From a virus: a stretch of DNA of 55,214 nucleotides. The notes under the pieces were generated by a model. That model was given only the letters and a program-made list of their open reading frames with translations, was not told where the DNA came from and made no database searches. The stretch is taken from IMG/VR virus record IMGVR_UViG_3300040960_000562, positions 1 to 55,214 of that record; one strand, 5' to 3'. Made by a program: the position numbers and the translations under genes. Below are positions 1-55,214 of the stretch, in pieces; the stretch's first letter is position 1; every line of letters starts with the position of its first letter.

Positions 1-83
1 CCGTTCGCTTGCATTGGTTCAGCAGGCGCAGCGTTTTGTGTTACTACGTTTTCCATTTCCTGTAAGTTGCTATCAGCGGACAT
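1..83 (-). CDS. gp22: Prohead core scaffold protein, N-terminal fragment
   Basis: Only the first 27 codons are present; the gene leaves the window at base 1. It starts at ATG 83 and reads MSADSNLQEMENVV, followed by a short Ala/Gln stretch and PAEPM. That opening is the pattern I associate with cyanophage gp22. The position directly after gp21 matches T4 order (20-67-68-21-22-23). gp22 forms the internal core around which the major capsid protein assembles and is later degraded by the gp21 protease. A late promoter TATAAATA lies 33 nt upstream. No strong Shine-Dalgarno sequence is visible. The call rests on context plus a short N-terminus. Confidence 0.7.
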   Translation of the reverse strand, partial: MSADSNLQEMENVVTQNAAPAEPMQAN

Positions 84-116
84 TTTTCTTTGATTAACTT
101 TGGTATAATCTATATT

Positions 117-124
117 TATTTATA
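117..124 (-). promoter_or_regulatory. T4-type late promoter for gp22
   Basis: Exact TATAAATA on the minus strand, in the gap between the gp21 stop and the gp22 start at 83. It matches the sigma55-type late promoter of T4-like phages. Confidence 0.75.
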
Positions 125-126
125 AA

Positions 127-777
127 TCAGAGATTTGATAAGAAATCGTTAAAGAGTTGCAGCTTATGCTCCTCAAGCATTCTCTGATCTACAAGAGTAT
201 TAATTCTCTTTTGAGTTCTCTCTGCGAGTTGCTCACGAAGGATACCACCTTCCCAAACCCACTCTTTTCCTTCCATGATTCCATTAACAAAAGCATCAGG
301 AGCGGAAGGATCGGCAACGATATCAGCAGCAGTTGCTAACTGGAAATCTTCACCAACAATCTTATGACCCTCATTGGTCATGCGGAGTGAACCAACACCA
401 CGAGAAGAAACACCGAGTGAAACGCCAGACTCTAAAAGAGACTTGGCAATCTTACCCATTGGGGTCTCAAGAATCTGTGCCTTACCTTTAAAGTTGTTAC
501 CTTCTTGAGTCAAACAAGTAATCTTGTGTGAAACGCGGTCAAGGTTAACAGTAGGACCATCGGGGTGACCGAGCTCACCAAGAGCACGACCCTTAGCAAC
601 GAAGTTCTCGTTATAACGATTTACCTCACGGGCAAGGGTGTCAATAGGATACATTCTCCCATTGCGGTTCTTGATTTCTCCCTGAAGAAATACACCTTCG
701 ATGTATAACCTCTTATTAGGACCTTTTCCTTCGGTGATAATGTTAACGTTTGAAATTTCTTCTGTGATGAGTTTCAT
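127..777 (-). CDS. gp21: Prohead core protease
   Basis: This 216-residue protein has the length of T4 gp21 (about 212). gp21 is the serine protease inside the prohead that cleaves scaffold, capsid and internal proteins after (L/I)xE motifs before DNA packaging. Visible family features are the YIEGVFLQGEIKNRNGRMYP opening, the GELGHPDG segment with likely catalytic His71, and GVSLGVSSRG with likely catalytic Ser at 124 or 125. The N-terminus LITEEIS contains an LxE-type site that could be self-cleaved. It lies between the portal region and gp22 as in T4. The start is ATG 777, 5 nt after the stop of the 89-residue gene upstream. The C-terminal third is the usual variable tail. Confidence 0.93.
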   Translation of the reverse strand: MKLITEEISNVNIITEGKGPNKRLYIEGVFLQGEIKNRNGRMYPIDTLAREVNRYNENFVAKGRALGELGHPDGPTVNLDRVSHKITCLTQEGNNFKGKAQILETPMGKIAKSLLESGVSLGVSSRGVGSLRMTNEGHKIVGEDFQLATAADIVADPSAPDAFVNGIMEGKEWVWEGGILREQLAERTQKRINTLVDQRMLEEHKLQLFNDFLSNL

Positions 778-781
778 TTGT

Positions 782-1051
782 TTATGCGGTAAATCCTACT
801 TTTGCACCCTTAACAGTGTCAGCACTAGCAAATACACAATATGTTGGTTGCTTCTCAAGATACTCAACGGAATTTGGGGGCATGGTCATAGAACCAATTC
901 CAGTTCCACTTTGCGTCTCAACAACAGTAACCAGTGCAGCACTTGTAGAGTTATTAACAAGACGAACAACAGTAGCATTAGTAAAACTAGTTGCAGTTCC
1001 TGTTGTAATTGGCAGATTTATTTCATCCGCCAAGAGCAAAGTTCTTGCCAT
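782..1051 (-). CDS. Conserved small head-region protein, unknown function
   Basis: This 89-residue protein is rich in Thr, Val and Ala and probably all beta. It reads MARTLLLADEINLPITTGTA and ends VKGAKVGFTA. Similar short proteins occur beside gp20/gp21 in marine T4-like phages. The start ATG (1051-1049) overlaps the stop of the previous gene as TAATG, so it is translationally coupled. Its place in the T4 67/68 interval and its late context suggest a head component, possibly a minor core or decoration protein. That role is inference only. Confidence 0.8.
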   Translation of the reverse strand: MARTLLLADEINLPITTGTATSFTNATVVRLVNNSTSAALVTVVETQSGTGIGSMTMPPNSVEYLEKQPTYCVFASADTVKGAKVGFTA

Positions 1052-1233
1052 TATTCTTGATCCTCTTGTGGTTCTTGTTCAGTTTCATATTCACCACCAA
1101 ACATTGATCCTGCTACAATGGGTCTAGCAGCATCAATTCTTTCAGCAGCTTTTGCGAATAGAGCACCTTTGATAGCATCAGAAACATCCGATGCTTTTGC
1201 ATCTGTCGCAATCAAGTCGATAATATTATCCAT
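1051..1233 (-). CDS. Small prohead-region protein (gp67-like by position)
   Basis: This 60-residue acidic protein has a helical N-terminal half (MDNIIDLIATDAKASDVSDA) with a conserved-looking RIDAARPIVAGSMFGG segment and a very acidic tail of E, Q and D. It sits immediately after the portal gene, where T4 has the core protein gp67 (80 residues, also acidic at its end). I recognise the type from cyanophages but cannot prove homology to gp67. An exact late promoter TATAAATA lies 27 nt upstream, and its stop is coupled to the next gene. Confidence 0.8.
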   Translation of the reverse strand: MDNIIDLIATDAKASDVSDAIKGALFAKAAERIDAARPIVAGSMFGGEYETEQEPQEDQE

Positions 1234-1259
1234 GAAAAGTTATAGTGTTATATATTCTA

Positions 1260-1267
1260 TATTTATA
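1260..1267 (-). promoter_or_regulatory. T4-type late promoter
   Basis: Exact TATAAATA on the minus strand, overlapping the end of gp20 and 27 nt upstream of ATG 1233. It probably drives the small head genes, gp21 and onward. Confidence 0.75.
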
Positions 1268-2939
1268 TCTCTGCCTTTTTGGTGTCTTTTTGCATCTGAG
1301 CATCAGTTTCAGAAGCATCTACCTCTTCATCTGTAACTGGTGCTCCTAGATCACCACCTTCCTGTGGTAGTGGTTCTCCTGTAATAGGATCAACCATAGA
1401 TGGGTCAGGCAGAATACCCTTAGCGATCTCATCTTCAATTTGCATATCGATTTCGTTGATCTCAGCATCAGTCTGTCTGAGGATCTTCTTACGAACGTAT
1501 TCTGTTGAGAAATACTTACCAATATAAGGTTCGATAGTGGCAAGGTTTCCGAGTCTACCCTGAAGCATTTCTGACTCTTTCAGTTCGGCAAACTGGTTAT
1601 CATACAAGAAGTCATACTGAATATGGTCAGACATGATCTCCCAGTCTTCGGGAGTAACAATGTTCTTGAGGATAAGTTGAGTTCTCAGCATGTCATTAAA
1701 CATCTGAGCAAAACGCTTTCTCAAACGACCAACAAACTTAGCAAACTTAAGTTCGTCTCTCAGAATCTCAGAAGAACGACCAAGGTTAAAACCACCATCA
1801 GCAGCAATTCTTGACTCAGGAACTCCAAGTGCTCTATAGAGTTTCTTTTGGAAATACTCAATATCAGCAAGTTCGCCAAGGTTTTGTCCACCAGGAAGTG
1901 TGGTGATCTCTGTTCCTCTACCACCTTCACGGCGAGGTAACCAGAAGTCTTCCATCATAGACATGAACTTACGGTCATCACGGATTTCTCCAGTTGATGC
2001 GTCATAAGCAAGTTTATTTCTGTAGCGAGACATAACCTCTTTGAGGTATTGCTCTGCTTTTACCTTAGGAAGGTTACCAACGTCAATATAGAAAATACGA
2101 CGCTCAGGTGCTCTGGACAAACGATAGATAACCAGAGAGTCCTCAATCATTCTGAGTTGATTGAGTGCTTTGATTGCCTTGTGAAGATATGAAAGAACTG
2201 TTCCTTTGTTTCTATCTACAAGACCAGAACTACAATAAACAACAGAGTCCTTAGCAATCTTTATACTCTTTGATTTAGTATTACCTGCAGCACCAAATGA
2301 AGCACTTGGGTAGTTTGGTTTTGGTGTGTAAACAAAATACTCTTCAATTTGTGGTTCTAAAACTTGTTCGCCGTTATTTTTTCCACCTACTACGGCATTA
2401 GCAATAGCAAGACCACGCTTGTCTTCTTTCTTTTCTTGGCGGACAAACTTCATTTTCATTGGATCAATATATCTCAGGTCTTGGATACCTGCCTGAGGAT
2501 TCTTGATATCAATGACTTTTAGATAGTATACTCTTCCGTCAACATACCAGTTTCTAAAAATTTCATGGCACTTCTTATCGAAGTCCATTATTTCTTTAAG
2601 ATATTTAAACTCGTCTCTGATTACTTGCTTAAGTCTCTCACTAGCATTGAGGTTTGATAACTCAATTTCTACGGGAGAGTCATAAAGATCGCTAACGATA
2701 GCTTCATTTACAACATCTTCGATGGCACCATCACATTCAGGATGAAGTGCCATCTCACGATATCTTTTAATCAAATCATGCTCAGTTCTATAGACTCCCT
2801 CAATATCGAGGTAGTGACCATAAAAACCACTGCTAATATAGTTATCAACCCCGTCCTCATTGGTTTGAGGGACGGGGGAAATAACTGAGGGTGGTTTACT
2901 TTGGTCGCCGTCAATAGAGAAACCAAAAAGTCTTGCCAT
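1263..2939 (-). CDS. gp20: Portal vertex protein
   Basis: This 558-residue protein compares with T4 gp20 at 524. The dodecameric portal at the unique head vertex initiates prohead assembly, is the channel for DNA packaging and docks the neck. Family segments include YRTEHDLIKRYREMALHPEC, VDGRVYYLKVID, LRYIDPMKMKFVRQ, APERRIFYIDVGNLPK and the FWLPRREGGRGTEI region. The acidic C-terminal tail (DEEVDASETDAQ) is common in cyanophage homologues. It follows gp19 and precedes the gp67-like gene as in T4. ATG 2939 is the first in-frame start and agrees with the family N-terminus. Confidence 0.96.
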   Translation of the reverse strand: MARLFGFSIDGDQSKPPSVISPVPQTNEDGVDNYISSGFYGHYLDIEGVYRTEHDLIKRYREMALHPECDGAIEDVVNEAIVSDLYDSPVEIELSNLNASERLKQVIRDEFKYLKEIMDFDKKCHEIFRNWYVDGRVYYLKVIDIKNPQAGIQDLRYIDPMKMKFVRQEKKEDKRGLAIANAVVGGKNNGEQVLEPQIEEYFVYTPKPNYPSASFGAAGNTKSKSIKIAKDSVVYCSSGLVDRNKGTVLSYLHKAIKALNQLRMIEDSLVIYRLSRAPERRIFYIDVGNLPKVKAEQYLKEVMSRYRNKLAYDASTGEIRDDRKFMSMMEDFWLPRREGGRGTEITTLPGGQNLGELADIEYFQKKLYRALGVPESRIAADGGFNLGRSSEILRDELKFAKFVGRLRKRFAQMFNDMLRTQLILKNIVTPEDWEIMSDHIQYDFLYDNQFAELKESEMLQGRLGNLATIEPYIGKYFSTEYVRKKILRQTDAEINEIDMQIEDEIAKGILPDPSMVDPITGEPLPQEGGDLGAPVTDEEVDASETDAQMQKDTKKAEI

Positions 2940-2964
2940 CGTATAACTGTTTGCTTATTATTGA

Positions 2965-2972
2965 CTATTTAG
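2965..2972 (-). promoter_or_regulatory. Weak late-promoter-like sequence upstream of gp20
   Basis: CTAAATAG on the minus strand in the gp19-gp20 gap. It preserves the TAAATA core but lacks the leading TA of TATAAATA. It is 26 nt upstream of ATG 2939. Confidence 0.3.
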
Positions 2973-3568
2973 TTAATGTCTTCACCGCCAGCATTAGCAG
3001 CATTACCTCTAACTGCTTCCCACCAGAGAACCTGAAGTTCGACAGTGAACTCTTGGATCTGACCAGTGCTATCGTATGATAGGTCAATAGGAGCAACTTG
3101 AGTTGGGAAAACATCATAGAAATGATACTTTCTCAGAGTTCCGCCGTTGCGATCAAGTTGGTAGATGTAAGCATCTGCCTGATAATCTGCTGGGTTGGTT
3201 AGACCAGTGTTATCAGATACTCTGTTTACAGTATTCATCCACTTTTCGAAAGCAGAACGAATAGCGAAGTCGGTATCGTTGATAACTGTGATAGTCCAGG
3301 TATCAAAGGTTCTGTCTCCAGCAACTTTGAGGATCCTTCCTCTGAAAGGAACCTCAATAGGAGCAACGTTTGACGCTGGAAGGTTTGCTGCCTTAACAAG
3401 GAAACGTGCCTTGTTAAGGATATCGTTTAAACCCTCAACTTCTACTGAACCTGGGAATGAAAGCTCAACCTCAAAGAGGTTTGAGCGAGCACCGCCACCA
3501 GTTAGCTTACTCTTAAAATCAGTAATCTTTCTTAGTGGGGGTGGATTGAGTTGATTTCTGGTTGCCAT
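2969..3568 (-). CDS. gp19: Tail tube protein
   Basis: This 199-residue protein compares with T4 gp19 at 163. It polymerises into the inner tail tube. The sequence has the gp19 pattern: an N-terminal LNPPLRKITDFKS segment, NLFEVELSFP, AANLPASNVAPIEVPFRGR, the DRTFDTWTITVINDTDFAIR core and ending LQVLWWEAVRG. It lies between sheath and portal as in T4. The start at 3568 is well separated from the sheath stop. The extra length at the C-terminus is usual for marine relatives. Confidence 0.94.
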   Translation of the reverse strand: MATRNQLNPPPLRKITDFKSKLTGGGARSNLFEVELSFPGSVEVEGLNDILNKARFLVKAANLPASNVAPIEVPFRGRILKVAGDRTFDTWTITVINDTDFAIRSAFEKWMNTVNRVSDNTGLTNPADYQADAYIYQLDRNGGTLRKYHFYDVFPTQVAPIDLSYDSTGQIQEFTVELQVLWWEAVRGNAANAGGEDIN

Positions 3569-3605
3569 TTTTGTGTGCCTCTAAGGTTGATTAATAAAGT
3601 AAATA

Positions 3606-5792
3606 TCAGATGTTACCGATGACTTCCGAGAAGGAAACCCCAGTTCTGGTAGCAACGAAGGTCAGACCAATGAAGTTGATCGATCTGTTTGGTTTGATAT
3701 AGATGTCAGCGACAAACTCATTGTTGTCGATAACAGCAGCAGTGTTATTTGTTTCATCACAAATAACAACGTAGTCAAAGATGCCTCTCTTGGCTTGGAC
3801 ATCGCGGAGGAATGGTTCGACGATGTTGACAAAGTTGGTTCTCGTGATCTCGTCGTTGAATTCGAAGAGTTGGTCTCTAGCGGCAGCAGCGATTGCTTGC
3901 TCCAGGTAGATGAACAGGCGACGAACGTTGATTCTATCGAAGGCAGAAGACTTGGCGAAACCAGTCTTATCACCGAACAGAACGATGCCATCACCAGGCG
4001 AGAAGATAACAGGGTTGATTCTATTGGAATACAACTTATCTCTCTGAACCTTGCTTGGGTTGTAGGTCAACTTAACTGCGTTCAGGATAGCACCTCTAGC
4101 AGTTCCAGCAGGTGAGAACCATGGGAAGTTGTTGAGGTCGTTTCTAGCACACAGACCAGCAATATCACCATTTAGTGGGATATAGCGGAAGGAGTCAGAG
4201 AATCTATCGTAGGTGTACTTATAACCACTATCAAATACAGCGTAAGACGATGAAGTGATAGGAGCATAGAAACTCAGAACGTTATCAGTGATATCGGAGT
4301 CTGAGTTAACGGTTACAGAACCAACAGCACTATCGTTAAGGAACGCTAGTCTGTATGGTGAGATGAATGCGATAGCATCTTGTCTCGTTTCTGCTACAGA
4401 GATGAGTTTGTTAGCAAGTGCTTGGGCAGTTTCCTTGCCATAGTTTGCCGAACCCATCAGCAGGAAGTCAACATCGTAGTTATCGGTATTCTCGAAGAGA
4501 GCGTAACCAGAGGATAGTTTTGCTAGGGTTGAGGTCAGAGCACCTGAAGAGGTGAGGTCTGTACCATCATCATAGTTCTTACCACCACCGAGAGTGTAGG
4601 TGTTAGAACCAGAAGCAGCGAAGTTAACTCCATCGGCATCTTGGTCCCAACCTACATCGCTAGCGAGGGTGAATCCGCTACTGTATGCAGTGGTAACAAT
4701 ACCAGCAGGAGCAGCACCACCAAATACGTTAGTGGAGACGTTATAGAGATACTTTCTCCAGTATGCGGTAGAACCTACAGAGTACTCAGCATCCTTTGCC
4801 TTAGAAAGAGCAAGGTGCTTCTCAAGAATGGTTCCAGCGTTTCCGCTTACAGTTCCTTTGTCGTCGATAACAACAACATGGAGTTCGTCGAATCTTGAGT
4901 TTCTAGCAGCAGCGTAGGAAGAAGTGCCAGGTCTATCAACCAGGGTGTTCCAAGCAATGGTTGTTCCAGTAGACAGAGAAATGCTCTGCTGATCGAACCA
5001 GTCTTGTCTTGAGGTATATGCTGTCTGACCTACTGCCGTTGTCTGACCAGTGGTGTGGATAGCAACCGAACCAGATGCTGAGAAAGCATAAACACCAGCA
5101 GGTTGGTAGTCAACTGAAGTCTCTGTTCCAGCAGCGGATACGTGAGACAGAACTTTAACCTGAAGTGAATATGGTGAGGAAGAAGTTCCAGAACCACTGA
5201 TGCCAGTGATGATACCTTTCAGGTGACCATCCAGAGTGCTGGTAGAACCAGAACCAGGAAGTGTTGATGAAATTGCCTGAGTGATACCATAACCAACTGC
5301 GATAGTTGGAACTGTTCCGCTTGTCTGAACACCAGCAATGATTTGGTCTGCCTTGGCGTCGATAGTCGCAACTCTAACACCATTCGCCCAAGAACCTGGG
5401 TTTCTAGCAGCAAAAGTAACGCCGCTAATAGTGTTTTCCTGATAACCGAGTTGTCCGTAGTGCTCAGTACTCTTGATCTTGATGCTTGATGCTGAACCGA
5501 CGAAAGCATTGGTAAGAGCATTATCGTCTGCTCTTACTACTTGAAGATCGCCACCATACGCCAGGTATGATGAAGCAACCATCCAGTGCTCATAATGCTT
5601 ATCGGTATTGTATGGCTCACCGAAATTCTTCAGTAGGTCGGCTTCATCACCAACAAGAACAGGTACATCGACTGGTCCCTTTGCGAATGGGGCAACCAAG
5701 GCACCAACAGCACCACTGGTAGCATCGACTCTACCAACAGTGAGGTCAACCTCTCTTACTACAATTCCAGGAGATGCTAAATTTAGCGGCAT
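3606..5792 (-). CDS. gp18: Contractile tail sheath protein
   Basis: This 728-residue protein compares with T4 gp18 at 659. It forms the contractile outer tube. Diagnostic parts are the N-terminal SPGIVVREVDLT, DVPVLVGDEADLLKNFG, and the conserved C-terminal sheath domain with RDKLYSNRINPVIFSPGDGI, LFGDKTG, INVRRLFIYLEQAI, RDQLFEFNDEITR and ending GLTFVATRTGVSFSEVIGNI. The middle (about 150-400) is the variable protruding region. A strong AAGGAGA precedes the start codon. A late-promoter variant AATAAATA lies 35 nt upstream. The gene is monocistronic-looking but is followed closely by gp19. Confidence 0.96.
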   Translation of the reverse strand: MPLNLASPGIVVREVDLTVGRVDATSGAVGALVAPFAKGPVDVPVLVGDEADLLKNFGEPYNTDKHYEHWMVASSYLAYGGDLQVVRADDNALTNAFVGSASSIKIKSTEHYGQLGYQENTISGVTFAARNPGSWANGVRVATIDAKADQIIAGVQTSGTVPTIAVGYGITQAISSTLPGSGSTSTLDGHLKGIITGISGSGTSSSPYSLQVKVLSHVSAAGTETSVDYQPAGVYAFSASGSVAIHTTGQTTAVGQTAYTSRQDWFDQQSISLSTGTTIAWNTLVDRPGTSSYAAARNSRFDELHVVVIDDKGTVSGNAGTILEKHLALSKAKDAEYSVGSTAYWRKYLYNVSTNVFGGAAPAGIVTTAYSSGFTLASDVGWDQDADGVNFAASGSNTYTLGGGKNYDDGTDLTSSGALTSTLAKLSSGYALFENTDNYDVDFLLMGSANYGKETAQALANKLISVAETRQDAIAFISPYRLAFLNDSAVGSVTVNSDSDITDNVLSFYAPITSSSYAVFDSGYKYTYDRFSDSFRYIPLNGDIAGLCARNDLNNFPWFSPAGTARGAILNAVKLTYNPSKVQRDKLYSNRINPVIFSPGDGIVLFGDKTGFAKSSAFDRINVRRLFIYLEQAIAAAARDQLFEFNDEITRTNFVNIVEPFLRDVQAKRGIFDYVVICDETNNTAAVIDNNEFVADIYIKPNRSINFIGLTFVATRTGVSFSEVIGNI

Positions 5793-5827
5793 CTTCTATT
5801 CTCCTTAGTCCAGAATTATTCTGAAAT

Positions 5828-5835
5828 TATTTATT
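5828..5835 (-). promoter_or_regulatory. Late promoter variant for gp18
   Basis: AATAAATA on the minus strand, one base off TATAAATA, 35 nt upstream of ATG 5792 and followed by an AAGGAGA ribosome site. Confidence 0.5.
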
Positions 5836-5874
5836 AAAAAATGTAGTTTGGATGGGGAAACCGTGCGTGAACCA

Positions 5875-6105
5875 CTACCAGTCAGGATATTCCCACATTT
5901 CTGAGGACTTTGACTTCTTCTTATTTGACAGAATTCTCTTTTTAGTACACTCTTTACACTCATAAGAATAGGCAGAAGGTAAAGCACCCCTGCCTTTTCT
6001 AGTTAGATAAAAGTCATCTATTAAGTTTTTAATTTCACCACAAACTCTACATCTTCTATCAAATAAGAGTATGTGTTCTAAGTTTATCTGATCTTCTAAG
6101 TCCAT
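5875..6105 (-). CDS. Small Cys4 zinc-ribbon-like protein
   Basis: This 76-residue basic protein carries two CxxC knuckles (Cys19/22 and Cys50/53) separated by a 27-residue helical segment, then a Lys-rich tail. The spacing suggests a treble-clef or zinc-ribbon fold like that found next to HNH nucleases, but no HNH motif is present. I chose ATG 6105, which overlaps the gp17 stop as TAATG, instead of the GTG at 6120. Inserted between terminase and sheath, it could be a DNA-binding accessory or the remnant of a homing endonuclease. Function unknown. Confidence 0.75.
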   Translation of the reverse strand: MDLEDQINLEHILLFDRRCRVCGEIKNLIDDFYLTRKGRGALPSAYSYECKECTKKRILSNKKKSKSSEMWEYPDW

Positions 6106-7748
6106 TAGTAATAGTCCCACATATAAGACCTATCACCATATTCATCAGTATGCCATCTATCTCCAGACTCATCAACGAATGTACTTTCATCAAGACCATC
6201 TAAGATAAAACCAAATGGTGCCATGTCTTGTTCTATCTGGTTTCTTTGTTCTTCATAAATTCTCTTACGGATATCATTATCCGTCATCTCTTTAAAATAC
6301 TCTTGAGCAACTAACCAAGCAAAGATAACTAGACACATTGCTAGGTCATCATTACATCCTTCTTCTGCCTCAAAAGAATTATGACGCTGGGCAAAAGTCG
6401 TAAGTTCTGATATAATGTCATAGTCAACAGTCAGTAACTTATCGTCTTCTAAGAAAGTCTTTAAGTTAGAACACCCCAACTTCTTTACCGCAGCAGTCAT
6501 CCTCACACCCATCTGTGACTTCTTGCCAGAGAAACCGTGTCCAACCACTTGCCCAGCACGACCCCTCATTGCTGCCATCAGCATATTTTCATATTCCAAG
6601 TCATAGTGTAAGATATTAGCAACTTGCTCACCAATATCATTAACTTCAATTAGCAACCAAGCGTTATTATATCCCTTAGCAGTCTCGTGAATAATATTTG
6701 GGAATAGCATAGGTTTAATTTCATTATTCCTATACTTTGCTACTACCTTGTATGGAAACTGAGTAATATCAAAAACAATGAATGCAGAATAGTCGTTACC
6801 TAAACCACGGGCAACGTCAACTGTTATCAAATAGTTATGTTCTTCTCTACACTTTTCATAAATGTCTAAACCGGCATTTCTTTGTATTGGATTTTCGTAT
6901 ACAAGATTCCTAAGTTTTGCTGGGTTAATGAGAGTGTTTACCGAACCTAAGAACTCACACTCAAACTCAACCTTAAACTGTTGCTCCGAAGTGTTGGCAA
7001 TGGTCTGTTCCTTCCATGCCTCATCACGACCAGGAACTTCGGACCAATGAACATCAGTTGGAGTATATTCATTCTTACCTCTCTCCGCATCATGCCACAT
7101 GCGGTAGAAGTGGTTCATACCACGAGGGGTAGAAACGATAATTACCTTTGTGCTCTGTCCAGAAGAAATAGTAGGATAAACAGAGGCAAAGAAGTCATCA
7201 GCAATGTGATTCGGGATGAACGCGAACTCGTCAAGAAAGATGACATTATAGGATCCGCCTCGGACAGCAGATGAAGAAGTAGAGTTAGACGAAATCTTGG
7301 AGCCATTTTCGAGTTCTAAACTACCTTTGTTCCATGATATAATACCCTGTTGCATCCACTTTGGCAAGTTTTCGTATGCAAGTTGTAACCTACCTAGAAG
7401 ATCTCTTGCCGTTGACGCCTTGTTTGCTAGGATGGCGATGTTAACATTATCGTTAAAAACAGCGTAGTGCAGAAGATATGATACACAAGTAGTAGACTTA
7501 CCAGTCTGACGTGGCATCTTACAAATATTAAATCTGTTATCATGGAAATTCTGGATAAGTTTTTCCTGAAACGGATACATGCTGAAAGGTACTAGACCAT
7601 GGTCAAGAGACACAATCTTGATATAGTTTCTGGCAAAATATACGGGGTCTTCTTTACACTTCAAGAATTCAAGGATTTGCTCCTCTGTAAACTCAATTTG
7701 TGTATTTGCCTTCTTAAGGTTTGGGTTACCTAAGTAAACTTCACTCAT
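6105..7748 (-). CDS. gp17: Terminase large subunit (ATPase-nuclease)
   Basis: This 547-residue protein is the DNA packaging motor and headful nuclease. The Walker A motif MPRQTGKST is at residues 78-86. The Walker B motif NVIFLDEF with the following catalytic Glu is near 168-175, and SSGQSTKVIIVSTPRGMNHFY is the coupling motif. The C-terminal RNase H-like nuclease has acidic sites in YLITVDVARGLGNDYSAF and near the end in EEGCNDDLAMCLVIFAW. A GGAG sequence precedes the start. It ends with TAA overlapping the next ATG. Slightly shorter than T4 gp17 (610), as usual in cyanophages. Confidence 0.97.
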   Translation of the reverse strand: MSEVYLGNPNLKKANTQIEFTEEQILEFLKCKEDPVYFARNYIKIVSLDHGLVPFSMYPFQEKLIQNFHDNRFNICKMPRQTGKSTTCVSYLLHYAVFNDNVNIAILANKASTARDLLGRLQLAYENLPKWMQQGIISWNKGSLELENGSKISSNSTSSSAVRGGSYNVIFLDEFAFIPNHIADDFFASVYPTISSGQSTKVIIVSTPRGMNHFYRMWHDAERGKNEYTPTDVHWSEVPGRDEAWKEQTIANTSEQQFKVEFECEFLGSVNTLINPAKLRNLVYENPIQRNAGLDIYEKCREEHNYLITVDVARGLGNDYSAFIVFDITQFPYKVVAKYRNNEIKPMLFPNIIHETAKGYNNAWLLIEVNDIGEQVANILHYDLEYENMLMAAMRGRAGQVVGHGFSGKKSQMGVRMTAAVKKLGCSNLKTFLEDDKLLTVDYDIISELTTFAQRHNSFEAEEGCNDDLAMCLVIFAWLVAQEYFKEMTDNDIRKRIYEEQRNQIEQDMAPFGFILDGLDESTFVDESGDRWHTDEYGDRSYMWDYY

Positions 7749-7768
7749 AATAAATCTCCAATTAATAA

Positions 7769-9085
7769 TTACCTACTAATTTCTTCCCAGTCCATTGAAG
7801 CATAAACTTCTTCACTACTTGATATTGGAGATGCTGCGACAACAAGTGTTAGTTCACGAGGAGTTCCAGTTAATCTATTTCTTTCTAACTGGAACTTGAA
7901 TAGTGCTTCCTTAAGAATATCAATTGATGGAGAACCTTGATTTGCTGAATTAAAAAATCCAGATGCTAATATTCTACCTCCAGTTATGCCAGTTCCGTCC
8001 AGTTTGTACTCAACTGCACTATCATTACCAGCACTTGCCCAGGTTCCTCCAGTAGTAGTTCCTGATGCTCTCACCTGCCAATTGTAATTAATTCCATTAT
8101 TAACACCCATCAAAGAAAGAGCAGTCATGATTACAATAGCATCTAAACGATCTGGAGATGATTTTAATCTTATACTAACTACTGGATAAAAAGTTCCAGC
8201 AACGGACATACTATATGGTGATGTAATTGGTGTTCCTACAGCTTGCTGTAATCCACGCAACTCATAACCACCTTCGGAAATTACAGTAGAACAAACTTGT
8301 TTGAGAGTGCTGCTACTTGTGGTAATACCTGTATTGGTAATCTCATATCTTAGAGGAAGTGATGCTGTTGTAATATAAGTTGATTCAATTAAGTTTGCGT
8401 GGTGGAATGAATGGCAATGAATCATTACTCCATTAATTACAAATCCCATTCTGACTGTACCAAGTCCTAACCACTCAATATCCATCCAAAGAATTTGTGC
8501 TTTGGTTTTATCTAAAGTAATTCCAGAAACTCCAGTACCATCTAACTTATCAACATTCCAATTTTCTTGTGCTACTCTTGTTTCAGTACCAGTAGATAAA
8601 CTTCTCTCAACAAAATATGCTGTTGTTCCATCAATCTCAAAATACATTCCATTATCAGCACCAAAATATCCTATTCTCTGTCTTAGATTTTCTTTTGGTG
8701 GCTCTGGGACAAATGTATTTAAAGTAAGTAAGGATTTGCCTGGTTGGTATGAAAATACTTTTGTAGTCTCTCTAATTACTGAATCACCACTTTCAGTTCC
8801 AATTCCGATATTGATTAAACCTTGAGAAGTTACAATTCCAACTGTAGAACCAGTTCCTACAATCAAATTATCCCAAAGATTATTGTCTTTATATCTGTGA
8901 GAACTATCAAATAGAGTAAGAGGTTGAGATATTCTCATCCTCCCAAAAGCATCTCCTCCTACAGCTCCAGTACCAGCAACACCACAGTTTCCAATGTTGC
9001 CATATCTGTCGGCACACATGAAAACTTCATGGAGAGTTCTCTCCTGGTTTAGATAATCTTGTGTTTGTTTATTCCACTGAGCCAT
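7769..9085 (-). CDS. Virion structural protein, probable (unknown role)
   Basis: This 438-residue protein starts MAQWNKQTQDYLNQERTLHE and contains GDAFGRMRISQPLTLFDS, GTTAYFVERSL and several long beta-rich segments including VRMGFVINGVMIHCHSFHHA. I know this type as an uncharacterised structural protein in marine T4-like phages, located near the terminase. It has no T4 counterpart. The late operon context supports a virion role such as head decoration or tail accessory. It follows the 108-residue gene by 4 nt and precedes gp17 by 20 nt. Confidence 0.8.
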   Translation of the reverse strand: MAQWNKQTQDYLNQERTLHEVFMCADRYGNIGNCGVAGTGAVGGDAFGRMRISQPLTLFDSSHRYKDNNLWDNLIVGTGSTVGIVTSQGLINIGIGTESGDSVIRETTKVFSYQPGKSLLTLNTFVPEPPKENLRQRIGYFGADNGMYFEIDGTTAYFVERSLSTGTETRVAQENWNVDKLDGTGVSGITLDKTKAQILWMDIEWLGLGTVRMGFVINGVMIHCHSFHHANLIESTYITTASLPLRYEITNTGITTSSSTLKQVCSTVISEGGYELRGLQQAVGTPITSPYSMSVAGTFYPVVSIRLKSSPDRLDAIVIMTALSLMGVNNGINYNWQVRASGTTTGGTWASAGNDSAVEYKLDGTGITGGRILASGFFNSANQGSPSIDILKEALFKFQLERNRLTGTPRELTLVVAASPISSSEEVYASMDWEEISR

Positions 9086-9089
9086 AATT

Positions 9090-9416
9090 TCATTCCTGTG
9101 TCCAAGTTAGTTTTTCTGGTTGGTATCTTTTTAGACCTGTGACTTGATAAGTTCTGTTTGAGGTATATCCTGCAGGATAGATATTGTGAACCATGGCACC
9201 TGGATATTCCTCCTGAATATCTTGTGTCAGAGTATTCTTAGATGGAAGATTTCTTGACTCTGCAGAAAAATCCATTCTATAAAGTTTTCCCTCCCAGATA
9301 ATATCAGCACAGAACTTTTCTTTAACCGATTCCGATTGAATAGGAACCGCACCAAAGTTTAGGGTGCCATTAAAGTCACCTGAAATATTAATGTTTTCGT
9401 TTAAATTGTTGTCCAT
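9090..9416 (-). CDS. Conserved hypothetical protein in the terminase cluster
   Basis: This 108-residue protein has an Asn-rich N-terminus (MDNNLNENINIS), a central KFCADIIWEGKLYRMDF strand pair and a C-terminus with RTYQVTGLKRYQPEKLTWTQ. I use ATG 9416, which forms a TAATG overlap with the preceding 608-residue gene, rather than ATG 9422. No domain recognised. The context suggests a virion or packaging accessory. Confidence 0.75.
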   Translation of the reverse strand: MDNNLNENINISGDFNGTLNFGAVPIQSESVKEKFCADIIWEGKLYRMDFSAESRNLPSKNTLTQDIQEEYPGAMVHNIYPAGYTSNRTYQVTGLKRYQPEKLTWTQE

Positions 9417-11242
9417 TAGCATCTCCAGCGTTTGCGTGCTTTACAGATTTTCTTCTCTGGGGTCTTAGAGCAATCGATGTTGTGCATCTTTCTCTGACCA
9501 TCAGAGCGATCACAGAAAGACTTACGTCTCTCTTTTCTCTTTCCTTTTGGGTTCTTTTCAGTTACAGCAGTCTGTAACTTTGATTCTGGATTTTCACGGC
9601 GATATGCCTTAACTGCTTCAGGACTCATACCATCAGTGTTATCTTTACGATTTTCTTTTTGCCAGTCTTCAATAAGTTCACCTTCTGGTTCGAAGTGTGC
9701 TACCTGAGTGGTTTTCTTTGTAGATGCCTGTCTTACTGGTGGTGCGTTTTTTAAATTTTCTCTCCACCATTTCATGTCATCTGCATACTTTTTTGGATCA
9801 ACTTTAAGATATTCGGTTGGTTGATATCTTCCCTCACCCCTACCACGGGTACTATCATAACCACTTTCAGCAAGTTCTTCTCTCCAGTTTGACTGACCCT
9901 CTTTCACACAGTTGGGAACCATTTTCTTTCCCTTCTTTTTCATACCTAGTTGCTTATATCCAACCCAGCATTTTTCTTCAATCTTCTGAAGGTTTGATGG
10001 TGGAACTTGGATAGGGTCTGGAGTAATTAAGTCCGTGGTTTCAATTTCGGTTGGAACAAAGTCATCTCTCCAGTTGGAGAACTCATAACCTTCTTTCTTT
10101 GTGCTGTTACCCCAGTTAGCAGCACCAACTTTGCGGCACTTGGATAGAGCACCAGAAGCATATGCACTTGGCCAAACATCATATCTTGCTTTTACTTTCT
10201 TATAGCAAGCGTCTTTTTTTGTTTCCTCACCAAGTGGGTTTTCTGGACCTTCTAGACCAGTTTTATCTACACTAAACTTTGGTTTTTTCTTTATCTGTGG
10301 TTTTGTTGCAGAATCTGGAATTGTGTCACCAGGTTGATATGGTTTACTTTCTGATATTTCTTCTCTCCAGTCGGAATAAGATTCTTTTTTCATTTTTGAG
10401 TTTGCACTTTTTGTTGTACTTGGTATTACATCTTCAGGTTTACCACCAGCATTTTTAACTGCTTTTACAAAGACTCTATTAAATGATTGACCACTTGTAT
10501 CAATTTGTTCTCTTACCATTTTTGCCTTACCCTTTCTGTTTGGGTTTGGATCTTCCTTGCGCTTTTTCTTCGCTCTTTTTTCTCTCTCATCCTTACTCAT
10601 CGCTGCTCTATCATCAGCATCACGGCAGAATGGTTTGGTTTTCTGACCAGGTTGCTTGGCGCATGGTTTGCCATCATATTTGCCACCTGCCTGAACCCAT
10701 CCACCACCTTTAAACCAATCACGAAGTGAATAGTCCTTATCTTTAGCAGACTTACCATCACGCTTACCCTCATCCATATAAGATGAAGCAGCATCAGTAT
10801 TGTGTTCGGTATCAGTAATCTTTGCCTGAACCCAAGCAGGAATGTTCTTTTCCTTAGTGCCAAGTGCCTTTCTCAGTTTTCTGATATTTTCTTCAGACTT
10901 CTTTAACTGAGATTGTGCCATCGACACTTCGTGGTCACCCTTTTCTTTTGCTTCGTTCACTTTCTTTCTACCTTGACAGTGTGCTCTTTGTGAAAAACCT
11001 TTTGGATTTTTGCAGTCAATAGACTTCTTATATTTCTCAGACCATCCTTCACTCACTGCTTCACCATTTCCATTACTACCGTTACCATTTTTCTTGGTTT
11101 CGGTTTCACCATTATCTTCAGACTTTTCTTCTTCCTTTTCTTTACGCAACCATCCACCCAGTCCTACACGATAACCTGTAGGAATCTTCTTACACTTCTT
11201 CTCATCGTAGCAGTAATAATAACCCTGCTTACACTTCTTCAT
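9416..11242 (-). CDS. Modular Cys-rich basic protein, unknown function
   Basis: This 608-residue, strongly basic protein is built of short Cys-containing modules joined by charged linkers: C4-C17 with GYRVGLGGWL (4-31), CKNPKGFSQRAHCQGRKK (77-94), WFKGGGWVQAGGKYDGKPC with CRD (176-207), ACYKKVKARYDVWPSAYASG (345-364) followed by KCRKVGAANWG, KCWVGYKQLG with PNC (424-445), and the C-terminal SFCDRSDGQRKMHNIDC module (575-608). Between modules a short W-R-(E/D)-(E/D) motif recurs at about 290, 389 and 451, twice followed by a hydrophobic-x-E (EEISE, EELAE). The start codon (11242) overlaps the gp16 stop. No enzyme domain seen. A zinc- or DNA-binding head protein is possible but unproven. Confidence 0.85.
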   Translation of the reverse strand: MKKCKQGYYYCYDEKKCKKIPTGYRVGLGGWLRKEKEEEKSEDNGETETKKNGNGSNGNGEAVSEGWSEKYKKSIDCKNPKGFSQRAHCQGRKKVNEAKEKGDHEVSMAQSQLKKSEENIRKLRKALGTKEKNIPAWVQAKITDTEHNTDAASSYMDEGKRDGKSAKDKDYSLRDWFKGGGWVQAGGKYDGKPCAKQPGQKTKPFCRDADDRAAMSKDEREKRAKKKRKEDPNPNRKGKAKMVREQIDTSGQSFNRVFVKAVKNAGGKPEDVIPSTTKSANSKMKKESYSDWREEISESKPYQPGDTIPDSATKPQIKKKPKFSVDKTGLEGPENPLGEETKKDACYKKVKARYDVWPSAYASGALSKCRKVGAANWGNSTKKEGYEFSNWRDDFVPTEIETTDLITPDPIQVPPSNLQKIEEKCWVGYKQLGMKKKGKKMVPNCVKEGQSNWREELAESGYDSTRGRGEGRYQPTEYLKVDPKKYADDMKWWRENLKNAPPVRQASTKKTTQVAHFEPEGELIEDWQKENRKDNTDGMSPEAVKAYRRENPESKLQTAVTEKNPKGKRKERRKSFCDRSDGQRKMHNIDCSKTPEKKICKARKRWRC

Positions 11243-11676
11243 TTACTTTTTTCTGGGTTATTATTATTTAGAAAACCTTGCTTGAGTAGTTTCTGAAGTT
11301 CTGATGTGGAACCAACAAATACTGCGTTATTGGTAACGGTATTTGGTCCTTTATTGTTTCCAACATCTTCTTCAACATCTTTCAGTTTCTTCTGTAAGTC
11401 AATCAACTTATCAGTTGTATCAGCAACACTCTTAATTAACTGACCAGCAACTTCATATGCTCTTGGACTTCCACCTTCACCGGCAAGTTCCATGATTCCA
11501 TTGATTGCTTCCTGACCCTTCTCAATCAATGAATATAAGTTTGCTCTTGTATATTCATAGTCTTTTGAGATGTCAGTCTTCTGCTCAGGTTTTGTAATAC
11601 TCTTAGGAGCATCATCAACCTCAACAATGCTGCTCTCAACATTTAGAGCATCATCAATAGAATCAAATTCGGACAT
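11239..11676 (-). CDS. gp16: Terminase small subunit
   Basis: This 145-residue protein compares with T4 gp16 at 164. It forms the ring that recognises phage DNA and stimulates gp17. The conserved helical hairpin lies around residues 38-100 (KDYEYTRANLYSLIEKGQEA, PRAYEVAGQLIKSVADTTDK), with an acidic N-terminus and an Asn-rich tail. Location between gp15 and gp17 matches T4, although here three extra genes are inserted between gp16 and gp17. Confidence 0.92.
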   Translation of the reverse strand: MSEFDSIDDALNVESSIVEVDDAPKSITKPEQKTDISKDYEYTRANLYSLIEKGQEAINGIMELAGEGGSPRAYEVAGQLIKSVADTTDKLIDLQKKLKDVEEDVGNNKGPNTVTNNAVFVGSTSELQKLLKQGFLNNNNPEKSK

Positions 11677-11681
11677 AAGTA

Positions 11682-12482
11682 TTAGATATCAGTTTGTTGT
11701 GTGGGACTATATTCTTTAGAGTCTCCTAAGTATTCCCAAGTCTCAGTAAATCCAAAGTCATCACCAGGGTTAGCATCAATTGGGTCTGGGACCGCAGTGT
11801 ATCTAACTTCTCTCTTCGCAGTTTGTGTGTTGGTATCTGCGTACATATCAACAATAACCTTACGGATTAGACCTTCTGGGTTATCAGCAACAGGACCGAA
11901 GAGATAAGTCTTAGCGGTAAACTGTAAAGTATATATTAATGCTCGTCTTGTGGAAAAATCTCCTTCATAGTCATCCTGCATTCCGACACTGTTCAGAACA
12001 ACTGGAATATCTCTCTTTTCTCCAATTGAGTCTACTAAGTCTATAGTTAGATTGAATGCTGGTTGGAAATAAGGTAGAATCTGCTCAACTATCTGTAGAG
12101 CATCGTCATTTAGTTTACAGAATATACTTAACTCAAAACCAATGTTATATGGGACAGGCATGAAAACCTTTTTCATTCTGTCGTTATTGTCAACAGCACG
12201 GAATGTCTGAGTAATACCAGTCTTTCTGGAAGCATCATACTCAATAGAAGTCATCTCAAATGACATTCTGGGAAGAGTGATCTGAACAGGTTTATCAAGG
12301 TTTGCTTGCTGCTCAAGTCTTGCTAGAAACTTCTGGGCAGGACCATACGCCAAAGGAACTTTAATAACACTATTGGTATTTCCACTACCATCCTTATGGT
12401 GAATGTCCAAGTCATTGAACAATGTGCCAAAGGCAATAATAGTTTTACGAATAATTTCGTGGTAGTAATAAGTTCCTAACAT
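11682..12482 (-). CDS. gp15: Tail sheath stabilizer and completion protein
   Basis: This 266-residue protein, close to T4 gp15 (272), caps the tail tube and sheath and joins the tail to the neck. Family features are the N-terminal YYYHEIIRKTIIAFGTLFND and VPLAYGPAQKFLARLEQQ. They continue with LPRMSFEMTSIEYDASRK, the PVPYNIGFELSIFCKLNDDA segment and the C-terminal ATLxF-like strand YTLQFTAKTYLFGPV. Its start overlaps the gp14 stop region, indicating coupling within gp13-gp14-gp15. Confidence 0.95.
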   Translation of the reverse strand: MLGTYYYHEIIRKTIIAFGTLFNDLDIHHKDGSGNTNSVIKVPLAYGPAQKFLARLEQQANLDKPVQITLPRMSFEMTSIEYDASRKTGITQTFRAVDNNDRMKKVFMPVPYNIGFELSIFCKLNDDALQIVEQILPYFQPAFNLTIDLVDSIGEKRDIPVVLNSVGMQDDYEGDFSTRRALIYTLQFTAKTYLFGPVADNPEGLIRKVIVDMYADTNTQTAKREVRYTAVPDPIDANPGDDFGFTETWEYLGDSKEYSPTQQTDI

Positions 12483-13861
12483 TAGTAAGTACCAAAGGGA
12501 TTAGATTCTGTGAAGTCAAGAATTCTATCTGCTTGAACTTCAAACTCCTCATTTTGTCTATATTTATCTGTTACAGTGTTCGCAGCGGACACATTGATTT
12601 CATAAGCAGCACCAGACCTAGCACCAGTGATAATTTCTCCAGGATAGAAACCACCAGATGTAATACCAACTCTGAGGATATTAGTATCCGTATCCCAGTT
12701 CTTGACTCTTGCTGTTGCTCCAGATCTGGAACCAGTAACAACTTCGTTGAACCAGTATGTTCCAATACCAGTTGTAGCAGCAGTTGCGACTGTGACTGTT
12801 GGTGCTGAGAAGAAACCTGCCCCAGCATCTGTGATGTTGATAGCACTGATAGTACCGGCAGCACTTACAGTTGCTATAGCAGAAGCGGGTAGTTGAGGTG
12901 ATAGTGAAGGTAGAGTAAATGTTACGTTTGGTGCTGTCGAGTATCCAGCACCACCATTGGTAACAACAATCTTAATAACACCCTTCTTATCGGTCTGAAT
13001 ACCGCAAGTAGCAGCAGCACCAGTTCCACCACCACCAGTGATAGTTATAGTTGGTGCTACAGTATATCCAGCACCAGCATGGACAAGACGAATTTCTTTA
13101 ATAGAAGTTATGTTATTTCTGGTTGTGGTAATAGCAACTGCTTGAGCATCAGTTCCACCAGAAGGTGCTGTTGTAATAGCAACTGTTGGTGTGCTGGTAA
13201 AACCAGAACCATCATTATTCAGTGTGATTGACTGGATAAAACCAGTTCCAACGGTAGCAGTTGCTGTTGCTCTAGTTCCACTTGAGAACATTGTCAGGTC
13301 AACAATATAACCCTGGTCATCAAGAACTTTATCAACCTCATCAATGGAAGTATCGAATACTTCATCCTCATATTCGAAGAGTTCACATTGAAGTTCGTAA
13401 ACGTAGTTTTTACCTAACTGATAAAAAGGTTTTTCATGCTCAACGAACTTTACTTCGAAAAGTCTTTTACCTAATGGAAAATAAACCAAATCTCCTTCTC
13501 TTGGTCTATCATAGACTTCAATTTCTGAATCATCAACACCTTCTAAAAATGGAGAAATGAAGTCTTCAAATCTTTCTCTTGATATGACTAGAGAAACTTC
13601 ATCCCTAACACTAACTCCAAACTTGGTCATAATGTCGCCAGCACCACTATAACCTTCATAGTTATTGAGATATGCTTCGAGTAAGAAGTTATCATCAAAC
13701 TTGGATGACTGTATTTCCTCAATAATAGTTTGTTTTCTGACAAACTTTCTGGGTATATACAAAACTTCTATGCCATATATCTTGAGTTGCTCATTGATCA
13801 ACTCTTGAACTAGGTTTTGCTCTCCAGAAGAGCCCTGTAGAAAGAAGGGATTAAGTGCCAT
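12482..13861 (-). CDS. gp14: Neck protein with Gly-rich repeat insertion
   Basis: Residues 1-192 (MALNPFFLQG, IEVLYIPRKFVRK, FGVSVRDEVSLVISRERFED, KPFYQLGKNYVYELQCELFEYEDE) and the last 30 (YRQNEEFEVQADRILDFTES) are clearly gp14, the neck component that closes the packaged head. T4 gp14 has 256 residues; this one has 459. The extra 200 residues at about 195-420 contain four copies of a G(S/A)G(F/Y)xxxPTxxI motif followed by two SGA motifs (GSRSGATARVKNWD, GARSGAAYEI). The same motifs occur in the giant baseplate proteins of this window. The gene is coupled to gp13 at 13861. Confidence 0.95.
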   Translation of the reverse strand: MALNPFFLQGSSGEQNLVQELINEQLKIYGIEVLYIPRKFVRKQTIIEEIQSSKFDDNFLLEAYLNNYEGYSGAGDIMTKFGVSVRDEVSLVISRERFEDFISPFLEGVDDSEIEVYDRPREGDLVYFPLGKRLFEVKFVEHEKPFYQLGKNYVYELQCELFEYEDEVFDTSIDEVDKVLDDQGYIVDLTMFSSGTRATATATVGTGFIQSITLNNDGSGFTSTPTVAITTAPSGGTDAQAVAITTTRNNITSIKEIRLVHAGAGYTVAPTITITGGGGTGAAATCGIQTDKKGVIKIVVTNGGAGYSTAPNVTFTLPSLSPQLPASAIATVSAAGTISAINITDAGAGFFSAPTVTVATAATTGIGTYWFNEVVTGSRSGATARVKNWDTDTNILRVGITSGGFYPGEIITGARSGAAYEINVSAANTVTDKYRQNEEFEVQADRILDFTESNPFGTY

Positions 13862-14718
13862 TATCCAATAAAGTCTAGAGGTGGTAGTTCATAATCCATT
13901 GACATTCTGGACTGTATTTCTGCTAGTTCTCTTTCAGCATCATCATATAGTTGTCTACCATTGAGCTCAATGCCACCTGGTAGTTTGACACCATTAAACT
14001 TAATGAGGTTTTGACCCCATTGACGCTTAATAAGTGCTGTTAGATATCTCTTCAAGAAACTATCATTGTATACACCACTATATGTTGCTGGGTCTAATAT
14101 TCTGTGGCAGTCAATAACAATGTAGTCATTCTCAGACATGCTTTGCCAGTCAACATCAAGATACAACCTATCTTGTCTCTTGTTATATCTTATTTGTTTG
14201 TCGGGGGTTAGTAAGAAGTCAATGTCTTCTAAGTATGTCTTAGTCATAGCATACTGAAGAAGTTCAACTGAGTTGAAGTAGTAGAGGTCGTTCAAAAACA
14301 GTTGGTACTTAATACTGAACATTCCACCAGAAATGGAACTAGTATCAAACTTAAAAATTCTTTCAATTCCGATAACTGAGTCTGGAACCTGAATAAAGTT
14401 GGAAGTTTCGTAGTAGTTTGAAGTGGTTGTGCCATATCCACTAATGGATGTTGAAGTGGCGCTGGTAGTTACGATACCTGCTGTATTTGTGCTACCACTT
14501 TCGTTTGATGCTCTTCCTCTATCTAAGTCCGCCTGAGTAAACCTGTACTTCAGGTACATTCTTTCAACACCATCAAAATGACGCTCTTGGAAGTACTGAA
14601 GAGCATCATCAACCAGGTCGTCAATTTGATCATCATCAACGTTGATCTCCAGGACTGGAGCACCCAAACGCCTCTTACAGTAATCAATAAGCCCTTGGCG
14701 TGTTGATGGTTTTGCCAT
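13861..14718 (-). CDS. gp13: Neck protein
   Basis: This 285-residue protein compares with T4 gp13 at 309. With gp14 it forms the neck below the portal. The N-terminus TRQGLIDYCKRRLGAPVLEI, VDDALQYFQERHFDGVERMY and LKYRFTQADLD are typical. Also visible are IPDSVIGIERIFKF-like text (VPDSVIGIERIFKFD), DFLLTPDKQIRYNKRQDRLY and the C-terminal LIKFNGVKLPGGIELNGRQ. Its ATG overlaps the stop of the upstream coiled-coil gene by one base. Confidence 0.95.
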   Translation of the reverse strand: MAKPSTRQGLIDYCKRRLGAPVLEINVDDDQIDDLVDDALQYFQERHFDGVERMYLKYRFTQADLDRGRASNESGSTNTAGIVTTSATSTSISGYGTTTSNYYETSNFIQVPDSVIGIERIFKFDTSSISGGMFSIKYQLFLNDLYYFNSVELLQYAMTKTYLEDIDFLLTPDKQIRYNKRQDRLYLDVDWQSMSENDYIVIDCHRILDPATYSGVYNDSFLKRYLTALIKRQWGQNLIKFNGVKLPGGIELNGRQLYDDAERELAEIQSRMSMDYELPPLDFIG

Positions 14719-14939
14719 TAGAATTCCTCAGCAGATAAATTATCCGTCTTTTGTGTAGGTTTTTTTCTTAATTTTAATTTACTCAACTCGTCCTCTTGCT
14801 CTGCGTTTTTATTTTTGAGAGCCTCAATAGTTTGGTTAGCAACCATAACTTTCGCTTCTAAAGCAACAGTCTGAGAAAACAGATCTGATGACTTTTGTTG
14901 ATATACAAGAATCAGACTTCTATAATCAGTTTCATTCAT
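14718..14939 (-). CDS. Small coiled-coil protein upstream of gp13
   Basis: This 73-residue protein starts at ATG 14939 (MNETDYRSLILVYQQKSSD). Residues 15-58 form a continuous heptad-like helix (ALEAKVMVANQTIEALKNKN) followed by a Lys-rich segment. I rejected the GTG at 14972 because it lies inside a terminator hairpin. It sits where T4 has wac (fibritin), also a coiled coil but far longer; no homology is claimed. A late promoter and a terminator directly precede it. Confidence 0.75.
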   Translation of the reverse strand: MNETDYRSLILVYQQKSSDLFSQTVALEAKVMVANQTIEALKNKNAEQEDELSKLKLRKKPTQKTDNLSAEEF

Positions 14940-14948
14940 AGTTGATAC

Positions 14949-14973
14949 AAAAAAAGGTGGGACAATGCCCACC
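14949..14973 (-). terminator. Rho-independent terminator
   Basis: Minus-strand hairpin GGTGGG-CATTGT-CCCACC followed by seven T residues. It ends the transcript that carries the broken 109-codon gene and lies between a late promoter core (14976-14983) and ATG 14939. Confidence 0.8.
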
Positions 14974-14975
14974 TG

Positions 14976-14983
14976 TATTTATA
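14976..14983 (-). promoter_or_regulatory. T4-type late promoter upstream of the neck operon
   Basis: Exact TATAAATA on the minus strand, 36 nt upstream of ATG 14939. The terminator hairpin begins 2 nt after it, so transcripts started here would begin inside the hairpin and escape termination. Confidence 0.75.
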
Positions 14984-14997
14984 ATGTCTAGTTAATA

Positions 14998-15327
14998 CTA
15001 GAAGGAACCACCATCTACGGTTATATTTTCTAACGTTCTTGTAGATCCACTGCATGTGATAACTGACTGACTTATACCTTGGCAGTCAGTTATGGTCAGT
15101 GCTCCAATCTCAAGTTACTCCATCACCAAGATCCAATATCTGGGATGCTGGTACATGTACATATTCCGACCCATCATACATCAGAAAAGTATTAATCCCT
15201 CTACCTGTAATATTAACATCACCAATACTACTCATTTGATCGAGTGTACTAATACAACTTTGATAGCATTTTGCTGTCCAACTCTTACTGTTGTTGTGTT
15301 GTTGTTAGTTTTTACTCTAATTGCCAT
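14998..15327 (-). pseudogene. Small structural gene with two compensating frame breaks
   Basis: ATG 15327 (overlapping the upstream stop as TAATG) opens MAIRVKTNNNTTTVRVGQQ and NAIKVV, then reaches TGA at 15232. Coding sense resumes one frame over from 15250 (STLDQMSSIGDVNITGRGIN, YVHVPASQILDLGDGV) to 15116. It then returns to the original frame at 15114 (LEIGALTITDCQGISQ ... ITVDGGSF) and stops at TAG 15000-14998. The ends are in the same frame: 330 nt, equal to 109 codons plus stop. The order of segments matches a small cyanophage structural family with a VDGGSF-like end. Either one base is missing near 15251 and one is extra near 15115, or both are read through recoding; sequencing error is also possible. 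Confidence 0.7.
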
Positions 15328-15668
15328 TAGAACTTGGTTACTCCTGCCCTTACTAGTGCCATTCCTTCAACAACTCTAGTCATAGTAGATGAAGTGTCTG
15401 TAATAACTACATCATATACATAACGTCCTTCTTTCAATGCTGCTGTTTGTGATGTTGATAGACCAATTTTGATCTGTCCAGCACTAGCATTAAAAATGGA
15501 AGATGTAAAAGTAGTCACACCAGTAGCACTTGCGTGCTTTCTCATCTCAGACTTGACTCCATAACTTGTCAAGTTTAACGCTGAGTTTGTAGCACTATCT
15601 TCTAAAGTAAACACCTGACTGAAGTCAGTCCCAGCATTAATTTGAATATTACTGACGTATACTGCCAT
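15327..15668 (-). CDS. Small beta-sandwich structural protein, probable
   Basis: This 113-residue protein opens MAVYVSNIQINAGTDFSQVF, continues TLEDSATNSALNLTSYGVKS and ends VVEGMALVRAGVTKF. The GTDF...L.D..T...LNLTSYGVKSEMRKH layout resembles the small beta-sandwich domains of phage baseplate and fiber adaptor proteins such as BppU N-termini. That resemblance is by eye. It lies where T4 keeps gp12 and wac. A late-promoter variant CATAAATA is 21 nt upstream of the start. Confidence 0.8.
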   Translation of the reverse strand: MAVYVSNIQINAGTDFSQVFTLEDSATNSALNLTSYGVKSEMRKHASATGVTTFTSSIFNASAGQIKIGLSTSQTAALKEGRYVYDVVITDTSSTMTRVVEGMALVRAGVTKF

Positions 15669-15689
15669 TTTTCAAGTGGTCTTTAGAAG

Positions 15690-15697
15690 TATTTATG
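15690..15697 (-). promoter_or_regulatory. Late promoter variant
   Basis: CATAAATA on the minus strand, one base off TATAAATA, 21 nt upstream of ATG 15668. Confidence 0.4.
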
Positions 15698-15872
15698 CTA
15701 AACCAGAGATAGCAAAGTTCTTGATAACTTCTTGCTGTTTCAGATAAAGTTTAAAGTAAGACTTGGCGAAGTTTTTTAATTCATCAACGTCCAATTCGTC
15801 AATAAGTCGAGAGTACTTTTCGTACTCAAACATTTTATTCATCGACTCTAGTTGAATTTTGTCGGGGTCCAT
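15693..15872 (-). CDS. Conserved small helical protein
   Basis: This 59-residue protein starts at ATG 15872 (MDPDKIQLESMNKMFEYEKY) and continues with DVDELKNFAKSYFKLYLKQQ. It appears entirely helical. I recognise the type from other cyanophage tail regions, function unknown. It overlaps the end of the preceding 73-residue gene by 38 nt. An upstream in-frame ATG at 15905 is possible but would overlap more. Confidence 0.75.
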   Translation of the reverse strand: MDPDKIQLESMNKMFEYEKYSRLIDELDVDELKNFAKSYFKLYLKQQEVIKNFAISGLA

Positions 15873-16056
15873 TGATGATCTCCATAAGTAGGGATTTGAT
15901 TTCACTAATATCGGTTTTTATCTGGTCGATTTCCTCTCTTTGTTTTTTCTTCTCTGCTCTCAATTTAACATATTGTAAATACTCCGCAGTATCAGTATTT
16001 ACAATAGCACCTGAGTCTTCACGAAACAGGTGCTTATGACCCTCAACTCTCTTCAT
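15835..16056 (-). CDS. Conserved small coiled-coil protein
   Basis: This 73-residue protein reads MKRVEGHKHLFREDSGAIVN, then TDTAEYLQYVKLRAEKKKQR and a heptad-like DQIKTDISEIKSLLMEIING. The MKRVEGH...RD..SGAIVNTD opening is a recurring marine-phage small protein. Its gene starts just after the stop of the 2347-residue gene. Probably a tail-region assembly helper or minor structural protein; not shown. Confidence 0.78.
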   Translation of the reverse strand: MKRVEGHKHLFREDSGAIVNTDTAEYLQYVKLRAEKKKQREEIDQIKTDISEIKSLLMEIINGPRQNSTRVDE

Positions 16057-16057
16057 A

Positions 16058-19000
16058 TTATGCTAGGGCAATAGTTCTCAGATCCTTGAATCTTGGAGCT
16101 CTTGCTTCATTTGTTCCACTCATTACGATCTTAACTCTGAAGGCATTAAACTGCTCAAGTTCATCGGCACTAAACTGATACTCAAGGAACTCTCCATCAT
16201 TACTTGAGCGTACAAATGCGTCCGCTCTACCATTATTTAATGTAGAATCGATAACCTTATCACCATAACCATCACCATTAGTATCGGTGAGGTTGTCGTA
16301 ACCAGGGAACAACTCATATGCCTGCTCAACTCCATTAGAGTCTGCTCTAAAGAGTTGATAAAGAACTCTAAAGTCGGCAGATGAGTGGCGATAGGATGAA
16401 ACCAGAACCTTAAGTGAAGTTGCTGGTTGTTGTAGTCTAACAATGCCAGTCGCATAGACGGCACTGTGAGGATCTTCTTGGACTAAGTTGACTCTACCGT
16501 CGTAAGCATAGTCACTTACTGGGTTGTTGAGTCTATTTCTACCGAATACTACAGATGCTGTAGAAACGTTAACAGCAGGTGACAGGTTTGGATCTCCTGT
16601 ACCCATTGTTAGACCAAGTGTGAATGACTTGTTCTTAGGTAGAGATGTTAGTCTTGTAGTCTCGTTAATTTGGGATGCTACAAGTCTTGATGTGGTTAGT
16701 TCGTTTACATTGTTCAGTTCGACAGTTTCATAACCTTGGTCAATGAAGGAAACTTCAGAACCACCAGCACTTGTTCCAGAAACAGTTCTTATTTGAGCGG
16801 AGAGTGAAGTGCTTTCGCCTGGAGTTAGAACACTAAACTGTGGGTCAACTCTATTAAACTGAATATTCTTGGATGCTGAAGCACCATTGCCACCAACAGT
16901 ATTTTCATCGGTGAAGCTCAACTGGTTGTCACCAGAAGTTCTAGAACCGCGACTAATTTGTAGGTGATATGTATCAAAGTCTCTCTTATTCTTGAGAGCA
17001 GTGTCTGATGGTAGATTATGTTGTGTGTTGATTCTGGTTAGCGAAATACCATTTAACTCATAAGGATAAACCTTATCATTGATATTATGCTTCCTTGTCA
17101 GTGAACTGTCAATACCTCTGGTTCCAATGCCAAGAGTTCCAGCGCCACCGCCACCAGCAGTTATAGCATTATAGAAGATAATTTCATTATTAACTTTCAG
17201 GTAACCCTGAGAAGTTGATATACCCTCAAAGGTTGCGAAGAGTGAGGTATTACCAACAGAGATGGTTGTATCACTGATACCAAGTTCCGCATTTAGAGTT
17301 GTTGGGATAGTGTCTGGTTCCAAGTCTGCCAAGACAACAACGTTGTTGTCAGCGTGCATACCATGGTTTGGTTGAGTAACCTCAATAACTCTTCCATCAT
17401 AAAGGTTGCTGATAACAGCAGAGTTGCGAATATCGGTGTTGGCATAAGCAACAGCGGTATTTGTATCACTATAAACGATTAAGTCCTGACCAGCAGTGAA
17501 CTCTTCACCTTGTACATTTGTGAGGAATAGAGTGTCTTTTCCACCAATAGAGTTGACGGAAATCTGAGCGTTCTTACCTTTGGCAACATCTGAGGTAGTA
17601 ATACCAAGAATGTCTCCAACAACATATCCATTTCCAGCAAGGGTGATTGCTGGGTTTCCAGAAACAACACCACTAGCGAAGGTAACAATACCAGTAGCAC
17701 CGCTACCATTACCTGTGATACTGTAGAATGAAACATCTGTAAATGTTCCATCACTGTATCCAGCACCAACTCTGTTGGTAAATGAGGTATCTAACTGACC
17801 ACCAACTTGCTCAATATATCCAGAGATAGCAGAAGCAGATGTGCTGTCACTAACCTTTCTACCAATACCAAGGATAGTATCCATGGCAGTGGTGGTTGTG
17901 ATACCAACCTTCAGTTTTCTTGGTAAAGTCTTGATAGAGTTTTCGTTGAGTTGACCAACGTTTGTATCTCTAGTTCCCAGTGATGGGTTGTAGAAGTATG
18001 CTACACCAGGAGTTGTGGTGAAGCTCGCCTTGTAAAGTTTAAACTTAAGATCTTCGAACTGGTTAGCAGTCCAAATAGTACCATTTTGAGACTTAAAGAG
18101 ACTTCCTCCAACATATTGCTTAGTAGCGATAACGCTTTCAGCATCAGGTAGAGTAGAAGTATTTACGGTCTTTTCACCCATTCTGGCAATCCAGACTTCA
18201 TAAAGATCGGAATATGGTGAAAGTAGAACTACAGCATACTCAGTATCTGCTTCCAGATAAACTGGTGATGGGAACTTAATGTTGGTTGCTACAGAAGCAT
18301 CTCTTGAGGTCTGAATCTCTGATGGGTCGAGAGTAACTCTTGAGTACTCTGTTACAAGGTTCTTGGTAGGAATACCAAGCTCAACAGTTCTGAGTTCGAC
18401 GAACAGTTTTTCACTCTCATCTTTATTGGCAAAGAATACATCAATACCAGTCATGAACGCACCAGTTTCATCAACTGTGAACGACTGGGCTAATGGGTCA
18501 TATCTTTCGACTTCAGTAACTCTCTCAAAGATGTTGATTCTACCAGTGGTTGTGTAGTTTGTCTCAGCACTACTGATAAGTGTGCTTCCTGGAAGTTGCT
18601 CTTCGTTGGTAGCACTTGAGGTCAGTCTGAAAGTCTTAGTTCCAGTGGTAAATCTCAGTGGAGGTGGTGGTGATGCCAGTGGGTTTCTGAAGAACATCGA
18701 ACCGTAGATGTCACCGAAGGTATCGGCAACCAGTCTGATATTAGCAACAGATGCCTGAGCACCACTTGTTTCTCCCAGGAGAACCATTCCAGTAGTCAAG
18801 TATCCATTATACTTACCAAGAACTTCTTCCTGAAGTGCCTCAACATCAACGTTTAGAACTGTTGATGATGCGGAGTAGGAAACTGGCAGTGTGATAGACT
18901 TATTATATGGGTTCAGACTAAATGTAGTTGTTGGGTTTCCACCAGGACCAGTCTTGTGGTTTGGTTGGACAACTCTACATGTGAACAGGTTCGTTCCTCC

Positions 19001-22000
19001 AACATATCCTCTCACAGTTTCACCAACCTGGAATACACCAGATGTCATGGTGATTTCGATAAGTTTTGGAACGATATCCAAACCGCTGGTGCTGTCGAAG
19101 AAGTGATAGTGTCTTGCTAGAGGTCTTAGACCAATAGCCTTAAACAATACGTTTCTTGAGCGGATATGTGGATCTGCTGTAGATGAAGCAAGAACAGTTC
19201 TTGTTCCAACAACTCTAGTAGCACCACCAGAACCACCAACGGTTCTAGTTCCACCATCTCTGACAATGGTTCTTGTCCAACTATCAGTCTTTGGACTTAG
19301 TTCGATAGCACCATTAAACTCAATAACATTAAATGGGTTTACATTCTCAACTCTTGTCGCTAGTGGTTGTTCAATCCAGGACTTTTCAGTATACTTGAGT
19401 GTGATCAAGTCACCAGTCTTTTGGACATTGGAGTCAAGAAGACCTAGATTCTCACTAAAGTTAGCAGTTTCTAAGTTGATTGATGGATCAAGTGCTGGTT
19501 GAGGTGACAGTGAGTGGAAGTCAACAGGTGTGATAAGTTCGTTATCTGAAGTATCAATATCCGCTGTTGTCTGTGCTCTATCCAGTCTTTGGTTATCTTT
19601 AAAGTCATCTACAAAGAAACCAGACTTGAATCTGTCAAGACCATCAACATCTCTGACTTGTAGTGTTTTAGTGTTGAGTTCGAGAAGTGAAAGTGAAGTT
19701 ACAGTTTCTAAGTTCTCAACTCTATCTTCAATCTTTCCAATATCTCTCATCGTATATCTTCTATTATCAACCACAGTGACTACAGCGTCACTGGTGTCAT
19801 AGAGATATGCTGGTAGAGAAATAGTTCCAATCTCCATCGCATCATCACTATTTGATGGTGCTTTTGGATTCTCAGCAGATGCTCCTTTAATAACACTGAA
19901 AGCACCCTCTTTGTTCAGAACTACCTTGTCAATTCTTGGTAGATAGAACTCATATCCAATGAGTGAACTCTCATTTGGAGCAACAACCAGAGTTGGGTTA
20001 ACACCAGCAGTAGCGAATGTTCTGCTGGCAAAGTCAAATGGTGATGCTGTTGTTGATGTGAACTGAGCAACTCTTGGTCTAAAGTCAAGAGTATCTGTTG
20101 CTCTTCTTCCATCACTCATCAATGGAATATCAGTCTTATATCTTTCAGCATTGTATGAGTTTACAGTATACAGGTTTCCAACATCATTGGAAGGAACTGT
20201 ATAGTGGTTAAAGATGATAGTAAGTCTATGTGATGGGACATAGTTATCTTTTGCTCTAACAATTCTGCCGTAATCGTAGAACTGATCTCTAACACCCTTG
20301 TCAAGAGTATATTTGTTGGTAATGTCTTGATAGTTTCCTTCATTTACTGCCTGGACAGTGGAGATGATATTAGACTCACCAAAGGTGGCAACTTCACCAA
20401 CAACAAACTTGTTTGAGTTGAGGTAAACAATCTCAACCTTAGTAGCAGAAGATCTTGTTACGACCTGGGCAATAGCACCGCTAGTAGAACCAACAACTCT
20501 CTCACCAAGAACTGAGTTGGTATTAAGTGCTAGACCCGAAGGGAACTCAATAGAGTCAAGAGTTGGAGCAGACGTGTCATAAGACTCATAGACTGCTAGA
20601 ACTTCTACAACATCTGGGAAGTTGAGGCAAATTTCCTTATCCTGGACTCTTGTGCCATAGTAAGCACTTTCAGTTAGACCACTAATGGCAGTAGATACGC
20701 CAGAAATAGTCTTTGTGATATTGACTTTTTCACTTCTGGTGAAGTTCTTGGTCTTACTTGTGATAGAGTTCTTCTTAACAGTGGTATTAACCGTAACATT
20801 TCCTGACTGGGAAGCAGTTAGACCACTGAAAGTGATAGTTTGACCATTAGAACCAAGTGTAACTTGGTCTGAAGTTAGATCTTCGACAGTTCCATCAGAA
20901 TAGAAGACACCATATCTTTCGGCATCAAACGTCTCAAAGAAGGCACTACTAATACCTGTAGATGAAACGTTAATCGTGAGAGAACCAGTAGCACTTGTTG
21001 TCTGTTGCTTAAGTTGGTTGGACACTAAAAGGTTAGAACCAGCAAGACTTACTGAAGCAATGTTCTCTTCTTCGAGTGGAGCAAACAATCCACCATTGTC
21101 TTCTACTAAAGGAGTAGCAATAGTAAATGTTACATCAGCAGTGCTTCCTGGAAGTCCACCATCACATACACCACTAACATCCTCAACCTGGGCAACAGTC
21201 ATACTGTTGTCTGGGTTTACACTAACAACTCTGTTAAAGGTTTCATCAGCCGTTCCTGGTATCTGATATCTGATGATAGTATCACTCTTGATACCAACAA
21301 AGTTTTTACCTGGACAAGTTACATTACCACCTGTGGTAATTCTAATAGTATCGGCAATACCAAAGTTCTTAGGAAGTTTTCTTTGGAGAACTGAGTCGGC
21401 AATAAAGTCTAGACTCATGTCTGAGTCAATAGAGTCCGAGTTCTGGTAGATAGACTTAACATCCTCAATACCAAAAGTCTGAACTACTCTAATAGATCTA
21501 GAAACCTCACTGGTTCCGTTGATTAGAATTTGTTCACCTTCGATAAACGTTCCAGATGTTTGGATAAGGTTGAGTATAGTGCTTCCACCAGGAGCAGTCT
21601 CAACATAACCAGTAGCACCGCTACTTACACCTTTAATATAAGAACTAGCAGGAACCTGTGTCGTTGTTACAGACTGGTTAAGGGTAATCTTTGTATAAGT
21701 CTGAATATCAAACAGATACAAGTCCCAGTCAGAAGCAGCATTAGAGTAAGTAGCATCAGTTAAACTGAAGGAATAAACTCTTGCTTTACCAATTTCAGTT
21801 CCAGTTGCCGCAGTAGACGATGAACCTCTTCTTTGGTTCTGTAGTCTAACGATATTATTATTGTTATTAACTCCAAGAACAGGAGTTCCCTGAACATTAT
21901 TGACCCTCATTAGAGTGCCAAATTCAAATGGAACTAGAGAAGAAGTGATAGTCTTCTTATCTCTTGGTTTTTCTACATCTAAATTTGTTGTGGAGATAGT

Positions 22001-23101
22001 CTCAATATCATATCCTTTTACATATGCTCTTCCTGGAGATACCTTAACGGTCATCAGATCTTCAGAAGGAGTATTCCCTTGGTCGGTGCTTTGACCTTCA
22101 GAATATACACCACCATTTGAGAGTCCGTTGTTCAGAGACTCATTTACTTCTACACTGAACTCATCTACAGCATAATCTCCAGACTCTTCGAAAGTTCTCT
22201 TAGCAAAGTAGTCTCTGATGAGATTATAACTTGACTTGTTCTGTAGTTTCTTGATCTCACCATTTTCAATTCTGATGAGTTCTACGAAAGTCTTATCATC
22301 GAAGTCTGTTAGGAGTTTCTTAGAAAGTGTTAGAGAGATCTTTAATCTATCAGCACCAGGTGCCGCGTAGTTTGAGTACCCTTTAGCATTATCATACAGT
22401 GAGGTGTCATCCTTGGCGGTTACAATTTCCTCAAGAATGGTTAAACCAACTCTATATGATGAGTCTGCTCTATAAGCATCAAGAACAATTTTATCTTTTT
22501 CTACGTCTACAAAAGTTCCTCTGATGAAGTAAACACCATTGGCAAGACCAACTGCTGTGCCTACTGCAGTAGCATCTTCATCAATAAGAGATGCTACAGT
22601 CTCTCCAGCGTTTACAGTTGTATTTCCGTATGTGAAACCTTCTTCGGTGATAAGAACTTCACCGTCAGTGAATGGAACTACTTCACCAGCATCATTGGCG
22701 TCTAAGTATCTGACAAATAGAGTTAGGTTAGTAATACCCTCAGACTCAGAAACATCGAGCCACTTGTCTACGGTTGCCACAACACCGGACGTTTGACCCC
22801 TCAGTTTCTTGCCGACTAAGTTATTGGCATAAATGTTAACATCAATGCCTAAATGGTCGGCATTGAGTCTTACTGAGTTGTAATTAGCATCAAAGGTTAC
22901 CCCTCCAGGGATAACCATAGAACCTTCCTTAAAGATATGACTTCCAAACGACTCTATCTGATTCTGTAAGATAGACTGGAGAGTTGTTAGTTCTCTCGCC
23001 TGGATTGGATACCCTGGTTTAAATAAAACCCTGTAAAAGTTACTATCCTTATCAAAGTCATCATAGTAAGGGTTTATATTGAGATTCGTTTTCTGTGGCA
23101 T
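16058..23101 (-). CDS. Large baseplate/virion structural protein, DUF4815-like
   Basis: This 2347-residue protein opens with NINPYYDDFDKDSNFYRVLF, KPGYPIQARELTTLQSILQN, QIESFGSHIFKEGSMVIPGG, which I recognise as the DUF4815 N-terminal region of cyanophage structural proteins. Further on are V(K)VSPGRAYVKGYDIET and several SGATGYVE-like motifs, a region of GNGYxxGDxL repeats near 1780-1830, and a conserved C-terminus (YELFPGYDNLTDTNGDGYGD, FRVKIVMSGTNEARAPRFKD, LRTIALA). Gene order puts it where T4 has gp9-gp12, so it probably forms the peripheral baseplate or fiber-attachment part. It follows gp8 by 3 nt. Confidence 0.9.
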   Translation of the reverse strand: MPQKTNLNINPYYDDFDKDSNFYRVLFKPGYPIQARELTTLQSILQNQIESFGSHIFKEGSMVIPGGVTFDANYNSVRLNADHLGIDVNIYANNLVGKKLRGQTSGVVATVDKWLDVSESEGITNLTLFVRYLDANDAGEVVPFTDGEVLITEEGFTYGNTTVNAGETVASLIDEDATAVGTAVGLANGVYFIRGTFVDVEKDKIVLDAYRADSSYRVGLTILEEIVTAKDDTSLYDNAKGYSNYAAPGADRLKISLTLSKKLLTDFDDKTFVELIRIENGEIKKLQNKSSYNLIRDYFAKRTFEESGDYAVDEFSVEVNESLNNGLSNGGVYSEGQSTDQGNTPSEDLMTVKVSPGRAYVKGYDIETISTTNLDVEKPRDKKTITSSLVPFEFGTLMRVNNVQGTPVLGVNNNNNIVRLQNQRRGSSSTAATGTEIGKARVYSFSLTDATYSNAASDWDLYLFDIQTYTKITLNQSVTTTQVPASSYIKGVSSGATGYVETAPGGSTILNLIQTSGTFIEGEQILINGTSEVSRSIRVVQTFGIEDVKSIYQNSDSIDSDMSLDFIADSVLQRKLPKNFGIADTIRITTGGNVTCPGKNFVGIKSDTIIRYQIPGTADETFNRVVSVNPDNSMTVAQVEDVSGVCDGGLPGSTADVTFTIATPLVEDNGGLFAPLEEENIASVSLAGSNLLVSNQLKQQTTSATGSLTINVSSTGISSAFFETFDAERYGVFYSDGTVEDLTSDQVTLGSNGQTITFSGLTASQSGNVTVNTTVKKNSITSKTKNFTRSEKVNITKTISGVSTAISGLTESAYYGTRVQDKEICLNFPDVVEVLAVYESYDTSAPTLDSIEFPSGLALNTNSVLGERVVGSTSGAIAQVVTRSSATKVEIVYLNSNKFVVGEVATFGESNIISTVQAVNEGNYQDITNKYTLDKGVRDQFYDYGRIVRAKDNYVPSHRLTIIFNHYTVPSNDVGNLYTVNSYNAERYKTDIPLMSDGRRATDTLDFRPRVAQFTSTTASPFDFASRTFATAGVNPTLVVAPNESSLIGYEFYLPRIDKVVLNKEGAFSVIKGASAENPKAPSNSDDAMEIGTISLPAYLYDTSDAVVTVVDNRRYTMRDIGKIEDRVENLETVTSLSLLELNTKTLQVRDVDGLDRFKSGFFVDDFKDNQRLDRAQTTADIDTSDNELITPVDFHSLSPQPALDPSINLETANFSENLGLLDSNVQKTGDLITLKYTEKSWIEQPLATRVENVNPFNVIEFNGAIELSPKTDSWTRTIVRDGGTRTVGGSGGATRVVGTRTVLASSTADPHIRSRNVLFKAIGLRPLARHYHFFDSTSGLDIVPKLIEITMTSGVFQVGETVRGYVGGTNLFTCRVVQPNHKTGPGGNPTTTFSLNPYNKSITLPVSYSASSTVLNVDVEALQEEVLGKYNGYLTTGMVLLGETSGAQASVANIRLVADTFGDIYGSMFFRNPLASPPPPLRFTTGTKTFRLTSSATNEEQLPGSTLISSAETNYTTTGRINIFERVTEVERYDPLAQSFTVDETGAFMTGIDVFFANKDESEKLFVELRTVELGIPTKNLVTEYSRVTLDPSEIQTSRDASVATNIKFPSPVYLEADTEYAVVLLSPYSDLYEVWIARMGEKTVNTSTLPDAESVIATKQYVGGSLFKSQNGTIWTANQFEDLKFKLYKASFTTTPGVAYFYNPSLGTRDTNVGQLNENSIKTLPRKLKVGITTTTAMDTILGIGRKVSDSTSASAISGYIEQVGGQLDTSFTNRVGAGYSDGTFTDVSFYSITGNGSGATGIVTFASGVVSGNPAITLAGNGYVVGDILGITTSDVAKGKNAQISVNSIGGKDTLFLTNVQGEEFTAGQDLIVYSDTNTAVAYANTDIRNSAVISNLYDGRVIEVTQPNHGMHADNNVVVLADLEPDTIPTTLNAELGISDTTISVGNTSLFATFEGISTSQGYLKVNNEIIFYNAITAGGGGAGTLGIGTRGIDSSLTRKHNINDKVYPYELNGISLTRINTQHNLPSDTALKNKRDFDTYHLQISRGSRTSGDNQLSFTDENTVGGNGASASKNIQFNRVDPQFSVLTPGESTSLSAQIRTVSGTSAGGSEVSFIDQGYETVELNNVNELTTSRLVASQINETTRLTSLPKNKSFTLGLTMGTGDPNLSPAVNVSTASVVFGRNRLNNPVSDYAYDGRVNLVQEDPHSAVYATGIVRLQQPATSLKVLVSSYRHSSADFRVLYQLFRADSNGVEQAYELFPGYDNLTDTNGDGYGDKVIDSTLNNGRADAFVRSSNDGEFLEYQFSADELEQFNAFRVKIVMSGTNEARAPRFKDLRTIALA

Positions 23102-23104
23102 TTT

Positions 23105-24652
23105 TTAGAATTCCAGGATAATTTTAACGTCTTCTTTTTGTCTAGAATTTCTGGAGATAGCGGGACGATTGTCGATGTAAACAATATCCCCTGACCCTTT
23201 ATTTATCTCAGGATTGGCAACCCCGTTTGTAAACTGAGTCCCAAGTGAGATGAGTTTTGTTCCAGTTGGGTTGGTGCTAATACCAGTAAACCCAGTATCA
23301 ACAGAACCAGAGAAACCTCCAGTCGATGTTACAGCATTTGCGTTTGAGGCAAAGTTATAAAGTTTAGCGTTTGTCGAAACACCAACGTAGTCAGTAGCAT
23401 CAAAAAATGTTTGGTTCAGGAATGAATTTCTATCTTGGAAATACTTTAGAACCTTAGTTTCAGTGTCATATGAAGCAACATATCCCTTGGCAGTGCCACC
23501 AGTAACTGCCTGACTAATCTTAGTTCCAACTGAAACTGTTCCAGTAACAGATGAGAACTTAATAGCACCAAGAGAAGAGAACTGGTTTTCAGTAAATACG
23601 TTAGTTGACCCAATAGATGTTGGGTTCTTTACGATACCTATCTGACCAAATGTAACGTCAGTTGGGAAGTCTCTAGTCGAGTCATCGAATCTGGCATAAA
23701 CTAGAACCTTGTCGGCACCAAGTTCTTTGTAAATGTCATATCCATGTCCCTTTGATGGTGGGATGATGGGGATAAGTTTTGCCTTAGTTGATGAACTTGC
23801 GTTAATAGAACCCAAGTCAACCATACCGTAGGTATAGTCTTTACCACCAGAAGAAACAACTGTATTTGTTACCTTTCCGTTAGCATCAACATCTACAATA
23901 ACTTTTCCACCACTTCCATCACCCAAAATGTTCAGTTCATGAGAACCTTGGGAATATCCAAGACCTTGTAAGTCAATATAAACTTTCTTTATCTGGTTTT
24001 CGTTCGTGTCTGAGTCACCATTATTTCTTACAGCAGAAATCTGAGCGTTAGTGGAAGTTGCCCAGTCACTAGGTAGAGAAATATATTCAGTGGAGTCAAA
24101 CTTGATGATATCGCTTGGGGAAACGGTATAAAGATACTTCCACAGATATCCATCACCACTAACACCTGCCTTAGAAGGTTCTAGGTCAGTGAATGTTGGT
24201 TCGTCAAGAGACGCATTTCCAGAAGTGTTGATTCCAGAAGAACCATTATCAATACAAATATAGACTTTATACTCACTATTCATCACATAATAGTTTGAAT
24301 CATAAAGTCTTGACGACTTTGTAGTTGGTGAAAGATTTGTCAAACTATAGTCATGACGATACATTTCATATTTCGTTCCTCTCGCCCAGTCAATCCTTCT
24401 AATAAGTCTTCTAACATTGGCAGAAGTTACCTTCTTGCCGAAAGACATATTATCACCAATAAAATTCTGATAATCGAAGTTATCAGTGGGATTCGGTGTA
24501 TTGGTATCCCAATCAGTAGTCCTTCCATACCCAACAACTGCTGGGTTGGAAAGACCTACGAAGACATAATATGAGTTAGAAGAATTGGTGACGGAATCTA
24601 CAAAATTTCCCGCGTTTAATATTCTAAACTGATCTGTTACAATTGCCGCCAT
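23105..24652 (-). CDS. gp8: Baseplate wedge protein
   Basis: This 515-residue protein compares with T4 gp8 at 334. N-terminal AAIVTDQFRILNAGNFVDSV, YYVFVGLSNP and RRIDWARGTKYEMYRHDYS follow the order of gp8 landmarks. So do YKVYICIDNGSSGINTSG, PSKAGVSGDGYLWKYLYTVS and FDSTEYISLPSDWATS (T4: RxDWGDTRY ... YRCLD ... GDGYVWEYLFEIP). The family role is to join gp6 and gp7 in the baseplate wedge. The C-terminal half is longer, with Gly-rich and SGGKDY-type repeats. An exact late promoter lies 19 nt upstream. Confidence 0.88.
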   Translation of the reverse strand: MAAIVTDQFRILNAGNFVDSVTNSSNSYYVFVGLSNPAVVGYGRTTDWDTNTPNPTDNFDYQNFIGDNMSFGKKVTSANVRRLIRRIDWARGTKYEMYRHDYSLTNLSPTTKSSRLYDSNYYVMNSEYKVYICIDNGSSGINTSGNASLDEPTFTDLEPSKAGVSGDGYLWKYLYTVSPSDIIKFDSTEYISLPSDWATSTNAQISAVRNNGDSDTNENQIKKVYIDLQGLGYSQGSHELNILGDGSGGKVIVDVDANGKVTNTVVSSGGKDYTYGMVDLGSINASSSTKAKLIPIIPPSKGHGYDIYKELGADKVLVYARFDDSTRDFPTDVTFGQIGIVKNPTSIGSTNVFTENQFSSLGAIKFSSVTGTVSVGTKISQAVTGGTAKGYVASYDTETKVLKYFQDRNSFLNQTFFDATDYVGVSTNAKLYNFASNANAVTSTGGFSGSVDTGFTGISTNPTGTKLISLGTQFTNGVANPEINKGSGDIVYIDNRPAISRNSRQKEDVKIILEF

Positions 24653-24670
24653 CGTAATAGCTTTTTTCTA

Positions 24671-24678
24671 TATTTATA
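24671..24678 (-). promoter_or_regulatory. T4-type late promoter for gp8
   Basis: Exact TATAAATA on the minus strand in the 27-nt gap between the 3953-residue gene and gp8, 18 nt upstream of ATG 24652. Confidence 0.7.
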
Positions 24679-24679
24679 A

Positions 24680-27600
24680 CTATCCTAGATCCTTCCTCAG
24701 GGCACCACCATCTCTTAATCCGTAACCACGTCGTTGGATAGTTGGGAATGTAGAGAGTCCAGAGTCAACAGTCAGACCTGTAACTGCGATAGAAACAGGT
24801 GAAGATGACCTTGAGAACCCAGAAAGTCTACCCCAAGAGAAGTATCCGCGTGGGTCAGTTGCGCTTCCAGAAGTCGAAAGACCAGCAACAGATGTTGTAG
24901 AGAGGATGTTACAAGTAGCAACACCAGTGGTTGATGATGAATGGAAGTCGTTGATAATATAAACGTTATCTAGGAATGATGTTCCAATACCAACAACAGA
25001 AGAGTCAGAACCATTGATAGAAGTTACTCCAGAACCAATGCTTGTGTTAAAGACATAGATTGGATATCCTGCCTGAAGACCAGTGAACGATGAAGCATTC
25101 AGAGTAAACTTGAGTGCGAGAGCATTTCCACCAGTTCCAACGGTTGTTCCAATTCCTGTGACTGTTCCAGCAAAACCAGCAACAGCAGTAATACCAGAAA
25201 GATTCTCAACAGAAACTTTGGGGAATGAGGTGAGAACTTGTGGTGGAGCAGTATGGGTATAACCAAAACCAGCATTTGTGATGCTGAGAGCAGAAATAGA
25301 ACCGTTTGTAATAGTTGCGGTGGCGGTAGCAGTTGTTCCTACGCCAACTCCAACTGCCTTAGGAGCAGAGATCTTAACATCAGTTGAGGCACCAACATAA
25401 CCAGAACCACCACTGGTGATAGTGAAGGAACTGATAGTTCCAGCAGCAGAGACAACTGCGGTTATCGCAGCAGCAACAGGGTCTGTCGTTGTATTGACAA
25501 TAAGACCATTTACACTGGTGATATTAATAGAAGACTCATTTTCTTCATAGTTAAAGAACTGTGCGTCATCTACGAATATTTCAGTTGCTGAAGTCGATAG
25601 GTCACCAATGATCTTTGCTGTTGGATAAACTTGAGACTCGATAGAATCTCTAGACTTGTAGATGAGTTCTCCACCAAGGTTCTTATCTACCTTTTGTTTT
25701 GTCCAACTGAATGGTTTGTAGTTGGCATCATCAATGCCCAGACCACTGTAAATGTTAGTCTCAACTTTGTCTGAAGCATTAATATTGTAGATAGTTCTTG
25801 GATCCTGAAGGAGACTGTTCTCAGTCTTCTGGAGTTGGATGATATCACCAACCTTGATAGTTTCATTGATATCAACGATTATGCTATCAACGTCACGAGT
25901 TCCCATGTAGAAGAAGATATCAATGTTATCATTTGATGTAGGTGCTGTAGTGAAGGTGATAGAAGTTCCACCTTCGAAGTTATAATGGATGTTTGGATCC
26001 TGGAGAACACCATTTACATAGATGAGGAGGAGTGACTCAAGATCAATAGCAGCAGAATCAACATTGTCTGGATCTGTCTCAAAACTTACCAGTTCACCGT
26101 TATAGTTGAGTGGGAATCTCTTTCTGGTTCCATTTTGTAGACTTGCGATAGAGTCGATGTAATCGAGTTGACCAAACTGCCAAGCAGCAAAGTTGTCGTC
26201 GAATACCTCAAGAACTTCGATTTCGAAGTCATTGATAGGTGCTGCCAGGTGTCTGGCAGTTACCAAACCAACTGGTTTAAACTTATCACCCTTTCTGAAT
26301 CCCCAACCAGGTCTTGTGATCTTAAAGTTGGTTACTTCGAAGAGTGTAGAACCGATGCCAACATTGGTTGTAGCAGCGCCAACTTCTACGTTGAGAAGCA
26401 GACCACTTCCAGTGTCAGTAGTTGCTCCAATACCAAGGCGAGAAACGCCAACGACTGATAGATTTTCGTAGTTTGGTTCAGGTATTTCGATGACAGGGTT
26501 AGAACTATAACCAGAACCACCATCACTTACAGTGAAGGATAGTGTTCCACCAGCACCAACAGTAGCAGTGATGGTTGCTGCGTTTCCAGAATGGTTTGGA
26601 TCGGTTACTCCAATAGAAACTGTTCCACGGTATCCAGAACCAACAATGTCAGTAGAACCGAGACCAACTGACTGAATAACTCCACCAGAAACAAATGCTG
26701 TTACAGAAGCACCAACCAGAGGAGCAAAACCAAGACCTTGAGTAGAACCAAGGGAAACGATCAAACCACCTCTTGGCAGTAGGTTCTGGTTTACATCGTA
26801 GTCGGAGATAAAGGTGGCATTATTGACTCCAGTGAACACTACACTAGAAATACCAGCATTTTCGATGAAACTATAGTTACCACCAACGTTATTTGATGTT
26901 GTTGGGGTTTGGAACATGTTATTGATGAATACCAGTCCACTACCAGTCTCAATACCAGTTGTATTTGCTCCACCAACAGTTAGTCTGTAAGTAGCACCAA
27001 TACCAGTGAACTGTCTCGTGATGTTATCATAAATTTGGTTCGTAGAGTAGTCTTGTCTGAGATAGACTCTTCCTCCGAACGTAGACTTAGTATAAGGAAT
27101 GTTACTTTCATCGACCAACTCTTGAGTATTGCCTCTAGGTGCTTCAGTGAAGTGAATCTGACTTCTTGTCATGTTGTAAGAACCCTGATAGAGTCTGAGA
27201 GTTGCTCCATCAGTGTGGGTTGTTGCTAGAGTTCCAACGAAACCTCTTTCAGTCTTGACAACATTAAAAGAACCAGAACCAGTGATAGGTCCAATAGTTG
27301 TTGTTCCAAGTCCAACAGCATCAACTTTCATATATTCATTATCAATCTTGAGAACATCGCCAGGGATGATGGAAGAAATACCAGAGACACCAAAGTATGT
27401 TGCTCCAACAGAGATAGAACCACCATTGTCACTTAGAGTGTGATTAACTGGGGTATATGCCAGAGGAGCTCTTCCAACACCATCAATAGTGATAAGAGAC
27501 TTCTCTAGTTTCTTAAACATTTCGAGAGTGTGTCCATTACCACTTCCAGCAGAACTGAATGTTACCGCAGTTCCAGCATTTGCGTTTGCCCGACTTGTAG

Positions 27601-30600
27601 CAAGTTTAAACTCATTATTATTGATCTTGATAGCATAAACATCCGTTGGAAGAACATTTGTATCAGACATTACCATTGAGGTATATGCCCCACCAACAAA
27701 TGTTGTTCTTGGGTTGTATATTAGTCTTTCTCCAGTGCTGAAGAAGTGATCACTAATAGTGAATACGCCAGTGCCAAGATTGACTACCGTTGAGATGTCA
27801 GGGTTAAACTGCTTCTCAAAGATAGGAGTTCCATTGTGCTTCAGCTCAAAGTCAAACTTGTTTGTTCTATCTCCATTAATAGAGTCAAACTGTGCGGTAA
27901 CTAGTTTCTCATTTACAGTTCCATAAGAGAGAACGGCAGGAATATTGAGAAGATCCTTTTCAGTCTGGATGACTTCACTATACAATTGAACGGTAATATC
28001 GTTATTGATATTAGAGTCTGGATAGAATACCAGATCTAGGTTGCTTCCAGAAACTTTAGAACCAAAAGTACCAATACCAGATGTGCTTCCGATGGAAATG
28101 AATGGATACTGCATCGTGAAGGCATTGTTGTTATTGTGGTTAAACAATACCTGATGTAGTGCCGAAGTGTTTCCATATGAAACTCTGGCGGTTGACTTCA
28201 CAGTAGTAACATCAGACCTCAGATAAGTCAGTACTGTGGAAATGCCAGTACCAGAGAATATTGAGTAGTTTGCCTCAAGTCTACCTTCTCTTACGGCAAC
28301 GTCTGGTTGTCCAGATGCCTTAAAGATATGAGTTCCAATGCCAGCAGCAGTTGTACCGAAACCAACAACTCTTGATCTAACAAGTACATCATTAGACTCA
28401 GTATTCTCAAACTTGAGTGAAAGAACACCAGAACTTATGTTGCTGATAAATGTTCCAATGAAGTTATTGGAGATTTGAGAACCAACATTGTTATCGAAGA
28501 AGAAGTCTGACTTGTAAGTATCGGTTCCATCGTGGTCGATGAACATATCAACCACAGTCTTATCTTTGGTTATCGTGTCGGTTAGTTCGACGATAGCAAA
28601 TACAGACTCAGTTGTCACCGTAGTTGCTTCATAAACTGTAGAAGTATTTCCAGAACCAACGGTAATATTGGAACCAATCAGGTTAATGAAACCAACAGAC
28701 TGAGTATTGATGCCTGTTAGGGTAGTGTTAAAGTTATTCTTAATAAACTTAACATCATAGTCAGAGTTATATGGATCGGCAGGAGTGAATCTCAACTTAA
28801 CATTACCAAATGAATCCTTGATTGCCTGAAGGTCAGCAAGTTGATCGGCACTATTGTAGATAGATCCCTTTTCTACCGTTATCAGTTCATCACTTGGAGT
28901 GTTGAGAACTATAAGTTCGGTTGCTTGTCTATTATTATTGTTTGGATTGATTATCTGAACAAAGTATCTGCTATATCCATCATTAGCAATGAAACTATCA
29001 ATGTCTCTGTACAAGGTTGTATTTGCGTCCTCAGAATTAGAGAACTGATCATTAAAGTTGTCAATAGTTAGAACACGGTTTGTTCTACACTCAATATAGT
29101 CTGCTAGTTTGGTATTTTGCAGTTTTACAAACTTGGACTTATTGGAAGTAACATCAACATCAATACCAAAGTCGAAGAAGTTGACAGTATCTACTCTTCT
29201 TTCACTGATTAGGTCAATGAGTGCGGTACTGGTCGAAGTTGTGCTCGTGGCAACAGATACCTTACCCTCACTGGTAATTCCAGTATCAGCAAAGTTCTTA
29301 AGACCAGAAGAGTGTAGAAGTCTGTTAACTGGATCAACCCAGTCTTCATATTCGATAGGACTCTTAATAGAATAGGAAAGATTCTGATAATAGTCATTAT
29401 CTGGAAGAACTTGATAGTCCTCATCCAACTTACCAGTATCAGTTGCCCAACCATAGTCAGTTTCTAGACCATAGTTTACCTTAAATATACCCTTGTTTTC
29501 TGTAATGGACTTAATAGTTGCTACAGTGCCAGAGTCCTTACCAACTATAACTTGATTCTCACTCAAAGTATAAGTTCCATATACCTTGATAGAGTCATTC
29601 AGGTTATCGGTGATGACAAGATCTCTTTCGGTATAAGTTGTTCCAGACTTGGTGAATAGTGTTTCACCGATGATGAAAGCACTTGCTTCTTGAGTTACAT
29701 TAAATACTGGATAGTTATTCTTATTGACCAGGAACGCGAATGAGTTCTGGGATGTATCTGCTACACCAGCATTAGTAGCATATGGTGAGATATCAAACTC
29801 AACTTCTGCTGGGTTTGTATTTCTGTAAGCAGTTACTTTAAAGAAGTTGTAAGCGTAGTCTGCTGAGTTAAAACCAGTTCCAGTAGTCGATGCTAGTGAA
29901 ATAGATTCTGCAAATACAAAGTCACCAACGGCAAATGGTGCTGTAGCAGTTGTGAAACCGCTTACAGGAGTTGATAATACGCAAGTAACGATACCCGCTG
30001 GTGAGGAGAAGATGCTGTTAATACCAACACCATTGCTATTGTTGATAGCGTATATCTCAGACTCTACTTCAGAGATACCCTTAGGTGACTCAAGAATCTC
30101 AACGGAAGAGATAGATGAACCCTGGACCTTTGCTATGACCAGTCCTGTGTCATAAGCAGTTCCTGTTGATGGGTTGACGATGACAAGATCTGGAACTGAA
30201 GTATATCCAGAACCACCAGAAGTCACATCAATGCTAGTAATGGAGTTTCTATTTACTACGGTGATATTTGGTGAGATATAAACTTCTGGGTTAAGTGTCT
30301 TGTCAGCAGAGAAGTCAAAACCTGGGTCCTGAATAGTGACTTGGTTGATTCTTCCCAGAGTAGTAGATGTTGGAATGATATCAGCATTTTCACCGATAGA
30401 AGAAGCAATACTTACAAACCTTGGAAGTTTCTTATAGTTGGCACCACCAAAGGTAATTCTCATGGAGTCTACACCACCAAGAGCTCTTGGTGAAGAAGTA
30501 GAATACTTAAGAACACTTGTATCAGACTGGTTATACTGAAGATCTTCAGGAACAGCACCTAGAGAGATATCGAATGTAGTTGACCCAATACCAGAGACGG

Positions 30601-33600
30601 TATAAGTTCCATTATATCTGCTGTCAGTAAATAGTATTTCATTATAGTTTTTAACTTCAGTATCAGCACTGCTTATGAAACCTGCCTTGTCTAACTGATA
30701 GTAGACTTTAGATGGAAGATCTTTATTGTAGTTGAGAGTAAAGGTTGCTGTCGTGGTAACTCCAACAGTACCAACACCAGAAGTGCTGAAAGTGGTGGAA
30801 GAACCGATAGAAACCAACTCATTCTTAAACTCTCTATCATAGAAGAGTTTGAGAGTGTATCCATTCAGAGATGTGTCTGATACATTAAAGACTAGGTTAT
30901 TATCTCTAACAACCTCAAGTTGTGGGTTGATTCTTGACAACTCTTGACTCGAACCACCAGTAGAAGCAAAACTTACAACTGTTGGGGGAGTAGAAATAGA
31001 ATCATAATGTGTTGGTGAAAGGTTGATAGTGTCATCATCTATTCTGTAAACAAAGTATGAACCAGTAGATAGACCAGATACAACCAAGTCGGAAGCATTG
31101 TAGAATACCTTATCACCAGTCTTAAGACCATGATCAACCAGAGTCAACTCATTGGTCGAAGAATTGACAGATGTTGAGTTAAACCCGATTGGGTTGACAA
31201 GCAGACGATCGTAAGTTGAGTTATACTTGAGATATGCTGATACAGAAGTACCAACACCAACAGACTGTTCGGAGTTGAGACTCAACTTGATAGTATCACC
31301 ATTGGTAAGTCCATGTGCCGTAGAAACAGAAACTCTTGCTTTGATCTTTTCTGCTCTGGCAGTTACCTGAACTTTGTTCGAGGTTAGTGAGTATCTGTAG
31401 TCGGTGCTGTCACCATTAGCAGTAATATTTCTAAAGTACAGACCTTCTGTGTTTGTTGTCAGTCCAACTTGTGTGCAAAGACCGATGAAATCACCAGACT
31501 TCTTAACAACAAATAGTGTTTCACTATTTCCACTTTGTGGAATTGAGAATGTAGCACTGGTTTCAGTGTTCGAAACTGTGAAACCTTGCGAACCACCAAT
31601 TCTTTCGAACGTTACTTGCTGACCAGTTCTGAATGGATGGTTTGGTAGATAAACACTCTGGATAGGAACAGATACTGTTCTATGTCTATCTCCAACGAAG
31701 TATCCTCTAGAAGAATCAGAACCTGTTGTTGTTCCAATACCTACCGAGTGGATGGGGTTAAAGTAAACCTTATCATCAACACCAGAATTAAAGTAAGAAG
31801 TTCTAACTGGAAGTGTAAATCTATTTGGTGATATGAATACATCAGTGAACGCTGTATGAGCAGACCCTGCGATGCCTCTTACAACCCTGATGACTTTGTT
31901 TTGGGGGTATGTTGCCAAAACAGACATTCTTTCTGTTCCAATAGCAACTGTAGTTCCAGCAGCAACGGTAGATGGAATGTTAATAACAAAGATATCTGTT
32001 ACAAAACCAACAGTTGAGTTAGCAGCAACTTCACCAACCAACTTGGTTGACTCAGAGGTAACACCAATCTTGTGTAGTTTTGTCAGACCAGGGACGAAGG
32101 TTGACAGACCAGAAATAGCAATCTGGTCATTCTCTAAGAATGTATGTGATGGAGAAACGTGTACAGATACTTGGTTAGCATTATCCCAAACAAGAACATT
32201 AGACTGATAAGTCTGAATGCTTGTTGTTACATCGGTAATTGGTTTACCAGTTACTCTTTCGACATAAGCAGCAAGTCCACCACCATTAGTTTCTGTATTA
32301 TCAAATGATGCCACATCATTTACTCTATAGTTACTTCCAGGCTCATTGATAGTGAAACCATCAACAGAACCTTTAGTAATAGAGTCAATAACAGCACTCT
32401 GCATTAGAGTCTCATAAGACTCAGAGATGAAGTCGTTATTAGCGAAAGCATCACCAACCTTGTATGGGAAGGTGTTTCTTGTCAGAGTTGAGTTGTTAAA
32501 GTCATATTCTTGATCTAAGTTCTGAATAACTGGAAGAGAACGATATGTATGTCCAAGGAAGTATGGGAACTGAGAGTTCTTACCATCACTGGTAATACCT
32601 ACGTGATATGAGTAAACACCGTTGGGGAACTCTGGAGTCTTGGCATATCTACCATTGTGCTCGTCCAGATCACCAGATGAAGTAAACTTGTAGTCCTCAA
32701 CGAAGAACCCAGCAGCAAATCCAACAGGTCTGTCTACAATATCAGCAGTAACTCTTTGATATCCACTGGTCAGAACTTTAATACCAGAGTTGATATCTGC
32801 TGGATCAATATAAGCATAAGCACCATATATTGGGTTTCCATCATATGCCCAACCAATAATTGGTGAGTGTGATGTTCCATCATCGCCAAACTCAGAGTCT
32901 CCAATACTGGTCGTGTAACCAACTACACCATACTCAAGTTCTCCATTGTTATCTAAGAGAATCTCATCACCAAAACGATAGTGGTTATTCAGTGTAAGTG
33001 CTCTAACAGAGGCATCAACACTACCGTTTCTGCCAGCAGGTGTCACGGTAACACTGGTGGTGTTTTGGACGTATCCTACGCCCGAATTCAGCACCACAAC
33101 GTTGGTGACTTTACCACCAGAAACCATTGCTCTTAGTCTGGCACCAACACCATCACCGACAACTGTCAGGTCTGGAGCAGATGTATACTCACTGCCACCA
33201 TTGGTGACCTGAACAGAAACAATAGAACCACCAGAAATGAGAGGTTTCAGTTCAGCATTCTTACCGTTTTTGATCTTGATATCTGGTCTCTTATGGAAAT
33301 TGAGGATGGTTGTACCATATCCAGTACCAGTTTCGTAAAGGTAAAGGTCAACAATTTCACCCCTAACAACTGGAGTTGCTGTAATTACTCCAGATACTCC
33401 ATTAAACTCAGCATTAACCGAGATGGAAACATCTGGATAAGCAAAGTTTTGGAAATCAGTACCAACTCCAGTAATGCTAACTGGCAGTCTCTTAGTGTAG
33501 TTTGTAAGGTTTGTAGCACCAACACCAGCATTTGCCAGTTTAAATGTATCATCAGATACTTTAAGAATCTTGTATCTTACGGAAGTTGTAAGACCAGTTG

Positions 33601-36541
33601 CCACAGAACCATCAGATGTGTATAAGACTACATCACCATCGGCAAAACCATGGTTCTTAAAGGTTATAGAGTCTTCTACTGTTGAGATATTTTCTGGTTT
33701 TACTTTCAGTTTTCTGTTTTGATATCCACTACCAGGGTTGATAACCTTAACAGACTTAAGAGTTTTCTTACCCTCAAACATTCTAAACTTGTGAATGCCT
33801 TGAGAAGTTGTCGTGAAACCTACTGTACTGATACCACTAGCATAGTTCTCAAACGTTTCATACAGTTTAATAGTAGAACTATTGACAATTTGGGCATAAT
33901 AAACTGAACCACTGTTCAGTCTAATGTCTTGGTGAGCGTTGCTTCCACCAAAAGTGCCTACACCAAGAGCGTTGTTTCCATTTCTATTATAGACAATGGC
34001 ATCACCATTTCTGAGATTATGTGGTTTCGGGAAGGTAATGGTATCATCAGAGTTGCTAACTCCACCACCACCTGCTGTTAGTCTGGCATCAAACTCAATT
34101 TCACGATATCTTGTCTCTAAAACTGGTTCTAAGATGGCACCAGAACCATTACCACCATCAATAGTTACAGATAAAACATCAACAAGGTCAAAGTCTTGTG
34201 GGTCTACTTTTACCTCTTTTACATTACCCTCAATAACAGCTCTGACTAGAGCAGTTGTGTATCCAGTTCCAGGTGAAGCAATTTCGATATCTGGTGGAGA
34301 AATAACATCATAGTTTGTTCCACCATTGTAAAGACGAACACTATCAACTGGACCGGAGTAAATTTTGTCAGTTGACTTGTAGTTAATGATCTCTACACCG
34401 TTTACCAACATACCAGTTGATGCTGGAAGAGTTGGGGAGTCATTACCATTCTGGACATTTCTGTTCAGTGGAAACTTCTTCAGGAGTTTTTGTGGATAGA
34501 TATATCCACTCTTCTGAGCAGAAAGCGTAAATGTATGAGAACCACTAGCACTACTTGAGGTAAACTCAACTGGGTTATCACTTACAATAAGAGATCTTGA
34601 GGCATATAGTTTGATCTGGTTTGCCAAAGGAAGAACTTTGACGTAGTAAAATCCTTCAGTTAGTCCAGTCAGAGAAGATGAAGAGTATGTGTAGTATACT
34701 TCATCACCAGTGATGAATGGAACATTGCCACCAAAAGAAAGAATGGAATACTTTTCGGTGGTGCTATTGTATCCTTGTAAAGCACTTCCACTAGCAGATG
34801 CTATAGTTGCTCTAAGAACGTTCTCTGTGATATCATATGATGGTAGTGAGTTTGAGGCAACATAAGCACTACCACTACGGTCAGTGTAAACATTTTGGAC
34901 ATCACTAGTTACAGTGTTATTGCCGTAGAAAATACCAGTTCCACTACTAGATGCGGTGTTTAGTTTTCTTCTGATAGTGTAGATAACTGAGGAACTTGCG
35001 GTAAAACCACTTAGGTTATTAAGTGTTATTTGCTTGTTCGAAGCGTTGATACTGGCAACAACAGCATCACTGTGTAAAACAGTCTCTGTAGTTCCATTTA
35101 GAATATCTACATTATCCCCAACCTTGAGACTTGACTTATCAAGTTCACTCTTCAGTTGGAATGTAGAACCACTAATACTTTCTACATCAAATCTGGAACT
35201 TGTATTATAGATCCAACTGTTAGCAAATATTTCTTTATCGGTTTTATCAGTTTCTGGGTTAAGAATCTTCTCACCAACGTTCTTGGTATAGATCCTTTCT
35301 CCCTCTGTTGTTAGAAGAATATCATGAACAGGTTCAAATTCCGACAATACACCTGTGATACGGAGTTCTACTTTCTTAGTGGTATCTCCATTTTCATAAC
35401 CAAAGAAGACCTCATCAGTTCTGAGATCAGTCTTGGTTGGGATTGCTGTACCAATACCACTACATCCAAGGAACTGGTTTACAGTTTTGCCTTTGTACTC
35501 AATAGTATTTCTACCGGAGATGACCTTACCAGTGTCGGCAAAACCAACTGTAGAGTCAACGGTAACGACTGAAGACCCAACAGATACAGCACTGATGACT
35601 TTAGTCGATGGTTGAATCTCAAATGTACCCTCAATAAGATCTCTATCATCAAAACCAACAAACAAACCTAGTTTGTAGTAGGTGCTGATACCAGACCTGG
35701 TGAATATTTCTACTTCAGATACTGATGCTTTTGTTTCGGAGTCGGTAGACTTAGTGATAGTTTGACCAACTAAGTTGTTTGGATCGCCAGAAACTCTCTC
35801 AGCGATAATAACTTCTCTTCTTCTGTATTCAGCAGCAGATGGTTTTACAAGATAATCTTCTAGGTCGATGACTTGTGGGTCAACACCATACAAAACCTTA
35901 AAGAGAATTTTGTATGATTCTTCAGTTCCCTTTGATTCGTAGAGACTTCTTGCCTCTTTGATGAAGTTGTTTACATCGAGGTTTGATACAAAGTCAACAT
36001 TCTCAAGACCTGGAGTAAAGGAATACTTGAGTTTGTTGTAAAATTCTTTGAGGAAACGGGTACTTAAGTTCTCAACTGTAGAACCAACAGCATGAGATGC
36101 TGCTGATGAGTTCTCAAATATAAGTTCTTCGGAGTCTAAGTCTGTTCTGTATGAAGTAATTCCACAAAAACCTCTGATACATCCAGTAAAAGAGTTCGTA
36201 GTGATACCAGTATAGGTAAAGATTTCATCATTGATCTGGAATAAACCATATTCCAGAGGGAAACCCTTGGTTGTTGCTACCTGTACAGTATCAGTAGTCG
36301 ATGAAATACCAGCGGAGAGAGTTGTCTCACCAACGATTACTTCAGGAGTCAGGTTATCTAACTTTAGGTACTGGTCTAGGTTATCAGAAAGGTCTGATGG
36401 ACCACCCTGATATTCCTGGGAGATATAATATTGTTTTAGAAAATCTACTGTTTTTGGACTTTCTGAAAGTATGAATTCTGGTAGTTGACTCTCGATTATT
36501 TGCTGAACTTTTACCCTCTTCTCAAAGCCCGTTTGTATCAT
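24680..36541 (-). CDS. Giant baseplate protein in the gp7 position
   Basis: At 3953 residues this single gene takes up over a fifth of the window. Position between gp6 and gp8 is that of T4 gp7 (1032 residues), but I see no direct sequence match to gp7. N-terminal residues 1-260 form a conserved head (VQQIIESQLPEFILSESPKT, VDFLKQYYISQEYQGGPSDL, SLYESKGTEESYKILFKVLY). The rest is repetitive: at least a dozen GG(S/T)GYxxxP-type motifs, and many stretches resembling GVGTTxxx(F/Y)xI. A YHYH-like domain lies at about 1220-1330 (GWAYDGNPIYGAYAY, LDEHNGRY, YSYHVGIT, FPYFLGHTYR). It likely builds the baseplate wedge and outer arms. No frame break is seen across 11.9 kb. Confidence 0.92.
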   Translation of the reverse strand: MIQTGFEKRVKVQQIIESQLPEFILSESPKTVDFLKQYYISQEYQGGPSDLSDNLDQYLKLDNLTPEVIVGETTLSAGISSTTDTVQVATTKGFPLEYGLFQINDEIFTYTGITTNSFTGCIRGFCGITSYRTDLDSEELIFENSSAASHAVGSTVENLSTRFLKEFYNKLKYSFTPGLENVDFVSNLDVNNFIKEARSLYESKGTEESYKILFKVLYGVDPQVIDLEDYLVKPSAAEYRRREVIIAERVSGDPNNLVGQTITKSTDSETKASVSEVEIFTRSGISTYYKLGLFVGFDDRDLIEGTFEIQPSTKVISAVSVGSSVVTVDSTVGFADTGKVISGRNTIEYKGKTVNQFLGCSGIGTAIPTKTDLRTDEVFFGYENGDTTKKVELRITGVLSEFEPVHDILLTTEGERIYTKNVGEKILNPETDKTDKEIFANSWIYNTSSRFDVESISGSTFQLKSELDKSSLKVGDNVDILNGTTETVLHSDAVVASINASNKQITLNNLSGFTASSSVIYTIRRKLNTASSSGTGIFYGNNTVTSDVQNVYTDRSGSAYVASNSLPSYDITENVLRATIASASGSALQGYNSTTEKYSILSFGGNVPFITGDEVYYTYSSSSLTGLTEGFYYVKVLPLANQIKLYASRSLIVSDNPVEFTSSSASGSHTFTLSAQKSGYIYPQKLLKKFPLNRNVQNGNDSPTLPASTGMLVNGVEIINYKSTDKIYSGPVDSVRLYNGGTNYDVISPPDIEIASPGTGYTTALVRAVIEGNVKEVKVDPQDFDLVDVLSVTIDGGNGSGAILEPVLETRYREIEFDARLTAGGGGVSNSDDTITFPKPHNLRNGDAIVYNRNGNNALGVGTFGGSNAHQDIRLNSGSVYYAQIVNSSTIKLYETFENYASGISTVGFTTTSQGIHKFRMFEGKKTLKSVKVINPGSGYQNRKLKVKPENISTVEDSITFKNHGFADGDVVLYTSDGSVATGLTTSVRYKILKVSDDTFKLANAGVGATNLTNYTKRLPVSITGVGTDFQNFAYPDVSISVNAEFNGVSGVITATPVVRGEIVDLYLYETGTGYGTTILNFHKRPDIKIKNGKNAELKPLISGGSIVSVQVTNGGSEYTSAPDLTVVGDGVGARLRAMVSGGKVTNVVVLNSGVGYVQNTTSVTVTPAGRNGSVDASVRALTLNNHYRFGDEILLDNNGELEYGVVGYTTSIGDSEFGDDGTSHSPIIGWAYDGNPIYGAYAYIDPADINSGIKVLTSGYQRVTADIVDRPVGFAAGFFVEDYKFTSSGDLDEHNGRYAKTPEFPNGVYSYHVGITSDGKNSQFPYFLGHTYRSLPVIQNLDQEYDFNNSTLTRNTFPYKVGDAFANNDFISESYETLMQSAVIDSITKGSVDGFTINEPGSNYRVNDVASFDNTETNGGGLAAYVERVTGKPITDVTTSIQTYQSNVLVWDNANQVSVHVSPSHTFLENDQIAISGLSTFVPGLTKLHKIGVTSESTKLVGEVAANSTVGFVTDIFVINIPSTVAAGTTVAIGTERMSVLATYPQNKVIRVVRGIAGSAHTAFTDVFISPNRFTLPVRTSYFNSGVDDKVYFNPIHSVGIGTTTGSDSSRGYFVGDRHRTVSVPIQSVYLPNHPFRTGQQVTFERIGGSQGFTVSNTETSATFSIPQSGNSETLFVVKKSGDFIGLCTQVGLTTNTEGLYFRNITANGDSTDYRYSLTSNKVQVTARAEKIKARVSVSTAHGLTNGDTIKLSLNSEQSVGVGTSVSAYLKYNSTYDRLLVNPIGFNSTSVNSSTNELTLVDHGLKTGDKVFYNASDLVVSGLSTGSYFVYRIDDDTINLSPTHYDSISTPPTVVSFASTGGSSQELSRINPQLEVVRDNNLVFNVSDTSLNGYTLKLFYDREFKNELVSIGSSTTFSTSGVGTVGVTTTATFTLNYNKDLPSKVYYQLDKAGFISSADTEVKNYNEILFTDSRYNGTYTVSGIGSTTFDISLGAVPEDLQYNQSDTSVLKYSTSSPRALGGVDSMRITFGGANYKKLPRFVSIASSIGENADIIPTSTTLGRINQVTIQDPGFDFSADKTLNPEVYISPNITVVNRNSITSIDVTSGGSGYTSVPDLVIVNPSTGTAYDTGLVIAKVQGSSISSVEILESPKGISEVESEIYAINNSNGVGINSIFSSPAGIVTCVLSTPVSGFTTATAPFAVGDFVFAESISLASTTGTGFNSADYAYNFFKVTAYRNTNPAEVEFDISPYATNAGVADTSQNSFAFLVNKNNYPVFNVTQEASAFIIGETLFTKSGTTYTERDLVITDNLNDSIKVYGTYTLSENQVIVGKDSGTVATIKSITENKGIFKVNYGLETDYGWATDTGKLDEDYQVLPDNDYYQNLSYSIKSPIEYEDWVDPVNRLLHSSGLKNFADTGITSEGKVSVATSTTSTSTALIDLISERRVDTVNFFDFGIDVDVTSNKSKFVKLQNTKLADYIECRTNRVLTIDNFNDQFSNSEDANTTLYRDIDSFIANDGYSRYFVQIINPNNNNRQATELIVLNTPSDELITVEKGSIYNSADQLADLQAIKDSFGNVKLRFTPADPYNSDYDVKFIKNNFNTTLTGINTQSVGFINLIGSNITVGSGNTSTVYEATTVTTESVFAIVELTDTITKDKTVVDMFIDHDGTDTYKSDFFFDNNVGSQISNNFIGTFISNISSGVLSLKFENTESNDVLVRSRVVGFGTTAAGIGTHIFKASGQPDVAVREGRLEANYSIFSGTGISTVLTYLRSDVTTVKSTARVSYGNTSALHQVLFNHNNNNAFTMQYPFISIGSTSGIGTFGSKVSGSNLDLVFYPDSNINNDITVQLYSEVIQTEKDLLNIPAVLSYGTVNEKLVTAQFDSINGDRTNKFDFELKHNGTPIFEKQFNPDISTVVNLGTGVFTISDHFFSTGERLIYNPRTTFVGGAYTSMVMSDTNVLPTDVYAIKINNNEFKLATSRANANAGTAVTFSSAGSGNGHTLEMFKKLEKSLITIDGVGRAPLAYTPVNHTLSDNGGSISVGATYFGVSGISSIIPGDVLKIDNEYMKVDAVGLGTTTIGPITGSGSFNVVKTERGFVGTLATTHTDGATLRLYQGSYNMTRSQIHFTEAPRGNTQELVDESNIPYTKSTFGGRVYLRQDYSTNQIYDNITRQFTGIGATYRLTVGGANTTGIETGSGLVFINNMFQTPTTSNNVGGNYSFIENAGISSVVFTGVNNATFISDYDVNQNLLPRGGLIVSLGSTQGLGFAPLVGASVTAFVSGGVIQSVGLGSTDIVGSGYRGTVSIGVTDPNHSGNAATITATVGAGGTLSFTVSDGGSGYSSNPVIEIPEPNYENLSVVGVSRLGIGATTDTGSGLLLNVEVGAATTNVGIGSTLFEVTNFKITRPGWGFRKGDKFKPVGLVTARHLAAPINDFEIEVLEVFDDNFAAWQFGQLDYIDSIASLQNGTRKRFPLNYNGELVSFETDPDNVDSAAIDLESLLLIYVNGVLQDPNIHYNFEGGTSITFTTAPTSNDNIDIFFYMGTRDVDSIIVDINETIKVGDIIQLQKTENSLLQDPRTIYNINASDKVETNIYSGLGIDDANYKPFSWTKQKVDKNLGGELIYKSRDSIESQVYPTAKIIGDLSTSATEIFVDDAQFFNYEENESSINITSVNGLIVNTTTDPVAAAITAVVSAAGTISSFTITSGGSGYVGASTDVKISAPKAVGVGVGTTATATATITNGSISALSITNAGFGYTHTAPPQVLTSFPKVSVENLSGITAVAGFAGTVTGIGTTVGTGGNALALKFTLNASSFTGLQAGYPIYVFNTSIGSGVTSINGSDSSVVGIGTSFLDNVYIINDFHSSSTTGVATCNILSTTSVAGLSTSGSATDPRGYFSWGRLSGFSRSSSPVSIAVTGLTVDSGLSTFPTIQRRGYGLRDGGALRKDLG

Positions 36542-36542
36542 T

Positions 36543-38423
36543 TTATCCTCTCTTAAGTTCTCCGTTTAAGTAACTAGAAGTAACCTTATAACCGACGCCA
36601 GAGATCTGTTCGCCAGATGTTATAGTATCTTTAACCATATTTATGGTGCTATCAGCAACAGAAAAGGATAGATATAGATCCTTTAATCCGATGATGTCAT
36701 TGGACTCTGGGAACGCCTGAATCTCAACAATATTGTTGGCAACTGCTGTAGACGTAATGTTAAGAGTGTTGAGAATAATCTCACCTTTAGTGTAGTCTAC
36801 GGTGCCTGCTGACTTCACTATGACCTCATACTTACCAGTTTCGTTAATGTCCTTAACAATGGAAATAACGCCCTTGTCGCCGCTTCCAGGTACGTCTGTG
36901 AAGTAGAATGTGCCTATTCTACCTGCCAGAGTGAAACCAGTACTCTTGATATTAAAACCTTCTTTGTTGATATGGAACTTGTTACCATAGCACAACTCAT
37001 ATTGTGCCGACTGGTTGATAAGTGCCTTCAGGTTTCTGCGAATAACAACTCTTGTGATATTGGAGGTGATGGCATTATCAGCATTATCAATAGTTTGGCA
37101 CAGTTTACTGTACTTAAACCTACCACCGAACTGATTGATATTTGCTCTTGCGAACGTATTGAGAACTGAAGATACTTTGGTCTTCAGGGCATTGACATTG
37201 GTGACCTGGGAACTGTTGTAGTAAACTCCAGAGTCAATTTCGACATACAGAACCTTAAGATCAGTAATTCTCTGGTTAATACCAGAAAGTGAGTAGTCTT
37301 TTAGTTTTGTAAGGATAGTTTGCTTGTCAAAGTCCGAAACAAAGTCACCATTCTTTGGTTTGATACTGATAATAACGTTTCCAAACTCTGGTGGGTCCAG
37401 TTCTTCACCACCAACAACCGAAACTGACTCAGTATTTGGGTAAATTTGCTGAATAATTGCTTCATAGTCACGAGTCGTCACTGCTCTATGCTGAGAAGCG
37501 TAAATTCTTGGAGCAAAATACTTAATTGAGTCAACACTTTCGATAGCACTACCGTTTGCTGCTGCATTTACAGTAGTAACACTGATAGTATTGGTTGGAA
37601 TGACAGTATTTGAGAGAGAATCTAAGAATCTTCCTGAGAATGAAAATCTAGAAGCGCCATTTCCATCTTCACCATCAGTAATAATGTAAGAAACAGTGAT
37701 GATCGCACCATTTTCCAGTTTTTTGCCAAAATATCCATCTCCAAATAGAAGTTCGTACTTTTCATCCTGAACTTCTTGAATCAAATAGATCTCAGAGTTC
37801 TTATTGATATTGAGAATATTATCAACACGCGAATATTCTCTTCCTTCACCACTATCAGAAATACCTTTAACCTTTACAACGATAGTTGAGGTATCAATGA
37901 AGGAGTTATCAAGAACAAAACGCTGATCAAGTGAACCATCAACTACAAACTGCTTCTTGAGATAGGTTCCTTGATAGATTGTAATGTTATTAAAGTTGGC
38001 AACACCAGAGTTAATAGTCGTAGTGATGCTTTCTGGTACTGAGAAGATATAATTGCTGTTTTCTGCTGTTCCTACGCACACTAGACCCGCCTGTAAGGTC
38101 AGGGTATCAGATGCTGACGTAGTTTGTGCGCTCAAACTTACCGTTGCCTTGGCGGCGTTCCTAGAGCGAGGTACATAACCAATATTTCTGGCGAGAGAAA
38201 CGACGTTTTCTCTCAAAGTTGCCGAATCCAAGAAGGATTCGTTGACTACCATGTTCGCATTAAAGGCATTAATGTAGGTATTATATGCTAACGTGTCGAT
38301 CAAGACAGAAAAGTTGGACCCCTCAAAGTCAAAATCCGTGAAATTTGAGTTAGCACGGAGATATTCTTTGATCGAGGTCCTTATCTGGTCAAAATCTAGG
38401 TTGGTAAATTTTGTAAAAGGCAT
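36543..38423 (-). CDS. gp6: Baseplate wedge protein
   Basis: This 626-residue protein compares with T4 gp6 at 660. gp6 dimers link the six wedges into the baseplate ring. Typical parts are LDFDQIRTSIKEYLRANSNF, DFDFEGSNFSVLIDTLAYNT, NAFNANMVVNESFLDSATLR, ENVVSLARNIGYVPRSR, LLFGDGYFGKKLENGAII, KYFAPRIYASQHRAVTTRDY and the C-terminal gpJ-like KDYSLSGINQRITDLKVLYV. It is 4 nt downstream of gp25, as in other T4-like baseplate operons, and one base from the giant gene. Confidence 0.96.
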   Translation of the reverse strand: MPFTKFTNLDFDQIRTSIKEYLRANSNFTDFDFEGSNFSVLIDTLAYNTYINAFNANMVVNESFLDSATLRENVVSLARNIGYVPRSRNAAKATVSLSAQTTSASDTLTLQAGLVCVGTAENSNYIFSVPESITTTINSGVANFNNITIYQGTYLKKQFVVDGSLDQRFVLDNSFIDTSTIVVKVKGISDSGEGREYSRVDNILNINKNSEIYLIQEVQDEKYELLFGDGYFGKKLENGAIITVSYIITDGEDGNGASRFSFSGRFLDSLSNTVIPTNTISVTTVNAAANGSAIESVDSIKYFAPRIYASQHRAVTTRDYEAIIQQIYPNTESVSVVGGEELDPPEFGNVIISIKPKNGDFVSDFDKQTILTKLKDYSLSGINQRITDLKVLYVEIDSGVYYNSSQVTNVNALKTKVSSVLNTFARANINQFGGRFKYSKLCQTIDNADNAITSNITRVVIRRNLKALINQSAQYELCYGNKFHINKEGFNIKSTGFTLAGRIGTFYFTDVPGSGDKGVISIVKDINETGKYEVIVKSAGTVDYTKGEIILNTLNITSTAVANNIVEIQAFPESNDIIGLKDLYLSFSVADSTINMVKDTITSGEQISGVGYKVTSSYLNGELKRG

Positions 38424-38427
38424 CTTT

Positions 38428-38829
38428 TTATCTGGTAGCCTCTAATAAGAATGTAAATTGCTGAACAGGAACATCTTGACCGATGATATTATACAAAACA
38501 GTGACCTCAAACGTATTATTATCGGGTTGAGGGTCAACTTCTACCTTTACATTATTGACTCTTGGTTCGTAATTATCAATAGTTGTCAATATTTGCTCTT
38601 GAATTACGGTGGCAGTACCAAAATCAACAAAGTCAAACAGACTCGAACGCACATCAGACCCTAAAAGTGGTTGGAAAAAGCGTTCGTTTGGTATTGTTTG
38701 TACCAAATTGCGAATTGATCTAGTAATTGCCGCCGCATTCTTGAGAACAGGCAGGTCTTTTGTCACAGGATGGGGCTCAAAAGACAAACTAATGTCCTTA
38801 AATGCTCTTGATATCCTTGTGACTGCCAT
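38428..38829 (-). CDS. gp25: Baseplate wedge protein (gpW/gp25 family)
   Basis: This 133-residue protein matches T4 gp25 (132). It is the lysozyme-unrelated gpW/gp25 sheath-initiator family, on which sheath contraction begins. Visible are ISLSFEPHPVTKDLPVLKNA, AAITRSIRNLVQTIPNERFF, QPLLGSDVRSSLFDFVD and the C-terminal EPRVNNVKVEVDP strand with the conserved FxxxLxA end. An exact late promoter lies 22 nt upstream. It leads the baseplate gene block. Confidence 0.97.
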   Translation of the reverse strand: MAVTRISRAFKDISLSFEPHPVTKDLPVLKNAAAITRSIRNLVQTIPNERFFQPLLGSDVRSSLFDFVDFGTATVIQEQILTTIDNYEPRVNNVKVEVDPQPDNNTFEVTVLYNIIGQDVPVQQFTFLLEATR

Positions 38830-38851
38830 TTGTCAAGAAGTTTTCTTGCTT

Positions 38852-38859
38852 TATTTATA
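38852..38859 (-). promoter_or_regulatory. T4-type late promoter for gp25-gp6
   Basis: Exact TATAAATA on the minus strand in the gap upstream of gp25, 22 nt from ATG 38829. Probable main late promoter for the baseplate block. Confidence 0.78.
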
Positions 38860-38860
38860 T

Positions 38861-39112
38861 TTACACCCAAGGATTACCATACGTTGGTTCAGTTCCATAG
38901 CTCCAGTCATCATAATCTTCGTCATTACGAATCTTTTCATGGAGTTCTGTTTGTTTTTTAAGGTCATGACGAGGTGCAGTATCGTGCATTACCTCTGTTA
39001 GAACTCTTTTTTGGTCACTATGTTGCATCGAACCATAATCTGAGGCGAGTTTAGTGGTTCCCCACATCTCTCTCATGTACTCTCTGTTCCTATCGACAGG
39101 TGATTGTCCCAT
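38861..39112 (-). CDS. Small hypothetical protein upstream of gp25
   Basis: This 83-residue hydrophilic protein reads MGQSPVDRNREYMREMWGTT, with TEVMHDTAPRHDLKKQTELH and an acidic/aromatic tail (NDEDYDDWSYGTEP). I recognise no domain. The start ATG 39112 has AGGAG at good distance, part of which is buried in a small hairpin (39121-39139). A late-promoter variant lies at 39171-39178, so it may be a minor virion or assembly factor. Confidence 0.7.
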   Translation of the reverse strand: MGQSPVDRNREYMREMWGTTKLASDYGSMQHSDQKRVLTEVMHDTAPRHDLKKQTELHEKIRNDEDYDDWSYGTEPTYGNPWV

Positions 39113-39120
39113 TTTAGCTC

Positions 39121-39139
39121 CTGATTTGCATGAAATCAG
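39121..39139 (-). promoter_or_regulatory. Hairpin overlapping the ribosome binding site
   Basis: Perfect 7-bp inverted repeat CTGATTT-N5-AAATCAG just upstream of ATG 39112. The last bases of the stem form the first part of the AGGAG Shine-Dalgarno sequence, so folding could limit translation. Confidence 0.45.
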
Positions 39140-39170
39140 AACTTTTAGAGGGGTTGCTATCCCTTACCGC

Positions 39171-39178
39171 TATTTATT
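39171..39178 (-). promoter_or_regulatory. Late promoter variant
   Basis: AATAAATA on the minus strand, one base off TATAAATA, 58 nt upstream of ATG 39112. Confidence 0.35.
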
Positions 39179-39770
39179 TTACCCAAAAACCATCCCTGAG
39201 ATAGTCTGGATCTTCTATGTACTCATATTTTTCTTCCATTTTCATTGTTTGCCCCTTCCAGACTGGTATTGCTATTGTATTCCCATATCTGAAGTCAGGA
39301 TTTCTGCGAAAATGAACTTCTATAAGTTTATTTCCAATGAACTCACAGTTAACCCATTCATAATCGCCCTTCAATTCTTCTAAAACTTTGGGATATTCAA
39401 TCTTTATATCAACCTTCTTCCACATGTCCCACTTATAAAGAGGACTATCATCATCACGAATACCAATGACAGATAACTTCTGCTCTTTATTTTGATAGTC
39501 GATACTAATATGATCTCCCTCAAATACTTCACACCAAAATTCTGATGGGTGGTAGTGGTCAGTATACTTGTAGATATATTCTTTTCGAGCAAAACGACCC
39601 ATACCAAGTAAGTTCATGCTCGGTCTAACCAAATAAAAGTCGGGTCTGGGAACAGTGGTTCCAACAGGACCACAAGTATAACCCAAAACCCGACTTAAAA
39701 TTAACTTATTGTATACCCAAAGGTCATGAGAATGTATTCTATTCCATTCATCATTACCTTCTAAGTACAT
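39174..39770 (-). CDS. Conserved marine-phage protein, unknown function
   Basis: This 198-residue protein starts at ATG 39770 (MYLEGNDEWNRIHSHDLWVY) and not the TTG one codon earlier. The ATG overlaps the preceding stop as TGATG. Other visible segments are NKLILSRVLGYTCGPVG, YLVRPSMNLLGMGRFA, HPSEFWCEVFEGDHISIDYQ and a beta-rich end. The RPSMNLLGMG(R)x(A)R segment with nearby aromatic residues could be an ATP- or nucleotide-binding loop, but I do not recognise a named family. Confidence 0.75.
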   Translation of the reverse strand: MYLEGNDEWNRIHSHDLWVYNKLILSRVLGYTCGPVGTTVPRPDFYLVRPSMNLLGMGRFARKEYIYKYTDHYHPSEFWCEVFEGDHISIDYQNKEQKLSVIGIRDDDSPLYKWDMWKKVDIKIEYPKVLEELKGDYEWVNCEFIGNKLIEVHFRRNPDFRYGNTIAIPVWKGQTMKMEEKYEYIEDPDYLRDGFWVK

Positions 39771-39907
39771 CAACCCTTACCTTGTCCGCGATAACGCTTC
39801 TTCGCTTTATTGCGAGACGACGCGGCGTACTTCGTATTCATCCCTCGCCCTTGACGAGTTTTTTTCGGCGCGCCTTCCACATAACCGCCACCCTTACGTA
39901 TAGCCAT
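39770..39907 (-). CDS. Very basic 45-residue protein
   Basis: Small gene starting at ATG 39907 after AAGGAGA. It reads MAIRKGGGYVEGAPKKTRQG and continues with NTKYAASSRNKAKKRYRGQG before stopping. About one third of residues are Arg or Lys. I recognise this KGGG(F/Y)VEGAPKKTRQG type as a conserved short protein of T4-like cyanophages. Its overlap with both neighbours (14 nt upstream, TGATG downstream) supports it being real. A nucleic-acid-binding role is plausible from charge alone. Confidence 0.85.
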   Translation of the reverse strand: MAIRKGGGYVEGAPKKTRQGRGMNTKYAASSRNKAKKRYRGQGKG

Positions 39908-40073
39908 AATGATTCTCCTTAATAATTTCAGTGTCTAGTTCATCAGGTCTTGGAGAGCCTGTCTGATAATACTCTATCGACAGGTCCTCCATTGTATCGA
40001 AATACTCTTCCTCTGTCAAGTGGGAGTATATTCTTCTCCCTCTACAATAGATATTGTAAAGTTCGTTAGTCAT
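39894..40073 (-). CDS. Conserved small acidic protein
   Basis: This 59-residue protein starts at ATG 40073, overlapping the stop of the glycosyltransferase gene as ATGA. It reads MTNELYNIYCRGRRIYSHLT, then EEEYFDTMEDLSIEYYQTGS and PRPDELDTEII. The type is familiar from cyanophage accessory regions, function unknown. The tail overlaps the next gene by 14 nt. Confidence 0.75.
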   Translation of the reverse strand: MTNELYNIYCRGRRIYSHLTEEEYFDTMEDLSIEYYQTGSPRPDELDTEIIKENHYGYT

Positions 40074-40825
40074 CAAATAATCCTTGTCTTCTCGTGACCA
40101 ACTCTAATACGAGGATCGCACCAGATTTCAAAGCCTGCTTCCTTTGCATCCAAACAGAAACTTACATCTTCTCCACACATGTCCTGAACCTCACCAGACT
40201 CAAAGACTTGCATCTTCGGAGCAAACCAAGGATACTTCATCTCACTGTGTTCAAAGACTCCATGCTTGATAAGTAACCATCCGAAACCTGCATAGTCAAC
40301 AGTGAATGGCTTCTTACGCTTCTGCATCGTTTCTAGTGTCTCATGGTTCATGACACCACCATTGCTACGGAAGTCATCTTCTTCCATCCAGTGTGCAACA
40401 GAAGTCGTCATACCATCTTCAGTGCAATACCAACCAGAAGCAATGTCTTCGTCCATCAAGACCAACTGAAGAAACTTCTCAGTATTAAACACAATGTCAC
40501 TATCAATCCATAACTGATAGTCATACTTTAACTTTCCGTCCCAGGGAATTTGGTCAGGTCCACGCAGGACGTTCGCTCCAAGACACTTGCATCTTGCAAA
40601 GTTTACCATGGAAGAATAGTCCTGGGAGATCTGAATACTCCCTCCCATTTGTACAATATCAAAACAGAGTTGTACAAAGTTTTTCAGATATGTGTAAGAT
40701 ACACCTCTACCAGGTAAACAGAATACGACCGACTTTCCACGGACCATCTCCCGTGCTTTGTCATAATCAAATTCTTGAGTTGCCGTGGTGGGTGACTTCG
40801 CTTTAACAGTAAATCCTTTAGCCAT
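40073..40825 (-). CDS. GT-A fold glycosyltransferase-like protein
   Basis: This 250-residue protein has KSVVFCLPGRGVSYTYLKNF as the nucleotide-binding beta-alpha start. The metal-binding DxD motif is DSD at 108-110 within DYQLWIDSDIVF. The C-terminal GEDVSFCLDAKEAGFEIWCD plus VGHEKTR is the acceptor-side ED motif and a closing His. These are features of GT-A glycosyltransferases that transfer a sugar from an NDP-sugar. The target could be phage DNA, a virion protein or host glycan; nothing here decides that. A good sigma70 promoter (TTGACT-N17-TATGAT) precedes it. Confidence 0.82.
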   Translation of the reverse strand: MAKGFTVKAKSPTTATQEFDYDKAREMVRGKSVVFCLPGRGVSYTYLKNFVQLCFDIVQMGGSIQISQDYSSMVNFARCKCLGANVLRGPDQIPWDGKLKYDYQLWIDSDIVFNTEKFLQLVLMDEDIASGWYCTEDGMTTSVAHWMEEDDFRSNGGVMNHETLETMQKRKKPFTVDYAGFGWLLIKHGVFEHSEMKYPWFAPKMQVFESGEVQDMCGEDVSFCLDAKEAGFEIWCDPRIRVGHEKTRII

Positions 40826-40848
40826 AAGAAAGTGTTTCTACATCAGTT

Positions 40849-40877
40849 ATCATACATCATTATCTATAAGGAGTCAA
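40849..40877 (-). promoter_or_regulatory. Sigma70-type promoter for the glycosyltransferase gene
   Basis: TTGACT at 40877-40872 and TATGAT at 40854-40849 with exactly 17 bp between, on the minus strand. Predicted start about 17 nt before ATG 40825. The -35 box overlaps the stop codon of the AbrB-like gene. Confidence 0.7.
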
Positions 40878-41050
40878 TCCCCCTTCAGTTCAGTAATAAT
40901 GATAGACTCTCCATCAACCTCCATGTTTACTTCGGTGCCCTCGTACCAACCAAAGTCGCTCAGTATCCACTCAGGGATAGTTACATAATACTCCCCAGTT
41001 ATTGGATCGACCTCTACAGTCGTTATATTTTCTCCGGGATTTTTTTGCAT
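40874..41050 (-). CDS. AbrB/MazE-like swapped-hairpin mini-protein
   Basis: This 58-residue protein starts at ATG 41050. Residues 9-55 (TTVEVDPITGEYYVTIPEWI, DFGWYEGTEVNMEVDGESII) follow the SpoVT-AbrB pattern: beta strand, (V/T)IP, helix, (L/W)..G..(L/V).(I/M).(V/E), last strand. Such proteins bind DNA as dimers and act as transition regulators or antitoxins. No toxin partner is adjacent. A 17-bp inverted repeat and a TATATA box lie just upstream. A GTG at 41104 would extend it into the repeat and is less likely. Confidence 0.7.
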   Translation of the reverse strand: MQKNPGENITTVEVDPITGEYYVTIPEWILSDFGWYEGTEVNMEVDGESIIITELKGD

Positions 41051-41098
41051 TGCGGGTTTTTGCGATCGACTTTTAGTTTTATATAGAGTACCGAAATG

Positions 41099-41115
41099 TT
41101 TCACTTTTAGTGAAA
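41099..41115. promoter_or_regulatory. Inverted repeat upstream of the AbrB-like gene
   Basis: Perfect TTTCACT-TTT-AGTGAAA dyad, 49-65 nt upstream of ATG 41050 and just before a TATATA box on the minus strand. Looks like an operator, possibly autoregulatory. Confidence 0.4.
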
Positions 41116-41187
41116 TATTGAGCTGGCGAGCGTAACACTTTATAGCTTAGGGTAGTTATGGGTTTTAAAACGCGCCCCGACGGCGAC

Positions 41188-41204
41188 GCCCCCGCACGGG
41201 GGGC
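41188..41204 (-). terminator. GC-rich hairpin after the small-gene array
   Basis: Six-bp GCCCCC/GGGGGC stem with a short loop, 28 nt downstream of the stop of the 72-residue gene. On the minus strand a TTTTAAAA run follows about 20 nt later, not directly, so this is a poor match to a classical terminator. The rest of 41105-41231 holds no gene that I can see. Confidence 0.35.
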
Positions 41205-41231
41205 ACTGCCGAAACACGAACCCAGATGGTC

Positions 41232-41450
41232 TTACCCCTGACCCCAACGCTCCTGGCGCTCGTAAGCATACCCACTCACAGGGCAGCGGTGGGGAAACGA
41301 ACGGCGATCGGTGTCACGGTAGATCCCTGCCAGGTCAACAGCAGAGAAGCGGGCGACCTTTCCCTCATAAGAGGGTTGGGTGTCGTTGTCACGAACGGGC
41401 ACCCACTCCATGGCACGGGTGGACAGGTTGGAAGTGGAAACGTAACGCAT
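41232..41450 (-). CDS. Small hypothetical protein
   Basis: This 72-residue protein starts at ATG 41450: MRYVSTSNLSTRAMEWVPVR, later RCPVSGYAYERQERWGQG. The reading frame is open further upstream (to 41642) but that part is antisense-like to the 115-residue gene, so I chose the internal ATG, placed 15 nt after a predicted start at the TGCTACAATA promoter. The codon use is GC-rich, unlike the structural genes. Function unknown. Confidence 0.7.
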   Translation of the reverse strand: MRYVSTSNLSTRAMEWVPVRDNDTQPSYEGKVARFSAVDLAGIYRDTDRRSFPHRCPVSGYAYERQERWGQG

Positions 41451-41471
41451 GGGTTTGTCTGAACTGGGTTT

Positions 41472-41480
41472 ATTGTAGCA
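41472..41480 (-). promoter_or_regulatory. Extended -10 promoter
   Basis: TGCTACAAT on the minus strand, an extended -10 (TGn plus TACAAT), 22 nt upstream of ATG 41450. Same sequence as at 41859, 42355 and 45060. Confidence 0.6.
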
Positions 41481-41484
41481 CGTA

Positions 41485-41832
41485 TCAGAGACCCAGGCGG
41501 TCACGGGCAGCGGCACGACGGTCGGCAGCATACTGGGCGGAAGCACGGGCAGCATTGGCAGACTTATCACCGACCCACTGACGACCCAGGGAGTTGACGG
41601 GGTTAAGCGTACCCATACGACCAGCACCGATGGCGATGTCACCAGTGGAAACGTAAGAACCCTTTTCAGTGTCGTGAGAACCCAGACCAGAGCGACCAGA
41701 GGAGTTGGTTTTGGTCAGAGCAGAGCGACGGCGACGGGTGGCGGCAGACTTGAGAACAGTGACCTTCACGGTCTTACCAGCAGCGTTAAGGTCGGCAGCG
41801 ATGGTAGACAGGTTGGAGATGGAAGCGGTCAT
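41485..41832 (-). CDS. Basic Ala/Arg-rich small protein
   Basis: This 115-residue protein reads MTASISNLSTIAADLNAAGK, then TVKVTVLKSAATRRRRSALT and an Arg/Ala-rich C-terminus (ARASAQYAADRRAAARDRLG). It is strongly basic and GC-rich in codon use. I recognise no domain. Basic charge suggests nucleic acid or membrane contact, unproven. It has its own TGCTACAATA promoter and a 20-nt leader containing CTCAAGTCAAACG. Confidence 0.78.
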   Translation of the reverse strand: MTASISNLSTIAADLNAAGKTVKVTVLKSAATRRRRSALTKTNSSGRSGLGSHDTEKGSYVSTGDIAIGAGRMGTLNPVNSLGRQWVGDKSANAARASAQYAADRRAAARDRLGL

Positions 41833-41858
41833 GGGTCAGTGTCGTTTGACTTGAGAAT

Positions 41859-41867
41859 ATTGTAGCA
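41859..41867 (-). promoter_or_regulatory. Extended -10 promoter
   Basis: TGCTACAAT on the minus strand followed by ATTCTCAAGTCAAACG, 27 nt upstream of ATG 41832. A GGAGGG-N4-CCCTCC hairpin (41876-41891) overlaps the stop of the upstream gene. Confidence 0.6.
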
Positions 41868-41881
41868 CGGATGGGGGAGGG

Positions 41882-42085
41882 TCACCCCTCCAGAACCCAC
41901 ATCCCCAGTTCCCCAGCATCCAGGCGCTGGTTCATCAGCGCCCACCAGGGAGACTCCATAAAGTCGTCCAGGAGACCCAGACGGTTGACAAAACTCAGAC
42001 CCTCCAACCAAGAAACGGTGCCATCCCATTCGGCGGCGGAGAGGAAGCGGTCCCAGGTCTGTGCGCTGAACTCTTCGAAGGTCAT
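41882..42085 (-). CDS. Small hypothetical protein, Trp-rich
   Basis: This 67-residue protein reads MTFEEFSAQTWDRFLSAAEW, then DGTVSWLEGLSFVNRLGLLD and DFMESPWWALMNQRLDAG. Five Trp residues in an acidic helical background suggest a protein-binding inhibitor-like mini-protein, but that is only an impression. It has a private promoter-like TAGGATA with the shared ACTCAAGTCAACG leader. Confidence 0.7.
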   Translation of the reverse strand: MTFEEFSAQTWDRFLSAAEWDGTVSWLEGLSFVNRLGLLDDFMESPWWALMNQRLDAGELGMWVLEG

Positions 42086-42114
42086 CGGGTTCGGTCGGTT
42101 GCGTTGACTTGAGT

Positions 42115-42120
42115 ATCCTA
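42115..42120 (-). promoter_or_regulatory. Promoter -10 with shared leader
   Basis: TAGGAT on the minus strand followed by ACTCAAGTCAACG, the same initial transcribed motif as at 41832 and 43622, upstream of ATG 42085. Confidence 0.45.
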
Positions 42121-42159
42121 CAGCATCGGGCGGCAGGAACGGGGGGAAGTTACAAAACT

Positions 42160-42327
42160 TCAGAAAGCGATCGGGTCGGCAGTCGGGGCAGAGATGTCAG
42201 CATAATGAGCGGCACACTCCTCAATGCCCTGGGTTTCCACGTCGGCGGTGATGGTGTCCAGGATCGCCAGCAGTTGGGTTCCGTCAGCGGCACGGTTCAG
42301 GAGAGCGGTAGCGAGGTCGCGGGTCAT
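42160..42327 (-). CDS. Conserved 55-residue protein
   Basis: Gene starting at ATG 42327: MTRDLATALLNRAADGTQLL, AILDTITADVETQG, ending SAPTADPIAF. The MTRDL..A...A..GT.LL.ILD pattern is a recurring short protein of marine T4-like phages. Helical, acidic, function unknown. It has its own TGCTACAATA promoter at 42355-42363. Confidence 0.75.
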   Translation of the reverse strand: MTRDLATALLNRAADGTQLLAILDTITADVETQGIEECAAHYADISAPTADPIAF

Positions 42328-42354
42328 AGGTCTGTGTGGTGTGTGTTCTTTGGT

Positions 42355-42363
42355 ATTGTAGCA
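42355..42363 (-). promoter_or_regulatory. Extended -10 promoter
   Basis: TGCTACAAT on the minus strand, 28 nt upstream of ATG 42327. A GGCGGACC/GGTCTGCC hairpin lies just upstream around the stop of the previous gene. Confidence 0.6.
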
Positions 42364-42380
42364 GATGGGGGGGCAGACCC

Positions 42381-42632
42381 TCAGAGGTCCGCCAGCATTT
42401 CATCCAGGGCAGCAGTGTCGATTCTGCCATCCATCCAGCGGGCACCGTCAGGGGTCATCTGACCAAACTCAGACTCCAGACGGGGGATGAGGCGATCGTA
42501 TGAGTCATAACGACGGGCGACGCTGTACAGAGCGTAATCATTCTGCAACCACAGGGCGACGTTCCAGGTCTCCCAGTTTGCCCATCCGTTGTAGGTTTCG
42601 GTTTCGGTGATCATGGAGGTGAGTGCTTGCAT
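42381..42632 (-). CDS. YNGWANWETWNVALW-type small protein
   Basis: This 83-residue protein has a TYNGWANWETWNVALWLQND block (residues 13-32), a signature I recognise from many small phage and bacterial proteins of unknown function (DUF7249-like). The C-terminal half is helical and acidic (IDTAALDEMLADL). The leader contains the CAGTCAAACG motif after a TATACT -10 box. It is controlled by one of the eleven dyad promoters (42655-42714). Confidence 0.82.
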   Translation of the reverse strand: MQALTSMITETETYNGWANWETWNVALWLQNDYALYSVARRYDSYDRLIPRLESEFGQMTPDGARWMDGRIDTAALDEMLADL

Positions 42633-42654
42633 TTGGTTTCGTTTGACTGAAGTC

Positions 42655-42714
42655 AGTATAAGGGGTCAGAGGGGGGTCAGGATGCCAGGCAGTGACGGTT
42701 TACCCACTGTCCCT
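42655..42714 (-). promoter_or_regulatory. Dyad-type promoter for gene at 42632
   Basis: -10 box TATACT at 42660-42655. Dyad AGGGACA-N10-CGTCACT at 42714-42691, ending 30 bp upstream of the -10. A weak member of the family: the proximal arm is the most divergent. Confidence 0.5.
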
Positions 42715-42889
42715 TAGAGGTGTCACCACTGAACCAGAGCATCTTAAGGATGGCACGACGCGACACACCAGTGTGGCGGTATTCGGTCAGGGGGGAGGAG
42801 AACCAACGGACGCGGGCGGTTCCCGTGATAGGGTTCAGGCGCAGAGTCCAGACGCTTTGGGAGTCGTTGCAGTTGATGGGGTAACGCAT
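42677..42889 (-). CDS. KTSC-like small protein
   Basis: This 70-residue protein reads MRYPINCNDSQSVWTLRLNP, TGTARVRWFSSPLTEYRHTG, VSRRAILKMLWFSGDTSKGQ and ends WVNRHCLAS. The V.F.SS...EY..V.R..I..ML....SKG.WVN order resembles the KTSC domain found at the end of some RNA- or DNA-acting enzymes and as free small proteins. By-eye assignment. Promoter of the dyad family at 42913-42973. Confidence 0.72.
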   Translation of the reverse strand: MRYPINCNDSQSVWTLRLNPITGTARVRWFSSPLTEYRHTGVSRRAILKMLWFSGDTSKGQWVNRHCLAS

Positions 42890-42912
42890 CGGGGTCCGTT
42901 GTTGTTGAGAGT

Positions 42913-42973
42913 ATTCTACAGGGTCGCCGCGCTCAGTCGCGGTCGGAGATGTGCCAGCGTCCCCACTGTCCCT
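42913..42973 (-). promoter_or_regulatory. Dyad-type promoter for gene at 42889
   Basis: -10 box TAGAAT at 42918-42913. Dyad AGGGACA-N10-TGGCACA at 42973-42950, ending 31 bp upstream of the -10. The dyad lies inside the end of the upstream coding region. Confidence 0.65.
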
Positions 42974-43160
42974 GGGGGCGGGTTGCTTCCCACTTGCTGA
43001 ACCATGCCTGCTGGGGGTTCTCAGGTTCAGGGGTCAGGATCTCAGTAGAACCAGCAATCTCAGACTGAGAGCGGATCGCTTCGAAGCGGCGTTGCTGCTG
43101 GTTCACGAATTCGGTGTAGTCTGCCAAGATGAGGGGCAGGTCTGCTTTGGTTTTGTTCAT
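42933..43160 (-). CDS. Small hypothetical protein
   Basis: This 75-residue protein reads MNKTKADLPLILADYTEFVN, then QQQRRFEAIRSQSEIAGSTE and a Trp-rich end (FSKWEATRPQGQWGRWHISD). No domain known. ATG 43160 is only 6 nt from the -10 box TATAAT, so the message may be almost leaderless. Dyad promoter at 43167-43226. Confidence 0.75.
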   Translation of the reverse strand: MNKTKADLPLILADYTEFVNQQQRRFEAIRSQSEIAGSTEILTPEPENPQQAWFSKWEATRPQGQWGRWHISDRD

Positions 43161-43166
43161 GCTGTA

Positions 43167-43226
43167 ATTATAGGCACGGGGTCCGCTGCTTTGGGGGGTT
43201 TGGTGGACACCCTGCCAACTGGTCGG
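43167..43226 (-). promoter_or_regulatory. Dyad-type promoter for gene at 43160
   Basis: -10 box TATAAT at 43172-43167 within CCCCGTGCCTATAAT. Dyad CCGACCA-N10-TGTCCAC at 43226-43203, ending 30 bp upstream of the -10. Confidence 0.65.
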
Positions 43227-43245
43227 GCAGCCGCTTCGCGGTATA

Positions 43246-43267
43246 AAGAAAGGGGCACGAATGCCCC
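43246..43267 (-). terminator. Rho-independent terminator with TTCG tetraloop
   Basis: Minus-strand GGGGCA-TTCG-TGCCCC stem-loop followed by TTTCTTT, 8 nt after the stop of the 115-residue gene. A clear intrinsic terminator. Confidence 0.85.
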
Positions 43268-43274
43268 CTATTTG

Positions 43275-43622
43275 TTATGCGAACATAAAACCATTGGTGA
43301 AGTCATACTCATTGTAGACAGGGGAAGTTCCTGCCTGTCCAATGAACTTGTGCACGAACCAATTGAAGTTCTTTTGGAATACACATTCACCCTTGATTCC
43401 ATGCTCCGAAAGAATAGCATTCAGGCGGGACTTGGTGGTCACAGAATGATAACCACCGTCGAAGATTTGAACGAAGTCATCACCAACGGTGGCAATGTGG
43501 TTGCCGAACAGATACACTTTCGACTCATTAGTTTCAGGGTCAAAAGTAACCGAAGTGTTATCTTTCTGCCAGTTCTGATTGTTAGAAATGGCAGCGTTCA
43601 TTTCACGTTCGATCTTACGCAT
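43275..43622 (-). CDS. Conserved cyanophage small protein
   Basis: This 115-residue protein reads MRKIEREMNAAISNNQNWQK, DNTSVTFDPETNESKVYLFG, NHIATVGDDFVQIFDGGYHS, TTKSRLNAILSEHGIKGECV, FQKNFNWFVHKF. I recognise this MRKIE..MN.AI.....W..GNT pattern with the TTKSRLNA(L/I)L core as widely conserved in marine T4-like phages and some other cyanophages, function unknown. Codon use is less GC-rich than its neighbours. Ends in a strong terminator. Confidence 0.88.
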   Translation of the reverse strand: MRKIEREMNAAISNNQNWQKDNTSVTFDPETNESKVYLFGNHIATVGDDFVQIFDGGYHSVTTKSRLNAILSEHGIKGECVFQKNFNWFVHKFIGQAGTSPVYNEYDFTNGFMFA

Positions 43623-43650
43623 GAGAAGTGAAGTTGTTTGACTTGAGATA

Positions 43651-43708
43651 ACAATACAGGATCTGGGGGACTTGTGTCGGTTTGGTGGACAGTCCCCCGA
43701 CTGTCACA
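43651..43708 (-). promoter_or_regulatory. Dyad-type promoter for gene at 43622
   Basis: -10-like TATTGT at 43656-43651, then TATCTCAAGTCAAACA in the leader. Dyad TGTGACA-N10-TGTCCAC at 43708-43685, ending 28 bp upstream; the inner arms also pair (GTC/GAC around GGGG). Confidence 0.65.
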
Positions 43709-43894
43709 TCAGAACAGGAGATCTGCGATCTGCTCCATAATGCTGCCATGGTCTGCGATGTGGACCCCATCATGGCGGATCTCAGCATACCCAAATTCCT
43801 CTGCCAGGTCATACATGATGTCGTAGGCACGGTCCAGGTCCAGGACGGACTCGGACTCATAAGGGGCAGAGGGAACCAGGATTTCGTAACGCAT
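43709..43894 (-). CDS. Small acidic hypothetical protein
   Basis: This 61-residue protein starts at ATG 43894 (MRYEILVPSAPYESESVLDL), continues DRAYDIMYDLAEEFGYAEIR and ends SIMEQIADLLF. It starts MRY like the genes at 41450 and 42889, with near-identical bases around the start. The upstream ATG at 43975 lies in the promoter and dyad, so it was rejected. Function unknown. Confidence 0.75.
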   Translation of the reverse strand: MRYEILVPSAPYESESVLDLDRAYDIMYDLAEEFGYAEIRHDGVHIADHGSIMEQIADLLF

Positions 43895-43916
43895 TGGGTT
43901 TGTTTGAACTTCAGTC

Positions 43917-43976
43917 ATTATAGGCACGGGGTCGGACGGTTTTGGGGCAATGGTGGACACTGCCCAGGGTGTCACA
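43917..43976 (-). promoter_or_regulatory. Dyad-type promoter for gene at 43894
   Basis: -10 box TATAAT at 43922-43917 within the same CCCCGTGCCTATAAT 15-mer as at 43167. Dyad TGTGACA-N10-TGTCCAC at 43976-43953, ending 30 bp upstream. Confidence 0.72.
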
Positions 43977-44166
43977 CCTTACCTTGGACCCATTCCCACT
44001 TGGTGATCTGAACCTCAGCGGGAACCTGACGACGCATGTCATGACCGCGCTGCATGGCGACGGCGAACTCTTGAGACTCCATGTAGGGTCCGACGTGATC
44101 GACCTTGACGGTCCGACCAGTGAAGGTGGTGTAGGTACGGCGGATGTAGTAGTTGGTTTCTTTCAT
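43972..44166 (-). CDS. Small hypothetical protein
   Basis: This 64-residue basic protein starts at ATG 44166 (MKETNYYIRRTYTTFTGRTV), continues KVDHVGPYMESQEFAVAMQR and ends AEVQITKWEWVQGKV. Beta-rich start, helical middle. No domain recognised. Its stop overlaps the dyad that serves the next gene. Confidence 0.72.
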   Translation of the reverse strand: MKETNYYIRRTYTTFTGRTVKVDHVGPYMESQEFAVAMQRGHDMRRQVPAEVQITKWEWVQGKV

Positions 44167-44237
44167 GCTTTTAGTATTGCACACCCTGGCGGTTCCCGTA
44201 GTTCACGGTGATACCAAACGGGAAACTCATTCATCAT
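44163..44237 (-). CDS. Possible 24-codon upstream peptide
   Basis: Short frame from ATG 44237 (MMNEFPVWYHRELREPPGCA) to a TGA overlapping the ATG of the next gene as ATGA. The coupling-style overlap is suggestive, but such a short frame can arise by chance. Confidence 0.3.
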   Translation of the reverse strand: MMNEFPVWYHRELREPPGCAILKA

Positions 44238-44275
44238 CCGTGCTTATGGGTCACGGGCGACTGATATCACCCATT

Positions 44276-44293
44276 TGATACGATATCGTATCA
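44276..44293. promoter_or_regulatory. Perfect 18-bp palindrome
   Basis: TGATACGATATCGTATCA, fully self-complementary without a spacer, in the 193-bp gap between the genes ending at 44360 and starting at 44166. Looks like a binding site for a dimeric protein. The rest of this gap shows no stable gene apart from the doubtful 24-codon frame. Confidence 0.5.
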
Positions 44294-44359
44294 GCAAAAA
44301 TATAACACTATGAATCCGTATCGGGCGGCTGCCCTGAGTATAAAGAACTCACGGAGAGT

Positions 44360-44548
44360 TTAGTACTTATAAGTGCTCAAGTTACGGGCAGGAACATGAT
44401 ACCCATCGTCGGGTTTGTTGGTATCATAAACCCACAGCAATTCGTTCTCTTGTGCCTTATACTTTTTGAACCCAAACATCGGGACCAAACGAACAACTAA
44501 CTCTCCCCAGTAGTAGTTAGTTTCGTAGTCGAAGATCTCAGGAAACAT
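44360..44548 (-). CDS. Small hypothetical protein
   Basis: This 62-residue protein starts at ATG 44548 (MFPEIFDYETNYYWGELVVR), continues LVPMFGFKKYKAQENELLWV and ends YHVPARNLSTYKY. Aromatic-rich, beta-like. I chose ATG 44548 because it follows the dyad promoter and shared CTCAAGTTCAAA leader; the earlier ATG at 44632 would read through that promoter. Function unknown. Confidence 0.72.
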   Translation of the reverse strand: MFPEIFDYETNYYWGELVVRLVPMFGFKKYKAQENELLWVYDTNKPDDGYHVPARNLSTYKY

Positions 44549-44571
44549 GAAACTTTTTTGAACTTGAGATA

Positions 44572-44631
44572 ACAATACCCCCAAACGGAACGAACCGCAA
44601 GGGGGTATGTGACACTTATCGAACTGGCACA
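44572..44631 (-). promoter_or_regulatory. Dyad-type promoter for gene at 44548
   Basis: -10-like TATTGT at 44577-44572 with TATCTCAAGTTCAAA following. Dyad TGTGCCA-N10-TGTCACA at 44631-44608, ending 30 bp upstream and starting directly after the TAA of the upstream gene. Confidence 0.72.
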
Positions 44632-44742
44632 TTACCAGTTGATATCATGCTCTTTGATGCGACACTGGAATTCTTCACCAGGTTCTAAGTCTAGAACCTC
44701 ACGCCAATTTACATCTTCTGGATGTAAATCATCATAACACAT
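44632..44742 (-). CDS. 36-residue acidic mini-protein
   Basis: Frame from ATG 44742 (MCYDDLHPEDVNWREVLDLE) ending FQCRIKEHDINW. Acidic and compact. Support comes from the TATAAC -10 box 11 nt upstream and from the stop lying exactly at the edge of the next dyad. No homologue recalled. Confidence 0.55.
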   Translation of the reverse strand: MCYDDLHPEDVNWREVLDLEPGEEFQCRIKEHDINW

Positions 44743-44862
44743 AATGTCTAGTGTTATAGTAACTAGGCGCTTGTTATGTGTAAGCATGTGTCTAGATGTG
44801 CGTATGTACGTATAATCTAGTGTGCATATGTGTGTAATCTAGATGTGTATATCTAGTACGCA
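44743..44862. repeat. Non-coding stretch with TCTAG-TGTG repeats
   Basis: About 120 bp with four degenerate copies of a TCTAG(A)TGTGxxTATGT unit and further ATCTAG sequences. No gene seen. Contains the TATAAC -10 box (44758-44753) of the 36-residue gene. Confidence 0.5.
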
Positions 44863-45027
44863 TTATGCATAATGTTGATACGCAAGCGTGTTATAATCTT
44901 GTGTATCTCGTGCATAATCCTCGTCGAGATCTTGTGCATCTAGTTGAGCATAATGCTCGTAGAGTGCATCCTCGTCGAGATTATAATCTTGTGCGAAAGT
45001 ATAGTCGAGATCGTAGTCGTCGTACAT
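44863..45027 (-). CDS. Asp/Tyr-rich small protein
   Basis: This 54-residue protein starts at ATG 45027 (MYDDYDLDYTFAQDYNLDED), continues ALYEHYAQLDAQDLDEDYAR and ends YNTLAYQHYA. More than a third of residues are Asp, Glu or Tyr, giving a low-complexity, very acidic protein, possibly a DNA mimic (inference from composition only). The coding DNA shares a CTCGACGAG element with its own leader. A TGCTACAAT promoter lies at 45060-45068, and a 14-bp palindrome CATTATGCATAATG spans the stop (44861-44874). Confidence 0.68.
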   Translation of the reverse strand: MYDDYDLDYTFAQDYNLDEDALYEHYAQLDAQDLDEDYARDTQDYNTLAYQHYA

Positions 45028-45116
45028 AATTCTCGTCGAGATCTGATGAACGCTTGTATATTGTAGCATATATCTAGTCGAGATACAACCTGTCTAGGTA
45101 TAAGTCTCGACGAGAT
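44919..45116. repeat. Repeated CTCGACGAG palindromic element
   Basis: Full copies at 44920-44930, 44971-44981, 45031-45041 and 45105-45115, with degenerate copies near 45003 and 45077. Two full copies are in the coding region (encoding LDED), one covers the ribosome site of that gene, and one is further upstream. Confidence 0.55.
45060..45068 (-). promoter_or_regulatory. Extended -10 promoter
   Basis: TGCTACAAT on the minus strand, 33 nt upstream of ATG 45027. Confidence 0.55.
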
Positions 45117-45126
45117 TCATAACCAT

Positions 45127-45134
45127 TATTTATA
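45127..45134 (-). promoter_or_regulatory. T4-type late promoter core
   Basis: Exact TATAAATA on the minus strand, 100 nt upstream of ATG 45027, the nearest gene. Confidence 0.5.
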
Positions 45135-45249
45135 AGTCTCTGTGAAAATGTGTGTGGGTTCTGTGACTTTTCGCCGCCCTGTGACTTGACAGACTGCGCG
45201 TCTTATGATACGCTCACTTAACTTGCATAAGGACAGAGGGTTTCAGAGG

Positions 45250-45305
45250 GGGTTTATAAGGTTTTAGAGAGCATCAGACACAAGGGTTTATAAGGATTTA
45301 GAGAG
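45250..45305. repeat. 22-bp direct repeat pair
   Basis: Copies at 45250-45271 and 45284-45305 differ at one base (GGGTTTATAAGG-T/A-TTTAGAGAG). A shortened third TTAGAGAG follows. The repeat period is 34 bp. Confidence 0.7.
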
Positions 45306-45397
45306 TATTAGAGAGCATAAAACAATACGAATTCTTATCATTATCCTGTCTTATTATGAATACTTATTAAGACTAATAAAACATTAACTTATATTTA

Positions 45398-45413
45398 AAA
45401 AGGTATTTTTAAT
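45398..45413 (-). terminator. Second hairpin of a tandem terminator
   Basis: Minus-strand AGTATT-AAA-AATACC hairpin followed by TTTTTAAAT, immediately after the stronger terminator. Confidence 0.5.
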
Positions 45414-45416
45414 ACT

Positions 45417-45437
45417 AAAAAACCCCATTTAAGGGGT
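45417..45437 (-). terminator. Rho-independent terminator
   Basis: Minus-strand ACCCC-TTAAAT-GGGGT hairpin with six T residues, 29 nt after the stop of the capsid-targeted protein gene. Ends the transcript from the higher-coordinate genes. Confidence 0.8.
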
Positions 45438-45465
45438 AAATCAGTTAATTTTAGGGTATAAAGAA

Positions 45466-45789
45466 CTATGGTAAGTCTCTTGCCCTTGTACCTCCATGTA
45501 AGATACCTAACCTCTCCATTGTCTTTACTTTTTTCTCTAATGACTGCTGTCTATCAATAGTATCAATACCATAGGTAGAATACTTAAATGGTATCTGATT
45601 AGTCTTAGATGTAGGTACTATTTGAGCAGTTGGTCCTAATCCTGTCTTAGGGTTAATCAGAAACCTTTGGGGTGCTGGATTAGATTCTCCACCCTTAGTC
45701 TTTAGAGGTGGCATTATTCTAAAAGGTGCAAGACTCTTTATACTATTTGCTGCTTCTGCTTCTACTATAAACTCTTGAAATGTCTTCAC
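45466..45789 (-). CDS. Probable internal head protein with capsid-targeting sequence
   Basis: This 107-residue protein begins MKTFQEFIVEAEA. T4 internal proteins IPI, IPII and IPIII begin with the capsid-targeting sequence MKTYQEFIAEA, which directs them into the prohead core and is cut by gp21 after the Glu. Nine of the first eleven residues agree, and the predicted cut FIVE|A keeps the IxE rule. The mature part would be about 97 residues, basic at its end, with NPKTGLGPTAQIVPTSK and EKKVKTMERLGILHGGTRAR. The start is GTG at 45789, fixed by this motif. A late-promoter variant lies 25 nt upstream. Probably packaged and injected with DNA. Confidence 0.78.
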   Translation of the reverse strand: MKTFQEFIVEAEAANSIKSLAPFRIMPPLKTKGGESNPAPQRFLINPKTGLGPTAQIVPTSKTNQIPFKYSTYGIDTIDRQQSLEKKVKTMERLGILHGGTRARDLP

Positions 45790-45814
45790 CGTTCGATAGG
45801 GTTACTTCTCCTCA

Positions 45815-45822
45815 TATTTATT
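45815..45822 (-). promoter_or_regulatory. Late promoter variant for the capsid-targeted gene
   Basis: AATAAATA on the minus strand, one base off TATAAATA, 25 nt upstream of GTG 45789, with GAGGAGAAG in the leader. Late expression would fit an internal head protein. Confidence 0.5.
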
Positions 45823-46423
45823 TCGCATGATATTCCATACAAGTCCAAATGATATTCTTTTTTCCTTCCTTAATAGCAGTTGACTTATGTACCGTCTGCA
45901 TGTCACAAGGGAAACATAACATACTTCCCTTCTTTGGTTTAACCTTGAGTTTCTGATTCAAGAACAATGTATCACCACCAGTGAAGTCATCATTCAGATA
46001 CAAGATATAAGAAAACAATAGATGTGCATGGTCTGAACTATCAATATGCCAGTCATAATAGTCACTCTTATCATATGTTCGATAAGTGTAACTACATGAT
46101 GTTGTGTACAGATACTGTGCGTTCTTGAGTGTAAAATACCTCTTATTATTCAGTACATAATGGGCATGGATATCAGAGAATATCGAATGTAATGTTCTAT
46201 CCGCACACATCATATGATGGTCATACTTTGATACCTGTGATACGTTAATACATGAGTTATTTCTTACCTTTGATCTCTCAGTATTCTTTGTCAAATACTC
46301 ATCATGTAAAGATGACTGTTGTATCAGTGATAAGATAGTATTACAGGTTTCATTCGATACTACACTATCATACTCCCAAATGAATGGGGTGTGTTCATAC
46401 CAACTGTGTTTTTTGATAGTCAT
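45818..46423 (-). CDS. 2-oxoglutarate/Fe(II)-dependent oxygenase
   Basis: This 201-residue protein starts at ATG 46423 (MTIKKHSWYEHTPFIWEYDS). The double-stranded beta-helix metal site is HID at residues 126-128 (DYYDWHIDSSDHAHLLFSYI) and distal His179 in MQTVHKSTAIKEGKKNIIWT. KKGSMLCFPCDM supplies the strand before it, with a Lys where most relatives have the 2-oxoglutarate-binding Arg. The prolyl-hydroxylase-like layout suggests hydroxylation of a protein or nucleic acid; the substrate is unknown. Its start overlaps the previous oxygenase gene by 29 nt. Confidence 0.85.
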   Translation of the reverse strand: MTIKKHSWYEHTPFIWEYDSVVSNETCNTILSLIQQSSLHDEYLTKNTERSKVRNNSCINVSQVSKYDHHMMCADRTLHSIFSDIHAHYVLNNKRYFTLKNAQYLYTTSCSYTYRTYDKSDYYDWHIDSSDHAHLLFSYILYLNDDFTGGDTLFLNQKLKVKPKKGSMLCFPCDMQTVHKSTAIKEGKKNIIWTCMEYHAK

Positions 46424-47045
46424 TACCACAATAAACCCATCCAGTCACAATGTACTTATCATTCGAAATAGGAGTACATCCACGATGCAAATATGTCCAG
46501 GTTGCAGGGAAAATACATAACCTCCCCGCCTTTGGTTCTACCTTTACTCCATTTACAAACTCAGTATGCCCACCATCTTCTACATCATTCAGATACCAAA
46601 TATAAGTCAACATCCTTGGTCCTAACTCTTTCTTCACCATGAAATCATGATGCCAGTCATAATGCCCACCTTCACTCTTAATATACTTCTGTATCTGATA
46701 ACCAGTGTCCTTGACTATATCCTCAGACGTAAAATAATGCATCACTGGGTTGATACTTTTAATATGCTCAGTATAACAACGTAGGTTACTTGTCAGATGC
46801 TCAAAGAATGTAGTATCCTCTTCTCTCCACTCATCAATATAACTCTGCAACCATAAGTCATATGACTTCTTCATCTTCTCATCCTGGCGACGGTTATATC
46901 CTACGGTGCCAGGGCGACGACGTTCTGATGGTTCAGACTCAAACTTATCAATGACATGTCTACAAAACTCAGCACTCAAGTCATTATCCTTTAAGTAGAT
47001 AAAAGGATCACTTTTCATCATACTTATCGTTACGGGACTTGACAT
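46395..47045 (-). CDS. 2-oxoglutarate/Fe(II)-dependent oxygenase (second copy)
   Basis: This protein has up to 216 residues. The metal site is HHD at 132-134 (GGHYDWHHDFMVKKELGPRM) and distal His187 (FPATWTYLHRGCTPISNDKY). The GGHTEF strand and KAGRLCIFP complete the P4H-like barrel core. It differs strongly from its neighbour in sequence, so the pair is not a recent duplication. The start may be ATG 47045, or 47021/47018, because conserved sequence begins at DPFIYLKDNDLSAEFC. It overlaps the genes on both sides. Confidence 0.87.
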   Translation of the reverse strand: MSSPVTISMMKSDPFIYLKDNDLSAEFCRHVIDKFESEPSERRRPGTVGYNRRQDEKMKKSYDLWLQSYIDEWREEDTTFFEHLTSNLRCYTEHIKSINPVMHYFTSEDIVKDTGYQIQKYIKSEGGHYDWHHDFMVKKELGPRMLTYIWYLNDVEDGGHTEFVNGVKVEPKAGRLCIFPATWTYLHRGCTPISNDKYIVTGWVYCGNDYQKTQLV

Positions 47046-47256
47046 ACTTGAGTTGATGATAATACTCAGGGAAACATAATACCAACGTATGCGTCTTTTG
47101 ATGTATCGGGCAATGCTTTATATCTTCCTCATCCTTACATCTTACTCCTATCTCAATCGTAATATACTGGGAGTCCTTATAATACACCCATCCCTCTACA
47201 TTATGCTTTCCTTTGTTCCACTGAACATAGTCATCAACTTCAGGCGTATAAGGCAT
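47008..47256 (-). CDS. Conserved small protein beside the oxygenases
   Basis: This 82-residue protein reads MPYTPEVDDYVQWNKGKHNV, EGWVYYKDSQYITIEIGVRC, KDEEDIKHCPIHQKTHTLVL, CFPEYYHQLKYVKSR. An SH3-like small barrel is plausible (DYVxW..G..EGWVY......I.I...V). It contains a C-P-I-H and a Cys/His set that could bind metal. I know the type from cyanophages next to oxygenase genes, function unknown. Overlaps both neighbours. Confidence 0.8.
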   Translation of the reverse strand: MPYTPEVDDYVQWNKGKHNVEGWVYYKDSQYITIEIGVRCKDEEDIKHCPIHQKTHTLVLCFPEYYHQLKYVKSRNDKYDEK

Positions 47257-47554
47257 ATTCTAATGGGTTGAGTTTGAGTGGCATAGATGTGTAAGGAGTT
47301 GTAGAGTTAATATCTACTACATCTCCTACGGTTTTTGAGTTGATAGGGGAATGGAAACGTTTTGTTTTTGTATTGTAAAAGGCGTAGATAGTTTCAGTCG
47401 GAGCACCACCATTGTAGACAAACTTGCGATGACACAACAACCAAACAGCAACAATGTTGCTCTTGAAGGGTGATGCCTTGTACTCATATCCTTTAGGTGC
47501 CTGATGTGGTATCAGGGACAGCACGGAGTCGGTTAGGGTTTGTTCCTTCACCAA
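47240..47554 (-). CDS. Conserved small protein
   Basis: The conserved part runs from KGYEYKASPFKSNIVAVWLL to CHRKFVYNGGAPTETIYAFY, NTKTKRFHSPINSKTVGDVV and ending MPLKLNPLEYA. No ATG is available at the start. TTG 47554 or GTG 47551, with GAGGAA upstream, would overlap the previous gene by about 60 nt; GTG 47524 is an alternative. Length up to 104 residues. Recognised as a recurring cyanophage hypothetical. Confidence 0.72.
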   Translation of the reverse strand: MVKEQTLTDSVLSLIPHQAPKGYEYKASPFKSNIVAVWLLCHRKFVYNGGAPTETIYAFYNTKTKRFHSPINSKTVGDVVDINSTTPYTSMPLKLNPLEYALYA

Positions 47555-47672
47555 TCAGTTCCTCTAATAATGCTTTTGCCTGGTCTTTGTTCAGTTTGGT
47601 AGAGTTACCTGGGACAACTTCCCATCCAGTTGTCACAAACTCTTCGACACGATACAGTTTCTCTTCAGTCAT
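47493..47672 (-). CDS. Conserved 59-residue protein
   Basis: Frame from ATG 47672: MTEEKLYRVEEFVTTGWEVV, PGNSTKLNKDQAKALLEELI, GEGTNPNRLRAVPDTTSGT. I recognise the MTEEKLYRVEE..TTGWE..........T...C...L..L...G.NPNRLRAVPD pattern as one of the commonest small proteins of marine T4-like phages. Helical second half. Function unknown. Confidence 0.88.
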   Translation of the reverse strand: MTEEKLYRVEEFVTTGWEVVPGNSTKLNKDQAKALLEELIGEGTNPNRLRAVPDTTSGT

Positions 47673-47674
47673 TG

Positions 47675-47908
47675 TTATGTGGTAAATGTTTCTACAATGC
47701 CCGACTCTTCATCATTTGCTAACTGAAATGTGATAGCAGTCGTAACCTTTTCCATGATCAGGTTGTCGTATTTATCATCAGCATCATGGCGCCACTCAAG
47801 CAGAATATCATGGCACTCAACATCATTCTCAGCGATGACTGTTAATAAACCACCATACTCAGAGGTTGGAAATGGCACCCAGTAGTCTACCAGATAAAGA
47901 TACTTCAT
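47675..47908 (-). CDS. Conserved small protein
   Basis: This 77-residue protein starts at ATG 47908: MKYLYLVDYWVPFPTSEYGG, LLTVIAENDVECHDILLEWR and ending GIVETFTT. The ALAxxxESRIVExFTT-like end is typical. It starts just after the stop of the GTG-initiated gene upstream, with GAGGAGT as ribosome site. A conserved cyanophage hypothetical. Confidence 0.85.
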   Translation of the reverse strand: MKYLYLVDYWVPFPTSEYGGLLTVIAENDVECHDILLEWRHDADDKYDNLIMEKVTTAITFQLANDEESGIVETFTT

Positions 47909-47921
47909 TAGTGTGTGTAAG

Positions 47922-48101
47922 TTACTCCTCAACTTTACTATAGTGTTTGCTGTTTGTCAATAATGACAGTTGACGGTTGAGTTCGACTTGTACTCCAATC
48001 AGTTTGTTTCGCATGAAACTTTCATACTGGTTGCCCTGTAACAGTGACAGAATGTTATTGGTTTGCATAATCGCCAAATGCAACTTTGCCTCATGGTTCA
48101 C
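47922..48101 (-). CDS. Conserved 59-residue helical protein, GTG start
   Basis: Frame from GTG 48101, overlapping the previous stop as GTGA. It reads (M)NHEAKLHLAIMQTNNILSL, LQGNQYESFMRNKLIGVQVE, LNRQLSLLTNSKHYSKVEE. The NHEAKLHLAI.QTNNILSLL pattern is a known cyanophage short protein, all alpha. The GTG start is fixed by the coupling overlap and the conserved N-terminus. Confidence 0.82.
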   Translation of the reverse strand: MNHEAKLHLAIMQTNNILSLLQGNQYESFMRNKLIGVQVELNRQLSLLTNSKHYSKVEE

Positions 48102-48241
48102 AGAAACTCCTCCATCAAATAGTCTACAGTGATCTCCATCTTAGCAGCACTGTTCTCCAGAAACTCATCCATAAGTTCAGGAGCATCTTCTTGCATCACT
48201 GCTAAAGTCTGATACCACAGTTTAGTAGGAAGGGATGACAT
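48098..48241 (-). CDS. Conserved 47-residue protein
   Basis: Starts at ATG 48241: MSSLPTKLWYQTLAVMQEDA, PELMDEFLENSAAKMEITVD, YLMEEFL. The frame is open to GTG 48349, but conserved sequence begins at MSSLPTKLW and that start overlaps the upstream stop by only 20 nt. Helical and acidic. Function unknown. Confidence 0.82.
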   Translation of the reverse strand: MSSLPTKLWYQTLAVMQEDAPELMDEFLENSAAKMEITVDYLMEEFL

Positions 48242-48425
48242 CGTTTCGGAGTCCTGTTTCTGTTCGGTCAAGAGTTTGCCAAACTGAGTGGAGTCGTTCG
48301 TAGAGTGCTGCTGTTGATCCATACTCTTTTGCGATGAGGTTTTCGTCACGGTGTTGTAGCAACTGCAATGCAGATAGAATAACTCCTATCTCATGCACGT
48401 TTAAGTTGACATTTGCGTCAGTCAT
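48222..48425 (-). CDS. Conserved 67-residue helical protein
   Basis: Reads MTDANVNLNVHEIGVILSAL, QLLQHRDENLIAKEYGSTAA, LYERLHSVWQTLDRTETG. The HEIGVILSALQLL..(T/R)DENLIAKE(Y/F)GS pattern is a recurring cyanophage hypothetical. ATG 48425 has GGAGGAGA directly before it. Promoter TGGTATAAT about 23 nt upstream. Confidence 0.86.
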   Translation of the reverse strand: MTDANVNLNVHEIGVILSALQLLQHRDENLIAKEYGSTAALYERLHSVWQTLDRTETGLRNDVIPSY

Positions 48426-48447
48426 TCTCCTCCATAGGAACTACTCC

Positions 48448-48456
48448 ATTATACCA
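48448..48456 (-). promoter_or_regulatory. Extended -10 promoter
   Basis: TGGTATAAT on the minus strand, upstream of ATG 48425 and overlapping the stop of the preceding gene. Confidence 0.6.
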
Positions 48457-48649
48457 CATCTGCGAAGTTTGGCACCCACCACACTTGACATTCTTCACCA
48501 TCAAACCACTCACCAAACTCCTCAAAGACTGCACGACAGTTATCTTCTTCGTCCGCCTCAGCAAAACATTCACACAGTCGGAACATATCCTCACTGATAC
48601 TATCAATGAGTTCCATACGGTCGTCCATCGTCATTTCGGAGTTGTTCAT
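48449..48649 (-). CDS. Small acidic protein
   Basis: This 66-residue protein reads MNNSEMTMDDRMELIDSISE, DMFRLCECFAEADEEDNCRA, VFEEFGEWFDGEECQVWWVP. Very acidic with three Cys residues and a Trp-rich end. No family recognised. It starts 2 nt from the stop of the gene above. Confidence 0.75.
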   Translation of the reverse strand: MNNSEMTMDDRMELIDSISEDMFRLCECFAEADEEDNCRAVFEEFGEWFDGEECQVWWVPNFADVV

Positions 48650-48650
48650 G

Positions 48651-48791
48651 TCAGTAAGTCAGTGAAGAGGACAGTTTTTCGTGAATTGAAACTAAGTCAA
48701 AGACATGATGTTCTGACTCAGATAAGTCTTGCGACTCAAGAAGTTGCAGGAGAATCTGTATCTCCTTCTGCGAAAGTTCCAAGGTTTCCAT
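48651..48791 (-). CDS. 46-residue helical mini-protein
   Basis: Frame from ATG 48791, overlapping the upstream stop as ATGA: METLELSQKEIQILLQLLES, QDLSESEHHVFDLVSIHEKL. The LxxKEIxxLLxxLE pattern is common among small phage proteins. Function unknown. Confidence 0.75.
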   Translation of the reverse strand: METLELSQKEIQILLQLLESQDLSESEHHVFDLVSIHEKLSSSLTY

Positions 48792-49027
48792 CACTCAACG
48801 GGCATCAAACCCTCTAGCACTTCCTCATCATAGAGGTCAATAACCTCTTCCTTAATATCTTCTTCAGTACAGTCTTTGTATGCGTCCATCAACATATCAA
48901 AGCACATTTGACACAGACTGTCCATGTCCATACCGTCAATGATCATGTTAGCGTAGTTCTCTTTCAGTTGGAGAAGTTCGGAGTCGTTCATGATGTTAGG
49001 GTCAGTAGGAAAAGAAACGAAAGACAT
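48791..49027 (-). CDS. Conserved small acidic protein
   Basis: This 78-residue protein starts at ATG 49027, fixed by an ATGA overlap with the 43-residue gene. It reads MSFVSFPTDPNIMNDSELLQ, LKENYANMIIDGMDMDSLCQ and ends LYDEEVLEGLMPVE. The MNDSELLQLKENY core starting at codon 13 resembles other cyanophage proteins, so ATG 48991 is an alternative. Function unknown. Confidence 0.8.
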   Translation of the reverse strand: MSFVSFPTDPNIMNDSELLQLKENYANMIIDGMDMDSLCQMCFDMLMDAYKDCTEEDIKEEVIDLYDEEVLEGLMPVE

Positions 49028-49158
49028 CAGTAGTCGTAGTTACCGTTCAGATACTCATTCATGTCGAACTTTTTGTCAGAGTCTAAGTCCTGCATCTCAG
49101 GAATGTCAAAGATCTCACCAGGAGCGTCAGCGATCTCAGTGAAGAACTCATCAAACAT
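49027..49158 (-). CDS. Conserved 43-residue acidic protein
   Basis: Starts at ATG 49158: MFDEFFTEIADAPGEIFDIP, EMQDLDSDKKFDMNEYLNGN, YDY. The DIPE(M/L)Q.LDSD(K/R)KFD(M/L)N(E/D)YLNGNYDY pattern is a recognised cyanophage mini-protein. It is first in a coupled run of mini-genes and is controlled by a dyad-type promoter. Confidence 0.82.
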   Translation of the reverse strand: MFDEFFTEIADAPGEIFDIPEMQDLDSDKKFDMNEYLNGNYDY

Positions 49159-49183
49159 GGTTGTCTCCGTTGGTTACTTAAGT

Positions 49184-49242
49184 AGTATAGGGCGTCTGGA
49201 GCACCTTGGAAGCGGTACTGTGCCAGTTCCTCAACTGGTCTG
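49184..49242 (-). promoter_or_regulatory. Dyad-type promoter for gene at 49158
   Basis: CCCTATACT at 49192-49184. Dyad CAGACCA-N10-TGGCACA at 49242-49219; inner arms CCAGTT-GAGG-AACTGG are perfect. Spacing from TGGCACA to CCCTATACT is 26 bp. Confidence 0.75.
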
Positions 49243-50136
49243 GAACCGACTGTTCTGGAAGTTGGCGCGACTGAACGCCTCCCGCTGGACTAATTTGAAC
49301 ATGCCGAACTCATTGGCATAAACATAACCCTCAGCATCAATACGATCGAAACCTACATACGCAGCAGGTCCATTATTGCGACAAAGTGACAAACAGTCAT
49401 CCTTAATTGACTTGACAAGTTTCCACAAACGAATTAGGTTGCGGTCGCAGTCGCAGGCGATGGTCAGTGCCTCCTCGTCCAGTTCGGCACCCACTTTTAC
49501 GAAAGTGTTAAATACCTTCTTCATTTCGCGTGCTTTCTTATCACTCACGAACTCACAGGTTGTTGACATTTGCTTGGCAAACATCACAATGTCCATTACA
49601 TCATCAAACTTGTCAGAACCATATGCGATCCATGCCTGAGGTTTGACAAACTTACAGTGATGAGTATCAGTCAGAGTGAAGTCCAATGGGCGAGCAACTG
49701 CATTGCGAAGATCATCCTCAGCATCATAATATGTGTGTGGTGCGACAATGATAGTCTCACGAATCACACTGGGGAAGACATAGGAAATGGTGTTAGGTTG
49801 ATACTCATCGCTACCACCAACACCGATAAAGTCACCCTGCAAAATCCACGGAGAGCGTGGCAGATAGTCATAGCAAAGGTGAAGAATCTCTGCTACTGGA
49901 CCTTCATGGTTAGCATCAATATCCTCATGCGACTCATTAATTTTGATCTTTACTTTGTTGAATACACTCTTAGTTCCTACGAAAAAGTTACCAGTCGCAG
50001 GGTTGCGTCCCCACACAATAGCAGGAGCACCATCAATCTTCAGACTCAACTTACCGTCAGTGACAAACCAGTTCAGTGCCGAAAGGTCACCAGTCAGAAT
50101 AGAATCTTCGGGGTGTTCGATGTGAGTGTTTTGCAT
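49231..50136 (-). CDS. KxDG-motif protein, probable covalent nucleotidyltransferase
   Basis: This 301-residue protein reads MQNTHIEHPEDSILTGDLSA near the start and carries SLKIDGAPAIVWG (KIDG at 33-36), the pattern of the adenylated lysine in DNA/RNA ligases and capping enzymes. Near the C-terminus DAEGYVYANEFGMFKLVQRE (about 264-283) resembles ligase motifs IV (EGxV) and V (KxV). Other conserved-looking parts are ILQGDFIGVGGSDEYQPNTI and SVIRETIIVAPHTYY. I know the family as an uncharacterised one from marine phages (DUF6267-like). The ligase link is inference. ATG 50136 is coupled to the preceding gene by ATGA. Confidence 0.8.
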   Translation of the reverse strand: MQNTHIEHPEDSILTGDLSALNWFVTDGKLSLKIDGAPAIVWGRNPATGNFFVGTKSVFNKVKIKINESHEDIDANHEGPVAEILHLCYDYLPRSPWILQGDFIGVGGSDEYQPNTISYVFPSVIRETIIVAPHTYYDAEDDLRNAVARPLDFTLTDTHHCKFVKPQAWIAYGSDKFDDVMDIVMFAKQMSTTCEFVSDKKAREMKKVFNTFVKVGAELDEEALTIACDCDRNLIRLWKLVKSIKDDCLSLCRNNGPAAYVGFDRIDAEGYVYANEFGMFKLVQREAFSRANFQNSRFQTS

Positions 50137-50276
50137 CAGAATAACTCCAGTTGAGCAAACATTAGGTGGTCGTCACAACTATCAGAGTCGTGAAGGTCAA
50201 GCATATCAGTGTCAACATGCTTGACCAGTTTGCTGAAAAGAAAGTCAACAAACTCTCGGTTTTCTTGAGTAATCAT
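50136..50276 (-). CDS. 46-residue acidic mini-protein
   Basis: Frame from ATG 50276, joined to both neighbours by ATGA overlaps. It reads MITQENREFVDFLFSKLVKH, VDTDMLDLHDSDSCDDHLMF, AQLELF. Helical start, Asp/His-rich end. The VDTDMxDLHxxDDCDxH pattern could bind metal. Function unknown. Confidence 0.78.
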   Translation of the reverse strand: MITQENREFVDFLFSKLVKHVDTDMLDLHDSDSCDDHLMFAQLELF

Positions 50277-50434
50277 CACCAGCGGAGGTAAGTGTGGTCA
50301 GGATAGATGCCCATTTCTTCACAACGGCACTCATAAGCAATACGCTTGAGCAACTCCATGTCCATGTCTTCAATCTCATCCAGAATAGTGTGACGGATTT
50401 GAGCGGTTTGAGTGTCGTCAGAAACGAGTGCCAT
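50276..50434 (-). CDS. 52-residue mini-protein
   Basis: Frame from ATG 50434 preceded by AGGAGA. It reads MALVSDDTQTAQIRHTILDE, IEDMDMELLKRIAYECRCEE, MGIYPDHTYLRW. Acidic and helical with two Cys. First gene of a coupled set with the 46-residue and KxDG genes, so the three are probably co-translated. Dyad-type promoter at 50458-50517. Confidence 0.78.
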   Translation of the reverse strand: MALVSDDTQTAQIRHTILDEIEDMDMELLKRIAYECRCEEMGIYPDHTYLRW

Positions 50435-50457
50435 TGGTCTCCTGCGTTGATGAACTT

Positions 50458-50517
50458 AGTATAGGGCACTCCAGGCGCTGCTGAGTGCCGTTGTGTGCCA
50501 CTTCTCAGACTGGCACA
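50458..50517 (-). promoter_or_regulatory. Dyad-type promoter for the 50434 operon
   Basis: CCCTATACT at 50466-50458, leader AAGTTCATCAACGC, then AGGAGA. Dyad TGTGCCA-N10-TGGCACA at 50517-50494 (perfect 7-bp arms), spacing 27 bp to CCCTATACT. The dyad overlaps the stop of the upstream gene. Confidence 0.8.
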
Positions 50518-50756
50518 GACTGTTGGAAATACAAACCAGTGCGCTTCATCATATCAATCAAAGCACTCTGAATGTCTTCCATTTCTTCACGCTCATCATC
50601 TTCCATTTCTTCGACAAAGTAGAATACATCAAACTCATTAAAGTTCACACTACCATCAGACTTAATGGGAGCATAGAACAACTCACCCTCAGTGCAGATA
50701 GTATAAACACAACCGTGATTCTCAACAGTCAGGAACACACCAGTGAAGTTGGTCAT
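50505..50756 (-). CDS. Small acidic protein
   Basis: This 83-residue protein reads MTNFTGVFLTVENHGCVYTI, CTEGELFYAPIKSDGSVNFN, EFDVFYFVEEMEDDEREEME, ending in a helix and QQSVPV. A beta-rich first half and a very acidic helix. The type is familiar from cyanophages. Function unknown. No dyad upstream; a TACAAT overlaps the start codon. Confidence 0.8.
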   Translation of the reverse strand: MTNFTGVFLTVENHGCVYTICTEGELFYAPIKSDGSVNFNEFDVFYFVEEMEDDEREEMEDIQSALIDMMKRTGLYFQQSVPV

Positions 50757-50795
50757 TGTAGGAAATGCGGAGGTTTTGATGAGGGAAATGTGGAC

Positions 50796-51032
50796 TCAGC
50801 AGTAGACAGGAGAGTAGTCTTTGCCCTGGTACTCTTCCAGGTTAAAGTCAACAACCTCTGCACCGTTGGCAATATACTGACGAATGTCGTAGAGAGCGTC
50901 AGACTTAACACGGGTGGTGAAAGAAGTCATCTCAGTCTCTTCACCCTTGTGCCAGATGACACGCTTAACGAAACGCTTGCCGCTGCCCACGGGAAAGAAG
51001 TCAACGGTGGTGGCGGAGGTTTGGAGTTGCAT
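50796..51032 (-). CDS. Small hypothetical protein
   Basis: This 78-residue protein starts at ATG 51032 (MQLQTSATTVDFFPVGSGKR), continues FVKRVIWHKGEETEMTSFTT and ends VVDFNLEEYQGKDYSPVYC. The open frame further upstream runs through the promoter and is not coding. Beta-rich. Function unknown. Confidence 0.75.
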   Translation of the reverse strand: MQLQTSATTVDFFPVGSGKRFVKRVIWHKGEETEMTSFTTRVKSDALYDIRQYIANGAEVVDFNLEEYQGKDYSPVYC

Positions 51033-51056
51033 TGGGCGTCTTGCGTTGATGAACTT

Positions 51057-51115
51057 AGTATAGGGTAGAATGGGGCGTTCAGAACGACCCCTGTGCCACT
51101 TGCTCAAGCGGCACA
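51057..51115 (-). promoter_or_regulatory. Dyad-type promoter for gene at 51032
   Basis: CCCTATACT at 51065-51057 with the same AAGTTCATCAACGC leader as at 50434. Dyad TGTGCCG-N10-TGGCACA at 51115-51092 (inner CTT/AAG also pairs), spacing 26 bp. The dyad lies inside the end of the upstream coding region. Confidence 0.8.
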
Positions 51116-51291
51116 CGCTTGACCTCCAGGCGCTTCCAACCACGAATCTCACGGATACCATTGACCACCTGATTCACCACGTTGTTGTGCTGACGGTTCA
51201 GACCACGGATGCTCTTAGTAGCAGGGCGAGTGATGTAGAAGATGCTGGTGGTGTTGTCGCTGTTGTCGATGGAGACTTCGTAAGCGTTCAT
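51079..51291 (-). CDS. Small basic protein
   Basis: This 70-residue protein reads MNAYEVSIDNSDNTTSIFYI, TRPATKSIRGLNRQHNNVVN, QVVNGIREIRGWKRLEVKRV. Beta strands flank a helical centre; basic overall. No family recognised. Confidence 0.75.
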   Translation of the reverse strand: MNAYEVSIDNSDNTTSIFYITRPATKSIRGLNRQHNNVVNQVVNGIREIRGWKRLEVKRVPLEQVAQGSF

Positions 51292-51317
51292 CGGGTGGTT
51301 CCCTTGACTACCTTAGT

Positions 51318-51376
51318 AGTATAGGGCATCCAGAAGGCGCTACAAGGCGAGGTGTGCCACCTCTTTGACTGGCACA
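51318..51376 (-). promoter_or_regulatory. Dyad-type promoter for gene at 51291
   Basis: CCCTATACT at 51326-51318. Dyad TGTGCCA-N10-TGGCACA at 51376-51353 (perfect 7-bp arms), spacing 26 bp. The dyad lies in the 3' end of the Dam gene. Confidence 0.8.
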
Positions 51377-52212
51377 TAGTTTGTCACCAGAACCTCACTC
51401 ACGTCCAGCGTAGAGGTGCCTCTGCCTGCTGTATATTTTGCTTCCATCTCAATGATATTACATCCAACAAAGTTGCGCTCATAAAAACCATCGTGGATGT
51501 CTTTATTAGAGTACCCAAACTTACATCCAGAACCTGTAAGATAGTTTGCTAGTCTAACTTGGTCTTCCTCAGTAAAACCACCTTGATACAACACAACGCT
51601 GTCACGATACGGTGGGTCAGCATACAACCAGTCACCTTCTTGTGGTTGATGAGCAGCAAAGTCTCCAGTGGTGATAGTTGCTCGCTTCAGAAACTCTGCC
51701 ACAGTAAAGATCTTTTGACGGTCAAAGAACGCCTGCTTTTGTAGACATGTACCAGGAGGAGTTGAGTACCTACCATTACATTTAATGTATGCTTTCCACA
51801 TACCATTGAAGTTCACTTGTAGCATGAACATTAACAACGAAGACAGATAAACATCAGACTTACTCTCATGATCATGACAGTAAATCTCACGCAGTTCGTA
51901 ATAGTATTTCTTGCGTTCTTCAGGAGTCAGAGTCAACCACTTGCTCACACATTCCTGCCACCCATCAACAACATCATTGGTATGATTTGCCAGAGTAGAA
52001 TACAACAGAGTCAGTTCACCATTCCAGTCGTTGATAACAAACTCTTTCTTGGGATAATGTTCAAATACCCACAGAGAGTTAGTGAGACCACCAGCGAACA
52101 GATCGACAAAGCGAGTGAAGTTTTCTTGTGGAAAGAAGTGCGATTGATACTGCTGCATCATCCGCTGTTTAGAACCAGTCCACTTAAACAACGGTTGAAT
52201 CTTTGTCTTCAT
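51340..52212 (-). CDS. dam: DNA adenine methyltransferase, D12 class
   Basis: This 290-residue protein has all landmarks of Dam-type N6-adenine methyltransferases. PLFKWTGSKQRMM near residue 7 is motif X. FVDLFAGGLTNSLWVFEHYP (35-54) is the SAM-binding motif I, and VINDWNGELTLLYSTLAN is motif II. YADPPYRDSVVLYQGGFTEE has the catalytic DPPY at 199-202, followed by CKFGYSNKD. T4 and T2 encode a related enzyme that methylates GATC. Here it adjoins nuclease-like and second methylase genes, so it may protect phage DNA against the island's own nuclease or host enzymes. Promoter TGGTATAAT lies 22 nt upstream. Confidence 0.93.
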   Translation of the reverse strand: MKTKIQPLFKWTGSKQRMMQQYQSHFFPQENFTRFVDLFAGGLTNSLWVFEHYPKKEFVINDWNGELTLLYSTLANHTNDVVDGWQECVSKWLTLTPEERKKYYYELREIYCHDHESKSDVYLSSLLMFMLQVNFNGMWKAYIKCNGRYSTPPGTCLQKQAFFDRQKIFTVAEFLKRATITTGDFAAHQPQEGDWLYADPPYRDSVVLYQGGFTEEDQVRLANYLTGSGCKFGYSNKDIHDGFYERNFVGCNIIEMEAKYTAGRGTSTLDVSEVLVTNYVPVKEVAHLAL

Positions 52213-52233
52213 GTTTGCACCAAGAATTGATAG

Positions 52234-52252
52234 ATTATACCACGAATGGTAT
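52234..52252 (-). promoter_or_regulatory. Promoter overlapping a hairpin, upstream of Dam
   Basis: TGGTATAAT extended -10 with the perfect stem ATACCA-TTCG-TGGTAT (52252-52237) reaching into the TATAAT box on the minus strand. Confidence 0.55.
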
Positions 52253-52755
52253 CAGTTTGCAACCTCAACCAACAACTCTTTAGTGAGCATACTAAAGGGG
52301 AGAACATGAACATTCTCATGAATATCACCACGTTGCTGGGATTTCAACAACTTCTTGGTGAATAGTTTAGTACACTTATCAGTTTCTTTCTTACCTTCGG
52401 TGATGTAAAGTACGGTACGCTCACCATAGCAACTATCACGAAGTTTCTCCAAGTCGAAGAACACTTTCTCCTCAGTAGTGCCGCTCTTATCTCCACCCTT
52501 CAGTTCCAGGATGGCATCAAGTTCGGGGCAATATCCATCAGCAAGGAAATACTTAAACCCACATTCTGCATACTCTTCGGGTACATCGTGTTTGATAGTA
52601 CCAACGTAAGGAATACCAAGTTTCTCACATTCTTTCTTGGTTTTCACAAATGTGAAACCATTAGAGGTGAAGAACTCTCGTAACATTAACTCACGTTGTT
52701 GTCCAGAACGTGCAGCACCGTGAGCATCGGAGTTAGTTTGGTTCTCGTAAGTCAT
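52252..52755 (-). CDS. PD-(D/E)XK nuclease, restriction-enzyme-like
   Basis: This 167-residue protein has the core YFLADGYCPELDAILELKGG (residues 69-88), with Asp80, Glu84 and Lys86 as the likely PD-(D/E)XK triad. DKSGTTEEKVFFDLEKLRDS follows, a sequence I associate with small type II restriction enzymes (GTTEEK..FDLEK). The remaining sequence alternates beta and alpha as expected for that fold. Placed between Dam and the split methyltransferase, it is probably the endonuclease of a modification system or a free-standing phage nuclease. Cognate site unknown. Dyad-type promoter upstream. Confidence 0.8.
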   Translation of the reverse strand: MTYENQTNSDAHGAARSGQQRELMLREFFTSNGFTFVKTKKECEKLGIPYVGTIKHDVPEEYAECGFKYFLADGYCPELDAILELKGGDKSGTTEEKVFFDLEKLRDSCYGERTVLYITEGKKETDKCTKLFTKKLLKSQQRGDIHENVHVLPFSMLTKELLVEVAN

Positions 52756-52776
52756 TGTACTTTAGAATACTTTGTC

Positions 52777-52834
52777 ATTATAGCACCCACACCAAACAGT
52801 CTGGGGAAGGTGATCCAGTTCCCTAACTGTCCAT
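52777..52834 (-). promoter_or_regulatory. Dyad-type promoter for the nuclease gene
   Basis: TGCTATAAT with -10 box TATAAT at 52782-52777. Dyad ATGGACA-N10-TGGATCA at 52834-52811, ending 28 bp upstream; inner arms CAGTT-AGGG-AACTG pair perfectly. The dyad spans the stop of the upstream gene. Confidence 0.68.
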
Positions 52835-53308
52835 TTCGAGAGCACTGAATACAGTAGTCTGTGCTAGGAATAGAAATTTCATCATATCATATTCTTCCTC
52901 CGTTTGTTTGTCCAGTCTCTTATTCGGTTCCAGACTATTTCCCATTAAGATTGTTCCACCACCCAATCTTTTCTTACATAGGTCTACATTATCTCTCATA
53001 ATGTCCACACCATATAAGTCTTTAAGTGCATTCTCTTCACTCATACCATGAGCAAATACTTTCACCCATTTTATTGCTGTTAGAAACTGTCCATCTCCAC
53101 AGGCAGGATCAAGAACAGTTTTACCAGGAGCATAATCATTCAGGTCAGACTTCTGAAGTATTCTGATAACCAGATCTGTTGGTGTGAAGACTTCGGCAGT
53201 TACTTTTACACGGTATTCGTCACGGTTGATCTCACCCATGTAAGCATGATCATTCATGCGTTCAGTAACTTTATCCCACATACTTCTCAACATATTTTCT
53301 TTCATCAT
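52823..53308 (-). CDS. SAM-binding half of a split N6-adenine methyltransferase
   Basis: This 161-residue protein contains VKVTAEVFTPTDLVIRIL (about 34-51, motif X region) and TVLDPACGDGQFLTAIKWVK (64-83, motif I). DLYGVDIMRDNVDLCKKRLG is motif II and GTILMGNSLEPNKRL is motif III. It ends soon after without motif IV (NPPF). In HsdM/Eco57I-type enzymes NPPF normally follows directly, but here it is the first motif of the separate gene at 53271-54167, transcribed just before. The two products probably assemble into one active enzyme. The start may be ATG 53308 or 53305; the overlap with the other half is 38 nt. Confidence 0.82.
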   Translation of the reverse strand: MMKENMLRSMWDKVTERMNDHAYMGEINRDEYRVKVTAEVFTPTDLVIRILQKSDLNDYAPGKTVLDPACGDGQFLTAIKWVKVFAHGMSEENALKDLYGVDIMRDNVDLCKKRLGGGTILMGNSLEPNKRLDKQTEEEYDMMKFLFLAQTTVFSALEMDS

Positions 53309-54167
53309 CTGTCAACCCAAACAGCAAATATATCTCACCATCAGACATTTTACAACCAGTTGGTAGATTTGGCAATGCACAAAACACCTTTTCATTACCA
53401 AACCCAGACCACTTAGCAGTAGACAAAATATATCGTATCAACTTACTATTAAGGTTGTGTACTAAGTTCTCACCACATTCATCAGATAAAACTGGCACAT
53501 AATATACCATATCAGTTCCACCAAGAGTACCATTATCGTAGAATGGTTTAGTATATCCACTCCGCGACCACATAACCTTTTTCTTATCTGCCCACTCTTG
53601 CCTTATCTTAGAATACCAAATCTGTTTGTTTGTATGTAAGATAGGGTGAATGAACTCATCTCTCTTTGTTTTGCTGAGAATGTCAGTCTTTTTTAGAATG
53701 TTGACATTGTGACAAGTCACATAGTCATATCTTACATCAAGTCTGTCTTTACAGTTAAAGATTACCTTACGGTGAATAGACAGCGACTCCTCACATACAT
53801 CAGATGGTAAGTAAAAGACAGAACTATCAATTTTTTGGTGAAACGTTCCTGTCTGTGTTACAATTTCAGTTTTTTCGTCATCGGACTGGTTACGGATCAT
53901 ATAGTCCGCGAACGTGCTCCCAACCTTCGGGAAATAGGTTTTTGTATCTAAGTGTAAAAACTTTACCGCCTTAGACTGAAATATCTTAAGGATCTTATTT
54001 GATGGTGATAGAAAACTACTAGGAGAAACCTGAAGGAGAACTCCTCCAGGTTTTAACCAGTCACTGAATACTTTTTGTGTGAAGTCGATCCACAACTTGT
54101 GCTGAGTCTTCTTTTTGTTTGTAGAATCCTGAAATGGTGGATTCGTCGCTATCACATCAAACTGCAT
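53271..54167 (-). CDS. Catalytic/target-recognition half of a split N6-adenine methyltransferase
   Basis: This 298-residue protein starts at ATG 54167 with MQFDVIATNPPFQDSTNKKK: the catalytic NPPF motif IV comes at residues 9-12, with nothing before the beta strand leading into it. It continues LKPGGVLLQVSPSSFLSPSN, FPKVGSTFADYMIRN and a C-terminal domain resembling a target recognition domain (VMWSRSGYTKPFYDNGTLGG, KWSGFGNEKVFCALPNLPTG). It lacks the SAM-binding motif I, which is on the next gene. Coupled to the upstream nuclease-like gene by an ATGA overlap. Confidence 0.85.
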   Translation of the reverse strand: MQFDVIATNPPFQDSTNKKKTQHKLWIDFTQKVFSDWLKPGGVLLQVSPSSFLSPSNKILKIFQSKAVKFLHLDTKTYFPKVGSTFADYMIRNQSDDEKTEIVTQTGTFHQKIDSSVFYLPSDVCEESLSIHRKVIFNCKDRLDVRYDYVTCHNVNILKKTDILSKTKRDEFIHPILHTNKQIWYSKIRQEWADKKKVMWSRSGYTKPFYDNGTLGGTDMVYYVPVLSDECGENLVHNLNSKLIRYILSTAKWSGFGNEKVFCALPNLPTGCKMSDGEIYLLFGLTDDERKYVEKYVG

Positions 54168-55214
54168 CAGCACACTCCTGCTTTCTTTAGATTTAAGTAA
54201 GTATTGATAGAAGTAGCAATCTCTTTAGACTTCTTGGGGCGACGCTCACCATGAAGAAGGTCAAGACCTTCCTTAGAGTGATACTGAGTTCCAGAATACT
54301 TTGTCTTGGGAAGATTCCAGGCACCATTCTTTTGCAATGTGAAAGGAACCTCAATGTTTGCAATTACGCCAGTAGAGTCACTCAGAGTGAACAAAACACC
54401 TTTCTTGTTTGTAGTATATTCTACCACACATTCATCAGAATTAACACGCTTCAGAATCTGTGCGTATTTCTCATTAAACAGAGAGCAAAGATATTTACCC
54501 TTACCAATGAGAAGAATCTCTTCATCATAGTTAAGACCCGCCATCTTGATGATGCGTTTCTTCACTACATCTTTAGAGATGGAGTCCAGGGCAGAAATGA
54601 TAGTTTCCGCTGCTTTAAGACCATAAGTTGCACAGTCATTCTTCCACTGAGAAGATACATTCTTCCAGTAACGTGCCTGCTCACCATAGGTATAGAACTC
54701 CTTGATAGTATCATTTACGGTATCAAAGAAGTTATATACATCCTTAAGAGTATTGTATCCCATCTTATCAATCAAACTATCACGATGATCGCGATTACAT
54801 CCCTGAAATACTTCTTCTGTGTATGGGTCAATAAATGTACCAACCCCAGCAGATTCGAACAAGAAATTGTTTAGAAAAGAGTGCCAGGTTCCAGAACACA
54901 ACTGAATACGACTAAAACCTTTCTTATAGTTCTTTAGGGAGAAAGATACATGACTATTATCCTCAAAAAGAACAATAAAATCTCCCTTTAGTTTCTGATC
55001 ACGAAACTCTTTTTCTACATCTACAATATCAAACTTCTTACCAGGATACTTTACCAGTAAGTTCTGAAAGAAGTCATCAACTATCTTATCAATGTTTTCT
55101 TTATAGACACTCTTATTGAAGTCATTCATCACATCACGTTCTTCACAATACTCTACAAAAGTATTTTTTTTCTCTTGCACATCATCAGTGATGGCAACAC
55201 CATTCTCAACGGCA
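54167..55214 (-). CDS. Probable restriction-endonuclease-like protein, 5' end missing
   Basis: The frame is open to the window edge (reads AVENGVAITDDVQEKKNT at the edge), so the N-terminus is outside; GTG 55180 is not a reliable start. 348 codons are visible. Residues LKGDFIVLFEDNSHVSFSLK followed by NYKKGFSRIQLCSGTWHSFL fit a GD...(E/S)xK nuclease core of the PD-(D/E)XK type, with Ser-Leu-Lys in the ExK position. The rest is helical with Lys-rich segments. Immediate coupling to a methyltransferase gene supports a restriction role. Family not named with certainty. Confidence 0.62.
   Translation of the reverse strand, partial: AVENGVAITDDVQEKKNTFVEYCEERDVMNDFNKSVYKENIDKIVDDFFQNLLVKYPGKKFDIVDVEKEFRDQKLKGDFIVLFEDNSHVSFSLKNYKKGFSRIQLCSGTWHSFLNNFLFESAGVGTFIDPYTEEVFQGCNRDHRDSLIDKMGYNTLKDVYNFFDTVNDTIKEFYTYGEQARYWKNVSSQWKNDCATYGLKAAETIISALDSISKDVVKKRIIKMAGLNYDEEILLIGKGKYLCSLFNEKYAQILKRVNSDECVVEYTTNKKGVLFTLSDSTGVIANIEVPFTLQKNGAWNLPKTKYSGTQYHSKEGLDLLHGERRPKKSKEIATSINTYLNLKKAGVC

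Follow-up and report, generated by a model that had tools for sequence, protein, structure and literature searches.

The analysis concerns a 55-kb virus record (IMG/VR IMGVR_UViG_3300040960_000562, 55,214 nucleotides), hereafter the window, which is identified as a T4-like cyanophage by its portal, tail sheath, large terminase, head-closure and baseplate proteins. Upstream of eleven of its genes the minus strand carries 24-bp dyads, one of them degenerate (Table 1), in a region flanked by DNA-methylase-type genes (53.3-54.2 kb) and gp25/gp6; the corresponding place in S-PM2 (methylase to gp25/gp6) is occupied by a cluster of small variable genes. The gene starting at 43622 belongs to the Kyano_Gp96 family (Pfam PF23790, E=4.7e-46), and an Rfam search of the window returned no match. 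The structural-gene part has no dyads and is rich in late-type NATAAATA motifs, both kinds of motif being on the minus strand; these late-promoter-like motifs occur at 15 places from 120 to 47776, on the minus strand only and mostly in the structural-gene part. The interval 44740-45130 is AT-rich, with many palindromic CTCGTCGAGAT / TCTAGT copies and no convincing gene. Several spacers between a dyad and its -10 hexamer (43640-43680, 44572-44610, 50458-50494, 51057-51092) contain an extra G+C-rich inverted repeat, such as GGGGTCGTTCTGAACGCCCC in the promoter of the gene starting at 51032, and these repeats are possible terminators of upstream transcripts.

Table 1. Dyads of the window with their -10 hexamers, the gap between the two (bp), the start of the gene served and the score under the 502-site matrix
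Dyad	Position	Strand	-10	-10 position	Gap	Gene start	Score	Remark
AGGGACAGTGGGTAAACCGTCACT	42691..42714	-	TATACT	42655-42660	30	42632	13.4	within upstream coding region; weaker site
AGGGACAGTGGGGACGCTGGCACA	42950..42973	-	TAGAAT	42913-42918	31	42889	16.3	within upstream coding region
CCGACCAGTTGGCAGGGTGTCCAC	43203..43226	-	TATAAT	43167-43172	30	43160	-0.6	degenerate; marginal
TGTGACAGTCGGGGGACTGTCCAC	43685..43708	-	TATTGT	43651-43656	28	43622	13.6	Kyano_Gp96 family
TGTGACACCCTGGGCAGTGTCCAC	43953..43976	-	TATAAT	43917-43922	30	43894	9.4	
TGTGCCAGTTCGATAAGTGTCACA	44608..44631	-	TATTGT	44572-44577	30	44548	29.9	exact consensus
CAGACCAGTTGAGGAACTGGCACA	49219..49242	-	TATACT	49184-49189	29	49158	23.0	
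TGTGCCAGTCTGAGAAGTGGCACA	50494..50517	-	TATACT	50458-50463	30	50434	31.2	exact consensus
TGTGCCGCTTGAGCAAGTGGCACA	51092..51115	-	TATACT	51057-51062	29	51032	28.6	
TGTGCCAGTCAAAGAGGTGGCACA	51353..51376	-	TATACT	51318-51323	29	51291	28.1	
ATGGACAGTTAGGGAACTGGATCA	52811..52834	-	TATAAT	52777-52782	28	52755	14.3	

The consensus originally proposed for these sites, TGTG(C/A)CA-N10-TG(G/T)CACA, describes the sequences correctly but is too weak to single them out, given that TGTGMCA-N10-TGKCACA with up to three mismatches has 11 matches in the window against 10.5 expected, which is not significant. A matrix of 24 columns, derived from 502 sites of other viral contigs and none from the window, was scanned over all 55 kb. 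Ranked by matrix score together with a -10, the top ten distinct places are 44608, 50494, 51092, 51353, 49219, 42950, 52811, 43685, 42691 and 43953, with scores from 31 to 9, all on the minus strand and each with TAnnnT at 28-31 bp. The shuffled window has a mean maximum score of 12.4 and about two matches above 10; the only further place in the window scoring above 9 is 42193 (10.2), which has no -10. Ten of the eleven sites of the original prediction are recovered in this way, and its placing of the dyad end 28-31 bp before the -10 holds at all ten, as do its four identical CCCTATACT boxes with a spacing of 26-27 bp. The eleventh dyad, that of the gene starting at 43160, is degenerate though in register, reaching its low score only with the correct gap of 30, while other registers score from -29 to -51. 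The dyads at 42691 and 42950 are weaker as independent evidence, because both lie in coding sequence with a common GQW peptide. Overall, the window has ten firm sites and a single marginal one, that of the gene starting at 43160.

The architecture of these promoters was defined by scanning viral contigs for TGTGCCA-N10-TGGCACA followed by TATAMT, which yielded at least 120 matching stretches; among the matches listed the distance between the two elements is almost always 28-30, with 20-40 bp permitted. A second sample, gathered regardless of the -10, comprised 142 dyads in the same viral loci outside the TATAMT-pattern matches, and 127 of these have TAnnnT at 28-31 bp, as against mostly 12-20 in other four-base bins and 65 in the adjoining 32-35 bin. 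In the general layout the dyad is followed after 28-31 bp, most often 29, by TATAAT or TATACT, and an ATG lies 20-29 nt past the -10 in 105 of 148 sites, leaving a short leader. With the hexamer taken as -12 to -7 the dyad is centred at about -53, close to the 50 bp upstream claimed for it, which supports a promoter-linked site for a regulator that would be dimeric. The promoter-proximal half-site is the more conserved one (10.1 versus 7.7 bits in the 502-site matrix). The spacer logo of 165 sites shows no -35 hexamer signal; the original prediction was correct in this respect, but the activation that it deduced from the missing box has weak evidence in it, because many marine picocyanobacterial promoters, to our knowledge, do without one. 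The first genes downstream of the dyads fall into 79 unrelated clusters, mostly of small proteins without known function, the remaining families being Kyano_Gp96, DUF7249, helicase and anti-restriction proteins.

A survey of 24 named phages, allowing up to one mismatch, found the dyad in 13 of the 14 T4-like cyanophages, each of which has 1-11 copies (Syn9 4, S-PM2 6, S-RSM4 2, P-SSM2 11, P-SSM4 3, P-HM2 6, S-BM3 2, S-WAM2 1, S-SSM7 11, S-CRM01 11, P-TIM40 7, Syn33 1, S-ShM2 1, S-SM2 0), and in none of 10 other phages (T4, RB49, HTVC008M, S-TIM5, Ma-LMM01, P-SSP7, P60, Syn5, P-SS2 and S-CBS2), which include the T7-like and siphovirus cyanophages tested; the reversed pattern, used as control, occurred at one place in one phage. 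The dyad-bearing phages span Prochlorococcus hosts and both marine and freshwater Synechococcus hosts. Syn9 dyads lie at 44774, 47204, 48558, 51000, 52996, 127492 and 148742 of its genome. Dyads of this phage have TATTCT or TATAAT 28-29 bp downstream, and a blastn comparison of the promoter of the gene starting at 51291 located the dyad core also in Syn9 and the promoter half also in S-RSM4 and S-PM2. In non-cyanobacterial genome contigs matches are near chance level. One 188-kb contig titled Nonlabens xiamenensis (L127, GenBank NZ_RMVE01000006) resembles a T4-like cyanophage and has dyad promoters, and is likely to represent contamination or mislabelling.

It is highly probable, in our judgement, that the dyad is the operator of a dimeric regulator activating the -10-only early promoters of a single phage regulon. 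A dimeric transcription factor would bind the double-stranded DNA operator centred about 53 bp before transcription start, and the bound factor would recruit or stabilise host RNA polymerase at a promoter with a -10 and without a -35; the many small early genes of the hypervariable region (DNA methylase to gp25/gp6) would thereby form one regulon. The dimeric protein nature of the factor, its activating role and the early class of the regulon are separate inferences. Its position upstream of the -10 suggests that it is probably an activator rather than a repressor, whereas early timing is suggested by synteny with S-PM2 and by what Doron et al. reportedly found. A point against this proposal is the small number of strong copies in some T4-like cyanophages, with none in S-SM2 and one each in Syn33 and S-ShM2.

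A search among phage proteins for one that has a DNA-binding domain and follows the distribution of the dyad gave none. Seven core proteins are present in P-TIM40, Syn9 and S-CRM01 and missing from HTVC008M and S-TIM5; inspection by eye revealed no evident DNA-binding domain in these seven, one of which (157 aa) adjoins P-TIM40 dyads. DUF1825 (PF08855) tracks the dyad perfectly in the first 14 phages, a comparison that is confounded by phylogeny; it was rejected as the early regulator given that it adjoins gp59 as T4 gp33 does, and from this position it is presumably a late co-activator. The AbrB-like ORF at 40874 was also rejected, having only a sub-threshold MazE match.

Copies of the dyad also occur in host chromosomes, and we believe these to be the new part of the finding. 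Perfect dyads are rare, with 11 in 300 Cyanobiaceae genomes, and four of them are at one place, with the 16S rRNA about 400 bp downstream in the three whose locus includes it. This rRNA-operon region is common to nine related genomes, a clade that may be Ca. Synechococcus spongiarum; in this clade only, the dyad lies 32 bp before TACCTT and about 400 bp upstream of the 16S rRNA (L201-L203, L217-L223), and it ranks with the best conserved parts of the upstream region. At up to two mismatches from a fuller pattern the nine genomes contain 28 sites, against 0 for the reversed control, and 19 of these differ from the rRNA site by which, and not by the other sites, the genomes were chosen, some of the 19 being mutually orthologous. 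TAnnnT is found at 30-32 bp in 10 of 16 listed host sites, and TTGAC or TTGGC at +7 in several; a family-wide host search with the -10 exactly 29 bp downstream gave scattered matches only, the host spacing being 30-32. As the flanks of most sites are unrelated, the host dyads do not represent one transposon end. These observations, along with the lack of a phage-specific DNA-binding core protein in our searches, favour a refinement in which the site binds a host-encoded regulator borrowed by the phage, the same operator working in host chromosomes. We consider this quite possible while stopping short of calling it probable: the approximately 291 other Cyanobiaceae genomes are at background (16 sites versus about 30 for the control), the dyad is missing upstream of the rRNA genes in 30 members of the family, and it is not used by cyanophages outside the T4-like group, the T7-like ones among them.

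The genes near host dyads include those for type IIG and ISP restriction enzymes, HsdR, a GajB-like helicase (Gabija-like), STAND-type ATPases, an HNH endonuclease, an HTH/PIN toxin-antitoxin pair and a SocA antitoxin. The defence-linked dyads (L292, L294, L295, L299, L301, L303, L317) usually have a -10-like hexamer at 30-32 bp, and some defence neighbours are not the target, as in L299, where the dyad promoter faces the gene beside HsdR. Such neighbourhoods are consistent with an alternative refinement, in which the regulator is phage-encoded, possibly virion-delivered, and host defence copies exploit it so as to be switched on by infection. This accords with the distribution of the dyad, which tracks the lineage of the phage and not that of the host and is absent from other cyanophages, but the dyad at the rRNA operon of the same host clade fits a housekeeping factor better and the search for a phage protein produced no candidate; we hold it to be possible, if rather doubtful. 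With similar reserve, we suggest that the operator is common to phage and host, the one Cyanobiaceae clade having a chromosomal regulon with this dyad and a similar promoter geometry, either because the phage took over a host growth/defence regulator or because host defences are wired to the phage early regulator. With copies of the operator in host chromosomes, the question of which regulator binds it can be put to the test, and so can the choice between a virus that hijacks a regulator of its host and a host that senses the virus; on the second of these two readings, if true, infection would trigger the host defences wired in this way.

Two further host loci were observed. In one genome (G031; L326:9552-20000, L327:1-4400) an island of about 14 kb beside a tRNA-Ser, with an integrase and a Sak-like annealing protein, has a phage-type dyad promoter at each end directed inward, and may be a satellite or prophage remnant using the phage regulator. 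In Synechococcus lacustris a 60-aa ORF, HTH-like by eye and without a Pfam/PHROG match, is preceded by a perfect long palindrome (L136/L325:17453-17476) that surrounds TGTGCCA-N10-TGGCACA; TATAAT follows this at exactly 29 bp.

The remaining explanation, an RNA hairpin of the upstream gene (terminator or 3'-end stabiliser) as in RB49-type PeSL cassettes, is very improbable even though the dyad often overlaps the upstream stop codon and some arms could pair in RNA. Across the 502 sites the arms show no covariation or compensatory change (7.09 of 10 positions paired, versus 7.16 with shuffled partners), and pairing is avoided at inner positions 8/17 (z=-6.6), where G,G or C,C is preferred. No T-run follows the window dyads. 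Spacing is fixed relative to the -10, while among 367 related sites the upstream gene ends before the dyad in 144 and across it in 149, and in 74 the dyad is entirely within the upstream reading frame, so that all three arrangements originally described are seen. The upstream gene is divergent at 61 of the 502 site entries, and 42 have a -10 and ATG also on the opposite side of the same dyad, which then serves promoters on both sides. Because of the absence of covariation, the unpairable 8/17 positions, the conserved proximal half, the variable position at gene ends and the two-sided promoters, the dyad is a DNA site, as would suit the binding of a protein, rather than an RNA hairpin or terminator; its conserved role is not termination, as the original argument against a simple terminator had it.

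Among known systems, the closest is a novel regulatory element that Doron et al. 2016 (ISME J 10:1437) reportedly described as controlling the transcription of early genes in Syn9 and P-TIM40 and as conserved among T4-like cyanophages. Both phages carry the present dyad, and the Syn9 -10 lies at an equal distance; the dyad is thus probably the Doron early element, and the description of the regulon as undescribed was probably wrong. Unlike the present dyad, the reported element is not known to have host chromosomal copies or to occur in a freshwater phage. Among papers citing Doron et al. 2016, those consulted give no description of the early motif; they do confirm three temporal classes and the lack of motA/asiA (PMC5780444). 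For these ocean viruses, a very abundant group, the dyad offers an early-promoter definition that is precise and searchable, and it points to many new candidates for early genes.

In T4 MotA middle promoters an activator site likewise stands in for the -35 of a sigma-70 promoter, but the present site differs in sequence, in its 24-bp dyad form and in its position near -53. That it is no MotA box, as first stated, is supported by the 165-site spacer logo, which has neither a MotA box 11-13 bp before the -10 nor another conserved box near it, and by the lack of motA and asiA in cyanophages (PMC5780444, PMC2984593). Cyanobacterial NtcA (GTA-N8-TAC) and CRP-type (TGTGA-N6-TCACA) sites are also dyads upstream of -10-dependent promoters, and the outer TGTG resembles the CRP arm; however, the present dyad has N10 between 7-bp arms, with TGTG and CACA 16 bp apart, and is centred near -53 rather than about -41, and GTA-N8-TAC does not appear in the 502-site matrix. 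In RB49, few early promoters matched the search pattern used for the PeSL architecture. The 165-site logo of the present dyads lacks the -35 of the strong PeSL-type sigma-70 promoter (-35 and -10). The PeSL cassettes of RB49/phi1, reportedly described by Arbiol et al. 2010, share with the present system a repeated inverted repeat and an early promoter before small variable genes of T4-like phages, whereas the present repeat, a site on DNA, shows no RNA covariation, and its promoter has no -35.
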